Both the position numbers and the translations under genes were made by a program. Positions 1 to 64,000 of a stretch of DNA of 64,000 nt are shown piece after piece (the stretch's first letter is position 1; every line of letters begins with the position of its first letter). This DNA is from Neolewinella xylanilytica (GTDB lineage Bacteria > Bacteroidota > Bacteroidia > Chitinophagales > Saprospiraceae). The stretch lies in contig NZ_PTJC01000006.1 in the NCBI RefSeq assembly GCF_002934605.1, positions 248,001-312,000 on the forward strand. Direction: 5' to 3'. A model generated the notes under the pieces. It saw only the letters and a program-made list of their open reading frames with translations, did no database searches and was not told the DNA's origin.

Positions 1-554
1 CATTTTACACCTTGCCGGCCCTGGCGCTGCACGAGGGGGTACCCGGTCACCACACCCAGATGATGCTGGCCGAGGAGCAGGAAGGGCAATCGAATTTCAG
101 GAAAGGATTGTACCTCTCGGCCTTCGGGGAGGGGTGGGCGCTCTACTGCGAGTACCTGGGCAAGGAGGCGGGGATGTACGAGACCGCCTACGAGGATTTC
201 GGCCGGCTGACCTACGAAATGTGGCGGGCGTGCCGGTTGGTGGTAGACCCGGGAATCCATTATATGGGCTGGTCGCGCGAACGGGCCGTGACCTTCATGG
301 CCGAAAATACGGCCCTCTCGATGCGGGAGGTGAACTCGGAGATCGACCGCTACATCGGTTGGCCGGGGCAGGCGGTCTCTTATAAAATGGGGGAATTAAC
401 GATCCGTCGGCTGAGGCAGGAGGCGGAAGCGGCGCTGGGCGAAACATTCGACCTGGCGGAATTCCATAACCTCGTGCTGGCCAACGGATCGGTAACTATG
501 TCGCTGCTCGAACGGATCGTGCGGCGGTACGTCGCGGAACGAACGGAGGATTAG
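1..554 (+). CDS. DUF885 family metallohydrolase, C-terminal part (5' end outside the window)
   Basis: The reading frame is open from the first bases of the window, so this is the last ~184 residues of a larger protein (family members are usually about 550-600 residues). The retained part carries HEGVPGHHTQ, the HExxGH-like motif of the DUF885 family, probable zinc-dependent peptidases often exported as lipoproteins. GEGWALYCEYLG a little downstream fits the same family and may supply another metal-site glutamate. The TTG at 12 is internal, not a start. The stop TAG (552-554) interlocks with the stop of the convergent small lipoprotein gene. The substrate cannot be told from the sequence. Confidence 0.85.
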   Translation, partial: FYTLPALALHEGVPGHHTQMMLAEEQEGQSNFRKGLYLSAFGEGWALYCEYLGKEAGMYETAYEDFGRLTYEMWRACRLVVDPGIHYMGWSRERAVTFMAENTALSMREVNSEIDRYIGWPGQAVSYKMGELTIRRLRQEAEAALGETFDLAEFHNLVLANGSVTMSLLERIVRRYVAERTED

Positions 555-793
555 TCTTCCTCCACCATCATTTCCTCGCCGAGGGCGGAGAATTCGGCTT
601 CCATTTCCTCGCCGTTGAGCATGAACTCGACTTCGTAGGCGTCGCCGTCCTCTTCCCACTCCACGTCGGTGGCGCCGGGGTAGGCAGCGTTGAAGGCGCT
701 TTGGACGGTGGTGGGTACCTCTACGGCTTCGGCGGTCTCACCGCAGGCGAAAAGAGCGATGGCAAACAGGGAGGAAAACAGTAATTTCTTCAT
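551..793 (-). CDS. Small PepSY-like lipoprotein
   Basis: Eighty residues. A lipoprotein signal (MKKLLFSSLFAIALFACG) puts the likely lipidated Cys at residue 17. The mature part is short and very acidic, and VEWEEDGDAYEVEFMLNGE resembles half a PepSY-like domain (the 'putative beta-lactamase-inhibitor-like, PepSY-like' Bacteroidota family), a small periplasmic fold of unknown partner. Its TAA overlaps the TAG of the convergent DUF885 gene. A perfect 14-bp palindrome lies 40 bases upstream. The function is unknown; the family call rests on sequence feel and length. Confidence 0.7.
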   Translation of the reverse strand: MKKLLFSSLFAIALFACGETAEAVEVPTTVQSAFNAAYPGATDVEWEEDGDAYEVEFMLNGEEMEAEFSALGEEMMVEED

Positions 794-832
794 TGTGGGT
801 GTATTGAAGGGAAAGGAGTACCCCCGGGCTGA

Positions 833-846
833 CGCGATTAATCGCG
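833..846. promoter_or_regulatory. 14-bp perfect palindrome in a divergent intergenic region
   Basis: CGCGATTAATCGCG reads identically on both strands. It lies 40 bases before the start of the PepSY-like lipoprotein gene (minus strand) and about 190 bases before the barrel gene (plus strand). The position suits an operator for the leftward gene, but no regulator is linked to it and a single site may be chance. Confidence 0.3.
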
Positions 847-1036
847 GCGGAGCGCGGGAGCAATGTCAATCGAATAACAATAAACTTCCCGGGATGTGGA
901 CGGCCGCGGCAAATATTCGGCGTGGCTGGGGCTACTACGTGGCTGGAGAGGCCAAATCGCATTAATTTAAGATTTTGGGTGGTGGGGTACACCCTATCTT
1001 TTGCCTGCCATTTTTACACCTAATCCCCCGATTCCC

Positions 1037-2086
1037 ATGCAAAAATTCATCTACTTCCTCCTCTTCGCCCTGTGCTGTAATCAGCTCGGCGCCCAGATTG
1101 CCCGCGGCGACAAGCTACTTTCGCTGTCTTCCGCATTTCCTTCCGCCTTTGCCGACGCGCCGGTGTCTCGACCTCAGGCCGCCTACAACGCCGGACTTCT
1201 TTACGACGGTCAGTCCGGGTCGGTGGGCCTGTTTTTCGGTGGCGATTACGGCTATGCGCTACGCGACCGGCTGGTGTTGGGTATTGGTTCCCTGGGGTTG
1301 ATTGACTTTTCCTCCGATGCCGACAACGTGATCGTATTGCGGCCAAGCGTGCGGTACTACGCCGTCAATGCCCCGAGCCTGATGGTGTTCGGCCAGGTAG
1401 GCAGCTCGCTCACCAGAATCGGTGAGGAAAACACCTACTTCGAGACCCTGGACCTGACCGCCGGCCTGCATTATCCTCTGGGAAGTGGCGCCCTGCTCAC
1501 CCCGAAAGTGGCCTACACCGTCAACGAAGGGCCAAACGTGCTCGCCCTGTCCGTCGGCCTCGAACTGCTGATGAACTCCGACGATGCCACCGACGAAGTG
1601 GTGGCCGGCATCCGCAAAGGGCGAGTAATGATCGGTGCCGAATCCGTCGGATTCACGCTGCGGGACGACGATAGCGCGCTGGGCGTAGAACTGGGTGGCC
1701 ATTACTTCGTCCTCGATCGCCTGGCCCTCGGCGCCCAGATCGGGTACCGCGGCGACTACGCCCGGCTGCGGAGCGGAACGGGCGATGGAACTTCGCTTAC
1801 CTATACCACCTTTAACGCTGCCCTGGCCGCCCGCTACTATTTGACCGCCCCAAGCCGCCGTGTTTGGTTCGCGGAAGCCGGCGCAGGACACCGGCGTTCG
1901 GCGCTGAGATCCGATATTTTAGTCGACGTTCCCGCCACTTCTCAGCAGTATCTTTTCTTCGGTGGGGGGATGCAGCGCTTCGTCCGCGAGAATCTGGCCC
2001 TGGAAGTCGGCCCGAACGTGCAGTACAACTTCGCGGGGGAAAACTGGACGTACGGGCTCAATTTCGGATTCCGCTATCTGCTATAG
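1037..2086 (+). CDS. Outer-membrane beta-barrel protein of unknown function
   Basis: 349 residues starting at ATG 1037; an upstream TTG (1001) would add 12 residues before the signal peptide and is unlikely. A Sec signal peptide (MQKFIYFLLFALCCNQLGAQ) is followed by alternating amphipathic strands rich in Gly and Tyr, ending in YGLNFGFRYLL with an aromatic/hydrophobic C-terminus typical of outer-membrane barrels. It appears to hold two similar halves (LGIGSLGLID and LGALAQIGYRG-like segments recur), each resembling an 8-strand OmpA/PorT-type barrel. No ligand or transport role is evident. The symporter gene starts 51 bases downstream. Confidence 0.75.
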   Translation: MQKFIYFLLFALCCNQLGAQIARGDKLLSLSSAFPSAFADAPVSRPQAAYNAGLLYDGQSGSVGLFFGGDYGYALRDRLVLGIGSLGLIDFSSDADNVIVLRPSVRYYAVNAPSLMVFGQVGSSLTRIGEENTYFETLDLTAGLHYPLGSGALLTPKVAYTVNEGPNVLALSVGLELLMNSDDATDEVVAGIRKGRVMIGAESVGFTLRDDDSALGVELGGHYFVLDRLALGAQIGYRGDYARLRSGTGDGTSLTYTTFNAALAARYYLTAPSRRVWFAEAGAGHRRSALRSDILVDVPATSQQYLFFGGGMQRFVRENLALEVGPNVQYNFAGENWTYGLNFGFRYLL

Positions 2087-2137
2087 TCGCGGGCTTTACT
2101 TCGGTGGTGTAACTTCGGACGGCTAATCTCCCCCCGT

Positions 2138-3511
2138 TTGCTCGCCACGTGTATCCTGTTGTATCTGGTATTTACCCTGGGCATTGGCGCGTGGGCTTCC
2201 CGCCGAATTCATTCCAGTCAGGATTTCACCCTGGCGGGCCGGAGGCTTTCGACCGGCCTGGTCGGAGTCACCATCTTCGCCACGTGGTACGGACCGGAAT
2301 TTATCATGGGGGTGCCGGGCTACTTCGTGGAGGAGGGCGTGATGGGCACGATCACCGACCAGTTCGGTACCCTGTTGTGCCTGCTGCTGGTGGCGGGCTT
2401 CTTTGCGCGGCGGCTGTATGCGATGGGGATCGTCACGCTGAGCGATTTTTTCCGTATCCGCTTCGGGGAACGGGTGGAGACCGCCACCAGCTTGATCCAG
2501 GTGCTTTCTTACTTTCCCTGGATTGCCGCGCAGTTCGTGGCGCTGGCCTACCTCTTCGGCGTGGTACTGGGCACGAGCGTCCCGGAAGGAATTCTGCTGG
2601 GAGCTACCGTGGTGGTGATCTATACCTTCATCGGCGGTATGTGGGCGGTGACGCTCACCGATCTCCTCCAGAGCGTACTGATCGTGGCGGGCCTGGGTTG
2701 GGTGCTGGTGGAGGTAGTGGGCGAAACCGATGGCATATTGGCCCTGGTGACCGACCGGCCGGCGGGCTTTTACGCTCTCCTCCCCGCGCCGAACCTGGCA
2801 GCCTGGAGCGATTATCTGGCGATGTGGATGGCCTTCGGGCTGGGGGCGATCCCGTCGCAGGAGATTTACCAACGTTTATTTTCGGCCCGGTCGGCGGAGC
2901 AGGGGCGCGGCGGCGTCGTGCTGGCTGGTGTACTCCTTTTCCTGATCGGTTGCCTGCCGCTGGTAATCGGGCTGGCCGCCGTGGAGCTGCAGCCGGAACT
3001 GGTGGCGGCGGGGGATGGGCAGAGCCTGATTCCGAACATGGTAAGTCGCTATACCTCCCTTCCGGTACGAATCCTCTTTTTCGGTGCGCTGATCTCCGCC
3101 ATCCTCAGTACCTCGAGCGGGGCGATGCTATCCCCGGCTACGGTGATCGGCGAGAACCTGATCCGGCCCCGTTGGAAAGGCATTACCGACCGGCAGCTGC
3201 TGTGGTGGACGCGCATGAGCGTGGTCGGGGTAGCGGCCGTTGCCTGCCTTTTCGCCCTCAACGACAGCCACATTCACGGCCTGGTGGTGGATTCGGCGGT
3301 CTTGCTGATGGTGTGTCTGCTGGCCCCGCTCACCCTGGGCCTGCACTGGAAGGGCGCCACCACGAACGGGGCGTGGGCCGCTATTGGACTTGGAGCCGTC
3401 ACCTGGTTTATGACGGATCGTTTCGATACCGTTATCGACCCTACGATCTACGGTACCCTCGCCAGTTTTGCCGGTATGGGGGCGGGGAGCTTCCTGGGTC
3501 GTACTGCGTAG
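2138..3511 (+). CDS. Sodium:solute symporter (SSS/SLC5 family)
   Basis: 457 residues with about 13 hydrophobic segments. Family hallmarks include the early SSQDFTLAGRRLS loop, then a TWYGPEFIMG segment and the IPSQEIYQRLFSARS motif near the middle, typical of Na+-coupled SSS transporters of the inner membrane. The first usable start in frame is TTG 2138, because the frame runs back to the stop of the preceding gene with no ATG or GTG. The substrate is not deducible; family members carry sugars, amino acids, proline or carboxylates. The stop overlaps a TAGCTTTG promoter-like box for the next gene. Confidence 0.85.
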   Translation: MLATCILLYLVFTLGIGAWASRRIHSSQDFTLAGRRLSTGLVGVTIFATWYGPEFIMGVPGYFVEEGVMGTITDQFGTLLCLLLVAGFFARRLYAMGIVTLSDFFRIRFGERVETATSLIQVLSYFPWIAAQFVALAYLFGVVLGTSVPEGILLGATVVVIYTFIGGMWAVTLTDLLQSVLIVAGLGWVLVEVVGETDGILALVTDRPAGFYALLPAPNLAAWSDYLAMWMAFGLGAIPSQEIYQRLFSARSAEQGRGGVVLAGVLLFLIGCLPLVIGLAAVELQPELVAAGDGQSLIPNMVSRYTSLPVRILFFGALISAILSTSSGAMLSPATVIGENLIRPRWKGITDRQLLWWTRMSVVGVAAVACLFALNDSHIHGLVVDSAVLLMVCLLAPLTLGLHWKGATTNGAWAAIGLGAVTWFMTDRFDTVIDPTIYGTLASFAGMGAGSFLGRTA

Positions 3512-3516
3512 CTTTG
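3509..3516 (+). promoter_or_regulatory. Candidate Bacteroidota -7 box (TAGCTTTG)
   Basis: Matches TAnnTTTG exactly, 20 bases before the M20 deacetylase start at 3537, and overlaps the symporter stop codon. No TTG sits at the expected -33 distance, so support is partial. Confidence 0.35.
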
Positions 3517-3536
3517 CACCACACCACCCCTTGCCT

Positions 3537-4589
3537 ATGGCCGACTCCGCGATCGAACTGTTGAAACAACTCATTAGCATCCCGTCCCTGAGTCGGGAGG
3601 AGAGCGGTACGGCGGATGCCATTGCCCTTTGGCTGCAAAACGGGGGAGTCGAGCCCCAACGCCACCTGCACAACGTATGGGCCAAAAGCCGGAACTGGCA
3701 GGACGGGCGCCCGACCGTCTTACTCAACAGCCACCACGACACCGTGAAGCCCGCCGCCGGGTATACCCGCGATCCCCACCGGGCGGACATCGAGGACGGT
3801 AAGCTCTACGGGCTGGGCAGCAACGATGCCGGTGGGGCGCTGGTGAGTCTGATCACCGCCTTCCTTACGCTGGAAAACGATCCGGATTTAGCCGTCAACC
3901 TGGTAGTTGCCGCCACCGCGGAGGAAGAGATAAGCGGTCCGAACGGCATTGCGGCTCTATTGCCACTCCTACCGAAGATCGACTGCGGCATCGTCGGCGA
4001 GCCTACCCTGATGGACCTGGCCGTTGCCGAGCGCGGACTGGTCGTCATCGACGGGGAGACCCGCGGGGAAAGCGGCCACGCCGCCCGGAAGGAAGGGGTG
4101 AATGCGCTTTACCTGGCGCTCGACGATATTGCCGCCATCCGCGACCACGCCTTTGCCCGGTCCAGCGAGCGATTGGGGCCTACCGGCGCCGCGGTGACCG
4201 TCATTCAGTCGGGTACCCAGCATAACGTCGTACCCGATCGTTGCACCTTCGTGGTGGATCTACGGGTCAACGAAGCCTACACCAACGAGGAGGCGGTGGC
4301 GGAATTACAGTTGGTCTGCCGCCACGCGGAATTAAAGCCGCGGAGCCTGCGCCTGCAATCGAGCGGTATTGCCGAGGATCACTTTCTGATCGCGGCCGCC
4401 CGTCGGGCCCTTCCGAACGCCAAGTTATATGGTTCCCCGACCCTGAGCGACCAAGCCCTGATGCCCTTCCCGACCCTGAAGCTCGGTCCGGGAAATAGCG
4501 CCCGTAGCCATTCGGCGGACGAGTTTATCTGGGTGGAGGAGGTTGGGGCGGGCGTGGAAGGGTACTTGGCGGTGCTTCGGAACTGCTGA
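3537..4589 (+). CDS. M20 family metallo-deacetylase (acetylornithine/acetylcitrulline deacetylase-like)
   Basis: 350 residues from ATG 3537; the longer frame back to 3468 adds a non-conserved stretch. Metal ligands of the M20 fold are visible: H66 and D68 in SHHDTVKP, D97 in GSNDAGG, and E129/E130 in ATAEEEISG, followed by the GEPT segment of the lid domain. Such enzymes remove an N-acyl group from an amino acid using two zinc ions. In Bacteroidota, close relatives act in arginine synthesis on N-acetyl- or N-succinyl-citrulline/ornithine. No arginine genes are nearby, so the exact substrate is inferred only from family resemblance. The protein is cytoplasmic, with no signal peptide. Confidence 0.75.
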   Translation: MADSAIELLKQLISIPSLSREESGTADAIALWLQNGGVEPQRHLHNVWAKSRNWQDGRPTVLLNSHHDTVKPAAGYTRDPHRADIEDGKLYGLGSNDAGGALVSLITAFLTLENDPDLAVNLVVAATAEEEISGPNGIAALLPLLPKIDCGIVGEPTLMDLAVAERGLVVIDGETRGESGHAARKEGVNALYLALDDIAAIRDHAFARSSERLGPTGAAVTVIQSGTQHNVVPDRCTFVVDLRVNEAYTNEEAVAELQLVCRHAELKPRSLRLQSSGIAEDHFLIAAARRALPNAKLYGSPTLSDQALMPFPTLKLGPGNSARSHSADEFIWVEEVGAGVEGYLAVLRNC

Positions 4590-4660
4590 GTGGTTCGGGT
4601 CATGGATCATTGAGCACAGGGCTTAGGTCGTAGGGTGTCGCGTAGTTATTCGCGCTTCCT

Positions 4661-5059
4661 TTATGCCACACGGGGGGTAGTTTCATCTAGGTAGTGCCAC
4701 CAATACCTTGACCGTCGCCCGACCAGCTCCCAAGCCTGTTGGTAGCCGGCATGGTATGCCATGGGGATGTATTGGTGGGGCAAAGCGACCAGTTGCCAGC
4801 CTTCGGTTTTGTATTTTTTCCCGCCGAATCGGTAAGCCTAGCGGTAAACCACTCCAGGATACCTTCGCGTCGCATAAGCTTCGGCTAGGCTAGCACAAAC
4901 GGACTTTGACGACCGACCTATCTGATCCGTTAACCAGCGTTTCTCATCGGGGAAAACGTCCTGGTAAGTCGATAGCTGGACGAGGCTAGTTTTCTTCTTT
5001 TCTCGAAGGCCAGCCAGGTAGTGAAGGGGGAAGTATTTATTGCAGTAGCTTTTCCACAA
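4661..5059 (-). pseudogene. Four-helix-bundle (IVS/S23-type) protein, nonsense-mutated copy
   Basis: The minus-strand frame from 5059 translates to a sequence clearly related to the intact neighbour at 5212-5580: FPDEKRWLTDQIGRSSKSVC against FPREEKYSLTDQIRRSSRSV, then SLAEAYATRRYP against NLAESFAKRRYP. An in-frame TAG at 4838-4840 stops it, but the same frame continues for 58 codons with matching features (EGWQLVALPHQYI against MAWLAFALDHGYI) to TAA at 4661. The alignment across the stop needs no gap, so one nonsense change appears to be the main lesion. The N-terminus is diverged and no good start is seen. Confidence 0.8.
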
Positions 5060-5211
5060 AGCCGGGAGAAATTCTGGGTAGCGTTGTGGGTAAACTAGCT
5101 ATCACCCTACCTCCTCGCATGCCTGCCGACGTTTTCGACTTGCCGGGCAGTGGCCACTACCACTTTCACGCATCAGGAATTTGTGGATTGCCTGAACTAT
5201 TCCACCTGCAG

Positions 5212-5580
5212 TCACCGAAATTTATCGGGATGATTTTGCATATAGCTGAGCAGTTTGCCTACTTCGGAGCATGCCGTCACGTACTGCTCGAAATCCGCCT
5301 GACGGATGTACCCATGGTCCAGGGCAAAGGCCAGCCAAGCCATGGTCTCGTAATTCTCGCCTGCTGCGTCGGTTAATTTGGCGATGAAGTGCTTCGGATA
5401 CCGTCGTTTAGCGAAGCTTTCCGCAAGATTTGCACACACGGATCGCGACGATCGCCGAATCTGGTCCGTAAGCGAATATTTTTCTTCGCGTGGAAAGGTT
5501 GCCGACATCCGGTACACCGAAGCAGCCAGACGGCGCCCCTTAATGAAGGCCAGCCAGGTAGTAAAGTGTGGTAAGCTCAT
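5212..5580 (-). CDS. Four-helix-bundle protein (23S rRNA intervening-sequence / S23 family)
   Basis: 122 residues from ATG 5580; the upstream frame to 5616 lacks family features. The conserved pattern FPREEKYSLTDQIRRSSRSV, then NLAE, RRYP and a C-terminal helical half with ALDHGYI is typical of the four-helix-bundle family, first known from ORFs inside 23S rRNA intervening sequences. Members form pentamers in solved structures; the function is unknown, with nucleic-acid binding suspected. Here it is not inside rRNA. A broken paralogue lies just downstream and a G-rich (sense strand) tract just upstream. Confidence 0.9.
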   Translation of the reverse strand: MSLPHFTTWLAFIKGRRLAASVYRMSATFPREEKYSLTDQIRRSSRSVCANLAESFAKRRYPKHFIAKLTDAAGENYETMAWLAFALDHGYIRQADFEQYVTACSEVGKLLSYMQNHPDKFR

Positions 5581-5674
5581 AGCAGTGGTTTTGCGACAAT
5601 GATCTGCCCCTTTCACCAGAATACCCGTTTTTACTCATTTATATTCGAATAAAGACGTCTACAAACGCTTATGC

Positions 5675-5748
5675 CCCCTAACTACCCCCCTACCCCCTAT
5701 TTCCTACCCCCTACCTACTACCCCCTACCTACTACCCCCTACCCCCCC
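5675..5748 (-). repeat. C-run tract with 14-bp tandem repeat; G-quadruplex-capable on the minus strand
   Basis: Seven runs of five to seven C occur on the plus strand (5675-5679, 5686-5691, 5694-5698, 5707-5711, 5721-5725, 5735-5739, 5742-5748), separated by short TA-rich spacers. Within it CCCCCTACCTACTA repeats in tandem at 5707-5720 and 5721-5734, with a partial third unit. On the minus strand this is a series of G runs with 2-9 base loops, a strong G-quadruplex pattern, 95 bases upstream of the four-helix-bundle gene. Confidence 0.8.
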
Positions 5749-5774
5749 AAATTTTTCTGCTTGCAGAAAAATTT
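5749..5774. repeat. Perfect 12-bp inverted repeat with minimal loop
   Basis: AAATTTTTCTGC (5749-5760), TT, then GCAGAAAAATTT (5763-5774). In RNA the closing pair would likely open to a CUUG tetraloop. It sits directly beside the C-run tract. It could be a hairpin terminator or a cruciform; no gene reads clearly into it from the left. Confidence 0.6.
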
Positions 5775-5887
5775 TCCACCCCCAGGCAGCGAACCCCAAC
5801 CCCCCACCGTTACCCCATTAGTTTTGATGATGGAATAACAGCAGCCTCACTTTATACTCACTAGTTCTCAACTAGGCTGTACATGCA

Positions 5888-5923
5888 AGCAGGGGAAAAC
5901 GGACACGTCCGTTTTCCCCTGCT
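5888..5923. terminator. 17-bp near-perfect hairpin downstream of the Bax-inhibitor gene
   Basis: Arms 5888-5904 and 5907-5923 are exact reverse complements (core GGGGAAAACGGAC) with a two-base spacer. It lies 34 bases beyond the stop of the minus-strand Bax-inhibitor gene, where a terminator is expected. No T tract follows on the minus strand, while the plus strand continues GCTTTTAG, so it may be a factor-independent hairpin, an mRNA 3' stabiliser, or a different palindromic element. Confidence 0.5.
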
Positions 5924-5956
5924 GCTTTTAGATTATTAGGTTCCGGAGACTAGTTA

Positions 5957-6724
5957 CTAGTCCCGGTTCAGGACGGCCAAGAGGCGAAGAATTTCCAGAT
6001 ACAACCATACGAGGGTAACGATCAGGCCGACGGCCGTGAACCACTCCATGTACTTCGGTGCCCGCATCTCCGCGCCGCGCTCGATACTATCGAAGTCGAG
6101 GAGCAACATGAGGCTGGCGATACCGATGATCACGACGCTGATGCCGATCCCGATGGGTCCGCCCTGATGCAGGAAGGGAATGCTCATGCCGAAGAAGCCG
6201 AGCACGATGTTGATCATATAGACCAGGAACACCGCACCGAGGGCCATCATCATGCCCGAGCGAAACTTCTGATTGACGGTGATGATGCCGGCCTTATAGA
6301 TAAAGAGCATCATAAACAGCACCGAAATGGTGCCGAGAATTGCGTTAAACACCAGCCCGGTACCGAATCCCGCCGCGTAAATCGCGGTAACCGAGCCCAC
6401 GAAGAGCCCCTCCAGCAGCGAGTAGATCGGTGCCAGGGTTCCGGACATCTGTGGTTTGAAAGACATCACCAGCACGATCGCCAATCCACCCAGGGCGCCG
6501 CCCCACATGAACAGTTGGCTGGGGAAGAAGAACGAGTAAACGGCGGTAACCAGCAACAGGGCGCCGAGGAGGAAGGTCTTATTGACGGCTCCGTCGACGG
6601 TCATGACTTCACTGCCGGAACGTTGAATGACGCCTCCGTCCAGGGGTTGCGAAGACGCTTTGGCCAGCCGTTCCTCACTGAGGAGGGGGTTGCTGGATTG
6701 TCTGAAGCGATCGGATAAGGACAT
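5957..6724 (-). CDS. Bax inhibitor-1 / YccA family membrane protein
   Basis: 255 residues with a soluble ~45-residue N-terminus followed by seven hydrophobic segments. The order LEGLFVGSVTAIY, then GTISVLFMMLFIYKAG, then ISVVIIGIASLMLLLDFDSI and a C-terminal YLEILRLLAVLNRD is characteristic of the YccA/BI-1 group (TMBIM-like). These inner-membrane proteins are linked to calcium/proton leak or to modulation of membrane proteases; the role here is not known. The Asp in LLLDFDSIERG matches the conserved acidic positions of the family pore. A strong hairpin follows the gene. Confidence 0.9.
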   Translation of the reverse strand: MSLSDRFRQSSNPLLSEERLAKASSQPLDGGVIQRSGSEVMTVDGAVNKTFLLGALLLVTAVYSFFFPSQLFMWGGALGGLAIVLVMSFKPQMSGTLAPIYSLLEGLFVGSVTAIYAAGFGTGLVFNAILGTISVLFMMLFIYKAGIITVNQKFRSGMMMALGAVFLVYMINIVLGFFGMSIPFLHQGGPIGIGISVVIIGIASLMLLLDFDSIERGAEMRAPKYMEWFTAVGLIVTLVWLYLEILRLLAVLNRD

Positions 6725-6777
6725 GTAATAAAGATTGGTTGGTAAATAAAACGCCTGAAACGAAATGTCGTTGCGGT

Positions 6778-7188
6778 TTAAACGAAATACTGTACCGCCA
6801 GCTCGTACCCCCGCAGACCGAACCCCACAATCACCCCCTCACAATGTGGAGATAGGTAACTGTGGTGGCGGAAAGCCTCGCGTTTGTGGACGTTGCTGAT
6901 GTGGACCTCGATCACCGGCGTTTCGATGGCCGCGATGGCATCGGCGAGCGCCACGCTGGTATGGGTATAGGCGCCGGCGTTCAGCACGATTCCGTCGTAG
7001 TCGTAACCGATCTCGTGCAGCTTGTCGAGCAACTCCCCCTCGTGGTTGCTCTGGAAGTACTCCAGCTCGATATCGGAGTCGACGAACTTCCCTTTGAGGT
7101 GCAGCATGAAGTCCTCGAAAGTATCTTCCCCGTAAATTTCCGGTTGCCGCCTGCCGAGGAGGTTCAGGTTGGGGCCGTTGATGATCAT
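6778..7188 (-). CDS. aroQ: 3-dehydroquinate dehydratase, type II
   Basis: 136 residues from ATG 7188 (MIINGPNLNLLG), the usual N-terminus; the longer frame to 7272 adds 28 non-family residues. Type II signatures are all present: NGPNLNLLGRRQPEIYG with the lid Arg and Tyr19, FQSNHEGEL, the active-site LNAGAYTHTSVAL, and VIEVHISN with H96. It removes water from 3-dehydroquinate in the shikimate pathway and usually forms a dodecamer. No other aromatic-pathway gene is adjacent. A TACCTTGC box at 7269-7276 (minus strand) could be its promoter. Confidence 0.96.
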   Translation of the reverse strand: MIINGPNLNLLGRRQPEIYGEDTFEDFMLHLKGKFVDSDIELEYFQSNHEGELLDKLHEIGYDYDGIVLNAGAYTHTSVALADAIAAIETPVIEVHISNVHKREAFRHHSYLSPHCEGVIVGFGLRGYELAVQYFV

Positions 7189-7460
7189 GACGCGCAGCAA
7201 GATGAGTACGGTAGCACCGGGTACGGAAGTAACTTGTCCGCCGCGCCCCGGCCGGTTAGCGAAGACGAGCAAGGTAAAAATTTTCCTCCACCGCCAAAAG
7301 CTACCCGATCCGCCTGTTGCCTAACCGGCCACGACGTCGCCTACTACGGTAATCCGTTGAAATCTCAGCTATGCTTTCGCTCCAAACCAAAAAATCCCCC
7401 GGCTACCCATCACCGTTCCCAGCACGTTCCCAGAGCCCAACGAAAAGACTACCCGACTAC

Positions 7461-7527
7461 CCGGATGGCGAAGCCAGCCGACTAAAGACTACCGTACTAC
7501 CCCGGATGGCGAAGCCAGCCGACTAAA
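7461..7527 (+). repeat. 26-bp direct repeat (two copies)
   Basis: CCGGATGGCGAAGCCAGCCG plus ACTAAA occurs at 7461-7486 and again, base for base, at 7502-7527. The copies are 15 bases apart and lead into the octamer array that reaches the flippase start codon. Confidence 0.85.
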
Positions 7528-7585
7528 AGACTAAAAGACTAAAAGACTAAAAGACTAACGAACTAAAAGACTATCCGACTAAATG
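7522..7585 (+). repeat. Octamer tandem array ending in the flippase start codon
   Basis: Eight consecutive 8-base units: ACTAAAAG at 7522, 7530, 7538, 7546 and 7562, with variants ACTAACGA (7554), ACTATCCG (7570) and ACTAAATG (7578-7585). The last unit supplies the ATG of the flippase gene at 7583. Earlier, ACTACCCG occurs twice in tandem (7448-7463). The array fills the position where promoter spacing and the ribosome-binding leader should be, so unit gain or loss could change expression. No other gene lies in 7189-7582. Confidence 0.85.
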
Positions 7586-9031
7586 CTATCCGCCTTCTTC
7601 CGCAACGCCGTCCTAGTGCTGGTCCTCAACCTGACGGTAAAGGGAGTCTACCTCTTCGTGATCGAACGAACCGTGCAGAACGTCCTACCGGAAGGGGATT
7701 ACGGCTTGTATTTTTCCTTCCTCGGTATCGGGCTCATCCTCCAGGTGGTCGCCGACTTCGGACTACAGCATTACAGCAGTCGCACGATCAGTGGACACCG
7801 ACAGTTGCTCACGAAGTACTTCCCCTATTTTCTCGGGCTCAAGCTGATTCTCGGCGGGCTCTACTTCGCGGCCGTGCTCTTAGCGGGTTTCATTTTGGGT
7901 TACGGCAGCGGTCAGATCGGCCTGTTGCTCCTCGTCGGGGCGGGGCAGTTCTTAAATAGCCTTGTCATTTATTTACGTTCCAACCTGGCCGGCCTGGGGA
8001 AGTACGCCCTCGACAGCACCTTCAGTATCCTGGACAAGCTATTGATGATCGCGCTGATTGGTGGGTTGCTCGGCTACCGTCCGGACCTGCTAAACATTGA
8101 AGTTTTTGCGGGGACGCAGGTGCTGTGTTGGCTGGTAACGGCAACGACCATCACTTGGGTCCTGCGGGATAAGCTGGTAGGTCTTCGGCCGCGCTTTCGT
8201 AGAGAGAAATTGCTGCTCCTCCTGCGCGGCGGCGCCCCCTTCGCTTTGGCTATCCTGTTACAGGCCGCCTACACCCGCACGGACGCGGTGATGATCGAGC
8301 GGCTACTCCGGGACGGAGCTGAAGCCGCGGGCCACTACGCGGCCGGCTACCGCCTGCTGGACGCGCTAAATACGGTAGGGTGGCTGACCGCCGGACTGCT
8401 GCTGCCGATGTACGCCCGCCTCCACGCCCGCGGCGAACGGCTCACGGATTTACTGCGGCTGAGTACCCAACTGCTGGTCGGTGGCGCGGCCGTGGTGAGC
8501 ATTGCCCTCGCGGCCTACGCTGCGCCGGTGGTTCAACTGCTGTACGATTTTGCCGAGCCGCGTACCGCCTCCATCCTTTTCTTTCTTTCGCTCACCTTCA
8601 CCGCCCAGTGCCTCAGTTACGTCTACGGTGCCCTACTCGCCGGGACCGGCTATATCGGTCGGATGAATTATGTATTCGTAGCCGGAATCATGGTGAACGT
8701 GGCAGGCAACTACTGGGCCATTCCCCGCTACGGGGCACCGGGTGCCGCGGCGATGACACTGCTTACGCAAAGCTTTATCGCGGTACTTCAGGCGGGGTTG
8801 GCGCACCGTTGGCTGGAGATGGCCGGCGATTCGGTGCGCTGGGTACGGCTCGGTATTCTGGCGGGACTATTACCCGTAGTCGTGGTGACCGTGGCCAGTT
8901 TGGGGGACGGCTGGGTATGGCAACTCGGGTTGTCCCTAGTACTGGGGGCGGCCTTACTGCCCCTACTGGGCTTGTTGAACCCCTCCGAACTCACCTTACT
9001 GCTGCGGGATCGGGAGGGGTACCGCCCTTAG
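7583..9031 (+). CDS. Oligosaccharide/polysaccharide flippase (Wzx-like, MOP superfamily)
   Basis: 482 residues with 12-14 hydrophobic segments spread over the whole length. The N-terminal pattern (LVLVLNLTVKGVYLFVIER, then GDYGLYFSFLGIGLIL) and the mid-protein arginine/aspartate segment around AYTRTDAVMIERLL, then EAAGHYAAGYRLLDALNTVG, are typical of polysaccharide-synthesis flippases that move lipid-linked oligosaccharides across the inner membrane. No glycosyltransferase cluster surrounds it, so the sugar is unknown. The start codon is the last unit of an 8-bp repeat. The 3' end overlaps the convergent GbsR gene by four bases (TTAG). Confidence 0.88.
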   Translation: MLSAFFRNAVLVLVLNLTVKGVYLFVIERTVQNVLPEGDYGLYFSFLGIGLILQVVADFGLQHYSSRTISGHRQLLTKYFPYFLGLKLILGGLYFAAVLLAGFILGYGSGQIGLLLLVGAGQFLNSLVIYLRSNLAGLGKYALDSTFSILDKLLMIALIGGLLGYRPDLLNIEVFAGTQVLCWLVTATTITWVLRDKLVGLRPRFRREKLLLLLRGGAPFALAILLQAAYTRTDAVMIERLLRDGAEAAGHYAAGYRLLDALNTVGWLTAGLLLPMYARLHARGERLTDLLRLSTQLLVGGAAVVSIALAAYAAPVVQLLYDFAEPRTASILFFLSLTFTAQCLSYVYGALLAGTGYIGRMNYVFVAGIMVNVAGNYWAIPRYGAPGAAAMTLLTQSFIAVLQAGLAHRWLEMAGDSVRWVRLGILAGLLPVVVVTVASLGDGWVWQLGLSLVLGAALLPLLGLLNPSELTLLLRDREGYRP

Positions 9032-9525
9032 GCTTTGCGCCGCTCGTCCCATTTTTGCTGCAGGAGGGGAAGCTCCTGTTTCAGGAAGAGGAAGTATTCC
9101 TTGATGTGCTCGAGCTCCCGATTGAATTCGGCGCTTCCCGTGCCCTCGCGCAGGTCGATCACCTTACTGAGGGTATTGATGAACGGTCCCAGCTTGGCGA
9201 GTCCCTCCCGCATTTGCCCCAGCCACTTTTCCCCCGATACCCGGAAATACCGCTTGCGATCGCCGGGTTTGGTAATGTAGTCGACGCGGCCGTCGTCCAT
9301 CAGTCGGCGCAGGGCATTGCTGATGGAGCTCTTACTGGCCTGGAGAAACTCCTGGATGGCGAAAAATTCCATTTCCGGTGGATCGGCGAGCAGCAACAGG
9401 GCGAATACCCTGGCTTCGGTGGGCGTCAGGGAAGTTTGTTCGAAAAAGACGCCGATCTCCTCCACCCGGCGTTTGATGTCGGGAATGTTTGGATTCGTAG
9501 TGGCCTGGGAAGCGGATGGGGGCAT
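9028..9525 (-). CDS. GbsR/MarR family winged-helix transcriptional regulator
   Basis: 165 residues. A winged helix-turn-helix spans roughly residues 30-100: LTPTEARVFALLLLADPP, then FLQASKSSISNALRRLMDDG as the recognition helix region, and ITKPGDRKRYFRV as the wing. The C-terminal helix-rich part (about 105-165) suits dimerisation. It resembles GbsR-type regulators often found beside efflux operons. It lies 61 bases after the RND pump gene in the same orientation, with its own TATCTTTA box (9551-9558), so it may autoregulate or be cotranscribed with the pump. Its ligand is unknown. Confidence 0.85.
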   Translation of the reverse strand: MPPSASQATTNPNIPDIKRRVEEIGVFFEQTSLTPTEARVFALLLLADPPEMEFFAIQEFLQASKSSISNALRRLMDDGRVDYITKPGDRKRYFRVSGEKWLGQMREGLAKLGPFINTLSKVIDLREGTGSAEFNRELEHIKEYFLFLKQELPLLQQKWDERRKA

Positions 9526-9550
9526 GATGGTTGGGGTGGGGGAACGCGGT

Positions 9551-9558
9551 TAAAGATA
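9551..9558 (-). promoter_or_regulatory. Candidate -7 box (TATCTTTA) for the GbsR gene
   Basis: On the minus strand TATCTTTA matches TAnnTTTG at all but the last base, 25 bases before the start codon at 9525. A TTG lies about 15 bases further upstream, shorter than the usual spacing. Confidence 0.35.
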
Positions 9559-9586
9559 CGCCGGAGCCGTGGGCAAGGGCGGGTGG

Positions 9587-12500
9587 TTACACGTAGGTTG
9601 GGTCTTCCGCGGGGGCTTGTTTTTCCCGGATGCCGAACAGCAGCTTATAGGTAATCGGAACGAAGATCAGCGTGATGACCGTTCCGAACAGCAGCCCCAC
9701 CATGATGGCAATGGCCATGGGCTCCCAGATCAAGCCACCTCCGAGGTAGAGCGGGATAAGGCCGAGCGCGGTGGTGAAGGTGGTCAGCAGGATCGGCCGG
9801 AAGCGCTGCTGGCAGGCGTCAACGATGGCCCGGAATTCCGTCTTGCCGGCCTTCTCCTCGATTTCAATGCGGTCGATGAGCACAATCGCGTTGTTGATCA
9901 GGATGCCGGACAGCGAGATGACCCCCAGGAAGCCCATGAAGCCGAAGTAGCTCTGGAACAGTAGCAGTCCCAGGATGACCCCGATAATGCCGAGCGGAAT
10001 GGTGGCCAGTACGATACCCGTTTTGCGGAAACTATTGAATTGTAGCATCAGTAGCACGATGATGATGAATCCGGCCAGCGGTAATTTCGCGGCAACGGCG
10101 CCCATGGCTTCGCGGCTCCGCTCCGACTCGCCGCCGAGGGAGTAGTCATAACCGACGGGCCAGTCGGCGGCCAGCGAATCGAGGCGGGGAATGAGCCGCT
10201 GGGTAACGTCGGTGGCGGTGTAGCCTACCACGGCGTCCGCCCGTACGGCGAGGGTGCGCATGAGGTCGCGGTGGTTGATCTTGGCGTACTGCCAGTCGAC
10301 CGATACGTCGGCCACCTGGGGTAGCGGCACGTTGGCACCGCTGCCCTGGGCGAAGACGTTCAGGCCCTGCAGGTCATCGACCCGGTACTCTTCGGCTCCG
10401 CGGCCACGCATGACGATCGGGATGGATTCGTCGCCCTCGCGGTAGCTGCCGGCGGTATAGCCGCTTACGTTGGTACGTAGGGATACGGCGATGTCCTGGT
10501 TGGTCACCCCGGCGGCGCTGGCCTTATCGGGATCGATGTTGACGACGACCTTCTTGCTCTTCGGCCCCCAGTTGTCGGTGATATTGGTCGCGATGGGGAT
10601 TTGGTAGAGCTCCGCCTTGACGTTGTCGCTGATGCGGAAGAGCTCGTCGGCGCTGGGTCCGGTGATGCGGATCTCTACGTCAGCGGCGGCACCGCCACCC
10701 CCGGATAGTGGACTGACGCTGATGTCGGCGTCCGGGAAATTTTCCCTGCCGTATTGCTCCAGTCGCTCGATCATCAGGTTATTGGCCTCGAAGCGGGTGG
10801 TATTAAGAAGCACGTGGGCGTAGCCGCTGTTGGCCTCACCGGGCTGGTAGCCGAGGTCGTAGCTCTTGGGCCCTTCGCCTACGAAGCTGGTATAGCTGGC
10901 GATACCGTTGGCCTCGGGGTCGTCCGTCAGTAATTCGGTATTGATGTAGGCTTCCATGCCCTCGACCACCTCGGTGGTGCGCTGAATATCGGTGCCCTGG
11001 GGCAGCTCGATGTTCATGGTGATGAGGTTCCGGTCGCTATCGGGGAAGAAGATGAACGGCAGCCGCCCGAAGAGGGACAGGCTACAGAAGAACAACACGA
11101 TCACGGAAGTCAGTACCATCCAGGGATGTTTCAGCGACCAGTAGATCATGCCTCCGTACTGCTCGTTGAGCCGCTCGAAGATGTTGCGCTTGGGAGGAGT
11201 GGCTTCGGCTTCGGGGACGGTTGCTGATTCCGGATCGTCCGCTACACCTGCGCCCCGCTGCTTAACGCGAATAAGGGCCACGCCGAGCATGGTCACCACC
11301 GTCATGGCAAGGATCCAGCTGCTCAACAGCGCGAAGGAGATCACGATGAAGAGGTTACCCATGATCTCGCCCATGGTATTCTCGGCCAGGAAGAAGGCCA
11401 GGAAGGCCGCCGAGGTGGTCAGCGAGGAGATCAGCAGGGGGGTGGCGAGCTCCGAGGTGGCCTGGTAGGCGGCCTTTTTGGGGGAGAGGCCGTCTTCCAT
11501 ACCCACCATCATGGACTCAGAGATCACGATGGCATTATCCACCAACATGCCCAGGGCCATGATGAGGGCGGCCAACGTCACCTTATTAAGGCCGACGTCG
11601 AAAATATTCATGAGCATGAGCGTCATGACGATCGCCAGCGGGATGAGGCTGGCTACCACCAGTCCGGTGCGCCAACCCAGGAAGAGGAACATGACGGCCA
11701 GTACGATCGCCACCGACTGCACCACGTTGGAAACGAAATTGGTGACGCTGGCCTGGACGAAGGTGTCCTGGCTGGCGATTCGCCGGGCCTCCATACCGAC
11801 CGGCAGGGTCTGGTTGAACACTTCCAGGCGGCGGTCGATATCCTCGCCCAATTCGACGAGGTTAGCGCCTTCGCGGACGGCTACGGCGACTACCAGTCCC
11901 TGTTCGCCGCTAAGCCGCACGAGCCGCTCTGCGGGGGAAGCGTAACCGCGGCTGATACGGGCGATCTCGCCGAGCTTGGCCGTCTGGTCGTTGCCCAGGC
12001 TGACTACAGTGTTAGCCAGGTCATCCAGGCTCTCGAAGTTACCGCTGGGCTCCAAGACGATGCGCTGGTCGCCGAGGGTGACGTCGCCGCCGGCGAAGAC
12101 GATGTTCGTAGCGGAGATCGTCTGCTGCAGCTGGTTGGCGGAGAGCCCGTAGCGGGCCAGGCGGGCGTTATCAAACTCCACGAAGATTTGCTCCTGCCGC
12201 ATGCCGGTGATTTCCACCTCCGCGGCATCGGGGAGGGTGACCAGGTTGTCGCGGATATTTTCGGCGGCGTCTTCCAGTTCACTGAGTGCATACCCGGGGC
12301 CGGATAGCCCCACCTGGATTCCGTACTCCACGCCGATATCGTCGTCTTTCACCTGGATGCTACGCAGGCCGTCGGGAAGGTCCGGACGCAGGATGTCGAT
12401 CTTGCGCCGTAAGCGGTCCCAGACAGGCTGCATATTCTCCGCCCGGATACTTGGGTCGAGTTCCACGCTGACGATACTCAGCCCGGTTCGGCTTTCGCTG

Positions 12501-12742
12501 GTAATTTCTTTCACCTCGGGCAACTCCTGGGCGACCCGCTCGATGCGTTCGGTGATGAGTTCCTCGATGCGCTCGGGGCTGGCGCCGGGAAAGGAGGAGA
12601 CGACCGTGGCCACCCGGATAGTGAACGGGGGCATGGCGTTGCGGCTGAGGTTGTTGTAGCCCGTCAGACCGAGGACGGCCACCATCAGGACCACCAGTAT
12701 GGTGACCCGGTTGTTTTCGATGGCGAGTTTGGAGATATTCAT
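9587..12742 (-). CDS. RND efflux pump permease (AcrB/HAE-type)
   Basis: 1051 residues, the normal length for a resistance-nodulation-division pump. It shows one N-terminal membrane helix, a large periplasmic porter loop, a central bundle with the proton-relay Asp in ALGMLVDNAIVISESM, a second loop, and a closing bundle containing GILINNAIVLIDRIE. It uses the proton gradient to export compounds through the adaptor and TolC parts encoded just upstream in the same orientation. The gap to the adaptor gene is 25 bases, so all three are very likely one operon. The substrate could be drugs, bile-like detergents or lipids; it lacks the His-rich features of metal pumps. Confidence 0.93.
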   Translation of the reverse strand: MNISKLAIENNRVTILVVLMVAVLGLTGYNNLSRNAMPPFTIRVATVVSSFPGASPERIEELITERIERVAQELPEVKEITSESRTGLSIVSVELDPSIRAENMQPVWDRLRRKIDILRPDLPDGLRSIQVKDDDIGVEYGIQVGLSGPGYALSELEDAAENIRDNLVTLPDAAEVEITGMRQEQIFVEFDNARLARYGLSANQLQQTISATNIVFAGGDVTLGDQRIVLEPSGNFESLDDLANTVVSLGNDQTAKLGEIARISRGYASPAERLVRLSGEQGLVVAVAVREGANLVELGEDIDRRLEVFNQTLPVGMEARRIASQDTFVQASVTNFVSNVVQSVAIVLAVMFLFLGWRTGLVVASLIPLAIVMTLMLMNIFDVGLNKVTLAALIMALGMLVDNAIVISESMMVGMEDGLSPKKAAYQATSELATPLLISSLTTSAAFLAFFLAENTMGEIMGNLFIVISFALLSSWILAMTVVTMLGVALIRVKQRGAGVADDPESATVPEAEATPPKRNIFERLNEQYGGMIYWSLKHPWMVLTSVIVLFFCSLSLFGRLPFIFFPDSDRNLITMNIELPQGTDIQRTTEVVEGMEAYINTELLTDDPEANGIASYTSFVGEGPKSYDLGYQPGEANSGYAHVLLNTTRFEANNLMIERLEQYGRENFPDADISVSPLSGGGGAAADVEIRITGPSADELFRISDNVKAELYQIPIATNITDNWGPKSKKVVVNIDPDKASAAGVTNQDIAVSLRTNVSGYTAGSYREGDESIPIVMRGRGAEEYRVDDLQGLNVFAQGSGANVPLPQVADVSVDWQYAKINHRDLMRTLAVRADAVVGYTATDVTQRLIPRLDSLAADWPVGYDYSLGGESERSREAMGAVAAKLPLAGFIIIVLLMLQFNSFRKTGIVLATIPLGIIGVILGLLLFQSYFGFMGFLGVISLSGILINNAIVLIDRIEIEEKAGKTEFRAIVDACQQRFRPILLTTFTTALGLIPLYLGGGLIWEPMAIAIMVGLLFGTVITLIFVPITYKLLFGIREKQAPAEDPTYV

Positions 12743-12767
12743 CTGTAAGGAGTTGGTCGGGAAGGGA

Positions 12768-13901
12768 TTACTGGGTCAGGAGACGGACCGGCATGCCGTC
12801 GATAAGCTGGTTGAGTCCGGCGGTAGCGACCAGGTCGCCGGGGCGCAGCCCCTCCCGAATTACGAAGCCGGCGGTGGTGTAGTCACCGATATCCACGGGT
12901 ACGCGGCGGGCTACGTATTGGTCGTCGCGCGCGCCGGGCTCGAGCCGGAAGACGAAGCGGCCGTCGGGGCCCTCGGAAACCGAGGCGATTGGGGCCACGA
13001 TCAGGCTGTCGCGCGGGCCGGTGCTTTCCCCCAGGTGGAAGCGAACGGTGGCGGCCATGCCCGGCCGGATGGCCTCGGTCTGGTCGCTAACGGATACCGT
13101 CACCGGATAGCTGGGCGACCCCGCGGCGGCGTAGGCCACCTCGGAAATGGTACCGGGAAAAGTCCGGCCCGGAATGGAAGAGAAGGTTACCTCCACGCGC
13201 TGGCCGGAGGAAAGCCGGCCGACGAAATCTTCGGGTACGTTCACCTCCACTTCGGGATTTTCCTCGGTGCTGAGGGTGACGATGGCCTTGCCGGAGCCGG
13301 CGTACTCGTTTTCTTCCACGTGCTTCTCGGTAATGACACCGGAGAAGGGGGCGGTCAGGCGGGTGTAGGCAACCTGGTTACCGGCGGCCCGTGCCTGGGC
13401 CCCGCTGGCTTCGAGTTGGCTCCGGGCGGCCTCCACCTGCGCCTGGGCGCTCTGGAACTCACTGCGGACCTGCTCAAATTGACTCAGGGAAACGCTGTTG
13501 TTTTCGTAGAGGCGGGAGGTGCGGTCATAGGCGGCCCGGGCGGCGATGAGTTGGGTTTCGGCACTCTCCACCTGGGCCTGACTGGCCTGCCGCTGGGCGG
13601 CTGCCAGGGATTGTTGCACCTGGAGGTCAGCGGGGTCGAGGGTGGCGATCAGTTGGCCGCGGTTCACGCGTTGGCCGAGGTTCACCGGCAGCGAGCGCAG
13701 GGTTCCCGCCACGCGGAAGGAGAGGGGTGTGCGACCGGCGGCTTCCGCTACACCGTTGAAGGTCTGGACGCTGGTGCCGTCGCTGATCGTGACACGGTCG
13801 GCCCGTATGGCCCGGACGGGGGGATCGACGGCAACTTCTTCCGTGGTGCCGCCACAGGCGGCGAGGAGGAGCAGGAGGCTGAAATACAGAGAAGTTCTCA
13901 T
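12768..13901 (-). CDS. RND efflux periplasmic adaptor (membrane fusion protein), lipoprotein
   Basis: 377 residues starting at ATG 13901, which begins a lipoprotein signal (LYFSLLLLLAACGG, Cys near residue 16); the longer frame to 13937 precedes the signal and is rejected. Order: barrel-sandwich/lipoyl half (RTPLSFRVAGTLRSLPVN), an alpha-helical hairpin rich in Ala, Gln and Glu (about residues 90-170), the second lipoyl half (YTRLTAPFSGVITEKHVEE), then beta-barrel and membrane-proximal domains. It bridges the RND pump and the TolC channel. The TolC-fusion gene ends 39 bases upstream. Confidence 0.92.
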   Translation of the reverse strand: MRTSLYFSLLLLLAACGGTTEEVAVDPPVRAIRADRVTISDGTSVQTFNGVAEAAGRTPLSFRVAGTLRSLPVNLGQRVNRGQLIATLDPADLQVQQSLAAAQRQASQAQVESAETQLIAARAAYDRTSRLYENNSVSLSQFEQVRSEFQSAQAQVEAARSQLEASGAQARAAGNQVAYTRLTAPFSGVITEKHVEENEYAGSGKAIVTLSTEENPEVEVNVPEDFVGRLSSGQRVEVTFSSIPGRTFPGTISEVAYAAAGSPSYPVTVSVSDQTEAIRPGMAATVRFHLGESTGPRDSLIVAPIASVSEGPDGRFVFRLEPGARDDQYVARRVPVDIGDYTTAGFVIREGLRPGDLVATAGLNQLIDGMPVRLLTQ

Positions 13902-13940
13902 CGTAAGGCGGTTCGGGGTGGAAAGGGGATAGATCACGGA

Positions 13941-16322
13941 TTACTGGTCGTTGCGGTAAGAGAGGAAGCGTTGGAGAAAGGCGGTCTGCTCGGCTGGCTC
14001 GGCCAGGAACTGGTAACTGCCGGTGGACCGCTGCACGGTGAGGAAGTCGGCCACGAACTGGTAGCCGAGATTGGTCGCATTGACGCGTGACTGCAGCACC
14101 ACGTTCTGGGCGTCGACGAGTGAGGTCACGTTGGCGGCGCCGCTGCGGTAGAGGTCCTCGATGATCGCGAAATTGCGTTCGGAGGTCGCTGCCGCCTCGC
14201 GGGCGAGACGGAGGTTGCGGTAGCTGGCGACCAGGGTTTCCACGCTGGAGTAAAGCCGTTGGACGAGTTGGTTTTCCGTGTTCTCGCGCTGGGTGGCGGT
14301 TTGCAGGGCGCTTAGTTTGGCCTGTTCGAGCTGGGCGCGGCGCAGTCCTCCCTGGAAGATGGGAATGCTCGCGCCTACCGCGATGGTATAGGTACCCCAG
14401 GGCCGGTCGGCGGCCGCGAAGTCGAAGTTGAACTCCTCGGGCAGGGGGGTGGTGGCGTAGTTGCCGATGCGGTAGCCCAACTGGCCTTCCACGCCGATTT
14501 CGGGGAGGTAGAACGCTCGCTCCCGGGCCTTGGCTTGTCTTTCCTGGGCGGCGATGGCCAGGTCGAGCTGGCGCAGGGTGGGCAAGTTACGCCGGGCCTC
14601 ATCGGCGAGGAAGTCGGCCAGCCGGTCGATGTCGCGGGGGGTTTTCAGCAGGGGCAGGAGCGTCTCCCCGATAATGCCGAGCAGGGAATCCTGGCCGGTA
14701 AAGGTTGGCAGGCGAAATTCAGCGTCGATGTCGTGGTCGAGCAGCTGATTGAGCTGGTAACGGGCCTGCGCCAGCCGGGCTTCGGCATCGTTGACGTTGA
14801 TGGAGCCCAGGGCCAGCTCGCTCTCCCAGCGGTACACGTCGGTGGCCGCCGCGGCACCCAGCTCCCGCTGGTTGACGGCTAGGTCGTAGTTGGCGCGGGT
14901 GACGTTGAGGTTTTCGTTCTGGAGCCGGAGGAACTCCTTGCTTTGAAGAACGTTGAGGTAGGCGGTACTCACGTCGAGTACGACGTCCAGCTGACTGGAG
15001 CGCAACGCTTCTTCCTGTCCTTCGGCGAGTAGCCGCTGAATGGCGACGTTGGCGAAGGCGGGTTCGGAGAGGATGACCTGGCTGAGGGTGGCCGAGCCGG
15101 TCCAGTTGTAGCGGCCCTGGAGCCCGAAGCTGGAGGCCGTGGTTTGGGGGTCGAGCAGGGTCAGCGAGGTCCCTACCCCCAGCTGGGGAAGCAGGTTCGC
15201 CTCCGCCACCTCGACGTCGGTACGGGCGAGGGCCACTTCGTACTCGTCGATGCGGTAGCCGAGGTTACGGGCCAGCCCTTCTACGATGGCTCCTTCCAGA
15301 GTGAGTACCGGGCCGGATTCCACGGCAACCGGATTCAGGAGCACCGACCGGCGCATCACGTCGAAGGCGGGATAAATGCCCGACGCCCGCGCCGCGGCCA
15401 TATTGATGATCAGGCTCTGGTTATTGCCTTCGATGCGGGTCGAGAAGGTAGCCGGGTCGAGCCCGTCCGTAATGCGTAGTGCATCGAGGGCTACCCGCCG
15501 CGGGAGGCGGCTGATGTTGTCTTCGGAAGAGTAGGCCGCCAGTACGCCGAGTTCGAGTAGGGGATAATCGAGCAGACTCATCGTGGCGATGCCGCCGTCA
15601 TTCAACAACCCGAGCAATTCGCGGGCCTCAGCGGCGGGAAGTACCTCCGTTACTGGCGTGAAATAAACGGCGTCGGTACCGGTAGGAATATGCGACCACG
15701 TAGCCGCGGCGGTAGGCTGGGCAGCGATCACGGTCACCTCGGCCCCCGGATAATCGGCGAGCTGAAGGGCGAGCGGTTCGCGGAAATTTTCGGTGGTCAC
15801 CACGGTGAGGCGGTCGTATTCGTGCAGGGTGGCCAGGGTATCCAGGTCGCGCCGGATGTCGAAGGGAGAACGCACGTAGGTCAGGTTAGGGACGCCCGTT
15901 CCCACGGAGTCCGCCGGGGCGGTGGGGTCCACTACAATGGCGGCAATGGTGGGTTTGGGATAGCTGCTTCGGTCCAGTAACGCCTGGCTGCTGGCGATGC
16001 CCGTACCGATCACTAGGTCGGCTTCCGCGTACGCTCGGTCGATCACGGAATCCCCGGCCTGGCCGAGCGCCCGCCGGTCGAGTTGCAGTTTGAATCGGGT
16101 ACCCAGTAGCGACTGCAATTCCTCGCCAATCAGGCTATCCAAACCTACACCTGCCGTGGGGGCGGCATCTGATACAAGCGTAATGCGAAGCGGGGTTTGT
16201 GCGGCGGCGGCCCCGCCCAGCAAAAGCAGACCCGCCAACAACAGGAAGGAGCGGAATACGGACGGTCCCGTGGCACGATGGAACCGGGCGGGTAGAAAGT
16301 GGTAAGGGGCGGAAAAGTGCAT
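13941..16322 (-). CDS. Fusion of an ABC-type substrate-binding-like domain with a TolC-family outer-membrane channel
   Basis: 793 residues, nearly twice a normal TolC. A signal peptide ends near AAAAQTP. Residues ~45-310 form an alternating alpha/beta pattern like PF04392-type periplasmic binding proteins: ADLVIGTGIASSQALL, then PTIAAIVVDP, LTVVTTENF, TDAVYFTPVTEVL and YSSEDNISRLPRR. From ~330 the outer-membrane efflux repeat begins (YLNVLQSKEFLRLQNENLNV, then a second repeat ending GAANVTSLVDAQNVVLQSRV). It is the first gene of the efflux operon. The binding domain could bring substrate to the channel, but its ligand is unknown. Confidence 0.85.
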   Translation of the reverse strand: MHFSAPYHFLPARFHRATGPSVFRSFLLLAGLLLLGGAAAAQTPLRITLVSDAAPTAGVGLDSLIGEELQSLLGTRFKLQLDRRALGQAGDSVIDRAYAEADLVIGTGIASSQALLDRSSYPKPTIAAIVVDPTAPADSVGTGVPNLTYVRSPFDIRRDLDTLATLHEYDRLTVVTTENFREPLALQLADYPGAEVTVIAAQPTAAATWSHIPTGTDAVYFTPVTEVLPAAEARELLGLLNDGGIATMSLLDYPLLELGVLAAYSSEDNISRLPRRVALDALRITDGLDPATFSTRIEGNNQSLIINMAAARASGIYPAFDVMRRSVLLNPVAVESGPVLTLEGAIVEGLARNLGYRIDEYEVALARTDVEVAEANLLPQLGVGTSLTLLDPQTTASSFGLQGRYNWTGSATLSQVILSEPAFANVAIQRLLAEGQEEALRSSQLDVVLDVSTAYLNVLQSKEFLRLQNENLNVTRANYDLAVNQRELGAAAATDVYRWESELALGSINVNDAEARLAQARYQLNQLLDHDIDAEFRLPTFTGQDSLLGIIGETLLPLLKTPRDIDRLADFLADEARRNLPTLRQLDLAIAAQERQAKARERAFYLPEIGVEGQLGYRIGNYATTPLPEEFNFDFAAADRPWGTYTIAVGASIPIFQGGLRRAQLEQAKLSALQTATQRENTENQLVQRLYSSVETLVASYRNLRLAREAAATSERNFAIIEDLYRSGAANVTSLVDAQNVVLQSRVNATNLGYQFVADFLTVQRSTGSYQFLAEPAEQTAFLQRFLSYRNDQ

Positions 16323-16556
16323 AATGCGGGCTGTGTGAGGAGTAAGAACGACTCACATATCTAGTTAGTTCGGAATTAACAGAACCAAATAGTTTTTGAT
16401 AAACTTTCACATTGCGTCCATACCCGCGGGGACGAAACGACCTGTGGGGAGTCGCGCTGATCCCTCATAGAAATTCCAGTACGGCCCACGCGGCCAAATT
16501 ATCCACCGATGCGCAAGGCGAAAAAAAACGTTTATGAACGGGTTGGGAAGCGCAGG

Positions 16557-17234
16557 CTAGGCGGAGTCGGCGGTAGCGTAGGCAAGCCGACCGATGTCTC
16601 GGCTTTCGAGCATGCGTTTCGCGGGCAAGGTGCGGACGCAGTTGATCATGGCCAGCCCGAGCTCCCGATCGGTCACCGACCAGCTGGTCCGCCGCAGGAG
16701 GGGGAAGGCGGGTCGGAGCAGTCGGTACAATACCTTGATCCAGCCGGTTTGGGTGGGTAAGCCCCGTTGGGGTAGGAGCAACCCGAGGCGGAACATGTAG
16801 GCGGCCCGGAAGCCCATTTCTAAGAGCGCGTTTTCCGTCCGGCCCTTCACGCGTGCCCACATTTGCCGGCCGTTCGGGTCCGTTCCCAGGCCGGATACGT
16901 AGGTAAAGACCAGGTCGGCGTCGACGGCGTTCAGATCACGCGCGAAAGCGGTTACGAGGTCGTAGGTGAGGCGGGTGTATTCGGTCTCGTCCTTGCCCAC
17001 CGATGATACCCCGGCGCAGAAAAAGCAGGCATCGTACCCCCGTAGCCGCTCGGCGATGGGGGAGAGGTCCGAAAAGTTCTGGTGGATAATTTCCTTCAGC
17101 TTCGGGTGGCTCAGATCGATGGGATGACGGTTGATGACCAGCACCCCCGATACCTCGTCGCTTTCCAGGCACTGTAGAAGCACCGAGCGGCCGACCATGC
17201 CGGTAGAACCCGTAAGAATGGTGGAAAAGGACAT
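16557..17234 (-). CDS. NAD(P)-binding Rossmann-fold protein (atypical SDR, oxidoreductase/epimerase-like)
   Basis: 225 residues. The N-terminal TGSTGMVGRSVLLQCL is a nucleotide-binding loop of the atypical short-chain dehydrogenase class, followed by GVLVINRHPIDL, where basic residues suggest NADP(H). FVSTYVSGLG-like (FTYVSGLGTD) and RVKGRTENALLEMGF occupy the places of the SDR Ser/Tyr-Lys region but no clear YxxxK is present, as in HTATIP2/YfcH-like proteins of this size. Probably cytoplasmic; the substrate is unknown. A TACCTTAA box at 17285-17292 (minus strand) may be its promoter. Confidence 0.75.
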   Translation of the reverse strand: MSFSTILTGSTGMVGRSVLLQCLESDEVSGVLVINRHPIDLSHPKLKEIIHQNFSDLSPIAERLRGYDACFFCAGVSSVGKDETEYTRLTYDLVTAFARDLNAVDADLVFTYVSGLGTDPNGRQMWARVKGRTENALLEMGFRAAYMFRLGLLLPQRGLPTQTGWIKVLYRLLRPAFPLLRRTSWSVTDRELGLAMINCVRTLPAKRMLESRDIGRLAYATADSA

Positions 17235-17284
17235 GCGGTGATGGGTTTAGGGGGTGCGAAAACGGACCGGATTCCAGCGGCCGT

Positions 17285-17292
17285 TTAAGGTA
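17285..17292 (-). promoter_or_regulatory. Candidate -7 box (TACCTTAA) for the NAD(P)-binding protein gene
   Basis: Minus-strand TACCTTAA, 50 bases before the start at 17234, resembles other TACCTTnn boxes in the window. Two positions differ from TAnnTTTG, so this is weak on its own. Confidence 0.25.
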
Positions 17293-17467
17293 GCCCGAAT
17301 CGGTGGATTTGAGCCAGGTACGGGCGAGTACGGAGGTCAGGTTCGTGGATCGTCGACGAAAATGGCGGCAATCGGTGAGAAAATAGTTCGTCGCAGGTTA
17401 CATTCATAGTGGTATACGACATAAAGGGCGATAGGACCCTAGCTCGCCTCCCCGAAAACCACTCACT

Positions 17468-20400
17468 ATGAACCCTGGAGCCTCCGGTTGGCCCCTGTTT
17501 TGGGTAACCCTACTCTTCTTTTTACCGTCCGTTCCGATTTACGCCCAGTCCGGCGCGCCCGCCATCCAGGTGTGTGGGGGCGGGCAGACCGTCTGCCTGG
17601 AATCGGAGACCATCAACCTCTGCGTGACGGTTGCGGTCGACCCGGCCTACCCGGAGAAGATCGACAGTTTTGAAATCAACTGGGACGACGGTAGCCTCCC
17701 GGAAAAGTTTGCCGGTACGAACACCTCCTTCAACGTCAACCACCGCTACGATTTCACCGGCTTCTTCGGTACGTGTAGCTACGTCAGCGATCGCAAACTG
17801 GTGTCGTTGAGCACCTACATCGAAGGCGAGTTACGGCCGATTGAAAGCATCTTCCCCCTGACGGCCCTTAATCCCCCCGAAGCCAAATTTGACAACTTCC
17901 CCTCCGTCGTTTGCGTCAACGAGGAAATTTACCTCCAGGACGAATCCTGTCCGGTCAGCGGACTCCTCAAGACCTACGACTTCGGCGACGGCAGCCCAAT
18001 CACCGAGTTCGGCTGGCATACCTTTACTACGACCGGTGAATACACCGTCAAGCTCCTGGTCGAAAACGACTGCGGTACGGACGAGGCCACCCGCCGGATC
18101 CGGGTCATCGACCAGCCGGTCGCGCGCGCCGAGCCCGATTCCGGCTTCGTGAGGGGCTACGACGATCCCTACCGGATCTGCCTGGACGGCACGGCTACCC
18201 TGCGCGTGGACGGGAGCGCGTCGGTGGGCCTCGCCTCCCGCAGGTGGTCCGTAGAGCCCGCCCTGGGTACCACCATCGCGGGCGGCGGCAGCGCCGTCGG
18301 CCGCATCAGCTTCACCCAGCCGGGGCGGTATACCGTATGGTTGAGCGGTCAGAACGAAAACTGTGCCACCGAGGCCCGGGACAGCTTCCAGGTGGAGGTG
18401 GTCACGGCAACCGTACTCCGACTGGACCGCCAGCCGGACGTCTGCGAGGCCTTTGCCTACTGCCCGACGCCGACCGTCGAAGGGGCCACCTATACGCTGA
18501 ACGGTCAGCCGCTAACGGGGTGCTCGCCCGTGCTGGAGGAAGGGACCTACTTCGTGGAAGCCTTCCTGGCCAACGAACTCTGCGGCGATGCTACCCAGCG
18601 GGACACTTTTACCATTAGCGCTCAGGCTACCGCCGTGATCGCGGAATCCGACACCACGCTTTGCGATCGGGACGGCCCGTTAAGGTTAACGGCTACTCCC
18701 CCCGGCGGACAGTGGACCCTCGACGGTCAGCCCTTCGACGGTACCGTCGATCCCGCCACGCTGGCTGCGGGTACCCACCGGATCGCCTACGGCAACGAGC
18801 CCTGCCTGCTTTCCGACGCCATTACGCTGGAGATCGTCAGCTCGGCGGTTACGGTACCCGACGACACCGAGGTGTGCATCGACGCCGGTCCGGTCACCTT
18901 CACGGCCACGCCCGCCGGCGGGATCTTCCTCGGCACGGGCATCGACTCCACCGGCCGGTTTGACCCGTTGACCGCGGGATTGGGGGAGCACGAAATCACC
19001 TACGAATGGGCGGACGGCGAGTTGGCCGGCTGCGGGGGCGCGAATACCTTCCGGGTCACGGTGTCGGAATTGAGCGCCGCCTTCGAAACGCTCTCCTGCG
19101 CCGGAAACGAGGTATGCTTCTCCGTCGACGACCCGGCCAGCTACGAAAGCGTTTCCTGGAATTTCGGTGACGGCCGCAATGCCACGGGGCCCGCACCCTG
19201 TCATACCTTTTCCGGTCCCGGTACCTACGACGTAACGGTTAGCGTTGGCCGGGGTCCCTGTGTGGCAACTTTCACGCGTTCGGTTAGCATTGCACCCGCG
19301 CCCGTCGCCCGATTTACCCTGGACTACGACCCCGACCGCTGCTCCGACCTGCCGGTGATCATCACGAACACCTCCCTGGGGAGCGATCTGGTGTACAACT
19401 GGCAACTGAACGGGGTGACCTTCGCCGATACCACCGACCCCGGGGAGTTGCTGCTGACCTCCCGGATGCGGGATTCGCTGTACGAGATTACCCTGGAGGT
19501 ATCGAACGGCTGTACCACCAGTAGCAGCAGCGAAAGGATTCTGGTGCGCCCACTCCCCACCTCCGATTTTGGCACCGACCAGAACAGTTACTGCTCGGGG
19601 GATACCGTGCTGCTCGCCAACAACGCCATCGGGCAGCCGACGGCCTACGAATGGACACTGGGGGGGCGGATCATCGGCACCGATTCTCTGCCCCCGCTCA
19701 TCGTGCACGAAACGGCCACCCGCGATACGTTGGAGGTCTGCCTGACCACCTACAACGATTGCGGGTTCACGACTACCTGCCGGCCGATCGTCTTCACGCC
19801 CACCGACGTGGAAGCCTTCTTTAACGTGGCGCCTACCGTCGTCTGCGTTGACGATACCGTGCGGCTGACCAGCTTCGCCACGCCGGGCGTCTCGGTGCGC
19901 TACGATTTCGGGAACGGTAACGGCGGCAGCGATCCCAACGCTACGGTGGTGTACCGGCAGCCCGGAACGTACCGCATCGTACAACGGGCCTTCGGCTGCG
20001 GCTCCGATGTATTCGAGAAGACCGTAAGCGTAGTACCCCGGCCCACGGCCCGCTTCGAGCCTCCGGCGGCCATCTGTGCCGGAGCGCCGGTAACATTCCT
20101 AAACCTGAGCGGGGATAGCCTGCGCGCCAGCTGGGATTTCGGCGACGGCAGCGCCCCCCTCGCGGAATACAGCCCAAGCCACGCCTTCGATACCGCCGGC
20201 CGCTACGAGGTATGCCTTACCGTCACGAGTATGGGGCCGGACGGCTGCGACCATACCGTCTGTATGGAGGTGGAGGTCAGTCCTGCACCCCGTCCCGGAT
20301 TCACGTACACGGATAGCCTTTGTCTGGGGTCCGAACTGGCTATCCAATCCACGGCCGTGGGTGACGGCCTGAGTTGTACCTACCGCTTCGGCGACGGTGC

Positions 20401-22246
20401 CACGGCGACCGACTGCTCGCCCGTGCACAACTACGCGGCGGCCGGGGCCTACAACGTGACCCAGGTGGTCACCGATAGCCGGGGGTGCCGCGATAGTACC
20501 CGGCTGCCGGTCTTCGTGCGCAACTTGCCGGAAGCCGATTTTCGGATCCGGTCGCCGGAGGTCTGTTCTCCGGACTCGATCGACATCGTCAACCTGACCA
20601 CGGGGGCGGTGACCTACCAGTGGGACTTCGGTGACTCCCGTACGGAATCCACGATGGAACCCACCCACGCCTACGACGGTCCCGGTGAATATACCGTGAC
20701 GCTCACGGCCTCCGATGGCTTCTGCTCCGATTCGCACAGCGAGCGGGCGATCGTCCACGAAAGCCCGGTAGCCCTGATTGCGGCGGCGGATACCGCGGTC
20801 TGCTTCGGGGAACCCGCGGTGCTGGCGGATGGCTCTTCCGGACCGGTCGCAACGCGGATCTGGGACTATGGAGACGGGACGACGGGCTTTTCCGCCGCGG
20901 CGGATCACCCCTTTCCGGCCGCGGGAAATTACCTGGTGCGGTTACGGGTGACCACCGGTCCCGGGTGTGCGGACTCGACCAGCCAAACGATCGTCGTGCA
21001 CGAGCCCGTGGCGGGAGAACTGGCCCAGCCCGATGCGATCGCCTGTAATGGCCAGGAGACCGCTAGTCTGGAGTGGCAGCCCGGCGGCGGCACCGAACCC
21101 TTCGCCTTCGCCTGGTCGGACGGGGCGGTGACCCAGCGGAACCCGGGCTTACCGGCGGGTTTCTACGCCATCACCGTTACCGACGCCAACGGTTGCGTGC
21201 GGACCGATTCCGCTACGGTTAGCGAACCGGCGGCCGTACTGCCGGGCGCCGAGGCGACCACGGTTACCTGCTTTGGCGGGTCGGACGGCGCGTTGGACCT
21301 GGACGTTTCCGGGGGAACCGCGCCGTATTTGATCCGCTGGGAGGACGGTGGCTCGGGTAACCGCCGGAGCGAGCTGGCCGCCGGGGCATACGCCGTCACC
21401 GTCACGGACGGTCGGGGCTGCGTGCTTCCCTTTAGCCTGGAAGTCCCCGAAAACCCGCCCCTGGTCGTGATCGATTCCATCACCGGAATTTCCTGCTACG
21501 GGGAGAACGACGCGGCCGTCGACCTGGTGGAGATCCGTGGCGGAACCGGTCCGTACGCCGTTACGCTCACCGGTACCGGCTACCGGGAAACCGGAACCAC
21601 CCTCAGCCGTTTCGACCGCCTGGCGCCCGATGTCTATACTTTGGAAGTGGCCGATGCCCTGGGTTGCCTGGAGGAGCGTGACCTGGTCGTCGCCCAGCCG
21701 GACCGGGTGGATCTGGACATCCTGCAGGACAGCGTATACCTCAAACTCGGGGATACCGTCCAACTAACCACCCGCTACAACGCGACCGAGCCGGTATTCA
21801 GCTGGGGGCCGGCCTACGGACTGAGCTGCAATAATTGTCCGAACCCGGTGGCCCGGCCCCACTACACCCAGCGGTACGAGGCGCTCGTGACCGACGCCCG
21901 GGGTTGCAGCGACCGGGACACCGTGGTCGTGGCGGTGGAGATCAATCGGGAGGTCTACCTCCCCAACACCTTCACGCCCAATGGTGACGGGCGCAACGAC
22001 GTGTTCCGCGTGCGGAGCGCCTACCCGGACGCGATCGCCGAGGTAGTCAGTTTCGAGATCCGCGACCGGTGGGGGCTGCTGTTGCACGCAAGACAGTCCT
22101 TCCCGCCGAACGAGCCGTCCTTCGGTTGGGACGGGACCTTCCAGGACGCGCCGGTGGCGGGCGGGCAGTATGTCTACCAGGTGCGGGTGCGCTTTGTGGA
22201 CGGCTTCGAGAAAACGATCAGTGGCAGCATTTTAATCCTTCGATGA
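17468..22246 (+). CDS. Giant cell-surface protein with PKD domains, SprB repeats and T9SS type B tail
   Basis: 1592 residues. After a signal peptide come roughly eight PKD-like domains, recognised by repeated W/DFGDG turns and GxYxVxL strand ends (for example NFGDGRNATG, SWDFGDGSAPLAE, YRFGDGATATD, QWDFGDSRT, IWDYGDGTT). Around residues 1190-1380 are three SprB-type repeats, each with CFGGSDGA-like and AGxYAVTVTDxxGC elements. The C-terminal ~95 residues (VYLPNTFTPNGDGRNDVFRV to the end) form the gliding-motility-associated/type B sorting domain. It should be exported by the type IX system and held on the surface, as an adhesin or gliding protein. It is coupled by ATGA overlap to the PorP/SprF gene. 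Confidence 0.92.
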   Translation: MNPGASGWPLFWVTLLFFLPSVPIYAQSGAPAIQVCGGGQTVCLESETINLCVTVAVDPAYPEKIDSFEINWDDGSLPEKFAGTNTSFNVNHRYDFTGFFGTCSYVSDRKLVSLSTYIEGELRPIESIFPLTALNPPEAKFDNFPSVVCVNEEIYLQDESCPVSGLLKTYDFGDGSPITEFGWHTFTTTGEYTVKLLVENDCGTDEATRRIRVIDQPVARAEPDSGFVRGYDDPYRICLDGTATLRVDGSASVGLASRRWSVEPALGTTIAGGGSAVGRISFTQPGRYTVWLSGQNENCATEARDSFQVEVVTATVLRLDRQPDVCEAFAYCPTPTVEGATYTLNGQPLTGCSPVLEEGTYFVEAFLANELCGDATQRDTFTISAQATAVIAESDTTLCDRDGPLRLTATPPGGQWTLDGQPFDGTVDPATLAAGTHRIAYGNEPCLLSDAITLEIVSSAVTVPDDTEVCIDAGPVTFTATPAGGIFLGTGIDSTGRFDPLTAGLGEHEITYEWADGELAGCGGANTFRVTVSELSAAFETLSCAGNEVCFSVDDPASYESVSWNFGDGRNATGPAPCHTFSGPGTYDVTVSVGRGPCVATFTRSVSIAPAPVARFTLDYDPDRCSDLPVIITNTSLGSDLVYNWQLNGVTFADTTDPGELLLTSRMRDSLYEITLEVSNGCTTSSSSERILVRPLPTSDFGTDQNSYCSGDTVLLANNAIGQPTAYEWTLGGRIIGTDSLPPLIVHETATRDTLEVCLTTYNDCGFTTTCRPIVFTPTDVEAFFNVAPTVVCVDDTVRLTSFATPGVSVRYDFGNGNGGSDPNATVVYRQPGTYRIVQRAFGCGSDVFEKTVSVVPRPTARFEPPAAICAGAPVTFLNLSGDSLRASWDFGDGSAPLAEYSPSHAFDTAGRYEVCLTVTSMGPDGCDHTVCMEVEVSPAPRPGFTYTDSLCLGSELAIQSTAVGDGLSCTYRFGDGATATDCSPVHNYAAAGAYNVTQVVTDSRGCRDSTRLPVFVRNLPEADFRIRSPEVCSPDSIDIVNLTTGAVTYQWDFGDSRTESTMEPTHAYDGPGEYTVTLTASDGFCSDSHSERAIVHESPVALIAAADTAVCFGEPAVLADGSSGPVATRIWDYGDGTTGFSAAADHPFPAAGNYLVRLRVTTGPGCADSTSQTIVVHEPVAGELAQPDAIACNGQETASLEWQPGGGTEPFAFAWSDGAVTQRNPGLPAGFYAITVTDANGCVRTDSATVSEPAAVLPGAEATTVTCFGGSDGALDLDVSGGTAPYLIRWEDGGSGNRRSELAAGAYAVTVTDGRGCVLPFSLEVPENPPLVVIDSITGISCYGENDAAVDLVEIRGGTGPYAVTLTGTGYRETGTTLSRFDRLAPDVYTLEVADALGCLEERDLVVAQPDRVDLDILQDSVYLKLGDTVQLTTRYNATEPVFSWGPAYGLSCNNCPNPVARPHYTQRYEALVTDARGCSDRDTVVVAVEINREVYLPNTFTPNGDGRNDVFRVRSAYPDAIAEVVSFEIRDRWGLLLHARQSFPPNEPSFGWDGTFQDAPVAGGQYVYQVRVRFVDGFEKTISGSILILR

Positions 22247-23325
22247 TGAAGCAATTCTTTACGCGTTACGGCTGGACGGGGCTGGTCTTTTTCCTCCTCG
22301 TTACTGGCCCGCTTCGGGCCCAGGATCCTTTCGTCTCGGATTATTCCCCCGTTGCGCCCCAGCTCAATCCCGCATTGACGGGATTCATTCCGGGGCAGGC
22401 AACGACGCGTGTGGGCGTCGTTGCGCGGGAGCAATGGCGGAGCTTCCTGGAGACGGCCAGCTACCGAACGATTGCCGCTACCGTAGACCACCGCATCTGT
22501 GGCAATAATCGGGGGGATTACTTCGGGCTGGGCCTCAACCTACTGGCCGACTGGCAGGGCGATCCGACGCTTCGAAGAATTGACGGACTGGTAAGTGCCG
22601 CCTTTACCAAAAACCTCAGCGGTAGCTATTACGGTGGCACCTCCATTAGTCTGGGCGCCGAGGCAGGCTTCGTACAGTACGACCTCGATGCCTCCCAGCT
22701 CACCTTCGACCACCAGTTCGGTAACCCCACGGCTCCGGGAGAACGGCTGGATTACTACAACATCGGCTTTCTCGATTACGGGGTGGGTATCCTGTTTACC
22801 TGGCTGGAGGACACCCGCAATGCCCCCAGCGTTTCCGGCGGACTGAGCATCAAGCACCTTGGGCGCCCGCCGACCACCTTCGTGGACGACGGCCGGCCCG
22901 CCTCGATCGCTTCCGACTCGTCCGCCCAACTATCGGCGCGGTGGACCCCCCACGTGAACGCTACCTATCCGCTCTCTCCCACCTATAGCCTTTCCGGCTT
23001 CGCGATGTACAGCTACCAGCGCCCGCACAACCAGCTCTTCCTGCAGGGCATGCTCAACTTCAACCGACCGGGGCGGGGCAACCGGTTGCCGGACACCTTC
23101 CTCAGTCTTGGTGGCGGCTACCGTACCACGCGTGGCGTGACCGGATTCAATTCCGAAGCCCTGGTGGCCAGCGCCCACGTAACGGCCGGCAATTTTCAAC
23201 TGGGCATAAATTACGACGTCAACGTTTCCTCCCTTCGCGCCTCATCCCGCGGGGCGGGCGCGATCGAGCTTTCCCTGACTACGGTGTTCGGAGCATCGGA
23301 TTGCTTGCTTTGTCCTAGTTTTTAG
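22243..23325 (+). CDS. PorP/SprF family type IX secretion-associated outer-membrane protein
   Basis: 360 residues from ATG 22243, whose ATGA overlaps the stop of the surface-protein gene, implying coupled translation (a second ATG follows at 22246). A signal peptide ending LRAQDP leads into SDYSPVAPQLNPALTGF, the characteristic PorP/SprF N-terminus, followed by barrel strands with GLGLNLLADWQGD and GGTSISLGAEAGFVQYDLD. In Flavobacterium, SprF is needed to deliver SprB to the surface; type B substrates are often encoded next to their own PorP/SprF protein, as here. It very likely serves the upstream protein. Confidence 0.93.
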   Translation: MMKQFFTRYGWTGLVFFLLVTGPLRAQDPFVSDYSPVAPQLNPALTGFIPGQATTRVGVVAREQWRSFLETASYRTIAATVDHRICGNNRGDYFGLGLNLLADWQGDPTLRRIDGLVSAAFTKNLSGSYYGGTSISLGAEAGFVQYDLDASQLTFDHQFGNPTAPGERLDYYNIGFLDYGVGILFTWLEDTRNAPSVSGGLSIKHLGRPPTTFVDDGRPASIASDSSAQLSARWTPHVNATYPLSPTYSLSGFAMYSYQRPHNQLFLQGMLNFNRPGRGNRLPDTFLSLGGGYRTTRGVTGFNSEALVASAHVTAGNFQLGINYDVNVSSLRASSRGAGAIELSLTTVFGASDCLLCPSF

Positions 23326-23715
23326 GGAGGGGGAATCGCAAGCGGTGCCGTACCAAGTCCAAGTATCCGGGCCACGACAACGGAAAAAACTGCTGCGGCA
23401 GGGGGAACGAAGATCACGCAGTAAGCGGGATCGAGGACTGATCCGTGCCCGGCTGGTGAGGGACTTACCGCTACGGAATCCAATCCGACGCCGCTACCGT
23501 GCCACGGGCTACTCCGGTCCGGATGGGATCTACCCCATGGACGTTTAGGCGGGTAACGGACCGGGTGCAACTGTGGATCGGGGAGGTGCGGGCCATCCAA
23601 AGCTGTTACGTAATCACGATACCGCCGTTAGAATCCCGTGAACGTTCGGGAGGATTTCAGGAAGGTTGGAACCGTGCTTTGTGGAACATTTCTTCACACA
23701 TTAATCCAAAGCACG
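23326..23715 (+). other. Intergenic stretch between PorP/SprF and a small lipoprotein gene
   Basis: No gene is recognised in these 390 bases. The only structure seen is a 9-bp inverted repeat (23673-23681 and 23707-23715) whose right arm touches the start codon of the lipoprotein gene. Several short open frames look like chance. Confidence 0.5.
23673..23715 (+). promoter_or_regulatory. 9-bp inverted repeat abutting a start codon
   Basis: CGTGCTTTG (23673-23681) and CAAAGCACG (23707-23715) are exact reverse complements, 25 bases apart. The second arm ends one base before ATG 23716. In mRNA this would form a hairpin next to the start codon; as DNA it could be an operator. Confidence 0.45.
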
Positions 23716-23904
23716 ATGCGTATTCCCAAAATTTTCACCCGCACCAGTCTGGTGGGCTTGCTGTCCTTAACCGCCTGCGAACGGGAAGAGCCGCAACTAG
23801 CCATTGCCGATCAACCGACCGACACTTCTCCGCTGGAAGCCGAGTTTTCCATCGAGGATGCGGACCAGCTGGAACTCACGCCCCGACCTGGCTTTCACCG
23901 ATGA
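23716..23904 (+). CDS. Small acidic lipoprotein, apparently frameshifted near its 3' end
   Basis: 62 residues as read. A lipoprotein signal (FTRTSLVGLLSLTACERE) gives a lipidated Cys at about residue 21; the rest is acidic and disordered-looking. The final residues (PRPGFHR) break the pattern. In the +1 frame from 23885 the sequence continues as DLAFTDEAIVENVDFPD and stops at TAA 23936-23938, matching the earlier composition. Removing one C from the CCCC at 23881-23884 would join the two parts into a protein of about 73 residues. No family is recognised. Confidence 0.6.
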   Translation: MRIPKIFTRTSLVGLLSLTACEREEPQLAIADQPTDTSPLEAEFSIEDADQLELTPRPGFHR

Positions 23905-24128
23905 AGCAATTGTCGAAAATGTCGACTTCCCGGATTAATCAGCTCACCTGCGAAAGCGTAAGGAAGTATCGGGTTGACAGTGCGCACTTGTATTACCCGA
24001 ACCGGAGGAGTAAATAAATGGAATCGGTGAAAATGTTGGGACAAAACACAACATTGGCCATCTCGATACCTTACAGCCGCCGTATCTGTATCCAAAACCA
24101 TTGCGACTGCGCCTATACCCCCGAAAGC

Positions 24129-24443
24129 ATGAAAGAAAATCCCGTGACTTCCGACCCTCACCCCCTTGCCGTTAGCGAGTTGTCCGATGACCATCCCTTG
24201 CACCACTGTCGGCAAGAACTCGAAGCTTTGTACCATGTCATTCATTGCCGCTATCAAGATGACAGCGAGCTTTCGGACCGGAGCATCGTCCTCGGCCACC
24301 TAAAGCGCCTGATGATGTCGCTGTGCGCACCTACGCTCCGGGAGCGATTCGACGAAAACAACGTCTGGCTCAACCCGAAAACCGACCAGTACATGGAGGA
24401 AGTGCGCCGGATGTTTGACAAGGAGCCTGACGATAACGGGTAA
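24129..24443 (+). CDS. Hypothetical protein
   Basis: 104 residues from ATG 24129; the frame can be extended to 24018 but that part looks unlike protein (a run of CIQNHCDCAY). No signal peptide or membrane helix is seen. The body is helical and charged (CRQELEALYHVIHCRYQDDS, then RSIVLGHLKRLMMSLC and DQYMEEVRRMFDKEP). Four His and three Cys might be structural or metal ligands, but no known motif is formed. I do not recognise the family, and the gene is supported mainly by its protein-like composition. Confidence 0.45.
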   Translation: MKENPVTSDPHPLAVSELSDDHPLHHCRQELEALYHVIHCRYQDDSELSDRSIVLGHLKRLMMSLCAPTLRERFDENNVWLNPKTDQYMEEVRRMFDKEPDDNG

Positions 24444-24575
24444 AACTGCATCGTTCTCCCGCGACTTGGGTTTCGATTCCTACGATCCCCGTCGGTGAGC
24501 GAAGCCGGAACCGGCTTAAAGTGGTGTTAAGAATCGACGTAGCTGCCTCTTGAACCCTACTTTGGGAAGAAAACC

Positions 24576-25946
24576 ATGATGCTCCGGCACTGCCTGCTTA
24601 TCTGCCTCCTGGTGAGCATATCCGCTATCCGGGTCTCCGGACAAACAGCCATTACGGGTGGCTATGGCTCCGTCGACAGTCTCCTTGCCGCTGAATATCC
24701 CCCGACCGGCCCGGGGATCGCCGTACTGGCCAGCAAGGGGGATAAGATCGTATTCAGAAAAAGCTACGGACTGGCCGATATCAAAAACAACGTCGAGCTA
24801 TCGACGGAGATGATTTTCGAGATCGGCTCCATGACCAAGCAGTTCACCTCCGCCGCGGTACTCCAGCTCGTAGAAGCAGGGCGGGTCAGGCTTGACGATC
24901 CCATTCGGGCCTACGTGAGCGGGTTTCCCGAAAAGCCATACCCGATAACGATTCACCAGCTGCTATCGCAGACTTCCGGTATACCGGAATTTTTCGACGT
25001 GGACGAGAGTGAGTTTGATAAGCTGGCTACCGTGCACACCCCGGAGGAGTTGATCGACTACTACCGCGATCGCCCCCTCGACTTCGAGCCGGGAACGGAA
25101 TTTGCCTACAGCAACTCGAATTACCCGCTACTGGGATTGGTCGTTGAGCGCGTAACTGGCATACCACTGGCCGAGTACTTCGAACGCTTTATTTTCACGC
25201 CGCTCGGGATGGACCATACCTCGCTATGGTATTCGAGCGAGCGCCCCCCCGTCCCGGTAGGGTACCGGCTGAATGCTGCCGGCGAACAGGTGCGCTCCCC
25301 CCCAATCGACGGCTCGACGGTGTACGCGGCCGGAGGCATCGTCTCCACCCTGGGAGATCTATACCGTTGGAATAACGAGTTAAAACGACCGACCCACCTC
25401 TCCAAACGAATCGTCAGTCAGTTGATCCGGGAGAAGAAGACGACCGACAAAGCCGGCACGGGCTACGGCTACGGGTTCTTTGTCGGCGAGTGGAACGGTC
25501 ACCGCCTAATCCACCACGGGGGCAACATGTACGGCTTCACCAGCGCAGCGATGTACCTGCCGAAACCGGACGTCTTCGTTTGCGTGCTGGCCAACAGCGC
25601 CTTTGCCAACACGGAAAACATCGCCCGATTCGTCGCCGGTCACCTCCTCGAAGCACCCATTGCCTACTACCGACAACTCGCTCCCCACGTACTGCAGGAC
25701 TACGTAGGGCGGTATATCCTCGAAGGGCCCACCGAAAAGCAGATCGACATTAAGCTACACGAAGGCGTACTGGTTGTCCACTTCCCCGATAATCCCGCAA
25801 GTGACGTATCGGTCTACGGCGACGGCCCCGACACCTTTTCCTCCCCGCGGGTCGATCTCAGCATGGTCTTTGCGCGGGAGCAGGGCGCCGTGGTGGGTTT
25901 TACCGCTTACCAGGGTGGGGCGTTCGCGTTCCGAAGGGTGCCCTAA
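24576..25946 (+). CDS. Serine hydrolase of the beta-lactamase/class C penicillin-binding fold
   Basis: 456 residues with an N-terminal signal peptide ending near RVSGQTA. Catalytic motifs of the family are present: S85-x-x-K88 in GSMTKQF, Y178-S-N180 in FAYSNSNYPLLG, and HHGG (313-316), standing in for KTG. After residue ~355 comes a beta-rich tail with YVGRYILEGPTEKQIDI, like the DUF3471/lipocalin-like tails of esterase-type members. Such enzymes may be peptidases, esterases or D-aminopeptidases rather than true beta-lactamases. A TACTTTG box 20-odd bases upstream could be its promoter. Confidence 0.88.
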   Translation: MMLRHCLLICLLVSISAIRVSGQTAITGGYGSVDSLLAAEYPPTGPGIAVLASKGDKIVFRKSYGLADIKNNVELSTEMIFEIGSMTKQFTSAAVLQLVEAGRVRLDDPIRAYVSGFPEKPYPITIHQLLSQTSGIPEFFDVDESEFDKLATVHTPEELIDYYRDRPLDFEPGTEFAYSNSNYPLLGLVVERVTGIPLAEYFERFIFTPLGMDHTSLWYSSERPPVPVGYRLNAAGEQVRSPPIDGSTVYAAGGIVSTLGDLYRWNNELKRPTHLSKRIVSQLIREKKTTDKAGTGYGYGFFVGEWNGHRLIHHGGNMYGFTSAAMYLPKPDVFVCVLANSAFANTENIARFVAGHLLEAPIAYYRQLAPHVLQDYVGRYILEGPTEKQIDIKLHEGVLVVHFPDNPASDVSVYGDGPDTFSSPRVDLSMVFAREQGAVVGFTAYQGGAFAFRRVP

Positions 25947-26259
25947 ATCCTGGGTTCAAGGGGGGTAACCGACATGAGGCGTAGGTAAATCCGCTTACCT
26001 TCGGAGGGTAGTAGTTTTCTGCGTCATGCTTCACTTTGAGCAGGAGGGCAACCGCGATTATTGACCTGGCTGCACCATCCCCAATGGTCGAGGCGTATAG
26101 CAAAGCCTTGTAAATTCCAGGTCGACCCAGCAGTTTGCGGACCGGATCCCACGGTACGCTTACCACATTTTGGCCCTCGCCCCATAGGGGAAAAGGCTTA
26201 TTTTCGGGATGTCGCCTCCGTCTTCCATCCCCCCACCAGCACTTAATACCCGAATTTCA
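25947..26259 (+). other. Intergenic stretch without recognised gene
   Basis: 313 bases between the serine hydrolase and the T9SS-exported protein. A minus-strand open frame (25900-26166) has no protein features and overlaps the hydrolase end; no repeats, hairpins or clear promoter boxes were seen. Confidence 0.4.
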
Positions 26260-28797
26260 ATGAACCTGCGCTTTTTGCTCCCCGCCTTAGCCTTGCTCCC
26301 TTCCTTACTGTCGGCTACTCATAACCGCGCCGGCGAGATCATCGTACGCGCCACCGGCTGTGGAACGGCCTCCGATCCGCTTACGGCCTGCGCTACGGTT
26401 ATCACCTACACCGACGTCGCTCAGACGGAAGTGGACCGTGACAGCATGCTACTCAACTGGGGCGACGGAGCGCAGGAAATGATCCGGCGGACCAGCATCC
26501 GTCCTACCGCTACACCCGGAATCCAACGCAACGAATACCGCATGTGCCACCGGTACCCCTCCTTCGGCCGCTACGAGCTAAGCTTCCAGGACGTGAATCG
26601 CGTCCGGAACGTGCGAAATATCGGGGCTCCGTCGGTAAACATCCCGTTCAGCGTACTTACTTCCTTCGCCCTCGTCGATCCGACCCTCAACGGGTGTAAC
26701 AATTCACCCGAATTGACGCAGGACCCGGTCGACAATGGCTGCATCGGTTCCGTGTGGACGCATAATCCCGGGGCCTTCGACGTGGACGGAGACAGCCTGG
26801 CCTTCGAATTCACCACGCCGACCGTCGGACCCGGTATACCCATCCCCAGCTACGTTCTACCCGACCGGATCGACGGGGGCAACGGCAGTCTGCAAATCGA
26901 CCCCCGTACCGGACAGATTACCTGGGATACTCCCACGGTACCCGGCGAGTACACCCTGGCCTACCTCGTCAAGTCGTTCCGCAACGGCATTCCTTTGGAT
27001 ACCCTCCTCCGCGACATGCAGGTATTCATTGACGATTGCGCGAATGCCCCCCCAGTCATTGAATCGGTCCGGGAAGCGATCCACGTGGTAGCCGGTGAGG
27101 TAGTAGCCTTTGAAGTGGTTGCTACGGCGCCCGTTTCCGAGGATCAGCAGGTGAAGCTGACGGCCGGAGGCCGCCCCTTCCAGTTGGCCAACAACCCGGC
27201 TACTTTCCTATCCGAAGAAGTTGATGAGCAGCCCGACCGTATCCGGAAAACCTTCCGCTGGGCCACGACCACCGCCGACATCAGCAACCAGGCCTACTTC
27301 GTCGTGCTCCGGGCGGAGGATAACGGCCCTCCGGCACTGGCCACGCTGCGTACCGTATCCATCAATGTTGTGGCACCCCCGCCAACGAACCTGCCGACTG
27401 ATTACCAGCTGTTCCGCCCCGGTGTACAGTATCTATATGAAAATCCGGATTTTCGTTCGCGTACCTATGGATTCGACAGCCAGTTTTATGGCGTACGACT
27501 CGATAGCCTCGGCTGTGGTGATTTGTACGGCTCCCTGGAGGAAGTGCAGGTTGCGGATGGAATATGTGTCGTCAAGGTGCCTTCACCCTTCGGCTACCGC
27601 GTCTGCCAGACACCGGACAGCACGGTCATGCACTTTGGTCCGGGTTCTCAACTCGTCCTTTACCATTCCGCCGCGGTGGGCACCCGCTGGTTGGCCCGGG
27701 ACAGTGCCGGGACGGACCTCTACGCGGAGGTTCTGTCGGTAACACCGGCTACGGTGCTGGGCATGACCGATACCCTGAAGTCCATCGGCTTCTTTTCGGA
27801 AGACGGGGAGGTCGTCGGCCCCACGGTGACCATCGGGAAACGTACCGGACTGGTAGACGGTAGCCGTTTCTACCGAATCGGACAAGCAGGATCACCCCTC
27901 ACCCTGGCGGGAGTGAGCGAACCGGCCCTGGGTGTCCAACTACCTTCCGCCAGCAGCTACGGCCTGGCGCAGGTAGGAGACACCTTTCAGATCGCGGCCT
28001 CGAATCCGGGCTACCTGGGTGAACCTTTCGTTGGCCGGGGAGGCTTTGCCGCGAGTTTTGCCACCGTGGTCATATTGACGGTGGATTCCTCCCGGGCGGG
28101 AGAATACAGCTACGAAGTGACGGCCGATCTCTACCGGGTGGAGCAGGGCCTTACCGTACCCTTTGCGCTGGACACGGTCTTCACCTTTGCTCATTCACGG
28201 CTCCCCGCGGAGATGGTCCGGCAACCGGGCGCCCGCCGGGATAGCAATACCTCGGGATCGGAAACATCGGATGTGCTGAAGGGCTTTCGCGACAGCTGTG
28301 GGCTGTTCCGTCAACGACTGTCTACCTTCGCGCGTTTTCAGGGAAATGACGCTTGCGGCTTCGACGAGGCCGGCTTGGATGCAACGCCTGGACCCGTCTA
28401 CGTGGAGGATGTACCGTTTCACCTTGACTCGATCAACACCCAGTCTGGCCCCCAGGCGGTGACGTTGCAGTATCTGGGGTCGGATTCGCACCGCTGTGGC
28501 ACCTATTTAAGGCAAGCCGATATCTTGTTATCCGATAAGACCCCACTAGGTTTTGACGGGATACCCATCGAGATATATCCTAATCCCACCAGCGATCAAC
28601 TGACCGTTACGCTACCGACGTCGGTGGGGCCTTATGACCTGGCGCTATACCATATTTCCGGTCGACGCTTACAGACGGTGCGGGGGGTGCGTGATGGCCA
28701 CACGCTGTCGCTGGGAGATCTTCCCGCTGGTGGTTACTTGCTCGTGGTTAGTGATAAGGGACGCCCGGTGGCCCGCCGCCGGGTGATGGTGCGGTAA
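26260..28797 (+). CDS. Secreted protein with PKD-like N-terminus and T9SS type A-like sorting domain
   Basis: 845 residues from ATG 26260; the 17 residues upstream in frame precede the signal peptide. The mature protein starts near ATHNRAGEIIVRATG, an N-terminus seen in many large Bacteroidota surface proteins. The next ~370 residues are beta-rich with cadherin/PKD-like pieces (WNPGAFDVDGDSLAFEFTTP-like, then GQITWDTPTVPGEYTLAYLV). The middle (about 385-750) is not recognised. The last ~75 residues (IEIYPNPTSDQLTVTLP, then LPAGGYLLVVSDKG and a basic end) form the type A sorting signal. It is probably exported and surface-attached or released; no enzyme motif is seen. Confidence 0.82.
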   Translation: MNLRFLLPALALLPSLLSATHNRAGEIIVRATGCGTASDPLTACATVITYTDVAQTEVDRDSMLLNWGDGAQEMIRRTSIRPTATPGIQRNEYRMCHRYPSFGRYELSFQDVNRVRNVRNIGAPSVNIPFSVLTSFALVDPTLNGCNNSPELTQDPVDNGCIGSVWTHNPGAFDVDGDSLAFEFTTPTVGPGIPIPSYVLPDRIDGGNGSLQIDPRTGQITWDTPTVPGEYTLAYLVKSFRNGIPLDTLLRDMQVFIDDCANAPPVIESVREAIHVVAGEVVAFEVVATAPVSEDQQVKLTAGGRPFQLANNPATFLSEEVDEQPDRIRKTFRWATTTADISNQAYFVVLRAEDNGPPALATLRTVSINVVAPPPTNLPTDYQLFRPGVQYLYENPDFRSRTYGFDSQFYGVRLDSLGCGDLYGSLEEVQVADGICVVKVPSPFGYRVCQTPDSTVMHFGPGSQLVLYHSAAVGTRWLARDSAGTDLYAEVLSVTPATVLGMTDTLKSIGFFSEDGEVVGPTVTIGKRTGLVDGSRFYRIGQAGSPLTLAGVSEPALGVQLPSASSYGLAQVGDTFQIAASNPGYLGEPFVGRGGFAASFATVVILTVDSSRAGEYSYEVTADLYRVEQGLTVPFALDTVFTFAHSRLPAEMVRQPGARRDSNTSGSETSDVLKGFRDSCGLFRQRLSTFARFQGNDACGFDEAGLDATPGPVYVEDVPFHLDSINTQSGPQAVTLQYLGSDSHRCGTYLRQADILLSDKTPLGFDGIPIEIYPNPTSDQLTVTLPTSVGPYDLALYHISGRRLQTVRGVRDGHTLSLGDLPAGGYLLVVSDKGRPVARRRVMVR

Positions 28798-29641
28798 ATG
28801 GATCGGTATTGTTTTTGGGGTAGGTAAACCCTCCATCAGGGGTTAATATCGGTTTTGGTTACCCATACTTCCGACTTACACTCCGAAGTTGGTAGAGGGA
28901 CTGCAGCAGCCAATCGTATGTTGCCCTAAACTTCCTACGGCCCGCTTGCCGCCGGAATTTATGCGGAGCGGAGACCGTTGCCGACAGTTTGCTTACATGC
29001 ATCCAGCCGGTAGCCGTGATGGTGGTGAAGTCGACGGCCAGGTACCAGGCCTCGTCCCGGGCGAAGGGCGGCGACCGGCTGTAGGAGTTCGGCGAGCTGG
29101 GTCGATTCGTGCTTCTTCCCGGCCTCCGCGGGGGCAGATAGTCAGGCCCGGGATTGGAGCGGGCCCAGCAGCGCTTCCGGTAAACTACTTGCGAAACGGG
29201 CGGGATTAGCCTGAATATGCCGCAGCATGTCCGCCGTCTGCCGGGCGGTCCAGGGCTGCCGGTCGACGGTGAATCGGCAGGGGCGGGGCATGCTCCAGCT
29301 GCTCCACGGGCCCCTCGTTCGCGTAGGCTTTGCCACGTCCGAGGCGGCCGGAGTGATCCATCCGCTCGCGGGTGGCGAGCAACCGTTTTCTCCACCACCG
29401 GTACCGTACTTGCTGCGGTAGCTGCCGGGTTTGGCCTGGGGAACGGGGCGGCTATCCCATCCGAAATAATCGTTCCCTGGCATGGCGTAATTTGGGCCGT
29501 GTCCCGTCCGGGTGGAGAATATTCTTGAAGGCCGGTATGCCCGGCACCCGCGCTCCGGCGCCAAAATCAAAAAGCACGGCCGCACAAATTGACCCCCTCA
29601 CCGTTCACTAACCCTACCGCCTAACCGCTACATTTGACTTT
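28798..29641. other. 840-bp GC-rich stretch without recognised gene, possibly decayed coding DNA
   Basis: Two minus-strand open frames, 29142-29585 and 28859-29398, contain segments that look like protein (TADMLRHIQANPARFASSLP in the first; DEAWYLAVDFTTITATGWMH in the second), but each is surrounded by Pro/Arg/Ser-rich out-of-frame-like sequence. This is what a frameshifted remnant would look like. No family was recognised. At 29629-29636 lies the TACATTTG box of the next gene. Confidence 0.4.
29629..29636 (+). promoter_or_regulatory. Candidate -7 box (TACATTTG) close to the TreS start
   Basis: An exact TAnnTTTG match ending five bases before ATG 29642. If used, the transcript would be leaderless or nearly so. 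No TTG is seen at the usual -33 distance. Confidence 0.35.
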
Positions 29642-32914
<3,273 letters not shown>

Positions 32915-32926
<12 letters not shown>

Positions 32927-33649
32927 ACGTAAGTACACGCTGCGGAGCAAGGCCTGGCCCGCTCCGCAGCGGTACAGCGTATACAGTAGGGTGTACACCA
33001 ACTGGGTATAGGCAAAGCCGTTCCGCACGTACTTTCGGGGGGAGGTGGTTACCGCGTCCGGTAGCACCCGGAAGGTGCCCCGATGCCGACGTAATTTTCT
33101 GACTATATAATTATCCTCCAGTAGCTGCCAGTCGGCGGGGTATCCCCCTACGGCTTCGAAGTCGCGTCGCAGTACCCACAGGGCCTGGTCGCCGAAGCGA
33201 AAGGCATCGATATTGAAGTGGGTGCAGTAGCTGTAAAACTGTAGGAGCCGCGAAGATTGCTGGCCTTCGAATCGCAGGCGGAAGCAAGCCGGTGGGGCGT
33301 GGTTCCCGGCGGGAAAATGGCGGACGAAATTTTTGGGAAGCAGGGTATCGGCGTGCAGGAAGAGAAAACTGGCGCCCCTGGCGGCCGCGGCGCCGGCATT
33401 CATTTGGGTTGCCCTGCCTCTGGCGCTGTGTACGATGCGTGCGCCATGGTCACTGGCGATGCGGACGGTATCATCCGTACTGCCGCCGTCGACGATGATG
33501 AGCTCAAACGAAGGGTTCGGCCGCATCGCGCTCAGGCGGCGAAGGGTTCGACCGATGTACGGAGCCTCGTTCAGCGTTGGGATGATCACGGAGCACCAGG
33601 GTGTCTTCGTCGTCCCGGGTGGCATCGAAGGCTGCTTGGCGAGGCGCAT
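32915..33649 (-). CDS. Glycosyltransferase family 2, TIGR04283-type (arsenosugar-associated)
   Basis: 244 residues. GT2 fold: VIIPTLNEAPYIGRTLRRL, then ELIIVDGGSTDDTV, followed by the very typical GRATQMNAGAAAARGASFLF and LHADTLLP (the acceptor-site DxD replaced by HAD, as in this family). FRFGDQALWVLRRDFEAVGG and the C-terminal hydrophobic YVRNGFAYTQLVYTLL complete the match to TIGR04283 proteins, many of which sit beside arsenosugar-synthesis genes (not seen here). ATG 33649 or 33625 could be the start. The 3' end overlaps the convergent TreS gene by 12 bases, and the 5' end overlaps the upstream membrane-protein frame. Confidence 0.85.
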
Positions 33650-33833
33650 CCGCTGATTGGGGTTTCGCTTTTGTAGGAAAATAATGCACTACGGCCGCTC
33701 CGACGCCGATCAACAGCAACCACCAGTCGATGATGCCGGTATCGCTGCGGGTGAGTAGTACCTCGACGATCTTGGCACCCAGCAGCAATCCGAAGGCTCC
33801 GTAAATAACGATTTGTTTCAGATCCTGGGTCAC
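33504..33833 (-). CDS. Small two-helix membrane protein whose frame runs into the glycosyltransferase gene
   Basis: 109 residues as read. Two hydrophobic helices (IVIYGAFGLLLGAKIVEVLL and DWWLLLIGVGAAVVHYF) and a short basic tail (PTKAKP) form a plausible small inner-membrane protein of ~55 residues. The frame then runs for a further ~50 codons, 146 bases of them inside the glycosyltransferase gene in another frame. That tail (RDDEDTLVLRDHPNAERG) is likely non-functional, suggesting loss of an earlier stop. No family was recognised. Confidence 0.55.
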   Translation of the reverse strand: MTQDLKQIVIYGAFGLLLGAKIVEVLLTRSDTGIIDWWLLLIGVGAAVVHYFPTKAKPQSADAPRQAAFDATRDDEDTLVLRDHPNAERGSVHRSNPSPPERDAAEPFV

Positions 33834-33848
33834 GAACTATGGATTATA

Positions 33849-34889
33849 CTACTCAAAGCGAAAAATAGTAGTGGAGTTGAAGGTTTCCCCGACTTTCAAG
33901 ACGGTTGTCGGAAACGCGTCGTGATTCGGGGAATCGGGGAAGTGTTGGGTTTCGAGGCAGATGCCGCCGTAGCGGGGCGTTGGTGCGTCGCCCCGCATTT
34001 TATACTTGCCGGTGGGGAAATTCGTGGTGAAAACCTGCACCGCGGGCTCGGTGGTCCAGCACCGGAGTTGGTTACCGGAATGCGGGTCCATGACCAGGGC
34101 GACTTCCCGCAGGCTACCGTCGTAATGGCTGATGGCCAGGCTGTGATCGAACCCACCGGCGGCTTGTACCTGGGGGTGATCGGCGTCGATGTCCTCACCC
34201 ACCCGCTTCGGACTGCGGAAGTCGAAGGGGGTTTCCGTTACCGGTAGAATTTCTCCGGTCGGAATTTGCTCGTCATTCACCGGGATGAAGCGATCGGCGT
34301 CGACCTGCAAGATGTAATCCAGCACCGTTTCCGCCTCGCCTAGCTTGAAGTAGGTGTGGTTGGTCAGGTTCACCACGGTGTCCTGGTCGGTGGTCGCGGC
34401 ATAATCAATGCGCAGGGCATTGTCGTCCGACCAGGTGTAAGTCACGCGTACCCGAAGCTCGCCGGGGTAGCCCATGTCGCCGTCTTGGCTCACCAGACGG
34501 AGCGTTACGCCGGCCTCGGTGTCCCGCGAGAAAGGCTCGGCGTCCCATACCCGCGAATTAAATCCCTCCGTGCCACCGTGGAGTTGGTTTTTACCCTCGT
34601 TAGCGTCTACCTCATAGCGGGTACCGTTCAGGGTGAAGGCGGCCCCGCCGATGCGGTTGGCGTAGCGGCCGATAGTAGCCCCGTAGCCGGGATTGACGCC
34701 AAGGTAGCCTTCCAGGCTGTCGAAGCCGAGGGTCATCTCCTTACCATCGATCTTGACGGACTGTACGATGGCGCCGTAGGAGAGGATGGCGACGGTGTTG
34801 CCGGAGGCATTGGTTAGGGTGAAGCGGGTGACGGGGCCTTCGGGTGCCTGGCCCCAGGGGGTACTTGCGATAGTTGGGGGAATAGTCAC
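33849..34889 (-). CDS. galM: Aldose 1-epimerase (galactose mutarotase)
   Basis: 346 residues. Family motifs: IGRYANRIGGAAFTLNG, then KNQLHGGTEGFNSRVWDAE, VVNLTNHTYFKLG with the catalytic His, and CLETQHFPDSPNH carrying the catalytic Glu near the C-terminus. It interconverts alpha and beta anomers of aldoses such as galactose and glucose. There is no signal peptide, so it is cytoplasmic. It diverges from the SusC/SusD genes across a 650-bp region and may serve sugars taken up by them, although this is only a positional inference. A TACCTTAG box at 34912-34919 (minus strand) could be its promoter. Confidence 0.95.
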   Translation of the reverse strand: MTIPPTIASTPWGQAPEGPVTRFTLTNASGNTVAILSYGAIVQSVKIDGKEMTLGFDSLEGYLGVNPGYGATIGRYANRIGGAAFTLNGTRYEVDANEGKNQLHGGTEGFNSRVWDAEPFSRDTEAGVTLRLVSQDGDMGYPGELRVRVTYTWSDDNALRIDYAATTDQDTVVNLTNHTYFKLGEAETVLDYILQVDADRFIPVNDEQIPTGEILPVTETPFDFRSPKRVGEDIDADHPQVQAAGGFDHSLAISHYDGSLREVALVMDPHSGNQLRCWTTEPAVQVFTTNFPTGKYKMRGDAPTPRYGGICLETQHFPDSPNHDAFPTTVLKVGETFNSTTIFRFE

Positions 34890-35539
34890 GGGATACGGTA
34901 AATTTTAACCGCTAAGGTATGCGATAGGGAGATGGATCGCTTTCCACTTGCCCGCCGTTGGAAACCCCACCGCACCGTAGAACAAGGGGTACGGGATCGC
35001 TTCGCCGGTTCCCGTATGCCTGGGCTTGGCATTTTGCGGTCGCAGCCGTTTCGGATGAGGCGTCCAACGCGATCGCAAGGAAGGGTCGTTTAGTGGCCGC
35101 TGAAAACAGCGTCATACCCTTTATTTAGCCGGTCACATGCTTTTAGCCTTTCTTTCGCGTAGGGTATTTCCCGGTATTGTCGAACGGGGTTTCGGTGATG
35201 ATAAATAGAATTTTATTGGCAATCCTTGTTTGTTAGCGGGATATAGTGCAATTTGGGGGACGGTAGCGGAAGGATAGTCTGACCGGATCGTTACCGGAAT
35301 TTATAAAGTCAATTAAGCAAAAAATCTCCCGCCCCTTCGGTGCTGATCGGAAACTACTCGTGGTAGAAGCGGTGCGCTTTGCCCGGTATCATTCGTTGTT
35401 TATAGCAATCATTCGCCGGAATACCTCCTTGTCGGCGGCATGAATGCATCGTTTTACCTACGTATAACCTTCTCGGCCATTGCCGGAAGCCACGCGGAAC
35501 GCCATCACTTATCTAGTTAATAAACTCAATCACTTCTTC
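34890..35539 (+). other. 650-bp divergent leader between galM and susC
   Basis: This AT-richer stretch separates the epimerase (minus) from SusC (plus). Apart from the TACCTTAG box of galM, no protein, tRNA or clear riboswitch was recognised. A long leader upstream of a SusC gene often hosts promoter and anti-sigma/HTCS-type control, but no exact TAnnTTTG box was found before 35540. Confidence 0.45.
34912..34919 (-). promoter_or_regulatory. Candidate -7 box (TACCTTAG) for galM
   Basis: Minus-strand TACCTTAG, 22 bases before the start at 34889; it shares TACCTT with several other boxes in this window and differs from TAnnTTTG in the last two or three bases. Confidence 0.3.
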
Positions 35540-38500
35540 ATGACATGTTCAACCCCCAAACTGCCTGCGGTCGGCTACGGAAGCAGCGTCAGGTCCTTCG
35601 GGCTGGCGCTGGTTGCCCTACTGAGTTGCGGATGGTTAACCGCCCAGAGCATTCAGGGCACCATTTACGACGAAACCGGCCTCGGCCTGGTTGGCGCTAC
35701 GGTTTTAATTGAAGGTACCACCACGGGTACCGTTTCCGATTTCGACGGCAACTACTCCCTCAACGCGGGAGAAGGGGACGTCCTTATTTACAGTTTCACG
35801 GGCTACATTCCCCAGCGCATCACGGTGGGCAGTGAAAGCGTAATGAATATTACGTTGGAACCCAACGTAGCCATACTGGATCAAATCGTGGTTACCGGCT
35901 ACAGCCAGCAACGAAAAGGCGACATCACTGGCGCGGTTGCGGTACTGGACGTAGAAGACCTTACCGGTGTTGCGGCGTCCTCGGTCAATCAGCAGTTGGA
36001 AGGCCGGGCTACCGGTATTCAGACTTCCACCTCCGGCCAGGCCGGCGCGGGAACCAACATCCGGATCCGGGGTATATCCTCCTTTACGAACAACGACCCG
36101 CTGATCGTGGTGGATGGCGTTCCGCAGCTGAACAGCTTCCTGAACAACATCAACCCGCAGGATATCGCCAGCCTCCAGATTTTGAAGGATGCCTCCGCTT
36201 CCTCTATTTATGGTACCCGGGCATCTAACGGGGTAATCATCATCACCACCAAGCGGGGGGTTGCCGGCAAGCCGCGCATTACCTACGATGCTTACTTCGG
36301 CATCCAGGACCACGAGCGGGGCTTCAACGATTTCCTGATCCAGAATCCCGAAGATTACGCCAATATCTTCTTCGACCAGTACACCAGTCAGGGCCGTACG
36401 CCGCCTTCCAATCTTTACGGAACCGGCATGAATCCGGAACTGCCGACGTACATCTTCCCGCCGCGCAATGCGGACGGTTCGCAACCCACCATTAACGAGG
36501 AGAACTATTCCTTTCCCAACAACATCATTGCCCGGGCGAATACCGCGGGCACCGACTGGTGGGACGCAGTATTCGATCCCGCGCCCGTTACGGACCATAC
36601 CCTGGCCATTTCGGGAGGAACGGATGCCGGTACGTACCGCATTTCGGCCAACTACTTCAACCAGCAGGGTACGATGGTAGAAACCTACTTCAAGCGTTTC
36701 GCCGTACGGGCCAACTCGCAGTGGACGGTAGGTAAGATCACCATCGGGGAGACGCTGAACCTGTCGCGCGTGGAGAACGTGGGGGTTCCCGGCGGACTGC
36801 AGAACGAGCAGAGTGCGCTGATGCAGATCATCAAGCAGCAATCCATCATTCCCGTCTACGACATCGGTGGCAACTTCGCCAGTGGCAAAGCCAACTCGCT
36901 GTCTAACGGTACCAACCCCCTGGCCATGCTGGTGCGCAACCGCGACAACGTCGGGGAATACGACGCGGCAATCGGCAGCATGTTCGCTTCGATGGAAGTA
37001 ACGAACGGGCTCGTCCTCAAGACGAATTTTGGTATCAACTACAGCGTTGGCGGTGCCCCCAACTTCACTTTCCCCACCTTCGAGAACTCCGAGCCAAACG
37101 TCAACAACGGATTCTCCGAGAACCTGAACCGGGCTTTCAGTTGGGTATGGACGACCACGGCGAACTACCAGCGCACCTTCAACGACCGTCACGATCTGGG
37201 TATCCTGGTCGGTTACGAATCGCTCATGGAGCGGTACCGCCAGATCAGCGGAAGCTACGGACAGTACTTCCTCACCGACCCCAGCGTACGCTACCTGAGC
37301 CCGGGGCTCGCTAATCCCGACACCCGGCAGTCTTCCTCCAATGGCAACGAGCACAGCCTTTTGTCCACCTTTGCTAGTGTCAACTACACCTTTGATGGCA
37401 AGTACCTCGTCGGGGGAACGATCCGTCGGGACGGTTCCAGCCGCTTTGCCGAGGAGAACCGCTACGGCGTATTCCCGTCCATGAGCCTGGGCTGGCGTAT
37501 TTCCGCGGAGCCCTTTATGCAGGACATCAACTGGCTCTCCGACCTGAAGCTTCGTTTCGGCATCGGTACGGTAGGTAACGAGAACATCGGCAATTACCGC
37601 TATACCAACCAGTTCGGTGGCGGACTCGGCAGTACCTTCTACGCGATCGGCGGTGGAAACACCCTTCAGACCGGCTACACCGCAACCGCGCTTGGCGACC
37701 CCACGATCGGTTGGGAGGAAAAGCAGACGACCAACTTCGGCATCGACCTGTCGATCCTCGACGACAAGTTCAACATCGTACTGGACGTCTATCAGTCCAG
37801 CGTGAACGACCTGCTGTTCAACCCCGCTCTGCCGGTTACCGCCGGTACCGTGAATCCCCCCTTCGTAAACATCGGCCAGATGGACAACAACGGGTTCGAC
37901 CTGGCACTCAACTGGCGCCCGAACCTTGGCCAGGTGAAGTTTGACGTCGGCGTGAACGTCTCCCGGTACCGCAACGAGATCGTACGGATCGACGGAGACG
38001 CCGATGTATTTTCTCCCCGTGGCGCCCCCGGTATCCGCACCGCTCCCTCCGACTACATCGTCAACCAGGTGGGCAGCTCCGTAGGATCCTTCTTCGGCTA
38101 CCAACTCGATGGCATCTGGCAGAGCCAGCTCGAAATCGACACCTACAACGGACTGGATGATGACCCCACCACCACCTTTATGAACTACGCCGCGCCGGGC
38201 AGCTTCCGGTGGGCGGATGTGAATGGCTTCGACCCCGAAACCAACGAACTGACCGGACAACCCGATGGCATCATCAATGACGCCGACCTGACGGTCATTG
38301 GAAATCCGCACCCCGATTTCACGGCCGGTTTTAACCTCGGAGCTCGCTACGGCAGCTTTGACTTTACCGCCTTCTTCTTCGGAAGCTTCGGGAATGACAT
38401 CCTTAATACGACCAAGCAGTTCACTATTTTCCGGGAATTCAACACTAACGCCGACGTGCGTGTGCTGACCGATAGCTGGACGCCGCAGAATCCGAACGCA

Positions 38501-38824
38501 TCGCTGCCGGCACTCAACATCGATGACACCCAAAGTCGCGTTCTCTCCTCCTTCTACGTGGAAGATGGAAGTTATGTCCGGCTCAAGCAGCTGCAAATCG
38601 GCTACACCCTTCCCTCCACCATCGGTGGCAACGTCATCAGCAACCTGCGCTTCTACCTGCAGGGGCAAAACCTCTTCACGATCACCGACTACACGGGACT
38701 AGATCCGGCCCTGTCGAGCTTTGACGTGAGCGGAAACGATGCCGATGACCTGTACATGGGAATCGACTACGGCAACTATCCCACCTCCCGTATCATCATG
38801 ATCGGGGTAAATGCCGCATTCTAA
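35540..38824 (+). CDS. SusC/RagA family TonB-linked outer-membrane transporter
   Basis: 1094 residues from ATG 35540; the 20 residues before it in frame do not belong to the signal peptide. Order: signal peptide ending SCGWLTAQ, CarboxypepD_reg-like domain (QGTIYDETGLGLVGATVLIE, then SDFDGNYSL), TonB-box region and plug (VVTGYSQQRKGDITGAV, then NDPLIVVDGVPQ and ASSIYGTRASNGVI), and a long 22-strand barrel ending in an aliphatic/aromatic run (IIMIGVNAAF). It imports oligosaccharides or other nutrients with TonB energy. SusD follows 21 bases downstream. No glycoside hydrolase is in the pair's operon, so the ligand is unknown. Confidence 0.97.
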   Translation: MTCSTPKLPAVGYGSSVRSFGLALVALLSCGWLTAQSIQGTIYDETGLGLVGATVLIEGTTTGTVSDFDGNYSLNAGEGDVLIYSFTGYIPQRITVGSESVMNITLEPNVAILDQIVVTGYSQQRKGDITGAVAVLDVEDLTGVAASSVNQQLEGRATGIQTSTSGQAGAGTNIRIRGISSFTNNDPLIVVDGVPQLNSFLNNINPQDIASLQILKDASASSIYGTRASNGVIIITTKRGVAGKPRITYDAYFGIQDHERGFNDFLIQNPEDYANIFFDQYTSQGRTPPSNLYGTGMNPELPTYIFPPRNADGSQPTINEENYSFPNNIIARANTAGTDWWDAVFDPAPVTDHTLAISGGTDAGTYRISANYFNQQGTMVETYFKRFAVRANSQWTVGKITIGETLNLSRVENVGVPGGLQNEQSALMQIIKQQSIIPVYDIGGNFASGKANSLSNGTNPLAMLVRNRDNVGEYDAAIGSMFASMEVTNGLVLKTNFGINYSVGGAPNFTFPTFENSEPNVNNGFSENLNRAFSWVWTTTANYQRTFNDRHDLGILVGYESLMERYRQISGSYGQYFLTDPSVRYLSPGLANPDTRQSSSNGNEHSLLSTFASVNYTFDGKYLVGGTIRRDGSSRFAEENRYGVFPSMSLGWRISAEPFMQDINWLSDLKLRFGIGTVGNENIGNYRYTNQFGGGLGSTFYAIGGGNTLQTGYTATALGDPTIGWEEKQTTNFGIDLSILDDKFNIVLDVYQSSVNDLLFNPALPVTAGTVNPPFVNIGQMDNNGFDLALNWRPNLGQVKFDVGVNVSRYRNEIVRIDGDADVFSPRGAPGIRTAPSDYIVNQVGSSVGSFFGYQLDGIWQSQLEIDTYNGLDDDPTTTFMNYAAPGSFRWADVNGFDPETNELTGQPDGIINDADLTVIGNPHPDFTAGFNLGARYGSFDFTAFFFGSFGNDILNTTKQFTIFREFNTNADVRVLTDSWTPQNPNASLPALNIDDTQSRVLSSFYVEDGSYVRLKQLQIGYTLPSTIGGNVISNLRFYLQGQNLFTITDYTGLDPALSSFDVSGNDADDLYMGIDYGNYPTSRIIMIGVNAAF

Positions 38825-38845
38825 ACAAATTACACTTCGTACGTA

Positions 38846-40525
38846 ATGAAACTATTCTTTAAAACTACCGCGATCCTCGCGCTTAGCGTGCTGATCTGGA
38901 CGTGTAGCGAAGACTTTTTGGTCACTCCGCCCCAGGGTGTTCTGTCCGCATCTAACCTAACCGCCGAGCAGGGCATCGAAGCCGTTTTGGTTTCCGCTTA
39001 CTCCCGGCTGGACGGGTATGCCGGCAACGGCAACGGGTGGGGGGCCGCCGCTTCCAATTATGCTTTTGCCAGCGTAGCCTCCGATGACTCCCACAAGGGT
39101 AGCCAGCCCGGCGACCAGGACGATCAGATCCTGCTCGAGCGGTTTCAGTGGCGGGCCAATAACCCCCTGTTTCTGGACAAGTTTACCGCGGTATACGATG
39201 GTGTCCGGCGAGCCAACGAAACCCTCACCCTGCTAGCCGCCAACGAATCGTTGGGGGAAACCGACCGCAATCGCATCATGGGAGAGGCGCTTTTTCTCCG
39301 CGCCCACTACCATATGGAAGCATGGAAACTATGGAAAAGGGTCCCCTACTTCGATGAAATGGAGGAGAACCTCCGGAAACCCAACGACCAGGACATCTAT
39401 CCCCTGATCGTGCAGGACTTCGAGGAAGCGGCCAGTCTGCTTCCCGCAAACCAGGCGCAGATCGGCCGGGCCACCTCCGGAGCTGCGAACGCCCTGCTAG
39501 GCCGGCTACATATGTTGAATGGCGACCTCGGAAGCGCCGAAACCGCCTTCAATAAGGTTACCGGATACAGCCTCAATGACTGCTTTCACGACATGTTTAG
39601 CCAGGTCGGGGAGAATGGTCCCGAAATGATCTTCAGCGTACAGTCCTCCATCAACGATGGCGATCCTAACGGAGCGAACGCCAATCACCTGGAGCGCCTG
39701 GCCATGCCGCACGCCGGTTCTCCCTACGGTTGCTGCGGGGTGAACCAACCTACCCAGAGCCTGGTGAATGCCTACCTGGTTACGGACAACGGTCTCCCGC
39801 TGAGGGAAAATACCCTGAATTCGAACCCTACGCCCGATATGCCGGTAGATCCGCGGCTGGACTGGACCGTAGGACGTGACGGAGTTCCCTACCTCAACCA
39901 GGGCAATCACGAATCCGACTGGATCCGGGATCCTCTTTTAGGGGGGCCCTACAGCCCGAAGAAGTTTTCGTTCGCCGAGGGCGAAGCTTCCAACGTGGGT
40001 TGGAGCCCGAACCTGAGCGGGGTGAATATTCCCATCATTCGCTACGCCGACGTTCTGCTCTACCAGGCGGAAATCGACGTAAATGCCGGCCGGCTGGAAG
40101 ATGCCCGCGCTAAGGTCAATATGATCCGGGAACGCGCCGGCAACTGCGCCCAGGGCGCTGAAGAGATCGCCGTGCCGATCGATAGCGATCAGATTACCTG
40201 GGCCGACTACCGGGTGTCGCCCTATCCCGGCCCCTGGACCGATGCCGTCGCGGCGCGTGAGGCCGTCCGCCTGGAACGCCGCCTGGAGTTTGCGCTGGAA
40301 GGACGCCGGCTCTTTGACCTGCAGCGGTATGGCCTGATCGACAATTCCGATTACTTCATCCAAACCATGACGAATTACCTTCAGGTAGAAAGAACCCGCC
40401 GGCCCCACCTCGAGACCGCGAACCTTCCCACCGCTACCAATCTTCGCTTCCCACTTCCTTCGACCGCCATTCTGCGCAGTCGCATCGATGGGGTGCCCAC
40501 GCTCCAGCAGAACCCCGGTTACTAG
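38846..40525 (+). CDS. SusD/RagB family nutrient-binding lipoprotein
   Basis: 559 residues. The lipoprotein signal ends at C20 (SVLIWTCSEDF). TPR-like helices are seen in FTAVYDGVRRANETL and IMGEALFLRAHYHMEAWKLW, and the C-terminus has the usual VRLERRLEFALEGRRLFDL segment, both SusD hallmarks. It caps the SusC barrel at the outer-membrane surface and binds the substrate. A near-ideal terminator at 40571-40601 follows, so the pair may form a two-gene operon. The ligand-binding residues cannot be told. Confidence 0.95.
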   Translation: MKLFFKTTAILALSVLIWTCSEDFLVTPPQGVLSASNLTAEQGIEAVLVSAYSRLDGYAGNGNGWGAAASNYAFASVASDDSHKGSQPGDQDDQILLERFQWRANNPLFLDKFTAVYDGVRRANETLTLLAANESLGETDRNRIMGEALFLRAHYHMEAWKLWKRVPYFDEMEENLRKPNDQDIYPLIVQDFEEAASLLPANQAQIGRATSGAANALLGRLHMLNGDLGSAETAFNKVTGYSLNDCFHDMFSQVGENGPEMIFSVQSSINDGDPNGANANHLERLAMPHAGSPYGCCGVNQPTQSLVNAYLVTDNGLPLRENTLNSNPTPDMPVDPRLDWTVGRDGVPYLNQGNHESDWIRDPLLGGPYSPKKFSFAEGEASNVGWSPNLSGVNIPIIRYADVLLYQAEIDVNAGRLEDARAKVNMIRERAGNCAQGAEEIAVPIDSDQITWADYRVSPYPGPWTDAVAAREAVRLERRLEFALEGRRLFDLQRYGLIDNSDYFIQTMTNYLQVERTRRPHLETANLPTATNLRFPLPSTAILRSRIDGVPTLQQNPGY

Positions 40526-40570
40526 ACCGATTCGGCTAGGGGAACGCTTTTGCCCTTACCGTAAGCACGC

Positions 40571-40601
40571 AAGCCCCCCGGTCCCGGACCGGGGGGCTTT
40601 T
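40571..40601 (+). terminator. Strong rho-independent terminator after susD
   Basis: AAGCCCCCCGGT (40571-40582), a five-base loop, and ACCGGGGGGCTT (40588-40599) followed by TTTT and GTTGTTGT. A 12-bp GC-rich stem and T tail, 46 bases after the SusD stop. Confidence 0.9.
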
Positions 40602-40774
40602 GTTGTTGTCGCTGGTAGTGCAGCTCTGGAAAAGCCCTTCCGGAAGCAGAGCCTGCCCCCGGCGGCCTCCCGACCCGGCTCCACCGACGGACGTTGTCGG
40701 TCCGCGGCCTTATCGCGCGGACCGATTCCGTTCAGCCTCTACCTTTTATTAACTTTACCTGATAAGCGTCTTTC

Positions 40775-43700
40775 ATGCCCGTTCCAGCCCTTTACCGTTA
40801 TTCCGCACTTTACCTCCCGGTCTTGCTGGTGCTCGGATTCAACAGCTGCCAATCTTCCGGAAGCGGTTACGTGGCGCCCGACGACGCGCTGTTCACTTTA
40901 CTTACTGCCGACGACACCGGAGTAGATTTCATGAACACCGTCACCGAGGGAGAAGAATACAACCTGCTTTCCTACCGCAACTTCTACAACGGTGCCGGGG
41001 TGGCCATCGGCGACCTGAACGGTGACGGCCTAAACGATCTCTATTTTACCGCCAACCAGGGTCCCAACGAACTCTATCTCAATCGGGGCGATTGGCAATT
41101 TGAGAAGGTGGACGCCGGGGTCGCGGGTGCCATGGATTGGAGTACCGGAGTGAGTGCCATTGACGTGAATGCCGACGGCTTACTGGATCTGTACGTCTGT
41201 AATTCAGGCAATCCCGCAGGCGGGCGACGCGCCAACGAGCTGTTCATCAACCGCGGGAACGACGCCCGAGGCATACCCACCTTCGAGGAAGCCGCCGCCG
41301 CTTACGGACTTGACGACCGGGGATACAGCACCCAATCGGCCTGGTTCGATTACGACGGAGACGGAGACCTGGACGTCTACCTCCTCAACAATTCGTTCCT
41401 GAATCCGCAGGTGCTTAATCCCAACGGTGAAAATCGCAACCAGCGGGACTACGAAGGCGGAGACAAACTGCTCCGCAACGATGCCGGGCCCGGTGGGGAA
41501 CCTCGTTTTACCGACGTATCCGAGGAAGCCGGATTGTACGGATCGCGCATCGGTTTTGGGCTTGGTTCCGGGCTCGGCGATTTCAACGGTGACGGATGGA
41601 CCGACCTCTACGTCAGCAACGACTTTTGGGAACGGGATTACCTCTACCTCAACCAACAGAACGGAACCTTCGCGGAGGAACTCAATACGCGCGTCGATCA
41701 CGTACCCATTTCATCCATGGGATCCGACGTGGGCGATCTGGACAATGACGGCCACCCCGAAATTTTTACTACGGATATGCTACCCGCCGATAACCAGCGC
41801 ATCAAGGTTTCTACCCAGTTCGATACCTACACGATCGAAGGGATCAAAAACGAGGCGAATTATCACCACCAGTTGCTCCAGAACTGCCTGCAGCTCAACG
41901 ATGGAACCGGCCGGTTTCGGGAGGTCGCCTCTTATGCCGGCGTAAGTGCCACCGACTGGAGTTGGGGAGCACTGATCTTCGATATGGATATGGATGGCCG
42001 AAAAGATATATTCGTTGCTAACGGAATATACCGGGATATCACGGATCGCGATTTCGTGGACTTTATCGAGGATAAGGAACAAGTAAAGAAAGTAGTCGCG
42101 GAAAAAGGCCGGTACGACTGGCGCGATTTTGTCAATTTAATGCCCCACAATCAACAGGCTAACTATGCCTTTATCAACGCCGGCGAGTTGAAGTTCGACG
42201 ATCAGGCGCAAGCGTTGGGGCTCGGCCAACCCTCCTACAGCAACGGGGCCGCGTACGGGGACCTGGACGGGGACGGGGATCTGGACCTGGTAATCAATAA
42301 CGTAAACCAGGCTCCGCTGCTCTACCGCAACGGGGCCCGGGAGACCGGTCGCCATGGAATCACCGTCCGACTGAAGGGGCCGCAAGCAAACCGGTCCGCG
42401 ATCGGAGCGAAGGTGATCCTTCATACCAACCTGGGTACTCAAGTACTGGAACAGTACCCGACCAGGGGGTACCTGAGTACGGTCGGAACGGAATTGATCT
42501 TCGGGTTGGCTGAAGACGAAACGCCCCGATCCGTGGAAGTGCGCTGGCCCGACGGCAGCGTCTCTAGCAGCGAAACCATCGAAAAGGACGGCGTACTGGA
42601 TATGGATCACCGATCGGCGACCGATCCATCCGCGGTCGGAGAAGTCCCTGCCGTGGCTGCGACCGTCTTCTCGGCGGACACAGCCCTCCTGGACGTCCCG
42701 GCGGTACACGTGGAGCCCTTTTTCAACGATTTTAATCACGAGGGCCTGGTGCTGCGCAAGCTGTCCGATCCCGGCCCCAAGGTCGTTCCGGGCGACGTGA
42801 ACGGAGACGGGCTGGAGGATTTCGTGCTGCTCGGATCCATAGGGACTCCCGACAAACTCTACCTGCAGGCAGCGGACGGAAATTTCCGGCTCAGCTCCAA
42901 CGGCAGCTTCGAACAGACCGCCGGGTACGAAAGCAGCTGCGGTGCCTTGTTCGACGCGGACGGTGACGGCGACAACGACCTCATGCTAGGCAGCGGGGGC
43001 AACGAGCTAGCCCGTGGGGCAGACGCCTATGCCGTACGGTACTACGAGAACGTCGACGGGAACCTGGTCTACAATCCAATCCTGGCGCCGCAGGTCGTCG
43101 GGGAGATCAGCTGTATCGTCCCGAAAGACATCGATTTCGATGGGGATATGGACGTCTTCATCGGCAGCCGCTCCGTGCCCGGCAACTATGGACTGACGCC
43201 CCAGTCGTATCTGTTGACCCGGGAAAACGGTACTTGGATAAACAACACCCCCGACGATATCGCCTCGGCCGGTATGGTAACCGACGCCGTCTGGAGCGAC
43301 CTTAACCAGGACGGACGTCCCGACCTGATCATGGTAGGCGACTGGATGCCCGTAACGATCGCCTTCATGGTCAACAACGCCGAAATCAGCAACGTCTTCG
43401 AAATTCCCAACTCCGCGGGATGGTGGAACGCCATTGAAGCCGCCGACCTAGACGGAGACGGCAAGGAAGACCTGGTACTCGCCAACTGGGGGCTGAACAG
43501 TAAATTTCGCGCCTCTACCGAGCGGCCACTCCGGCTGCTGACCAAGGATTTCGACCAGAACGGCAAGTCGGAATTCATCGTGGAATGGTATCCGCCCGCT
43601 GACGACCAGGCTTTTCCCTTTGCGCAGAAGCCGCAGCTACACGCCCAGTTGCCCGGATTGCGCAAGCGGACCTTATCGTACAGTGACTTCGCGGAGGCTA

Positions 43701-44152
43701 CCTACGAGAGCCTGTTTACCGACGAGGAACGTAAGGACGCCATCGAACGCAGGGCCACGCAATTGCAAAGCTGCGTGGTTTGGAACCTGGGAGAAGGAAA
43801 GGTCATGATCGAACCGCTGCCCTGGCAGGCCCAGCTTACTCCGCAATTCGCTATCGCGCTCGGCGATGTTAACGGCGACGGGAAAAAGGACCTCTGGCTG
43901 GGTGGCAATCTCTACGGCCTCTCCCCCCAGGTAGGCCGTGCCGACGCCGGCAGGGGCACCCTCCTCGTCAACCAGGGAGATCGAAACTGGCGCTACCTGA
44001 CGCCCCGGGAAGCCGGTATCGACGTGACCGGCCAGGTGCGGGATGCCTGCTTTATCGAAGGCGGCGGCGGAATCAAGACCTTACTGGTTGCCCGTAACGA
44101 TGCCGAATTGATGACCTTCCGCGTAACGCAGCTAACCCCCAGCAGCAGATGA
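40775..44152 (+). CDS. Large FG-GAP/VCBS-repeat lipoprotein with ASPIC/UnbV domain
   Basis: 1125 residues. A lipoprotein signal with Cys25 (LVLGFNSCQSS) is followed by many FG-GAP/VCBS-like blades of the DxNxDGxxDL type (IGDLNGDGLNDLYF, then AIDVNADGLLDLYV, GDFNGDGWTDLYVSND). These likely fold as one or two beta-propellers with calcium sites. An ASPIC/UnbV domain lies about residues 530-600 (AIGAKVILHTNLGTQV, then VRWPDGSVSSSETI), as in CRTAC1 proteins. It is probably an outer-membrane surface lipoprotein of unknown ligand. A near-consensus TAACTTTA box sits about 20 bases upstream. It precedes, and overlaps by ATGA, a paralogue. Confidence 0.9.
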   Translation: MPVPALYRYSALYLPVLLVLGFNSCQSSGSGYVAPDDALFTLLTADDTGVDFMNTVTEGEEYNLLSYRNFYNGAGVAIGDLNGDGLNDLYFTANQGPNELYLNRGDWQFEKVDAGVAGAMDWSTGVSAIDVNADGLLDLYVCNSGNPAGGRRANELFINRGNDARGIPTFEEAAAAYGLDDRGYSTQSAWFDYDGDGDLDVYLLNNSFLNPQVLNPNGENRNQRDYEGGDKLLRNDAGPGGEPRFTDVSEEAGLYGSRIGFGLGSGLGDFNGDGWTDLYVSNDFWERDYLYLNQQNGTFAEELNTRVDHVPISSMGSDVGDLDNDGHPEIFTTDMLPADNQRIKVSTQFDTYTIEGIKNEANYHHQLLQNCLQLNDGTGRFREVASYAGVSATDWSWGALIFDMDMDGRKDIFVANGIYRDITDRDFVDFIEDKEQVKKVVAEKGRYDWRDFVNLMPHNQQANYAFINAGELKFDDQAQALGLGQPSYSNGAAYGDLDGDGDLDLVINNVNQAPLLYRNGARETGRHGITVRLKGPQANRSAIGAKVILHTNLGTQVLEQYPTRGYLSTVGTELIFGLAEDETPRSVEVRWPDGSVSSSETIEKDGVLDMDHRSATDPSAVGEVPAVAATVFSADTALLDVPAVHVEPFFNDFNHEGLVLRKLSDPGPKVVPGDVNGDGLEDFVLLGSIGTPDKLYLQAADGNFRLSSNGSFEQTAGYESSCGALFDADGDGDNDLMLGSGGNELARGADAYAVRYYENVDGNLVYNPILAPQVVGEISCIVPKDIDFDGDMDVFIGSRSVPGNYGLTPQSYLLTRENGTWINNTPDDIASAGMVTDAVWSDLNQDGRPDLIMVGDWMPVTIAFMVNNAEISNVFEIPNSAGWWNAIEAADLDGDGKEDLVLANWGLNSKFRASTERPLRLLTKDFDQNGKSEFIVEWYPPADDQAFPFAQKPQLHAQLPGLRKRTLSYSDFAEATYESLFTDEERKDAIERRATQLQSCVVWNLGEGKVMIEPLPWQAQLTPQFAIALGDVNGDGKKDLWLGGNLYGLSPQVGRADAGRGTLLVNQGDRNWRYLTPREAGIDVTGQVRDACFIEGGGGIKTLLVARNDAELMTFRVTQLTPSSR

Positions 44153-47100
44153 ACGAGCCGTTTTCATTTCCTTGTATCCGGAATGCATGGCACCTGCGGC
44201 CCCCCGCCACGCTTGAAATCAGTCAGCGCGTGAACGGCGGACAGTATCTCCTGCTGTTGCTTGTCGTGCTGCTGACCGGGTGCGGCCCGGAAGGCGAACC
44301 GAAATTGTTTACGCGGTTGGAGGCTTCCGATACCGGTATCGACTTCGTCAACCGGACGGGCGAATCGGATACCTTTAATATCCTGACCAACGAATACATC
44401 TACAACGGCGGCGGCGTCGGCATCGGCGATTTTGATGCGGACGGCAGGCCCGACGTGTTTTTCACGGGCTGCGACGTGCCTAACCGCCTCTACCTGAACC
44501 GGGGAGAAATGACCTTCGAAGACGTGACCGAAACGGCGGGGGTAGGGGGCGGCGAGCGCTGGAACAACGGAGTTACGGTCGTTGATGTAAATAGCGACGG
44601 CCGCGACGATATCTACGTATGTGCAACCATCCGGGATAAAGGGGCCGACCGGGCCAACCAGCTTTTTCTCAACCAGGGAAACAACGCGGACGGCACCCCA
44701 ACCTTCCAGGACGTTGCCCCGGAAATGGGTATCGCGGATACCAGTCACAATACCCAGGCCGCCTGGCTGGATTACGACCTGGACGGCGATCTCGACCTCT
44801 TCCTGCTGGTTAATGAAATGGCGGACAATAAGCGGCCCAACGATTTCAGCCGCAAGATCGCCGATGGCTCCGGAAGACGGACGGACAAACTGTACCGTCA
44901 GGATCGGGAGGGCGATCGGATCTTCTTCACCGATGTAGGAAAGGAAGCTGGCATCCTCTACCAGGGTTTTGCCCTGGCGGTCACGGTTTGCGACCTGAAT
45001 CGCGACGGAGCACCCGATCTCTACGTCAGCAATGACTACCTAAGCAACGACCTGGTCTACCTAAATAGCGTCGACGAGGAAGGGAAGCATTATTTCCGGG
45101 AAATCGCGGCCCAACTGGTTAAGCACACGAGCTACAGCGCCATGGGCAACGATGTGGTCGACCTGAACAACGACGGATTGTCAGATATCGTGGTAATGGA
45201 TATGCTGCCGGAGGACAACTTGCGGCGAAAGACCATGATGGCGGCCAACAATTATACCTACCTGCTGAACCTCGATCGCTACGGGTATCAGCCGCAATTT
45301 ACCCGGAATACCCTGCAGCTTAGTGAAGGTTTACGACCCGATACCCTGGCGGGCCTGCCGCTCTATACGGAAGTAGCCATGCAGTCGGGGATACCGGCCA
45401 CCGACTGGAGCTGGGCACCGCTTGTGGCTGATTTTGACCTCGACGGCAACAAGGATGTCGTTATTACAAACGGTTTTCCGCGGGACATCACGGATAAGGA
45501 CTTTATGGACTACAACGGGATGAATGCCCGCTTTTTGAGTCCGGACAAGATCCTGCTCAAAATCCCCTCGGTAAAATTGGCTAACTATGCCTACCGACAG
45601 CAGCGCAACGATGGGGGTGTCCCCATCTTCGAGGACGTCACGTCCGACTGGGGCATCACGCTGCCTACCTTCAGTAACGGAGCGGCGTATGCGGACCTGG
45701 ATCTCGACGGCGACCTGGACTACGTGGTCAACAACATCGATGACCCGGCCCATCTCTACCGCAATGACCGCATCGTTACGCCGGAAATGGATTCCACGAT
45801 CCGACTGGAAATTCCCGCTGAGCTGACGGATGCCGAGCTATGGGGCAGCGAGTTCGCCTACGGGGGGGCGGACGGTGACCGGCAAACCATCTTCTACCAT
45901 CCGCACCGCGGTTACCTCTCGAGCCAGGGACGGGAAGTCAGCTTCGCCTGGCGGCCGGACGCCATACTGCGGGTGCGGTGGAAAGCCGGGGAGGCGGAAA
46001 CATTCGGCCCCTTTGATCGACCCGGCCCGGTAGCCGTAAGTCCGGGGAGGGGGCGAGCGTCCATGGATATCCCTGCCGTGGCCGAAACGCTGCTCCGTCG
46101 CCTCCCGGTGCCGGAATTCGTCCACCGGGAACTGGACTTCATCGATTTCAACGTTCAGCCCATGCTCCTGCGCAAACTCAGCCAGCAGGGTCCGGGGGTG
46201 GCGGTTACGGACTGGAACGGCGACGGGTACGACGACCTATATGTCAGCGGTAGTCTGTACACCGAGGGAAGCTGGCTTGAGGGTGGTCCGGACGGCTTTA
46301 GCGTTACCGCGTCCCGCTTTGCCACCCCGCAGGATACCACCGTCGAAGAACTCGGTTGCCTGTTCTTCGACGTGGACGGCGACGGAGATGAAGACCTGTA
46401 CGTCGTCAGCGGCGGCTACGAACACAGTCCGGAAGAGGGAGACTACCGCGACCGTCTCTACCGCAACGAGGCGGGCCGGTTCCATTTGGTAGACAACTGG
46501 TCCGACGGCAGCGTATCCTTCTCTGGCGCCTGCGTCCGTACTGCCGATTACGACGGGGATGGTGACCTGGATCTATTCGTCGGTGCGCGCGTGTATCCCC
46601 ACCAGTACCCGCGTCCGGTAGCCAGCCGGCTACTCCGCAACGAAACGCGGGACGGTGTTATTCGATTCGTGGCGGACACCGCGGCGGGGGAGGTACTTGC
46701 CCGGGCGACCAATGTTTGTGATGCCCTGTTTGCCGACCTGACCGGTGACGGCCGTCCGGACCTGCTGACGGTAGGCGAATGGGAGCCCCCGCGGCTGTTC
46801 ACGAACGGGGCAAGCGGCTGGGCCGAGGCACCCGAGGCGCTCCCCAAGCACTGGAACGGGCTTTGGAACAGCCTGGTGGCAGCCGATTTCGATAATGACG
46901 GCGACCTGGATGTATTGGCCGGGAACTACGGGCGGAACACCATTCTTCGCGCCTCCGCCGAAACGCCCGCCACCGCGATCATGACCGACATCGACCTGAA
47001 CGGGCGGATGGATTTCGTACCCTTTCGCTACTTCCCGGACCGGCAGGGGGGGCATACTTCCTATCCTTTCTTCGACCGCAACGATTTTGCCAAGCAAACC

Positions 47101-47661
47101 ACCAAAATCAAGGGGTTATTCGGTACTCATGCCGAATACGCCGCGGCGAAGCCCGAAACTTTCTTCCCCGGAGACGACCGGGAGGCCTACCATTACCGCG
47201 TCGACCGCACGGAGACGGTCCTCTTGATCAATGAATCCGACGGCTTTTCGGTTCGACCCCTGCCCGCCGCAGCCCAGCGCTTTCCGGTCTTCGGGGCGCT
47301 GCCCATGGACCTCAATGGCGACCGGTTCATCGACATCCTGCTGATCGGTAACGACTACGGTGGGGAGGGCAGTCAGGGCTACCTGGACGGTGGCAACGGG
47401 CTCGTCCTACTTGGTGGGGCCGGCGGCTTCCAACCGCTCACCCCCGAAGCATCCGGCTTTTACGTTCCGGGAGAAGGGCGCGCGTTGGTATTGGTATCCG
47501 CACCGGAAGGCCCGCGGATCGTAGCGACGCAGAACTCCGGTCCCCTGGTCATCGTGGCCCCCCGCGGCGACTATGTCAGGGACACTTCGAGTATGGGAAT
47601 TGTCGGGGGGTACCTGGGCCATTCCACGCGCACCAACTGGATCCGGGCCGCTCGGAAGTAG
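44149..47661 (+). CDS. Second FG-GAP/VCBS-repeat lipoprotein, paralogue of the upstream gene
   Basis: 1170 residues from ATG 44149, overlapping the previous stop by ATGA. The lipoprotein signal is atypically far in (LLLLLVVLLTGCG, Cys near residue 45), so a GTG near 44232 may be the true start and would give a normal-length signal. The repeat architecture follows the first gene block by block (IGDFDADGRPDVFFTG, then VVDVNSDGRDDIYV, SNDYLSNDLVYLN, ITNGFPRDITDKDFM against ANGIYRDITDRDFV). The UnbV-like region is poorer (LRVRWKAGEAETFG). Because of the coupled overlap the two proteins are probably made together. Confidence 0.88.
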   Translation: MNEPFSFPCIRNAWHLRPPATLEISQRVNGGQYLLLLLVVLLTGCGPEGEPKLFTRLEASDTGIDFVNRTGESDTFNILTNEYIYNGGGVGIGDFDADGRPDVFFTGCDVPNRLYLNRGEMTFEDVTETAGVGGGERWNNGVTVVDVNSDGRDDIYVCATIRDKGADRANQLFLNQGNNADGTPTFQDVAPEMGIADTSHNTQAAWLDYDLDGDLDLFLLVNEMADNKRPNDFSRKIADGSGRRTDKLYRQDREGDRIFFTDVGKEAGILYQGFALAVTVCDLNRDGAPDLYVSNDYLSNDLVYLNSVDEEGKHYFREIAAQLVKHTSYSAMGNDVVDLNNDGLSDIVVMDMLPEDNLRRKTMMAANNYTYLLNLDRYGYQPQFTRNTLQLSEGLRPDTLAGLPLYTEVAMQSGIPATDWSWAPLVADFDLDGNKDVVITNGFPRDITDKDFMDYNGMNARFLSPDKILLKIPSVKLANYAYRQQRNDGGVPIFEDVTSDWGITLPTFSNGAAYADLDLDGDLDYVVNNIDDPAHLYRNDRIVTPEMDSTIRLEIPAELTDAELWGSEFAYGGADGDRQTIFYHPHRGYLSSQGREVSFAWRPDAILRVRWKAGEAETFGPFDRPGPVAVSPGRGRASMDIPAVAETLLRRLPVPEFVHRELDFIDFNVQPMLLRKLSQQGPGVAVTDWNGDGYDDLYVSGSLYTEGSWLEGGPDGFSVTASRFATPQDTTVEELGCLFFDVDGDGDEDLYVVSGGYEHSPEEGDYRDRLYRNEAGRFHLVDNWSDGSVSFSGACVRTADYDGDGDLDLFVGARVYPHQYPRPVASRLLRNETRDGVIRFVADTAAGEVLARATNVCDALFADLTGDGRPDLLTVGEWEPPRLFTNGASGWAEAPEALPKHWNGLWNSLVAADFDNDGDLDVLAGNYGRNTILRASAETPATAIMTDIDLNGRMDFVPFRYFPDRQGGHTSYPFFDRNDFAKQTTKIKGLFGTHAEYAAAKPETFFPGDDREAYHYRVDRTETVLLINESDGFSVRPLPAAAQRFPVFGALPMDLNGDRFIDILLIGNDYGGEGSQGYLDGGNGLVLLGGAGGFQPLTPEASGFYVPGEGRALVLVSAPEGPRIVATQNSGPLVIVAPRGDYVRDTSSMGIVGGYLGHSTRTNWIRAARK

Positions 47662-47780
47662 CCTTCTCAAGCTCCACCGGCCGATCTGTTTCAAAAGTAG
47701 GGTCCTCCTACGCGCAAGCAAGCCCGCCAAATCGGAGATCATCGCCTCGTGGTGGGCCGGGTCGTCGGTTTAGCCCCGAG

Positions 47781-48944
47781 TTAAAATTCGGTGGCCACCG
47801 CAAATCCCCCTTGTGCCTCGATGGCGCGGAAGCGTTCCCAGGCCGCGTCGACCAGTTGTTCGGTGAGCTTTTCCAGGTAATAGCTGCCCGCGGCCGGATC
47901 GGCGTAGGCGTCCAGACCGCTTTCCAGGCGGAGCAAATGCTGGATGTTGAGGGCCATGCGGTGACCGAAGGGCGTCGATTTGTTCTCGGCACCTTCCGCG
48001 GGCGAAAGGAAAAGCTGGTCCGCACCCCCGGTGACCGCGGAAAGCGCCTGGGTGGTTAACAGCAGGAGGTTTTGGTCCCGGTCTTCGGTCAGAACGGCCA
48101 GGTCGGAGTGGGCGGCGACGGTCACCGGTGGGGCATCCGTGATGCCAAACCCCTTCAACACGTTGGCCCACAGGACGCGCAGGGCTCTTAGTTTGGCAAT
48201 GTCGATGTAGTAGGAAGTACCCACCGTAAAGGCGAACTGCAGGTGGCGGGCGGCCTTATCGGCGGGATAACCCCGTTCCCGGATTTGCTGCAGGTACTCG
48301 GCGCCCTTGGCGACGGCCAGGGCCAGCTCGCTATCGGCGGAGGCGGGTCCGTTGTTGAATCCCGCCGCGTTCACCTGCAGCACCTTGAAGCCCGGCATGT
48401 ATTCCCCGACGAAGTCCAGCAGGCGGATCAGCGGGGGGAAAGGGGGCTCGTTCCAGTCGAGCAGCGGGTCGAAATCGACCGAACCGCGAATACCCTTCAG
48501 GTCGTAGCCCCGCTGGCGCAGGTACTTCACCAGGTCACGGAAAAGCTCGGCCGGATCCTGACCGGGGTACCGCAGGGCGCAGTGGATGGAGACGAAGTCC
48601 ATCCGGATACCCTCCAGCAGCGCGGCTACTTCGGCGCGAGTTGGCTGGTGGTAAAGCCGGAACAACAGTGCTTCGGCTCCCTGCTCGAGGGCCGCCAGGG
48701 CGGCCTCGTTGATGATTTCGTTGCTGCCGGCGCGCAGGTAGGCACCGATTTCCCAACCCGCGGACCGTTCCAGCGGCGGCCGGATAGTCACTTCTTCGGC
48801 GGTATAGAGGGGAGACAGCCGGATCCGCTCGGACACCTGCTGATCCAGTTGGGTGAGGTCGCCTTTCAGCTCCTGCTTTACCCGGTCCAGCCAGTCGCCC
48901 TTGTCGGAGGCGGGGAAGGTAGTCGGGGACGCATCGAGGGGCAT
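47781..48944 (-). CDS. mutA: Methylmalonyl-CoA mutase small subunit
   Basis: 387 residues, somewhat shorter than the usual 450-620 because the C-terminal cobalamin-like part is missing. Family features: WLDRVKQELKGD at the N-terminus, YTAEEVTIRPPL, then GWEIGAYLRAGSNEIINEAA, and the TIM-barrel segments LQVNAAGFNNGPASADSELA and TVGTSYYIDIAKLRALRVLW, then LNIQHLLRLESGLDAYADPAAGSYYLE. It is the non-catalytic partner of the B12-dependent large subunit, which is not in the window. The pair links propionyl-CoA and succinyl-CoA. A TACCTTAC box at 48969-48976 may be its promoter. Confidence 0.92.
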   Translation of the reverse strand: MPLDASPTTFPASDKGDWLDRVKQELKGDLTQLDQQVSERIRLSPLYTAEEVTIRPPLERSAGWEIGAYLRAGSNEIINEAALAALEQGAEALLFRLYHQPTRAEVAALLEGIRMDFVSIHCALRYPGQDPAELFRDLVKYLRQRGYDLKGIRGSVDFDPLLDWNEPPFPPLIRLLDFVGEYMPGFKVLQVNAAGFNNGPASADSELALAVAKGAEYLQQIRERGYPADKAARHLQFAFTVGTSYYIDIAKLRALRVLWANVLKGFGITDAPPVTVAAHSDLAVLTEDRDQNLLLLTTQALSAVTGGADQLFLSPAEGAENKSTPFGHRMALNIQHLLRLESGLDAYADPAAGSYYLEKLTEQLVDAAWERFRAIEAQGGFAVATEF

Positions 48945-48968
48945 GGGGGAGCGGGTGGGTTAACGCGC

Positions 48969-48976
48969 GTAAGGTA
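48969..48976 (-). promoter_or_regulatory. Candidate -7 box (TACCTTAC) for mutA
   Basis: Minus-strand TACCTTAC 24 bases before the start at 48944; same TACCTT core as other boxes in the window. Confidence 0.3.
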
Positions 48977-49004
48977 CGAAGACTTGCGGCTTGGTGCGGC
49001 CCGC

Positions 49005-50276
49005 CTACAGCGATTTGCGCAGGCCGATCTGCAGGCCACCTAGCCAGTATCGCTCGCTGAGTGGCGCTTCCCGCGGCGTAAAGGAGCCGGGGTAGGACTT
49101 GAAGAACGGTTCCAGCAGCAGTTGGGTGCCGCGATCTTTCCCGACCAGGTAAGTTGTGGTAAGGGAAGCGGTCCAGCCTATGCCTATATTCCTTCGGTAT
49201 TCGTCGCCAAAGGACTGGGGCTCGGCAAAATCCGGATGCAGGTACGCCCCATCCACGGCGGTAAAGAGGTTGATTACCGGCCCGGCGTTCACGTTCAGCC
49301 GCAGGCGGCGCCCGGATACCGCGTAACTGGCCAACAACGGCACTTCCAGCATTCGCAGGTGGTTGTTGCTGCGCATCAGTTCCTTGGCCCCGTTGTTCAT
49401 CCGCTCGTATTCCAGTTGGTTGCGGATGTCGACGTAGGTAAGCCCCGTTAACAGGTGCCACCGCGGCCGGAGCTGGTACCGCAGGCGGGCGCTGAGCTGA
49501 TAGCTGAGTTGGGGGAACTCACTGACCTCCCGGGCACTGCGGAGTTCGCGGGCACCCTCCGCCGTATGGACGAATCGCTGGTGGGCGTAGGCGGCACCTA
49601 GCAGAAATTCCAGCCGTAGCCGGTGGCCACCGGTAGCGCGGAATGCATGACCGGGCCCCGGCAGCGGTAGGGTGGCGAAGACTGCGGTGTCGCTCAGCGG
49701 CTCAACCCGGTCCGTCCGTAGCGTAGGAACGGTGGCGGAAACGGTAATCGGTATCCTGGCGGGCGTCGCGACCGGGGCGGTCCCTTCGCTGGCGGGCGTG
49801 GGGGGGGCGGCGTACCGAGCAGACAGAAGGTTTTCCGTGCCTTGCTGTTCCGGTAGCATCCCGGTCATCAACTCCGGTTCGGCGGGGGGCACGCTGGCCG
49901 GTCCCGTACTCGGGGCGGTGGTCGCGGACGGGGAGATCGTAAAGGGAGTCCGGGTCGCCAGTGGATCGGTTGGGCCGAACGAATCTTGCTCCTGCGGCAG
50001 CGCCCAAAACACGCCCGCGGCGGTACCCAGTAGAAGGAGGGCCAGTACGGCGTACGGCAGCAGGGGAGCGCGCCGGCGGGCGGCCCGGACGCGTTGCCAC
50101 ATACCGGCCGGCACGGGGGGCTGGCGGTTGGCTAAACGATTGGCGAAAAGGCGGTCGATTTCCTCCCCTTCGGGCAGGGCGGTGCGGCGGGCGGCGATTT
50201 TATCCCAGAGTTCCTGGGGTACTTCCGGTTTGCGGTCGCCTAAGCCACCCCGGAACAGTTCGTCGAGGTCGTTCAT
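49005..50276 (-). CDS. Anti-sigma-like N-terminus joined by a linker to an outer-membrane beta-barrel
   Basis: 423 residues. Residues 4-30 (LDELFRGGLGDRKPEVPQEL) and 40-67 (IDRLFANRLANRQPPVPAGM) are two copies of one ~27-residue motif, both ending in W and Arg-rich stretches; they are probably cytoplasmic. A single membrane helix follows (residues 71-92, LLPYAVLALLLLGTAAGVFW). A Pro/Thr/Ala-rich linker runs to about residue 220. The rest is a PorT-type barrel with LRLEFLLGAAYAHQRF and ending GGLQIGLRKSL. ATGA overlap couples it to the ECF sigma gene. It could control that sigma factor from the envelope, but no interaction is proven. Confidence 0.78.
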   Translation of the reverse strand: MNDLDELFRGGLGDRKPEVPQELWDKIAARRTALPEGEEIDRLFANRLANRQPPVPAGMWQRVRAARRRAPLLPYAVLALLLLGTAAGVFWALPQEQDSFGPTDPLATRTPFTISPSATTAPSTGPASVPPAEPELMTGMLPEQQGTENLLSARYAAPPTPASEGTAPVATPARIPITVSATVPTLRTDRVEPLSDTAVFATLPLPGPGHAFRATGGHRLRLEFLLGAAYAHQRFVHTAEGARELRSAREVSEFPQLSYQLSARLRYQLRPRWHLLTGLTYVDIRNQLEYERMNNGAKELMRSNNHLRMLEVPLLASYAVSGRRLRLNVNAGPVINLFTAVDGAYLHPDFAEPQSFGDEYRRNIGIGWTASLTTTYLVGKDRGTQLLLEPFFKSYPGSFTPREAPLSERYWLGGLQIGLRKSL

Positions 50277-50818
50277 ATAGCGATGCGTTTGCGGATTTCG
50301 ATCTGCTGCTGCAGCACCTTTCGGGCCTTCAGCAGCTGGCTGCGGGAGCTGGCTTCCTGGATGCCCAGGGTCTCGCCAATCTCCTTGTGGCTGTATCCCT
50401 CGATGGCGTAGAGGTTGAATACGATGCGGTAACCGTCGGGGAGCTGCTGGATCAGTTGCAGCAATTCCTGCTCGCCCAGGTCTGCGTAGGCGGTGGGTGG
50501 GCCGGCCCCCTCGGGAATGTTATCCAGGCCCGTCTGCTCCAGGCTGAAGCGCTTGCGCTGGTAGGTCTTCAGCGCTACGTTCACGCAAAGGCGGCGGGCC
50601 CAGCCGGCGAAGGAGCCTTTAAATCCATACTTGTGCAGTTTGGCAAAGAGGCGTACGAAGGTGTCCTGCAGCACGTCCTCGGCTTCGGCCTGGTTGCGGC
50701 AGTAGCGCTGGCAGACGCCTAGCAGCAGGGGAGCGTACCGATCGAAGAGGGCGCGCTGGCACCGCTCGTCTCCCCGCAGGGATCCTTCGATCATCTCTTT
50801 TTCCTTCATGCTCAGCAT
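50273..50818 (-). CDS. ECF-type RNA polymerase sigma-70 factor
   Basis: 181 residues; ATG 50809 is a possible later start (MKEKEM). Region 2 is seen in QRALFDRYAPLLLGVCQRYC and EAEDVLQDTFVRLFAKLHKY, then FKGSFAGWARRLCVNVAL. Region 4 carries QLPDGYRIVFNLYAIEGYSH and KEIGETLGIQEASSRSQLLK. There is no region 1 or 3, as in ECF factors. It is translationally coupled to the barrel-linked protein downstream. A TACCTTTA box (50835-50842, minus strand) lies just upstream. Target promoters are unknown. Confidence 0.93.
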   Translation of the reverse strand: MLSMKEKEMIEGSLRGDERCQRALFDRYAPLLLGVCQRYCRNQAEAEDVLQDTFVRLFAKLHKYGFKGSFAGWARRLCVNVALKTYQRKRFSLEQTGLDNIPEGAGPPTAYADLGEQELLQLIQQLPDGYRIVFNLYAIEGYSHKEIGETLGIQEASSRSQLLKARKVLQQQIEIRKRIAI

Positions 50819-50834
50819 TGGCTGGAGGGCAATT

Positions 50835-50842
50835 TAAAGGTA
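50835..50842 (-). promoter_or_regulatory. Candidate -7 box (TACCTTTA) for the ECF sigma gene
   Basis: Minus-strand TACCTTTA matches TAnnTTTG at seven positions, 16 bases before the start at 50818. No TTG was seen at -33. Confidence 0.35.
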
Positions 50843-50916
50843 CGATACCCACCGTGAAGGAAACGTGGCTTGCCGGCAGGACATTATGGCGCCGGCGCGC
50901 AGGTAGAAACCTTGTC

Positions 50917-51927
50917 CTAGAATCTCGGGTCCGCCAGAAACTCCCAATCCGTCAGCGTTTCCAGGAAGGCGATCAGCGCCGTTCGTTCCTGCTCCGTCAG
51001 CCGGATCGGCTCTTCCAGGCGAGGATCCAGGGTAGGGGAGTGGCGGATACCTTCGGCGTAATGCTCCAGAACGGCATCCAGGCTGGCAAGGCGACCGTCG
51101 TGCATGTAGGGCGGTGTCCGGGCGATGTTGCGGAGACTGGGTACCCGGAATTTTCCCCGGTCGGCGGGATTGTGGGTTATGGTTTCCCGGCCGAAATCCG
51201 CGACGTTTCTTTCGTCGAGTCCGTTGTTGCGGTAGCTGTTGTCGGTTTGCAGGGGTCCGGCGTGGCAACCCGCGCACCGATCCACGAAAATTGCTTCTCC
51301 CTGCGCTTCCGTCGCCGAAAATGCCGCTCCGTTGCGCCCCGTGATCACGTCATCGTACTTACTGCGGTCGGACATGAGCATGGCTTGGTACTGACTCAGT
51401 GCCTGCAGCATCAGTCCGGAGGTAACGGTGTCGGTCCCGAAGGCCCGGCGAAAGGCTTCCGGATAGGTGGCGTCCGCCCGGAGACGGTCCACGATGACGG
51501 CGAGGCTATTGTCCAGTTCGACTTCGGATTCGATGGCTGGTACGCCGGCAAAGTCAAGGTGGACCACTCCCCCGTCCCACATGTACTCGCTGCGGAAGGC
51601 GAGGTTGAACAGGCCCGGTGCATTACGCACCCCTACGCGGTCCTCCACCCCCACGCTCAGGCGGTGCTGGGGATCGGCAAAGGCGGTAACCTGCTGGTGA
51701 CAGCTCGAACAGCTGACGGAGCCGTCGCGGGAGAGGCGCGAATCCTCGAAGAGCCGTTTGCCCAGCTTGAAGCCGTCCTCGGTAACGGGGTTGCGGTCGA
51801 AATCGTAGGCGACCGGTGGGAAATGCTCCGGCGAGACAAAGGTATACGGGTCGATGGCCGGACCCGCCTGCTCCCGTTCACAGGCGAACAGGAGCAGGCA
51901 GAAGTACGGTAGTAAATAGCGGTACAT
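50917..51927 (-). CDS. Diheme cytochrome c peroxidase / MbnH-like lipoprotein
   Basis: 336 residues from ATG 51927; the 16 residues upstream in frame precede the signal. A lipoprotein signal (YFCLLLFACERE, Cys16) is followed by two heme c sites, CSSCH (73-77) and CAGCH (218-222), in a MauG/CCP fold with FKLGKRLFEDSRLS, WDGG and FRVPSLRNIARTPPYMHDGR (M275 a candidate axial ligand). It starts seven bases after the MbnP-like gene. In the methanotroph pair, MbnH oxidises a Trp of MbnP to kynurenine to build a copper site, so this enzyme probably modifies its neighbour; a plain peroxidase role remains possible. Confidence 0.88.
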   Translation of the reverse strand: MYRYLLPYFCLLLFACEREQAGPAIDPYTFVSPEHFPPVAYDFDRNPVTEDGFKLGKRLFEDSRLSRDGSVSCSSCHQQVTAFADPQHRLSVGVEDRVGVRNAPGLFNLAFRSEYMWDGGVVHLDFAGVPAIESEVELDNSLAVIVDRLRADATYPEAFRRAFGTDTVTSGLMLQALSQYQAMLMSDRSKYDDVITGRNGAAFSATEAQGEAIFVDRCAGCHAGPLQTDNSYRNNGLDERNVADFGRETITHNPADRGKFRVPSLRNIARTPPYMHDGRLASLDAVLEHYAEGIRHSPTLDPRLEEPIRLTEQERTALIAFLETLTDWEFLADPRF

Positions 51928-51934
51928 CGACAGC

Positions 51935-52801
51935 TTACTGGTGTATGTGGTCGTAGCGGAAGCCGGCCGTGGCATTCCGGATCAGCGGAGTGGCGTCCAC
52001 CGGGCTGTGCATGTTGACGTTGCTCTGTCCGAAATCGATGGTGCCGCCGGGGCCGTCGAAGATTGAGTTGACGTCGAATTCCAGATGAATGGTCGGGCTC
52101 TGATTGTCGTTTACGGTCGCCCGGTCGAGGAAGTCGATCGTCACGCGCTGGTTGTTATTTCGCAGTACGGTACCCTCGATGTCTTTCCAGCCACCGAGGT
52201 GAAAGACCATTCCGTTGGGCGTTCCCGGCACCAGGGAGTTGCCGTGCGCACCACCGGGGCTGTCCGGGCTCTGTCCCTCGAACTTAAAGGCGACGTAGCC
52301 CGCGTTCCAGCTCCAGAACATGCCGCTGTCGACCGGGTCGAGGTCACCGCCGGCCGCCCCCTCCAGTACGTGGGTGCTGTCGACACCGAGGGTGAAGCTC
52401 ATGCTGTTGTAGGTACCGCTCGGCACATCGGCCAGGTCGAAGACCATGCTTTCCGGCCGTGTAGCGTCCACGAGGTGAAAGCCACGGGCGCTGGTGGCGG
52501 TGACGTCGATCGGTTCTTCGTAGCGTTCCCCGTTCGGTCCCTCCAGTACGATCTCGCTGACGTAGTACTTCAGATAGGTGACGCGGTAGGGCTGGTCGAG
52601 GGCGTTGGCGTAGGGGAACTCCGTATCGGTCGTATCGCCGAGGCCAAAGCTCCGTTGGTTGGTCTGCGGTCCGAAGACGTTTTCGAATTCGATCTCCACC
52701 GTGCCGGTATCGCCGGTGGCGGGGGTGATGACGTCGTCGTCGCAGGCCGTAAGGAGTAGCAGGCTAAGAAAAATAAAGAGGTAGGGGAAGGAAGAATTCA
52801 T
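51935..52801 (-). CDS. MbnP-like copper-binding lipoprotein
   Basis: 288 residues. A lipoprotein signal ends at Cys20 (LLLLTACDDD). The body is beta-rich, with RVTYLKYYVSEIVLEGPNGE, then MSFTLGVDSTHVLEGA, and the family's aromatic segment GMFWSWNAGYVAFKFEG (W163 and W165). The C-terminus has MHSPVDA and FRYDHIHQ. In the known MbnP, a Trp-derived kynurenine together with His residues makes a periplasmic copper(I) site. W163 or W165 is the best candidate here. It lies between a CDACGCG barrel gene (20 bases upstream) and the diheme enzyme, the conserved MbnP/MbnH order. Confidence 0.88.
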   Translation of the reverse strand: MNSSFPYLFIFLSLLLLTACDDDVITPATGDTGTVEIEFENVFGPQTNQRSFGLGDTTDTEFPYANALDQPYRVTYLKYYVSEIVLEGPNGERYEEPIDVTATSARGFHLVDATRPESMVFDLADVPSGTYNSMSFTLGVDSTHVLEGAAGGDLDPVDSGMFWSWNAGYVAFKFEGQSPDSPGGAHGNSLVPGTPNGMVFHLGGWKDIEGTVLRNNNQRVTIDFLDRATVNDNQSPTIHLEFDVNSIFDGPGGTIDFGQSNVNMHSPVDATPLIRNATAGFRYDHIHQ

Positions 52802-52821
52802 GGTATGGTAGGTTGATGGGA

Positions 52822-53733
52822 TTAGAAATTGAAGAGAACCGAGGCGGTAGCGCGCAGGCCGGCCTCCGCCAGACCGTCCGAGTAGTGCGATCCCAGCGGC
52901 TGTGCCACGTGCAGGGCGAGGGTGAGGTCGTCGTAGCGGACGTTGACCCCTCCGCTAGCCAGCCAGCTTGCTCCGCCGGTAGCGTGCACCGGCTGCTCGC
53001 CCACCGTAGTGTTGGCGGCGGTATGCTCGCGGCTGATGCCGACGTAGGGGATGATCTTCCAGTGGGGATCGTGGACGAATTGCCCGAAGACGCGGCCGCC
53101 GGCCTCCGTTTCGGCCCCGAAGCGGTAGTAGGGCGAGCTTTTGCCGTAGCGTTGGTGGCGGGCGTTGACGGCCAGCCCCCATTTGCCGTTGGATAGCACC
53201 AGGGCCGTTTGAGCACCCACGCCCAGCGCTCCCTTGCCCGGGGTAAAGTTGTCGGGCAGATAGTGGCTGTCGAGCAGGTCGTCTTCGTACCGCCCGGTGG
53301 GCAGGGAGGCGGTCAGGCCGGCTTCCCAGTATACCGACCAAAGGCCGACGCCGAGGGGCTGCCCGTCCGTAAGGACATAGGATAGTCCCAGCCGTACGTC
53401 TCCCAATCCACTCAGCGACTGATCGCCCGCCGGACCGCGGCGCAGGTTGTGTCGGTAGGGTAGGAAGACGTCGGCGCGTACGCGGAAGAGGGGCTCGTAG
53501 CGCAGAAAGAGCTCGGTGGTGTGGAAGACGTCCTCCGTCCCCGTGTACTCCCCGCTGGTCAGGCGGCTGCGGAAGGGAACGTACCCGTGGGTGAGCCCCA
53601 CGTAATTGTTGCGGTACACGGAGAGGAGGCCGAAGCCACCGCCGCCGATGCCACAGCCGCAGGCGTCGCAGGCGTAGGCAGCCGCGGGCAGGACACCGGC
53701 GATCACCAGTGCCGCGAGATAGCGGTAAAGCAT
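52822..53733 (-). CDS. Outer-membrane barrel protein with an N-terminal CDACGCG motif (copper-cassette partner)
   Basis: 303 residues from ATG 53733; the longer frame to 53823 precedes the signal peptide. Right after the predicted cleavage (PAAAYACDACGCGIGGGGFG) lies a three-Cys motif, C22, C25 and C27, likely to bind metal. Then come alternating barrel strands (VGLTHGYVPFRSRLTSGEY, YEPLFRVRADVFLPYRHNL, WKIIPYVGISREHTAAN) ending with a terminal Phe (ATASVLFNF). It is cotranscribed with MbnP/MbnH-like genes, so it may pass copper across the outer membrane. This is inference from position and the Cys motif. Confidence 0.78.
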   Translation of the reverse strand: MLYRYLAALVIAGVLPAAAYACDACGCGIGGGGFGLLSVYRNNYVGLTHGYVPFRSRLTSGEYTGTEDVFHTTELFLRYEPLFRVRADVFLPYRHNLRRGPAGDQSLSGLGDVRLGLSYVLTDGQPLGVGLWSVYWEAGLTASLPTGRYEDDLLDSHYLPDNFTPGKGALGVGAQTALVLSNGKWGLAVNARHQRYGKSSPYYRFGAETEAGGRVFGQFVHDPHWKIIPYVGISREHTAANTTVGEQPVHATGGASWLASGGVNVRYDDLTLALHVAQPLGSHYSDGLAEAGLRATASVLFNF

Positions 53734-53900
53734 AAAAATCAGACTTGAAATTAAAAGGAACCGCGCACCGGAACGATCCGTCGCGGAAGGACGGGCACGG
53801 AATTGCCGGAACTCATACGGCACGCTCGTAGCACTCCGCCAGCATTAGCAAAGGCTATCCGACCAGTGCGGCCGGGCGGGCATACGGGCGTACGGCTAGC

Positions 53901-54287
53901 CTACGCGAGTGGTGGCTGCAGACTAGCCCGACGGTGATCGCCGCCTTGGAGGACGGGTTCCGTGCGGGGTCGAACGAGCCGCGACGGCGCCGGTGGCATG
54001 GGGCGCGCCGGTAGCACGGTCAGGCGGACGGGAAGATAAACGGACTGGGCCGGCGAGGAAGCCCCGGGGGCGAGTTCGTCCTTGCCGGTATCGTCGGTCA
54101 GGCCCGCGTAGAGGTCCGGCATCTGGCAGGAGCCGTAGCACATGGGGATATCTTCCAGGGCCCGGTTGACGCAGAACAGCTCGGCGAAGCTTTCGCGGGC
54201 GTGTTGCTGCCACTGGATCATGACGGCCTCGCTTCCCGCCTGGAGCAGGAGAAGGGCGACAAATGATATGGACAGCAACTGCTTCAT
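53901..54287 (-). CDS. Small Cys-motif secreted protein, copper-cassette first gene
   Basis: 128 residues. A signal peptide (LLSISFVALLLLQAGSEA) is followed by LFCVNRALEDIPMCYGSCQM, where C39, C50 and C54 are arranged as Cx10Cx3C. Bacteroidota have many small proteins with a similar FCxN..CxGxC motif near copper or iron genes; they are uncharacterised. The C-terminus is Pro/Arg-rich and disordered-looking. It lies 167 bases before the barrel gene in the same orientation. It could be a copper chaperone or sensor, which is only inference. Confidence 0.65.
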   Translation of the reverse strand: MKQLLSISFVALLLLQAGSEAVMIQWQQHARESFAELFCVNRALEDIPMCYGSCQMPDLYAGLTDDTGKDELAPGASSPAQSVYLPVRLTVLPARPMPPAPSRLVRPRTEPVLQGGDHRRASLQPPLA

Positions 54288-54295
54288 CGGTACCG

Positions 54296-54303
54296 CAAAG
54301 GTA
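54296..54303 (-). promoter_or_regulatory. Bacteroidota -7 box (TACCTTTG) before the copper cassette
   Basis: Minus-strand TACCTTTG is an exact TAnnTTTG match eight bases before the start at 54287, which would make a very short leader. No TTG was seen at -33. Confidence 0.45.
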
Positions 54304-54321
54304 AAAAGTTTTGCGCGGAGT

Positions 54322-55695
54322 CTACTGCAGTTCCGCCCCTTTTCGTACGCTGAAAGCCGTCAAATCCCGAACAATGTCAGGGTGCCGATCCGCCAAGTTC
54401 TTCGCTTCGCCCGGGTCTTCCCGCAGATTGAAAAGCGCTAGACCGATGGAATCCTGCCGGTACTTCACGGGCATGCCTCCGGTGGCCGGTGACTGGTCCC
54501 CCAGGGTCGAGTAGCGGTGGGGTAAATGCAGTTTGAACCGGCCGTCCGCGCTCACCACCGCCTGCAGGTCGTCTAGCCAGTAGATGGCGTAGGGTTCGGG
54601 GGAGGGACCGGCGGAGATGCCGAGGAAATCGTCCAGTCGTTCGTGCCCGTCCAGCGTCCGGTCGGGTAGGGGAGCGTCGACGAGTTTAGCCAGACTGGGG
54701 AGGACGTCGATCGTCATCAGGTTCGCGACGCTTACTTTGCCCGCCGGCGTATGGCCGGGCCAGTGGGTGATCAGCGGAACCCGCACGCCGCCTTCGAAGC
54801 TGGTAGCCTTGCCCTCGCGGAAGGGGGTACGCCCGGCGTGGTCGCCGTAGCTGAGCCAGGGACCGTTGTCGCTGCTGAAGATGATGAGGGTATTTTCCGC
54901 CATTCCCTTGGCCGTGAGCTTATCCCGGATCTCCCCGACTCCGGCATCGATCTCGGATATCACGTCGGCGTACAGCCCCTGGCCGGTGGGGTCGAGGTAA
55001 TCGGGATCTTCGGCCAGGGGCACGTGGGGCAGGGAATGGGCGAGGTAGAGAAAGAGCGGACCCCCGGCCGGATCGTGCTCGTCGATGACCTTCACCGCGG
55101 TTTGATTGTACAGGCGGTTGAGTTGGGTGAAGTCGGACAGGCTATCGAGCAGCATCGTATCCCGTAGGAGCGGCACGCGGGCGGGGAAATACGTTTGGGC
55201 CCACTCCTGGGGGTGACCGCCCCACATGTCGTGGCTGTAGGGGATGCCCAAATAGCTGTCGAAACCCTGGTTAGTGGGTAGGTAAGGGGGGAAGTGCCCG
55301 AGGTGCCACTTGCCGACCATCGCCGTGCGATAGCCTTCGGCCTTCAGTACTTCCGCTACGGTGACCTCCTCCGGCGCCAGTCCGGCCTTGGCGGTATGGT
55401 CCAGGGCGCCGCGTAGCCCCACCCGGTTCGGGTAGCAGCCCGTCATCAGGGCCGCGCGGCTGGCGGTACATACGGCCTGGGCTACCCGGAAATCGGTGAA
55501 GCGGACTCCCTCCTCCGCGAGGGCGTCGAGGTGGGGCGTCGTGACGTGGTCGCCGCCGTAGGCGCCGATATCCGCGTAGCCCATATCGTCGGTGAAGATG
55601 AGGACGATGTTCGGCAGCTCCACCGCCGGGGAGACCGAAGCGGCCGGCCGACCGCAGGCCAGCAGGAGGGGAAGTAGGTAGCCGATTGCGCGCAT
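54322..55695 (-). CDS. Sulfatase (arylsulfatase-like, FGly type), lipoprotein
   Basis: 457 residues from ATG 55695; the frame to 55839 contains a non-signal stretch. A lipoprotein signal (GYLLPLLLACGRP, Cys14) is followed by NIVLIFTDDMGYADIGAYGG (metal Asp36/37), then the activation motif CTASR at 76-80, in which Cys76 would become formylglycine, and KWHLGHFPPY, then FIFSSDNGPWLSYGDHAGR-like sites. It hydrolyses sulfate esters, probably in the periplasm or at the surface. Divergent from the GH9 gene over 100 bases, so it may help degrade a sulfated polysaccharide. Confidence 0.94.
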   Translation of the reverse strand: MRAIGYLLPLLLACGRPAASVSPAVELPNIVLIFTDDMGYADIGAYGGDHVTTPHLDALAEEGVRFTDFRVAQAVCTASRAALMTGCYPNRVGLRGALDHTAKAGLAPEEVTVAEVLKAEGYRTAMVGKWHLGHFPPYLPTNQGFDSYLGIPYSHDMWGGHPQEWAQTYFPARVPLLRDTMLLDSLSDFTQLNRLYNQTAVKVIDEHDPAGGPLFLYLAHSLPHVPLAEDPDYLDPTGQGLYADVISEIDAGVGEIRDKLTAKGMAENTLIIFSSDNGPWLSYGDHAGRTPFREGKATSFEGGVRVPLITHWPGHTPAGKVSVANLMTIDVLPSLAKLVDAPLPDRTLDGHERLDDFLGISAGPSPEPYAIYWLDDLQAVVSADGRFKLHLPHRYSTLGDQSPATGGMPVKYRQDSIGLALFNLREDPGEAKNLADRHPDIVRDLTAFSVRKGAELQ

Positions 55696-55795
55696 GCCTT
55701 GAAGGTACAATGCGTCGTGAATTGGGACTTCCGCCTGCGTTCCACTTTTTCCTGCGCTCCGGCGCCCATATATTGCCGCGTAAAGTTTCCACCTA

Positions 55796-57550
55796 ATGCG
55801 CTTCCCCCTATTGTTTGCTTTTCTTACGCTATTGTACACTGCCTGCTCCTCGGACGCGGGCGAGGGACCTCCCGCCTATGCGGACCAAACCACCCCCGCC
55901 ATTCAGTTGAACCAGGTAGGATTCTATCCCGATCAGCCCATTCGCTTCACTTGCGCCGATACCCAGGCGGTCAGCCCGGGAGCGGTGGCGACTTCCGTTT
56001 TTTACGTTACCGATGCGAAGGGGGATTCGACCGTTTACGAGGGAACCCTGAGCGACTCGGTCAACTGGCAGGACCTGGCCGGCGTCACCGCCCGGACCGG
56101 TACGGTAGATCCCCTGCCGGTGGGTGAATACCGCATTTACGTCCCCGAGGTCGGGTATTCGTACCCGTTCCGGGTTCAGGACAGTGTGCTGCGGGACGTT
56201 TTCGTGGGTTCGATGCGTGGCCTGTACTACCAGCGGGCCGGGGCGGAGTTGCCGGAAGTACACGCCGGTAAATGGGCACGGGCGGCCGGGCATCTGGATA
56301 CCACGGTGTATTACCACCCTTCTTCGGGGCGGTCGGAAGGCACGCTGAGCAGCCCCGGCGGCTGGTACGATGCCGGCGATTACAACAAATACATCGTTAA
56401 CGGCGCCTTTCCCGTCGGTCAATACCTGGCGCTGTACGAAGACGTGGGGGACCCGGCCGCGGACGGCGCGCTGAATATTCCCGAAAGCGGCAACGGCAAG
56501 AGCGACTACCTCGACGAACTGAAGTACGAGTTGGACTGGATGCTCACCATGCAGGACGAGGACGGCGGGCTCTACCATAAACTGACTACCCTGGCATTCG
56601 ACGGGATGGTGATGCCGGAAGCGGGGTCGGGCCGGCGCTACGTAGTGGGTAAGAGCATTACGGCTACCCTGAACTTCGCCGCGGCTACCGCCCAGGCGTC
56701 GCGGGTGTACCGGGATTACGACGCCGACTACGCCGACCGCCTGCTCGCGGCTTCCCGCCGGGCCTGGTCGTGGGCGGGGAACAACCCGGATGCTTTTTTC
56801 CGCAATCCCGCTGACGTAAGCACCGGCCAGTACGGGGACAATAATTCCGACGACGAGCAGGCCTGGGCCGCCGCCGAGCTTTTCGCCACCACCGGCGAGC
56901 AGGAATTCTACAACGATTTGCAGGAGCATCCGCCCCGGGTGCGCTTCGGCGCCGGGGTGGGGTGGACGAGCTACATGGCCAATATGGCTGCTTTCACCCT
57001 GCTCCGCTTCCCCGACCGCGTGCCCCGGGAGATGTACGACCATCTGGAAGGCCTGGTGGTCACCCTCGCCGACAGCCTAGTGCAACGGACCGAGTCGAAT
57101 GCCTACTTCCAGCCCATTACGGAATTCGGGTGGGGCAGCAATTCGGACGTGATGAACGCCGCGATGGTAATGGCCGCCGCCCACCTACGCCGCCCCCGCC
57201 GGGAATACATCGACGCGATCGGTCATTCGATGAACTACATCCTGGGGCACAACCCCAATGCCGTTTGTTACCTGACGGGCTTCGGTGAACGCCACCCTAT
57301 GTTCATCCACCACCGCCCGAGTGCGAGCGACGGCATCGACGAACCGGTCCCCGGACTGCTCTCCGGGGGGCCGAATGCCGCCCAACAGGATCGGCCGGAA
57401 ACCACCTATAAGCCGAACGCCGCCCCCATGCAAAGCTGGGCGGATCAGACGCCGAGCTACGCCAGCAACGAAATTTGCCTGAACTGGAACGCCCCCTTCA
57501 GCTACGTCAGCGGATTTATGGAATATGTTGCGGCGCAAACCGGCAACTAA
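55796..57550 (+). CDS. Glycoside hydrolase family 9 endoglucanase-type lipoprotein
   Basis: 584 residues. A lipoprotein signal (LLYTACSSD, Cys17) leads to an Ig-like CelD_N domain (about residues 33-130, IQLNQVGFYPDQPIRFTCAD). The GH9 (alpha/alpha)6 barrel follows. Catalytic residues are in GGWYDAGDYNKYIVNG (D192 and D195, one the base), and E559 in SYASNEICLNWNAPF as acid, with GFGERHPMFIHHRPS as the substrate-binding His region. It cleaves beta-1,4 glucans or related glycans by inversion. It diverges from the sulfatase gene and probably acts on the cell surface. Confidence 0.94.
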   Translation: MRFPLLFAFLTLLYTACSSDAGEGPPAYADQTTPAIQLNQVGFYPDQPIRFTCADTQAVSPGAVATSVFYVTDAKGDSTVYEGTLSDSVNWQDLAGVTARTGTVDPLPVGEYRIYVPEVGYSYPFRVQDSVLRDVFVGSMRGLYYQRAGAELPEVHAGKWARAAGHLDTTVYYHPSSGRSEGTLSSPGGWYDAGDYNKYIVNGAFPVGQYLALYEDVGDPAADGALNIPESGNGKSDYLDELKYELDWMLTMQDEDGGLYHKLTTLAFDGMVMPEAGSGRRYVVGKSITATLNFAAATAQASRVYRDYDADYADRLLAASRRAWSWAGNNPDAFFRNPADVSTGQYGDNNSDDEQAWAAAELFATTGEQEFYNDLQEHPPRVRFGAGVGWTSYMANMAAFTLLRFPDRVPREMYDHLEGLVVTLADSLVQRTESNAYFQPITEFGWGSNSDVMNAAMVMAAAHLRRPRREYIDAIGHSMNYILGHNPNAVCYLTGFGERHPMFIHHRPSASDGIDEPVPGLLSGGPNAAQQDRPETTYKPNAAPMQSWADQTPSYASNEICLNWNAPFSYVSGFMEYVAAQTGN

Positions 57551-57856
57551 TTCGTTCAAGTATTTCGAAATATCGCCAAGAATATAAAAGGGTCAAATCC
57601 ACCATCGAGCGCTACATCCGCTAATTAACGGCCGACCCGACATTGGAAACCCACCTCGTAACCGGATTATCCGCCAAGTAGGTCGGCGGACGAGTTGCGA
57701 AAACGGATAGGGCGCGCATTGCTCCTCCGGGTCCAGCCGAAGTAGCGAACGATTCCCTATCGGATCGGGGAGGAGTAGCGATTACCACCGACTACGGAAG
57801 GGTTTTTGGAGTACGTATGTATTCGGAGAAGAAGCTACCGGCTTCCACCCCGTGTT
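57551..57856 (+). other. Intergenic stretch after the GH9 gene
   Basis: 306 bases between the GH9 stop and the convergent hydrolase-OsmC gene. No gene, hairpin with a T tail or repeat was recognised. A minus-strand frame (57792-58106) is mostly antisense to the neighbour. Confidence 0.4.
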
Positions 57857-59077
57857 TTATCGCGCTTTCTCCTCTGCCTCCTGCAAGACCGTTGTCACCT
57901 GCACCGTTTCGTGCAGGGTCCGGTGTACGGGGCAACGGTCGGCTATTTCCAACAATCGCTGCCGCTGTTCGTCCGTGAGATCCCCCTTGAGGATAATAAC
58001 GCGCTTGAAGTGGTCGATTTTCGGCTTCTTCTCGCCGGCGTCCTGCATATCCTGGACGTAGTCCTTTTGGTGGTCCAGGTGTACTTCCACTGCTTCGATC
58101 ACCCACTTTTTGCGGCGGGCGTACATCTGGATGGTCATGGCCGTGCAGGCCCCCAGGCCGGCGCTGATGAGCTCGTAGGGGCCGGGACCGTAATCGTTAC
58201 CGCCGATTTTTACCGGTTCGTCGGCGGTGAGGTAGTGCTGGCGGACCATGATCTCGGTGGTGTATCCTTCCTGCCCCAGGCGGACGGCCACGCCATGATT
58301 GCTTCGGATCGGATCCTTCTCCGGAACGGGCAGGTAGCGATCCGACCAGCCGGCGATCACGCGACCCGCGTAGTGACTATCGGCGCCGTCGGAGAGCAGG
58401 TGATCGGCGCCGTCGAGGCTAACGAAGCTTTTCGGATGTCGCGCCGCGGTGTAGAGCTTGGCTGCTTCATCGATGGATACCGTTCGGTCCTGGGGGCTGT
58501 GCAGAATCAGTAGCCCGGCATCGAGGTTTTGGATATTATCGTCCAACCGGTGATGTTCCAGGTCGTCGATGAATTGCTTGCCGATCTTGAACGGTCGCCC
58601 CCCGATGTCCACCGTGGCTTTGCCCTCCCTGGCGATGGTTTCAATCTTGTCGCGAAAGTGCTGGGACACGTGGTCCGGCGCAAAGGGAGCGGCGATTGTC
58701 ACTACCGCCTTGACCGAGGGGATACGGTTCGCAGCGCAGAGTACGGCGGCGCCCCCGAGGCTGTGTCCGACCAGTAGGCCGGGAGCTTCGTAGTGTTCGG
58801 CTAAATAGTTGGCGGCATCTTCGAGATCGGAGATATTGGTGGTAAAGCTGGTATCTACAAAATCCCCTTCGCTTTCGCCGATACCGGTGAAATCAAACCG
58901 CAGGACTGCAATACCGTGCAGGTTTAGCTCGCGGGTAATGTTGTGCATGGCCGTCAGCGTGTGGCCGCAGGTGAAGCAGTGGGCGAAGAGGGCAAAGGCG
59001 TGAGGGTGACGATTAACGGGCAAGTCCAGGCGGGCGGCCAGTTGCACTCCCGCACTGTTGGGAAAGGTAAGTTTCAA
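57857..59077 (-). CDS. Alpha/beta hydrolase fused to an OsmC-type peroxidase domain
   Basis: 406 residues starting with TTG at 59077; no ATG or GTG lies just upstream. Residues ~1-255 are an alpha/beta hydrolase with LFAHCFTCGHT, RFDFTGIGESEGDF, nucleophile S106 in GHSLGG, D197 in HSPQDRTV and H226 in LDGADHL. Residues ~265-400 match OsmC with C311 in GLGACTAMTI and C382 in ADRCPVHRTL, the paired Cys of thiol-dependent organic hydroperoxide reductases. The fusion is known in several bacteria as a bifunctional annotation; the hydrolase substrate is unknown. The start overlaps an inverted repeat, possibly an operator. Confidence 0.92.
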   Translation of the reverse strand: MKLTFPNSAGVQLAARLDLPVNRHPHAFALFAHCFTCGHTLTAMHNITRELNLHGIAVLRFDFTGIGESEGDFVDTSFTTNISDLEDAANYLAEHYEAPGLLVGHSLGGAAVLCAANRIPSVKAVVTIAAPFAPDHVSQHFRDKIETIAREGKATVDIGGRPFKIGKQFIDDLEHHRLDDNIQNLDAGLLILHSPQDRTVSIDEAAKLYTAARHPKSFVSLDGADHLLSDGADSHYAGRVIAGWSDRYLPVPEKDPIRSNHGVAVRLGQEGYTTEIMVRQHYLTADEPVKIGGNDYGPGPYELISAGLGACTAMTIQMYARRKKWVIEAVEVHLDHQKDYVQDMQDAGEKKPKIDHFKRVIILKGDLTDEQRQRLLEIADRCPVHRTLHETVQVTTVLQEAEEKAR

Positions 59078-59109
59078 TTTGTTTGAAATTGTATTTTGTA
59101 AAACAATTT
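59075..59109. promoter_or_regulatory. Two overlapping inverted repeats over the start of the hydrolase-OsmC gene
   Basis: CAATTT (59075-59080), GTTTG, AAATTG (59086-59091) is a perfect 6-bp inverted repeat, overlapping the TTG start (CAA at 59075-59077). AAATTGT (59086-59092) and ACAATTT (59103-59109) form a second perfect 7-bp inverted repeat that shares the first arm. The AATTGTA string also resembles half sites of MarR/OhrR-type peroxide regulators. No such regulator gene is adjacent. Confidence 0.5.
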
Positions 59110-59110
59110 G

Positions 59111-59141
59111 TTGTAATTACGGGGAGAAGTGATTAGCTTTG
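59111..59141 (+). promoter_or_regulatory. Bacteroidota promoter: TTG (-33) and TAGCTTTG (-7)
   Basis: TTG at 59111-59113, 20 bases, then TAGCTTTG at 59134-59141, an exact TAnnTTTG match with good spacing. It reads rightward toward the small membrane protein at 59193, leaving a leader of about 45 bases, and sits next to the inverted repeats. Confidence 0.65.
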
Positions 59142-59192
59142 TAATGCCTACACCGAAGCCGCTTTAGGGAGTCATCGTCTCAAAATCAAAGC

Positions 59193-59462
59193 ATGTCAGC
59201 CCATAACACCAAAAACCCCAGCCGCACCGAAGACCAAGATCCCGGGGGCAAAAAAATACGGCAAAGTGACCGGACCACCGACGCCCAACCCAAAGAGCGG
59301 GAGCGAATACGGGATATGATCGTCGTCTTCGTCACCTATCCCCTCACTCCGACTAAGGAAACCAACCGATTGGCGGAAAAAAAGCCCTGGCTGGAGTTTC
59401 TGTCTTTGCTGCTGAAGGTGGCTTTGGCGCTTTACGCGCTTTACGAGGCTGCGTTTAGGTAG
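59193..59462 (+). CDS. Small single-helix membrane protein of unknown function
   Basis: 89 residues. The first ~40 residues are very polar and charged (Lys/Arg/Asp/Gln-rich, DQDPGGKKIRQSDRTTDA). The end of the chain is hydrophobic (WLEFLSLLLKVALALYALYE), giving a C-terminal membrane helix with a short tail. No family is recognised. It is divergent from the hydrolase-OsmC gene, carries its own good promoter and may be co-controlled through the shared intergenic repeats. It converges with the receiver-oxidoreductase gene 21 bases away. Confidence 0.6.
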   Translation: MSAHNTKNPSRTEDQDPGGKKIRQSDRTTDAQPKERERIRDMIVVFVTYPLTPTKETNRLAEKKPWLEFLSLLLKVALALYALYEAAFR

Positions 59463-59483
59463 AGCGCAGCGAGCGCTATTCCG

Positions 59484-61157
59484 CTAAAAATCATCCAGGT
59501 ACGCATGCACGAACTTGATCGCCATCGCACCTTCTCCTACGGCGGAGGCGACGCGGTTCATGGCACCGCTGCGTACGTCGCCGGCGGCGAAGATGCCGGG
59601 CTGGCAGGTTTCGAGCAGGTAGGGATTCCGTTCCAGGGGCCAGCCGTGGCTGCGTTCCTCGGTGGCGAGTAGGTCCCGGCCTGTGATGACGAAGCCGCGC
59701 TTGTCTGTCATGATCTGGCCGCGCTCGAGCCACTCCGTGCGGGGGCGGGCGCCGATGAAGATGAAGAGGGCGTCGGCTTCCACTTCGTAGGTAGATTGAT
59801 CCTCCAGGTTTTCGAGCACCAGGCGTTGCACGTGATCGTCGTCGCCGCATACCTTAACCACCTCGCGGTAGCCCTGTACGGTGATGTTGTCGATGGTATC
59901 GATCTGGTCGATCAGGTAACTGGACATACTGGAAGTCAGGTCGGGTTTCCGAATCAGTATGGTGACCGACTGGGCGTATTTCGAGAGGTAGACCGCTCCC
60001 TGCCCCGCGCTGTTCCCACCACCTATCACGAAGACGTTCCGGTTCTCGCAGGACTTCGCTTCCGTAATGGCCGCCCCGTAATACACCCCGGCACCGTTGA
60101 ATTTATCGGCTCCTTCCGCGTTCAGTTTTCGGTACTGGACCCCGGTGGTCAGAATGACGGCTTTCGTCTTTACCGTGCTGTCGTCGTCCAGGCTGAGAAT
60201 TTTGTAGCCGTCGCGGATCTCGATCCCGGTCACTTCGCGGGGGCTGACCACCTCAACGCCAAAGCGAAGGGTCTGGGCCATGGCGCGGCGGGTCAGTTCG
60301 GAACCGGACAAGCCGCTGGGGAATCCGAGGTAATTTTCGATGCGGCTGCTACTACCCGCCTGGCCGCCCGGGGCCCGTTTTTCCACCACTAGGGTCTTGA
60401 GTCCTTCCGAGCCGCCGTACACCGCCGCGGCCATACCGGAGGGGCCGGAGCCGATGATGACCACGTCGTACAGCTCGTCGCTGACCGTTGCGCTCATGCC
60501 CAGCTTTTCGGCTAGTTCGTCGAGTGCGGGATCGCTTAGTACGTCGCCATCCTCCATAATGACCAGGGGCAATTCCCGCACCCTGCATTCGTGGAGTTGG
60601 ATGAGTTCTTCCCCCTTGGGGCTACGGGCATCGATCCACTCGTAGGGCAGCAGGTTGGCGGCCAGCCAGTCCTTGATGTTGTGGGATTTGGGGGAGTACT
60701 GGTAGCCGACTACCCGGATCCCCTCGAATTCCGGACGGTAGGAGAGTTTCCAGTCTTCGAGCAGCTCGTCGAGGATCGGGTAAAGTTTTTCTTCCGGTGG
60801 ATCCCAGGGCTTGAGCAGGTAGTAATCCAGCTGAACTGCGTTGATTGCCTTGATGGCGGCGTCCGTATCGCTGTAGGCGGTGATGAGTACCCGTTTGGCG
60901 CTGGGGTAGATTTTCTTGGCCTGCTCGAGGAAGTCCACCCCCAGCATTTCCGGCATCCGCTGGTCGCAGAGGTAGAGCGCCATGGTTTCCCCCTTCTTCT
61001 TCATGTCCTGCACCGCGTCCAGGGCTTCCACGGCGCTGGTGGTGGTTACGATGCGGTAGTCTTCCTTGTACTGATTGCGCAGGTCGCGCTTCAGTGATCG
61101 CAGGACCTGCTCGTCGTCGTCGACCGTCAGGATGATGGGTTTGCGGTCTCTAGCCAT
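59484..61157 (-). CDS. Response receiver fused to a thioredoxin-reductase-like FAD oxidoreductase
   Basis: 557 residues. Residues ~8-125 are a receiver domain: VDDDEQVLRSLKRDL, phosphoacceptor D65 in LYLCDQRMPE, LITAYSD and the conserved Lys in YYLLKPWDPP. Residues ~150-225 resemble a small thioredoxin/glutaredoxin-like module. From ~230 follows an FAD/NAD(P)H flavoprotein with VVIIGSGPSGMAAAVYGG, then VFVIGGGNSAGQGAVYLS and GIFAAGDVRSG. The CxxC of thioredoxin reductases is absent; only one Cys occurs at that place (EAKSCENRN). It is cotranscribed, 15 bases after the histidine kinase, so phosphorylation probably controls redox output. Confidence 0.93.
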   Translation of the reverse strand: MARDRKPIILTVDDDEQVLRSLKRDLRNQYKEDYRIVTTTSAVEALDAVQDMKKKGETMALYLCDQRMPEMLGVDFLEQAKKIYPSAKRVLITAYSDTDAAIKAINAVQLDYYLLKPWDPPEEKLYPILDELLEDWKLSYRPEFEGIRVVGYQYSPKSHNIKDWLAANLLPYEWIDARSPKGEELIQLHECRVRELPLVIMEDGDVLSDPALDELAEKLGMSATVSDELYDVVIIGSGPSGMAAAVYGGSEGLKTLVVEKRAPGGQAGSSSRIENYLGFPSGLSGSELTRRAMAQTLRFGVEVVSPREVTGIEIRDGYKILSLDDDSTVKTKAVILTTGVQYRKLNAEGADKFNGAGVYYGAAITEAKSCENRNVFVIGGGNSAGQGAVYLSKYAQSVTILIRKPDLTSSMSSYLIDQIDTIDNITVQGYREVVKVCGDDDHVQRLVLENLEDQSTYEVEADALFIFIGARPRTEWLERGQIMTDKRGFVITGRDLLATEERSHGWPLERNPYLLETCQPGIFAAGDVRSGAMNRVASAVGEGAMAIKFVHAYLDDF

Positions 61158-61172
61158 AGTGTATTAGTAGTG

Positions 61173-62609
61173 CTACTGAATGGGGAAGCAAACGCGGAAA
61201 ACGGTACGGCCGGGCTCGCTGTCGACATTGACGTATCCATTGTGGTGGTCGATGACGCGGCGGACGATGTCGAGGCCCATGCCCGTACCCTCGCCGACGC
61301 CCTTGGTCGTAAAGAAGGGTTCGAAGATCCGGCTCTGGATGGCTTCGGGAATACCGGGCCCGTTGTCCTCGAACTCCACGCATACGCAATCGCGCTCCTG
61401 GAACGTCCGCAAGGTCAGTTCCCCCGAACCGTCGGCCGGAAGCGCGTCCAGCGCATTGGAAAGCAGATTGGTCCACACTTGGTTCAATTCACCGGCGAGG
61501 GCCTTCACCCGCGGTATGTCCTTACCTAGTTCCTTCTTGATGCGGACGTTCTTTTTCTTAAAGGCATGGTAGAGCATAATGAAGGTCGACTTCAAGCCCT
61601 CGTGCACGTTCACCATTTCCAGGCTGGGCTCCTGGTCCATATGGCTGTAGGATTTGATCGACTGCACCAGTTCGGCAATGCGACTGCTCGACGCCTGTAT
61701 TTCGTTGACCAGGCTTTCCGTGGTGAGGTTGGTTTCGATCCACCAGAAGAGCGGTTGAATCGCTGCCTCCGGAATGACAGCGGCCAGCTGCTCGAAGTGC
61801 TCGGTGCGGAAGTTCCAGTCGACGAAGGTATCTACGATGCGGTCTGCCTCGTCCACCCCGTGATCCTCCAGCCAGTCCAGCAGCTCGTCCAGGCGCTCCT
61901 CCCGCTCCATTAGCCCGAGTTCCTCCTCGGTGTCATGCTCCGTGCTGGCGATGCGGTCGAAGAGCACCTCGTTCACCCGGTCGATGTCTTCCAAACTTAC
62001 GCGCATCGTCACAACGGACTTGAAGCGGTCCGGCGTTTGTACCAGGTGTTTGTGGAGCTCCTGGCTGCTGCGAACGATCGCCGAAGCCGGGTTATTCAGT
62101 TCGTGTGCGAGGCCCGCGCTCATTTTCCCCAGCGCCATGAGCTTTTCGTCCATGAGCCGCATTTGCTGGAAGTCCCGGACGCGATTGGTCATGACCGCTA
62201 CCAGGGCCTGCGTCAGGTCGTAACTGACGTTGACCATCTCCACGAAGCAGCCGCGGTGTAGTTCGAGCACTTTAGTGTCTTCCAGGCAGATGCCGTCCGC
62301 CCCGGTTTCGTGCATCCGGCTGAAGGGCAGCACGCCGGTAACGTAGGGAGCTTTCCACATTCCCAGCTCCTTCCGGCGGCCGTTGCTTTCCCGCTGAATG
62401 ACGTAGCTACCCGTCAGCAATACCTGCATGTGGTCGGCGGGTTCCCCCGAGCGGAAGATATGCGTTCCCTTTGGGTAGCAAACGTAGCTGGACTGCTTCA
62501 CCAGCCACGCCAACGCATCGTCGTCGACTTCGTGGAAGATATCGAAGGCACGGAGCCGCTCCTGGAGGTCCGGCGTTTTCGTCAGCGTTTGGGGGGAGGT
62601 GGCAGTCAT
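61173..62609 (-). CDS. cNMP-binding sensor histidine kinase
   Basis: 478 residues from ATG 62609; a longer frame to 62945 would add 112 residues of unrelated sequence through the palindrome cluster. Residues ~18-125 form a cyclic-nucleotide-binding-type domain (FRSGEPADHMQVLLTGSYVI). H169 lies in GLAHELNNPASAI of the dimerisation domain. A helical stretch follows, and the ATP-binding domain has NQVWTNLLSNALDAL, DNGPGIPEAIQSRIFEPFFT and GTGMGLDIVRRVIDHH (N, G1, F and G2 boxes). There is no membrane helix, so it is a cytoplasmic kinase, probably for the receiver next to it. Confidence 0.93.
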   Translation of the reverse strand: MTATSPQTLTKTPDLQERLRAFDIFHEVDDDALAWLVKQSSYVCYPKGTHIFRSGEPADHMQVLLTGSYVIQRESNGRRKELGMWKAPYVTGVLPFSRMHETGADGICLEDTKVLELHRGCFVEMVNVSYDLTQALVAVMTNRVRDFQQMRLMDEKLMALGKMSAGLAHELNNPASAIVRSSQELHKHLVQTPDRFKSVVTMRVSLEDIDRVNEVLFDRIASTEHDTEEELGLMEREERLDELLDWLEDHGVDEADRIVDTFVDWNFRTEHFEQLAAVIPEAAIQPLFWWIETNLTTESLVNEIQASSSRIAELVQSIKSYSHMDQEPSLEMVNVHEGLKSTFIMLYHAFKKKNVRIKKELGKDIPRVKALAGELNQVWTNLLSNALDALPADGSGELTLRTFQERDCVCVEFEDNGPGIPEAIQSRIFEPFFTTKGVGEGTGMGLDIVRRVIDHHNGYVNVDSEPGRTVFRVCFPIQ

Positions 62610-62775
62610 CAGGGGTATAACCCGCGGAATGGCATTTTGGGTCAGTTTTCTTGCGGAGAACCCTGAGTAAATGCGTTTTGCGGCGGGGCGCGGGTGAAGG
62701 GTTTTTGAACGGGGTTGCTGTTTTTGTACAACCTGGGCCTGGTCGCCTACGAATGCTTCGTAGGATTTCGGGTTT

Positions 62776-62898
62776 GACCGCGCTGCGGTCTTTAGGGGCC
62801 CGCGGGTAAGAGGAACCGCAGCGCGGTTCAAGACCCGTAGCGTGGGGTCACGACCCCACGCTACGGGAATGGCCCGATTTCCCGACCGCAGCGCGGTC
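62776..62898. repeat. Cluster of four REP-like palindromes
   Basis: P1 GACCGCGCTGCGGTC (62776-62790); P2 GAACCGCAGCGCGGTTC (62813-62829); P3 with 16-bp arms 62834-62849 and 62852-62867 (CCCGTAGCGTGGGGTC and its reverse complement, two-base spacer); P4 GACCGCAGCGCGGTC (62884-62898). P1 is the exact reverse complement of P4, and P2 has the same AGC loop. It fills the gap between the histidine-kinase gene and the transposase remnant. The rest of 62610-63006 shows no gene. Confidence 0.75.
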
Positions 62899-63006
62899 GA
62901 ACCCCGGGGCGGTATCCCGTAAGACGGGTAAAAAAGACCGGGCAAAGCGCATATTTAACACAACTCTCACCACATGAGAGCGAGCAAGCGGTCCTTAGCC
63001 GAAAAA

Positions 63007-63402
63007 ATGAACGCTTACGTTTCCAGTGGTTACCCGATTGTCTTCTCCACCAAGTACCGGCGGCCAACCCTCACGAAGCCGAACCGGGAGGAGCCGTTTA
63101 AGTGTATCTGCGGTATCCTAAGAAATAAGCGATGCGTGTCTTTTCCAGTCGGTGGGGTGGAAGATCACTTACCCATCGTATGCTCCCTCGACCGGTCGAT
63201 AGCACCGGCTTCGCTGGTAAAGGACATAAAACTGGGTGCTACATCATACATCAAAGAAGCGAGACGCTTTCCCCACTTTTCCGGCTGGCAGCGTGGGTAT
63301 GGGCGGCAGGGAGCCCACCACCGGAGGAAATCATCCCTGGAGGAAATGATCGATTTGCAGACGGAAAACGAAGTCGGGTTCGCAAGGGAATACGTCGCCT
63401 GA
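63007..63402 (+). pseudogene. Decayed IS200-like / REP-associated tyrosine (RAYT-type) transposase
   Basis: 131 codons from ATG 63007 in an open frame (which extends back to 62974). The N-terminal half matches IS200/RAYT transposases: IVFSTKYRRPTL, then ILRNKRC, PVGGVEDHLPIVCSL, LVKDIKLGATSYIKE and FPHFSGWQRGYG. The HUH element, normally DHxHxL, reads DHLPIV, so the second His is lost. After GYG the text jumps to RQGAHHRRKSSLEEM, the part that normally follows the catalytic Tyr helix, implying an in-frame loss of about 20 residues including the Tyr. It cannot be active. It lies beside the palindromes. Confidence 0.78.
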
Positions 63403-63607
63403 ACCGGGGGCGATCGACCTAGCTAGGGTGGGCAAGGCATCTTTACCAGGGTATGTAATGCTTAATTCCACCACCGTAGCCCGAATTCGTCGACATTCTT
63501 CCTTGGGTCATCGGGAAAATTCGTGGTCGATGCAACGCTGCCCCCACCTTAGCGTCATTCAACCTAACTGCCTCAGTTGCAAACCATCATCCCACAATCC
63601 ATTAGCC

Positions 63608-63949
63608 ATGAAATCCCTACTATTCGCTCTCGCTCTCGCTACTACCGTCCCCGCCACGGCCACGACCGTAGAACCCCTGATCACTCGCAGCTTCGTCGAG
63701 GATAACCGGCTGGAGCTTGTCCTGGCCAATCTCGAACAGGAACGCACCGTCGTCCGCCTCACCAACCTCGATCAAGACATCGAATACTTCAGCGACCGCG
63801 TCAAACACCACAATGGTTACGGTGTCAGCCTGTCGCTGGACAAGTTGCCGGCGGGTCGCTACGTACTGTCCGTCGAGAAGGGCGACACCGTCCGCCGCCA
63901 GGTGATTCTCAAGACCGAAACCGGCACGAGGTGCAGCGCCTGGAAGTAA
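63608..63949 (+). CDS. Small secreted beta-rich protein
   Basis: 113 residues from ATG 63608; the longer frame from 63428 precedes the signal peptide. A Sec signal (SLLFALALATTVPATATT) is followed by two or three beta-strand segments (RLELVLANLEQERTVVRLTN, then GYGVSLSLDKLPAGRYVLSV). The LPAGRYVLSVEKG pattern resembles a T9SS tail or a small Ig-like domain (DUF3244-like), but the chain is too short for a normal cargo plus tail. No partner gene is adjacent, and the function is unknown. Confidence 0.7.
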   Translation: MKSLLFALALATTVPATATTVEPLITRSFVEDNRLELVLANLEQERTVVRLTNLDQDIEYFSDRVKHHNGYGVSLSLDKLPAGRYVLSVEKGDTVRRQVILKTETGTRCSAWK

Positions 63950-64000
63950 TCTTGCCCCACGGCAATCCGAAGGGAGGTACGGGACGTTAAGCATCGTATG

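Follow-up and report, generated by a model that had tools for sequence, protein, structure and literature searches.

Copper acquisition by Bacteroidota is, to our knowledge, poorly understood. In methanotrophs, the diheme enzyme MbnH oxidises a Trp of its partner MbnP to kynurenine, forming a copper site, as reportedly described in a kynurenine paper in PNAS in 2021, and structure 6e1c represents the MbnH of Methylosinus trichosporium. According to Kenney and Rosenzweig (2013, PMC3621798), the MbnP/MbnH pair is conserved far outside methanobactin producers. CruR, a DUF2946 protein of Bordetella pertussis, heads copper operons, MbnPH-like ones included, as stated in PMC9426467. CutF-like proteins are delimited in PMC9973294 by a length below 150 aa, a PP in the last 15 residues, a same-strand gene within 1000 nt and a signal peptide; the same study includes Bacteroidota members in its bulk counts and regards the stem-loop mechanism of these leaders as likely restricted to short spacers.

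A four-gene unit of Neolewinella xylanilytica was analysed within a 64,000-nucleotide stretch of its genome, termed the window. All four genes lie on the minus strand, and the coordinates of the earlier, sequence-only reading hold:

54287-53901, minus strand: small candidate leader ORF, 128 aa, with C39, C50 and C54
53734..53900, minus strand: spacer of 167 nt, from leader stop to barrel start
53733-52822, minus strand: outer-membrane barrel, 303 aa, with C22, C25 and C27 in CDACGCG
52801-51935, minus strand: MbnP-like lipoprotein, 288 aa, with lipobox C20, W163 and W165
51927-50917, minus strand: diheme MbnH/MauG-like enzyme, 336 aa, with CxxCH at 73 and 218

Seven bases separate the MbnP stop from the start of the diheme gene, and the description of four same-strand genes as one unit was reproduced in all its positions and motifs. 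The grouping of the four genes is far beyond chance. Since a same-strand sulfatase gene terminates 34 nt upstream of the leader ORF, the latter is perhaps not the first gene of its own transcript in the window. Of 64 named leaders preceded by another gene, 42 share the strand of that gene and eight lie within 60 nt of it. A scan of positions 50800-54400 found no promoter, terminator-like sites in this interval numbered three vs 2.3 in shuffles, and the window gave no Rfam match at the gathering score.

The four-gene operon is conserved across the phylum. Of 198 genomes searched in the phylum, 51 contain the MbnP family PF20243, and they yielded 71 matches altogether, with the barrel in the same locus for 22 of the 71, as read from a hand-compiled barrel list, and a small Cys protein upstream in at least 24, which is a lower bound because gene calling overlooked some known leaders. 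Eighty named loci were retrieved by an MbnP query, and MbnP was recovered by gene calling in 77, where the leader was found in 62, MbnH in 74 and the barrel in 66; all four genes were present in 59 of the 77, in a set that is biased because the query derived mostly from barrel-bearing loci. The order leader-MbnP-MbnH-barrel prevails in 55 of the 59 complete loci, and the order of the window, leader-barrel-MbnP-MbnH, belongs to the minority (4/59). Length-based gene calling missed the barrel of locus L042, some leaders and several MbnP and MbnH frames, and the MbnP and barrel calls were corrected via the reading frame of each match together with the hand-compiled barrel list.

The assignment to an MbnP/MbnH-type pair was borne out: the lipoprotein has the MbnP fold and scored 144.4 bits against PF20243 (curated cut-off 27), and the enzyme, with its two CxxCH sites, scored 151 bits against PF03150 of the MauG/CCP diheme superfamily; the strict equivalog cut-offs were missed, with 38.2 bits vs 140 for TIGR04052 (MbnP) and 205 bits vs 362.85 for TIGR04039 (MbnH), the latter being nevertheless the best-scoring NCBIfam model for the diheme protein. 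The W163, W165 and H201 columns align with structure 7l6g. Apart from C20 of the lipobox, the window MbnP has no Cys; the record of 7l6g names a four-Cys motif, which we take to be tied to the TIGR04052 family and which is missing here. Tyr290 of the enzyme, which also carries W117, lies at the position of MauG Tyr294, presumably the axial ligand; this position is Tyr in 135 and Phe in four of 139 relatives, and peroxidases generally carry Met there. MbnP and MbnH are adjacent in 143 pairs of the loci examined, and W163 and H201 are each kept in 138 of 142. The loss of Trp in MbnP proteins lacking MbnH was unusable because the set is too small (five of 71, among them three partial matches and one that is the window itself, miscounted because an antisense ORF took the place of MbnH in gene calling). 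The sequence-only reading had offered the operation of the pair without methanobactin as a new inference; this 98% complete genome indeed gave no match to TIGR04159 (MbnB), and the spread of the pair beyond methanobactin producers had already been pointed out in 2013 (PMC3621798, Kenney and Rosenzweig).

The barrel is a 12-strand outer-membrane channel of the FapF/COG4313 type, as indicated by strand count and fold match, and the earlier view of it as the outer-membrane partner is supported. Its CDACGCG motif follows a hydrophobic leader and occupies the likely mature N-terminus, with C22 and C25 invariant in 48 barrel sequences. PF13557 was matched by 10 of these 48, and the window barrel itself matched no Pfam family, PF13557 included. 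A TonB receptor is ruled out by the 12 strands, and a search of the same genome for an OprC-type TonB-copper receptor gave only sub-cut-off matches.

The barrel changed together with MbnP His residues in evolution. The barrel-linked residues of the window MbnP are H239, H285 and H287, the C-terminus carrying DHIHQ, and may constitute one His site. Barrel presence is associated with the C-terminal His tail of MbnP (p 3e-12), and each changed 14 times on a tree built from 56 of the 71 phylum matches (those with W-x-W) and 77 of the 80 named loci, in which the window protein occurs twice, as the window and as L100; the tree test relies on seven starred pairs that are independent of one another, with p values from 0.03 to 0.22 and a median of 0.03.

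The small Cys protein, taken in the sequence-only reading as a copper-handling component, is probably a regulatory leader instead, as its Cys/PP signature and the complementarity between leader end and downstream start suggest, and most likely a CutF/CruR-like copper-sensing arrest leader. It combines C39, C50-x-G-x-C54 and a terminal PP at residues 125-126 with an N-terminus judged by eye to be hydrophobic and signal-like, and CxxxC lies 70 residues from LQPP, where FH or FR usually precedes PP among relatives. In a blind test, which was free of circularity, the terminal PP accompanied three invariant Cys in 65 of 65 relatives vs nine of 282 control ORFs; a separate PP count used a model containing the PP columns. 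With 128 aa, PP at 125-126 and a same-strand gene 167 nt on, the protein agrees with the CutF-like definition in length, PP position and downstream gene. Membership of a known Pfam or NCBIfam family was rejected, the window protein having no match and its relatives only scattered matches of one or two members each, and DUF2946 was absent from the nine families to which at least one of 40 leader members gave a match at E 0.1, in a scan run without positive control. The leader family also heads other outer-membrane genes, including TonB receptors: of 60 genes lying first downstream, 59 were scanned, with L275 at a contig end set aside, and of these 59, 24 matched TonB-copper TIGR01778 (best 1.2e-82) and 29 matched haemin receptor models, which makes the copper assignment of these receptors soft.

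Long spacers are characteristic of the family, the window spacer of 167 nt comparing with a family median of 129 nt (n=126). Across 137 loci, complementarity links the leader 3' end with the region around the start of the following gene, and controls lack it; it is still present for spacers of 121-450 nt. The shuffle-based test took 200 of 455 control gene pairs, and start codons were chosen by a simple hydrophobicity rule. The locus of the window is individually unconvincing in this respect, with z -1.05 in one test and -0.42 in a later one; its two closest relatives gave -0.43 and -0.28 vs shuffles and -1.88 and -2.54 in the other test. Unusually strong folding of the window spacer was rejected (z -1.64, 14 of 200 shuffles being equally good). 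A consensus RNA structure from 11 of 17 Pedobacter-type loci contains pairing between leader end and start; covariation is little, with two-sided change in four of 27 pairs, and duplex energies were therefore tested over many loci.

We consider it probable that this operon serves copper acquisition and is controlled by a copper switch in the nascent leader chain. The first gene would encode a short exported leader with copper-sensing Cys, whose CxGxC would already be outside the ribosome once the terminal Pro-Pro is reached about 70 residues later. At low copper the ribosome would stall at Pro-Pro, and copper binding would relieve the stall, a direction borrowed by analogy from CruR, CutF running the opposite way. 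The stalled ribosome would mask the leader 3' end, and given the complementarity of this end to the next start region, stalling would free the start and turn the operon on; alternatively, Rho-dependent termination as in CruR might be at work. MbnH would convert W163 of MbnP, for which H201 is a likely partner, into kynurenine and thereby create a copper site, both the modification and copper as the ligand being presumed for this operon. The barrel, with its periplasmic CxxCxC, would cooperate with a second, His-based MbnP site, and the two proteins would probably move copper over the outer membrane, transport through the barrel and its direction being likewise presumed. A bolder scheme is speculative and rather unlikely: two-part outer-membrane copper import free of a TonB receptor, in which a kynurenine-matured lipoprotein with a second three-His site hands copper to CxxCxC where a FapF-type channel opens to the periplasm, and in which a nascent leader, sensing copper outside the inner membrane, acts on the next gene by a long-range mRNA helix over long spacers.

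Were the small Cys protein a stable secreted copper binder with a role in copper handling, its signal-like N-terminus and three conserved Cys would be accounted for, and its position behind the sulfatase gene, perhaps not first in the transcript, would cause no difficulty. Such a protein is quite unlikely, however: beyond Cys and PP only one Asn and one Gly are nearly invariant in the family, the Cys-to-PP distance varies narrowly, other outer-membrane genes are headed by the same family, and a structural protein would not predict an mRNA signal at the 3' end. A leader acting through Rho-dependent or other transcription termination, with RNA complementarity not being the switch, is a possibility to be taken seriously though held as the lesser one, for which CruR provides a precedent with a comparably long spacer (162 nt in B. 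pertussis, PMC9426467) and with which the weak RNA signal at the window agrees; the family-wide complementarity, missing from controls and maintained over long spacers, speaks instead for the translational switch.

Downstream of the leader, MbnH might have another substrate or be a plain peroxidase, leaving MbnP without a kynurenine copper site, to which the missed equivalog cut-offs of both proteins and the absent four-Cys motif lend some weight; the adjacency of the pairs, the retention of W163 and H201, and Tyr rather than Met at the axial position make this unlikely. A place for the barrel outside copper uptake, whether as an efflux channel, a general one or a hitch-hiking porin, is somewhat doubtful: its superfamily is broad and porin-like, as the PF13557 matches indicate, and FapF is a secretion channel, but C22 and C25 are invariant, the co-change with MbnP His residues is repeated, and TonB receptors are headed by the same kind of leader.

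The preferred copper-acquisition reading would give the phylum a widespread gene set with testable roles, namely a translational copper switch, a matured copper lipoprotein and a co-changing channel, and complementarity over spacers of more than 120 nt offers a possible answer to the short-spacer limit considered likely for CutF-like leaders in PMC9973294. Literature searches on the "metallo-mystery pair" and on a Bacteroidetes copper MbnP at the outer membrane found no paper.

Compared with the Methylosinus trichosporium pair (7l6g, 6e1c), the locus shares the PF20243 fold, the aligned W-x-W and His, and a diheme MauG-like enzyme encoded alongside MbnP; it differs in having no MbnB match in the genome and no four-Cys motif, and in possessing a C-terminal His motif, a linked barrel and a leader. 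MopE/SACCP and CorA/CorB of methanotrophs resemble the proposed system in that a kynurenine copper site goes with a diheme partner, in an operon that copper represses (PMC3912023 and PMC3621798), and the latter paper describes their sequence as not markedly similar to MbnP. The barrel resembles the FapF and COG4313 channels (5o67, 4rl8; PF13557) in its 12-strand fold and differs from them in the N-terminal CxxCxC and the genomic tie to MbnP. Like CruR, as characterised in PMC9426467, the leader heads a presumed copper operon and has a Cys motif and terminal PP; unlike CruR, it has no DUF2946 match, no RAPP and no CXXC, the CXXC and RAPP of CruR being 45 residues apart and the CxxxC and LQPP of the window leader 70. 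With CutF of Rhodobacter capsulatus it shares a length below 150 aa, CxxxC, a PP near the C-terminus and a same-strand gene within 1000 nt, and the Cys-to-PP distance is about 67 residues here vs 45 in CutF (PMC9973294). In contrast with CutF, the leader here heads MbnPH/barrel genes, presumably for uptake, and its long spacers are spanned by complementarity.

The four-gene unit and all the motifs named in the sequence-only reading were borne out by gene coordinates and residues at the window locus, in a genome of 5.38 Mb (13 contigs), where the leader, barrel, MbnP and MbnH genes follow one another consecutively on the minus strand and are accompanied by a sulfatase gene.

54322-55839, minus strand, sulfatase (PF00884), its 3' end 34 nt upstream of the leader
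54287-53901, minus strand, leader (small Cys protein)
53733-52822, minus strand, barrel (N-terminal CDACGCG)
52801-51935, minus strand, MbnP homologue
51927-50917, minus strand, MbnH (diheme enzyme)

The leader is separated from the barrel by a spacer of 167 nt, the barrel/MbnP gap is 20 nt, and the MbnP stop lies 7 nt from the MbnH start. In the nearest relative (locus L101), the gene at the place of the sulfatase is on the strand opposite to the leader. Downstream of MbnH by 98 nt, on the same strand (49005-50818, minus strand), come a gene for an ECF sigma factor and one whose product weakly matches an outer-membrane-barrel domain.

The pair is very probably homologous to MbnP/MbnH, and kynurenine formation by it is predicted as a reasonably probable outcome. 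The closest named MbnP relatives are found in Neolewinella lacunae (61% identity) and N. aurantiaca (60%), both Saprospiria of the Lewinellaceae. The profile PF20243 gave 71 matches spread over 51 of the 198 phylum genomes, and among 80 named MbnP loci, in 77 of which MbnP was recovered by gene calling, the leader was present in 62, MbnH in 74, the barrel in 66 and all together in 59. The order leader-MbnP-MbnH-barrel was observed in 55 of these 59 complete loci, and the window-like order, with the barrel ahead of MbnP, in 4. A profile search of the window's genome for the methanobactin gene MbnB found none. The sequence-only observation holds, as does its MbnPH reading; the supposed novelty of that reading, a pair occurring without methanobactin, did not stand, since passages of Kenney and Rosenzweig (2013; PMC3621798) already state that such pairs exist.

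The same genome harbors a second MbnP/MbnH pair (G000:C3:221802-222365; loci L002 and L056, at 6001-6564), in whose MbnP FWGEQTRY replaces FWSW, with the first Trp kept and the second absent, and a third protein that weakly resembles MbnP (26 bits; G000:C1:1962383-1962826; L003, L097), beside which no adjoining MbnH was seen. Two diheme enzyme genes follow MbnP in tandem in L053, L075, L078, L082, L085, L089, L090 and L096; there may be a further substrate, or the two enzymes may share out the work.

The leader profile gave 106 matches in 79 of the 198 phylum genomes. The 40 MbnP-adjoining leaders, which share 11-40% identity with the window leader, have invariant C39, C50, C54, P125 and P126 and nearly invariant N41 and G52. 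A PP within the final 12 residues occurs in 156 of 157 leader members versus 18 of 555 other ORFs (90-200 aa). When, against circularity, the profile was truncated just past the Cys motif and the target loci were selected on MbnP alone, the terminal PP was found in 65/65 matches versus 9/282 controls. The last Cys precedes PP by 67 +/- 2.6 residues (n=155), and by 70 in the window leader. Because 67-70 residues roughly span the ribosome and translocon, stalling would leave the leader Cys close to the periplasmic side of the inner membrane.

In a consensus fold of 11 Pedobacter-type loci, the leader's HPP/stop region base-pairs with the mbnP start region. Pairing was scored between the 3' end of the leader (from -45 to +25 relative to its stop) and the start region of the next gene (-45 to +20), relative to GC-matched partner regions taken from other loci; the mean z was -0.97 over 143 loci (p 7e-13) and -0.94 over the 137 with spacers of at least 45 nt (p 4e-12), p values which, as throughout this analysis, are optimistic because the loci share kinship. 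The signal vanished on shifting the leader window 120 nt upstream (z 0.03) or the start window 120 nt into the gene (0.01), and 455 pairs of other adjacent genes showed none (-0.17, p 0.32). Local hairpins alone would be insufficient to produce it, because it spans spacer classes up to 201-450 nt: -0.62 at 25-70 nt (n=15, p 0.08), -1.35 at 71-120 nt, -0.99 at 121-200 nt and -0.70 at 201-450 nt. Against dinucleotide shuffles the mean z was -1.07, compared with -0.25 (p 0.29) for 200 of the 455 other pairs (difference p 3e-8); shifting the leader window upstream gave +0.17, slightly in the opposite direction (p 0.01). Pairing at the window's own locus is weak (-1.05 in one test, -0.42 against shuffles); its two closest relatives gave -1.88 and -2.54 in the former and -0.43 and -0.28 in the latter. 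That the helix acts as a switch at this very locus is a tentative proposal, with somewhat less than an even chance.

The barrel is predicted to have 12 strands; its Cys motif precedes strand 1, in an N-terminal segment modelled at low confidence. The best fold matches are FapF (E 3.6e-11) and, next, the COG4313 channel (2.8e-9). All of 48 barrel sequences share C22 and C25. Among the 71 MbnP matches, the barrel and a C-terminal His tail of MbnP ([DHNEA]H, any residue, H or E) occur together in 17, the barrel only in 5, the tail only in 0 and neither in 49; the corresponding counts are 17, 5, 2 and 47 for barrel and H239, and 17, 2, 0 and 52 for H239 and tail. The five barrel-bearing exceptions have CDFCN-type barrels. 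An MbnP tree of 134 rows (56 of the 71 phylum matches, 77 of the 80 named loci and the window again) was built with the barrel-linked His columns excluded; on it, the barrel and His traits each change 14 times, and 133 rows (window twice) comprise 82 with both, 43 with neither, 7 with barrel only and 1 with His only. On starred branches, seven independent pairs differ in the barrel; His changes in the same direction in 5.5 of them on average and never in the opposite one (median p 0.03, range 0.03-0.22). The third barrel Cys tracks the MbnP His, but not strictly: barrel rows have both in 76, neither in 5, Cys only in 2 and His with no third Cys seen in 6 (one without a called barrel sequence). 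The barrel is thus tied to the His-bearing MbnP subclass more firmly than by gene order alone; copper transfer between the two does not follow from this co-change. Leader and barrel also occur together without MbnP, and therefore the barrel probably has a link to copper that does not depend on MbnP; joint action of barrel and MbnP at the outer membrane is evenly poised.

Away from MbnP lie 71 of the 106 leader matches, 60 of which were fetched (the 11 lowest-scoring were omitted) and 59 first downstream genes scanned, revealing TonB plug (34), YtkA (7) and PF13557 (7) domains. The copper assignment of these TonB receptors is soft because haemin receptor models match 29/59, versus 24/59 for the TonB-copper model TIGR01778 (best 1.2e-82). 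In L241, L243, L245, L270, L272, L282 and L297, the leader precedes a lipoprotein-like gene (255-282 aa) and a TonB-sized gene (664-767 aa); judged by identity to L241, these lipoprotein-like genes would be the 7 YtkA (PF13115) matches. In L285, L298 and L300, from distant phylum members, the gene after the leader encodes a barrel that carries ACAACGC close to the N-terminus; the stretch fetched contains no MbnP, and a TonB-sized gene comes next in 2/3. In L071, L072 and L074, MbnP and MbnH are preceded by a leader, a gene of 307 aa and one of TonB size, with a second leader immediately ahead of MbnP in L071 and L072.

The first gene of the operon is likely a CutF/CruR-type regulatory leader. 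Three things are believed to be new: its identification as a candidate copper sensor heading MbnPH in Bacteroidota, the family-wide long-range leader/start complementarity, and the channel co-changing with MbnP His residues. Among the literature matches listed, none was seen on these subjects, the searches having been aimed at topics other than the RNA helix and the barrel's Cys motif. Neither profile nor motif places the leader in DUF2946/CruR itself. MbnPH-like genes in CruR-headed operons are reported mainly for Proteobacteria in passages of PMC9426467. The leader has the same make-up, Cys motif and terminal PP, as the CutF-like proteins described in parts of PMC9973294, where Bacteroidota members were already counted in bulk. 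A 2025 survey of RAPP/RGPP leaders states, in its relevant passages, that copper-gene-linked ones were not detected in groups such as Bacteroidota, and that TonB-linked ones are present generally in Gram-negative bacteria (PMC12992588); a RAPP/RGPP search would overlook the 112 of 156 leaders described here in which H or R directly precedes PP.
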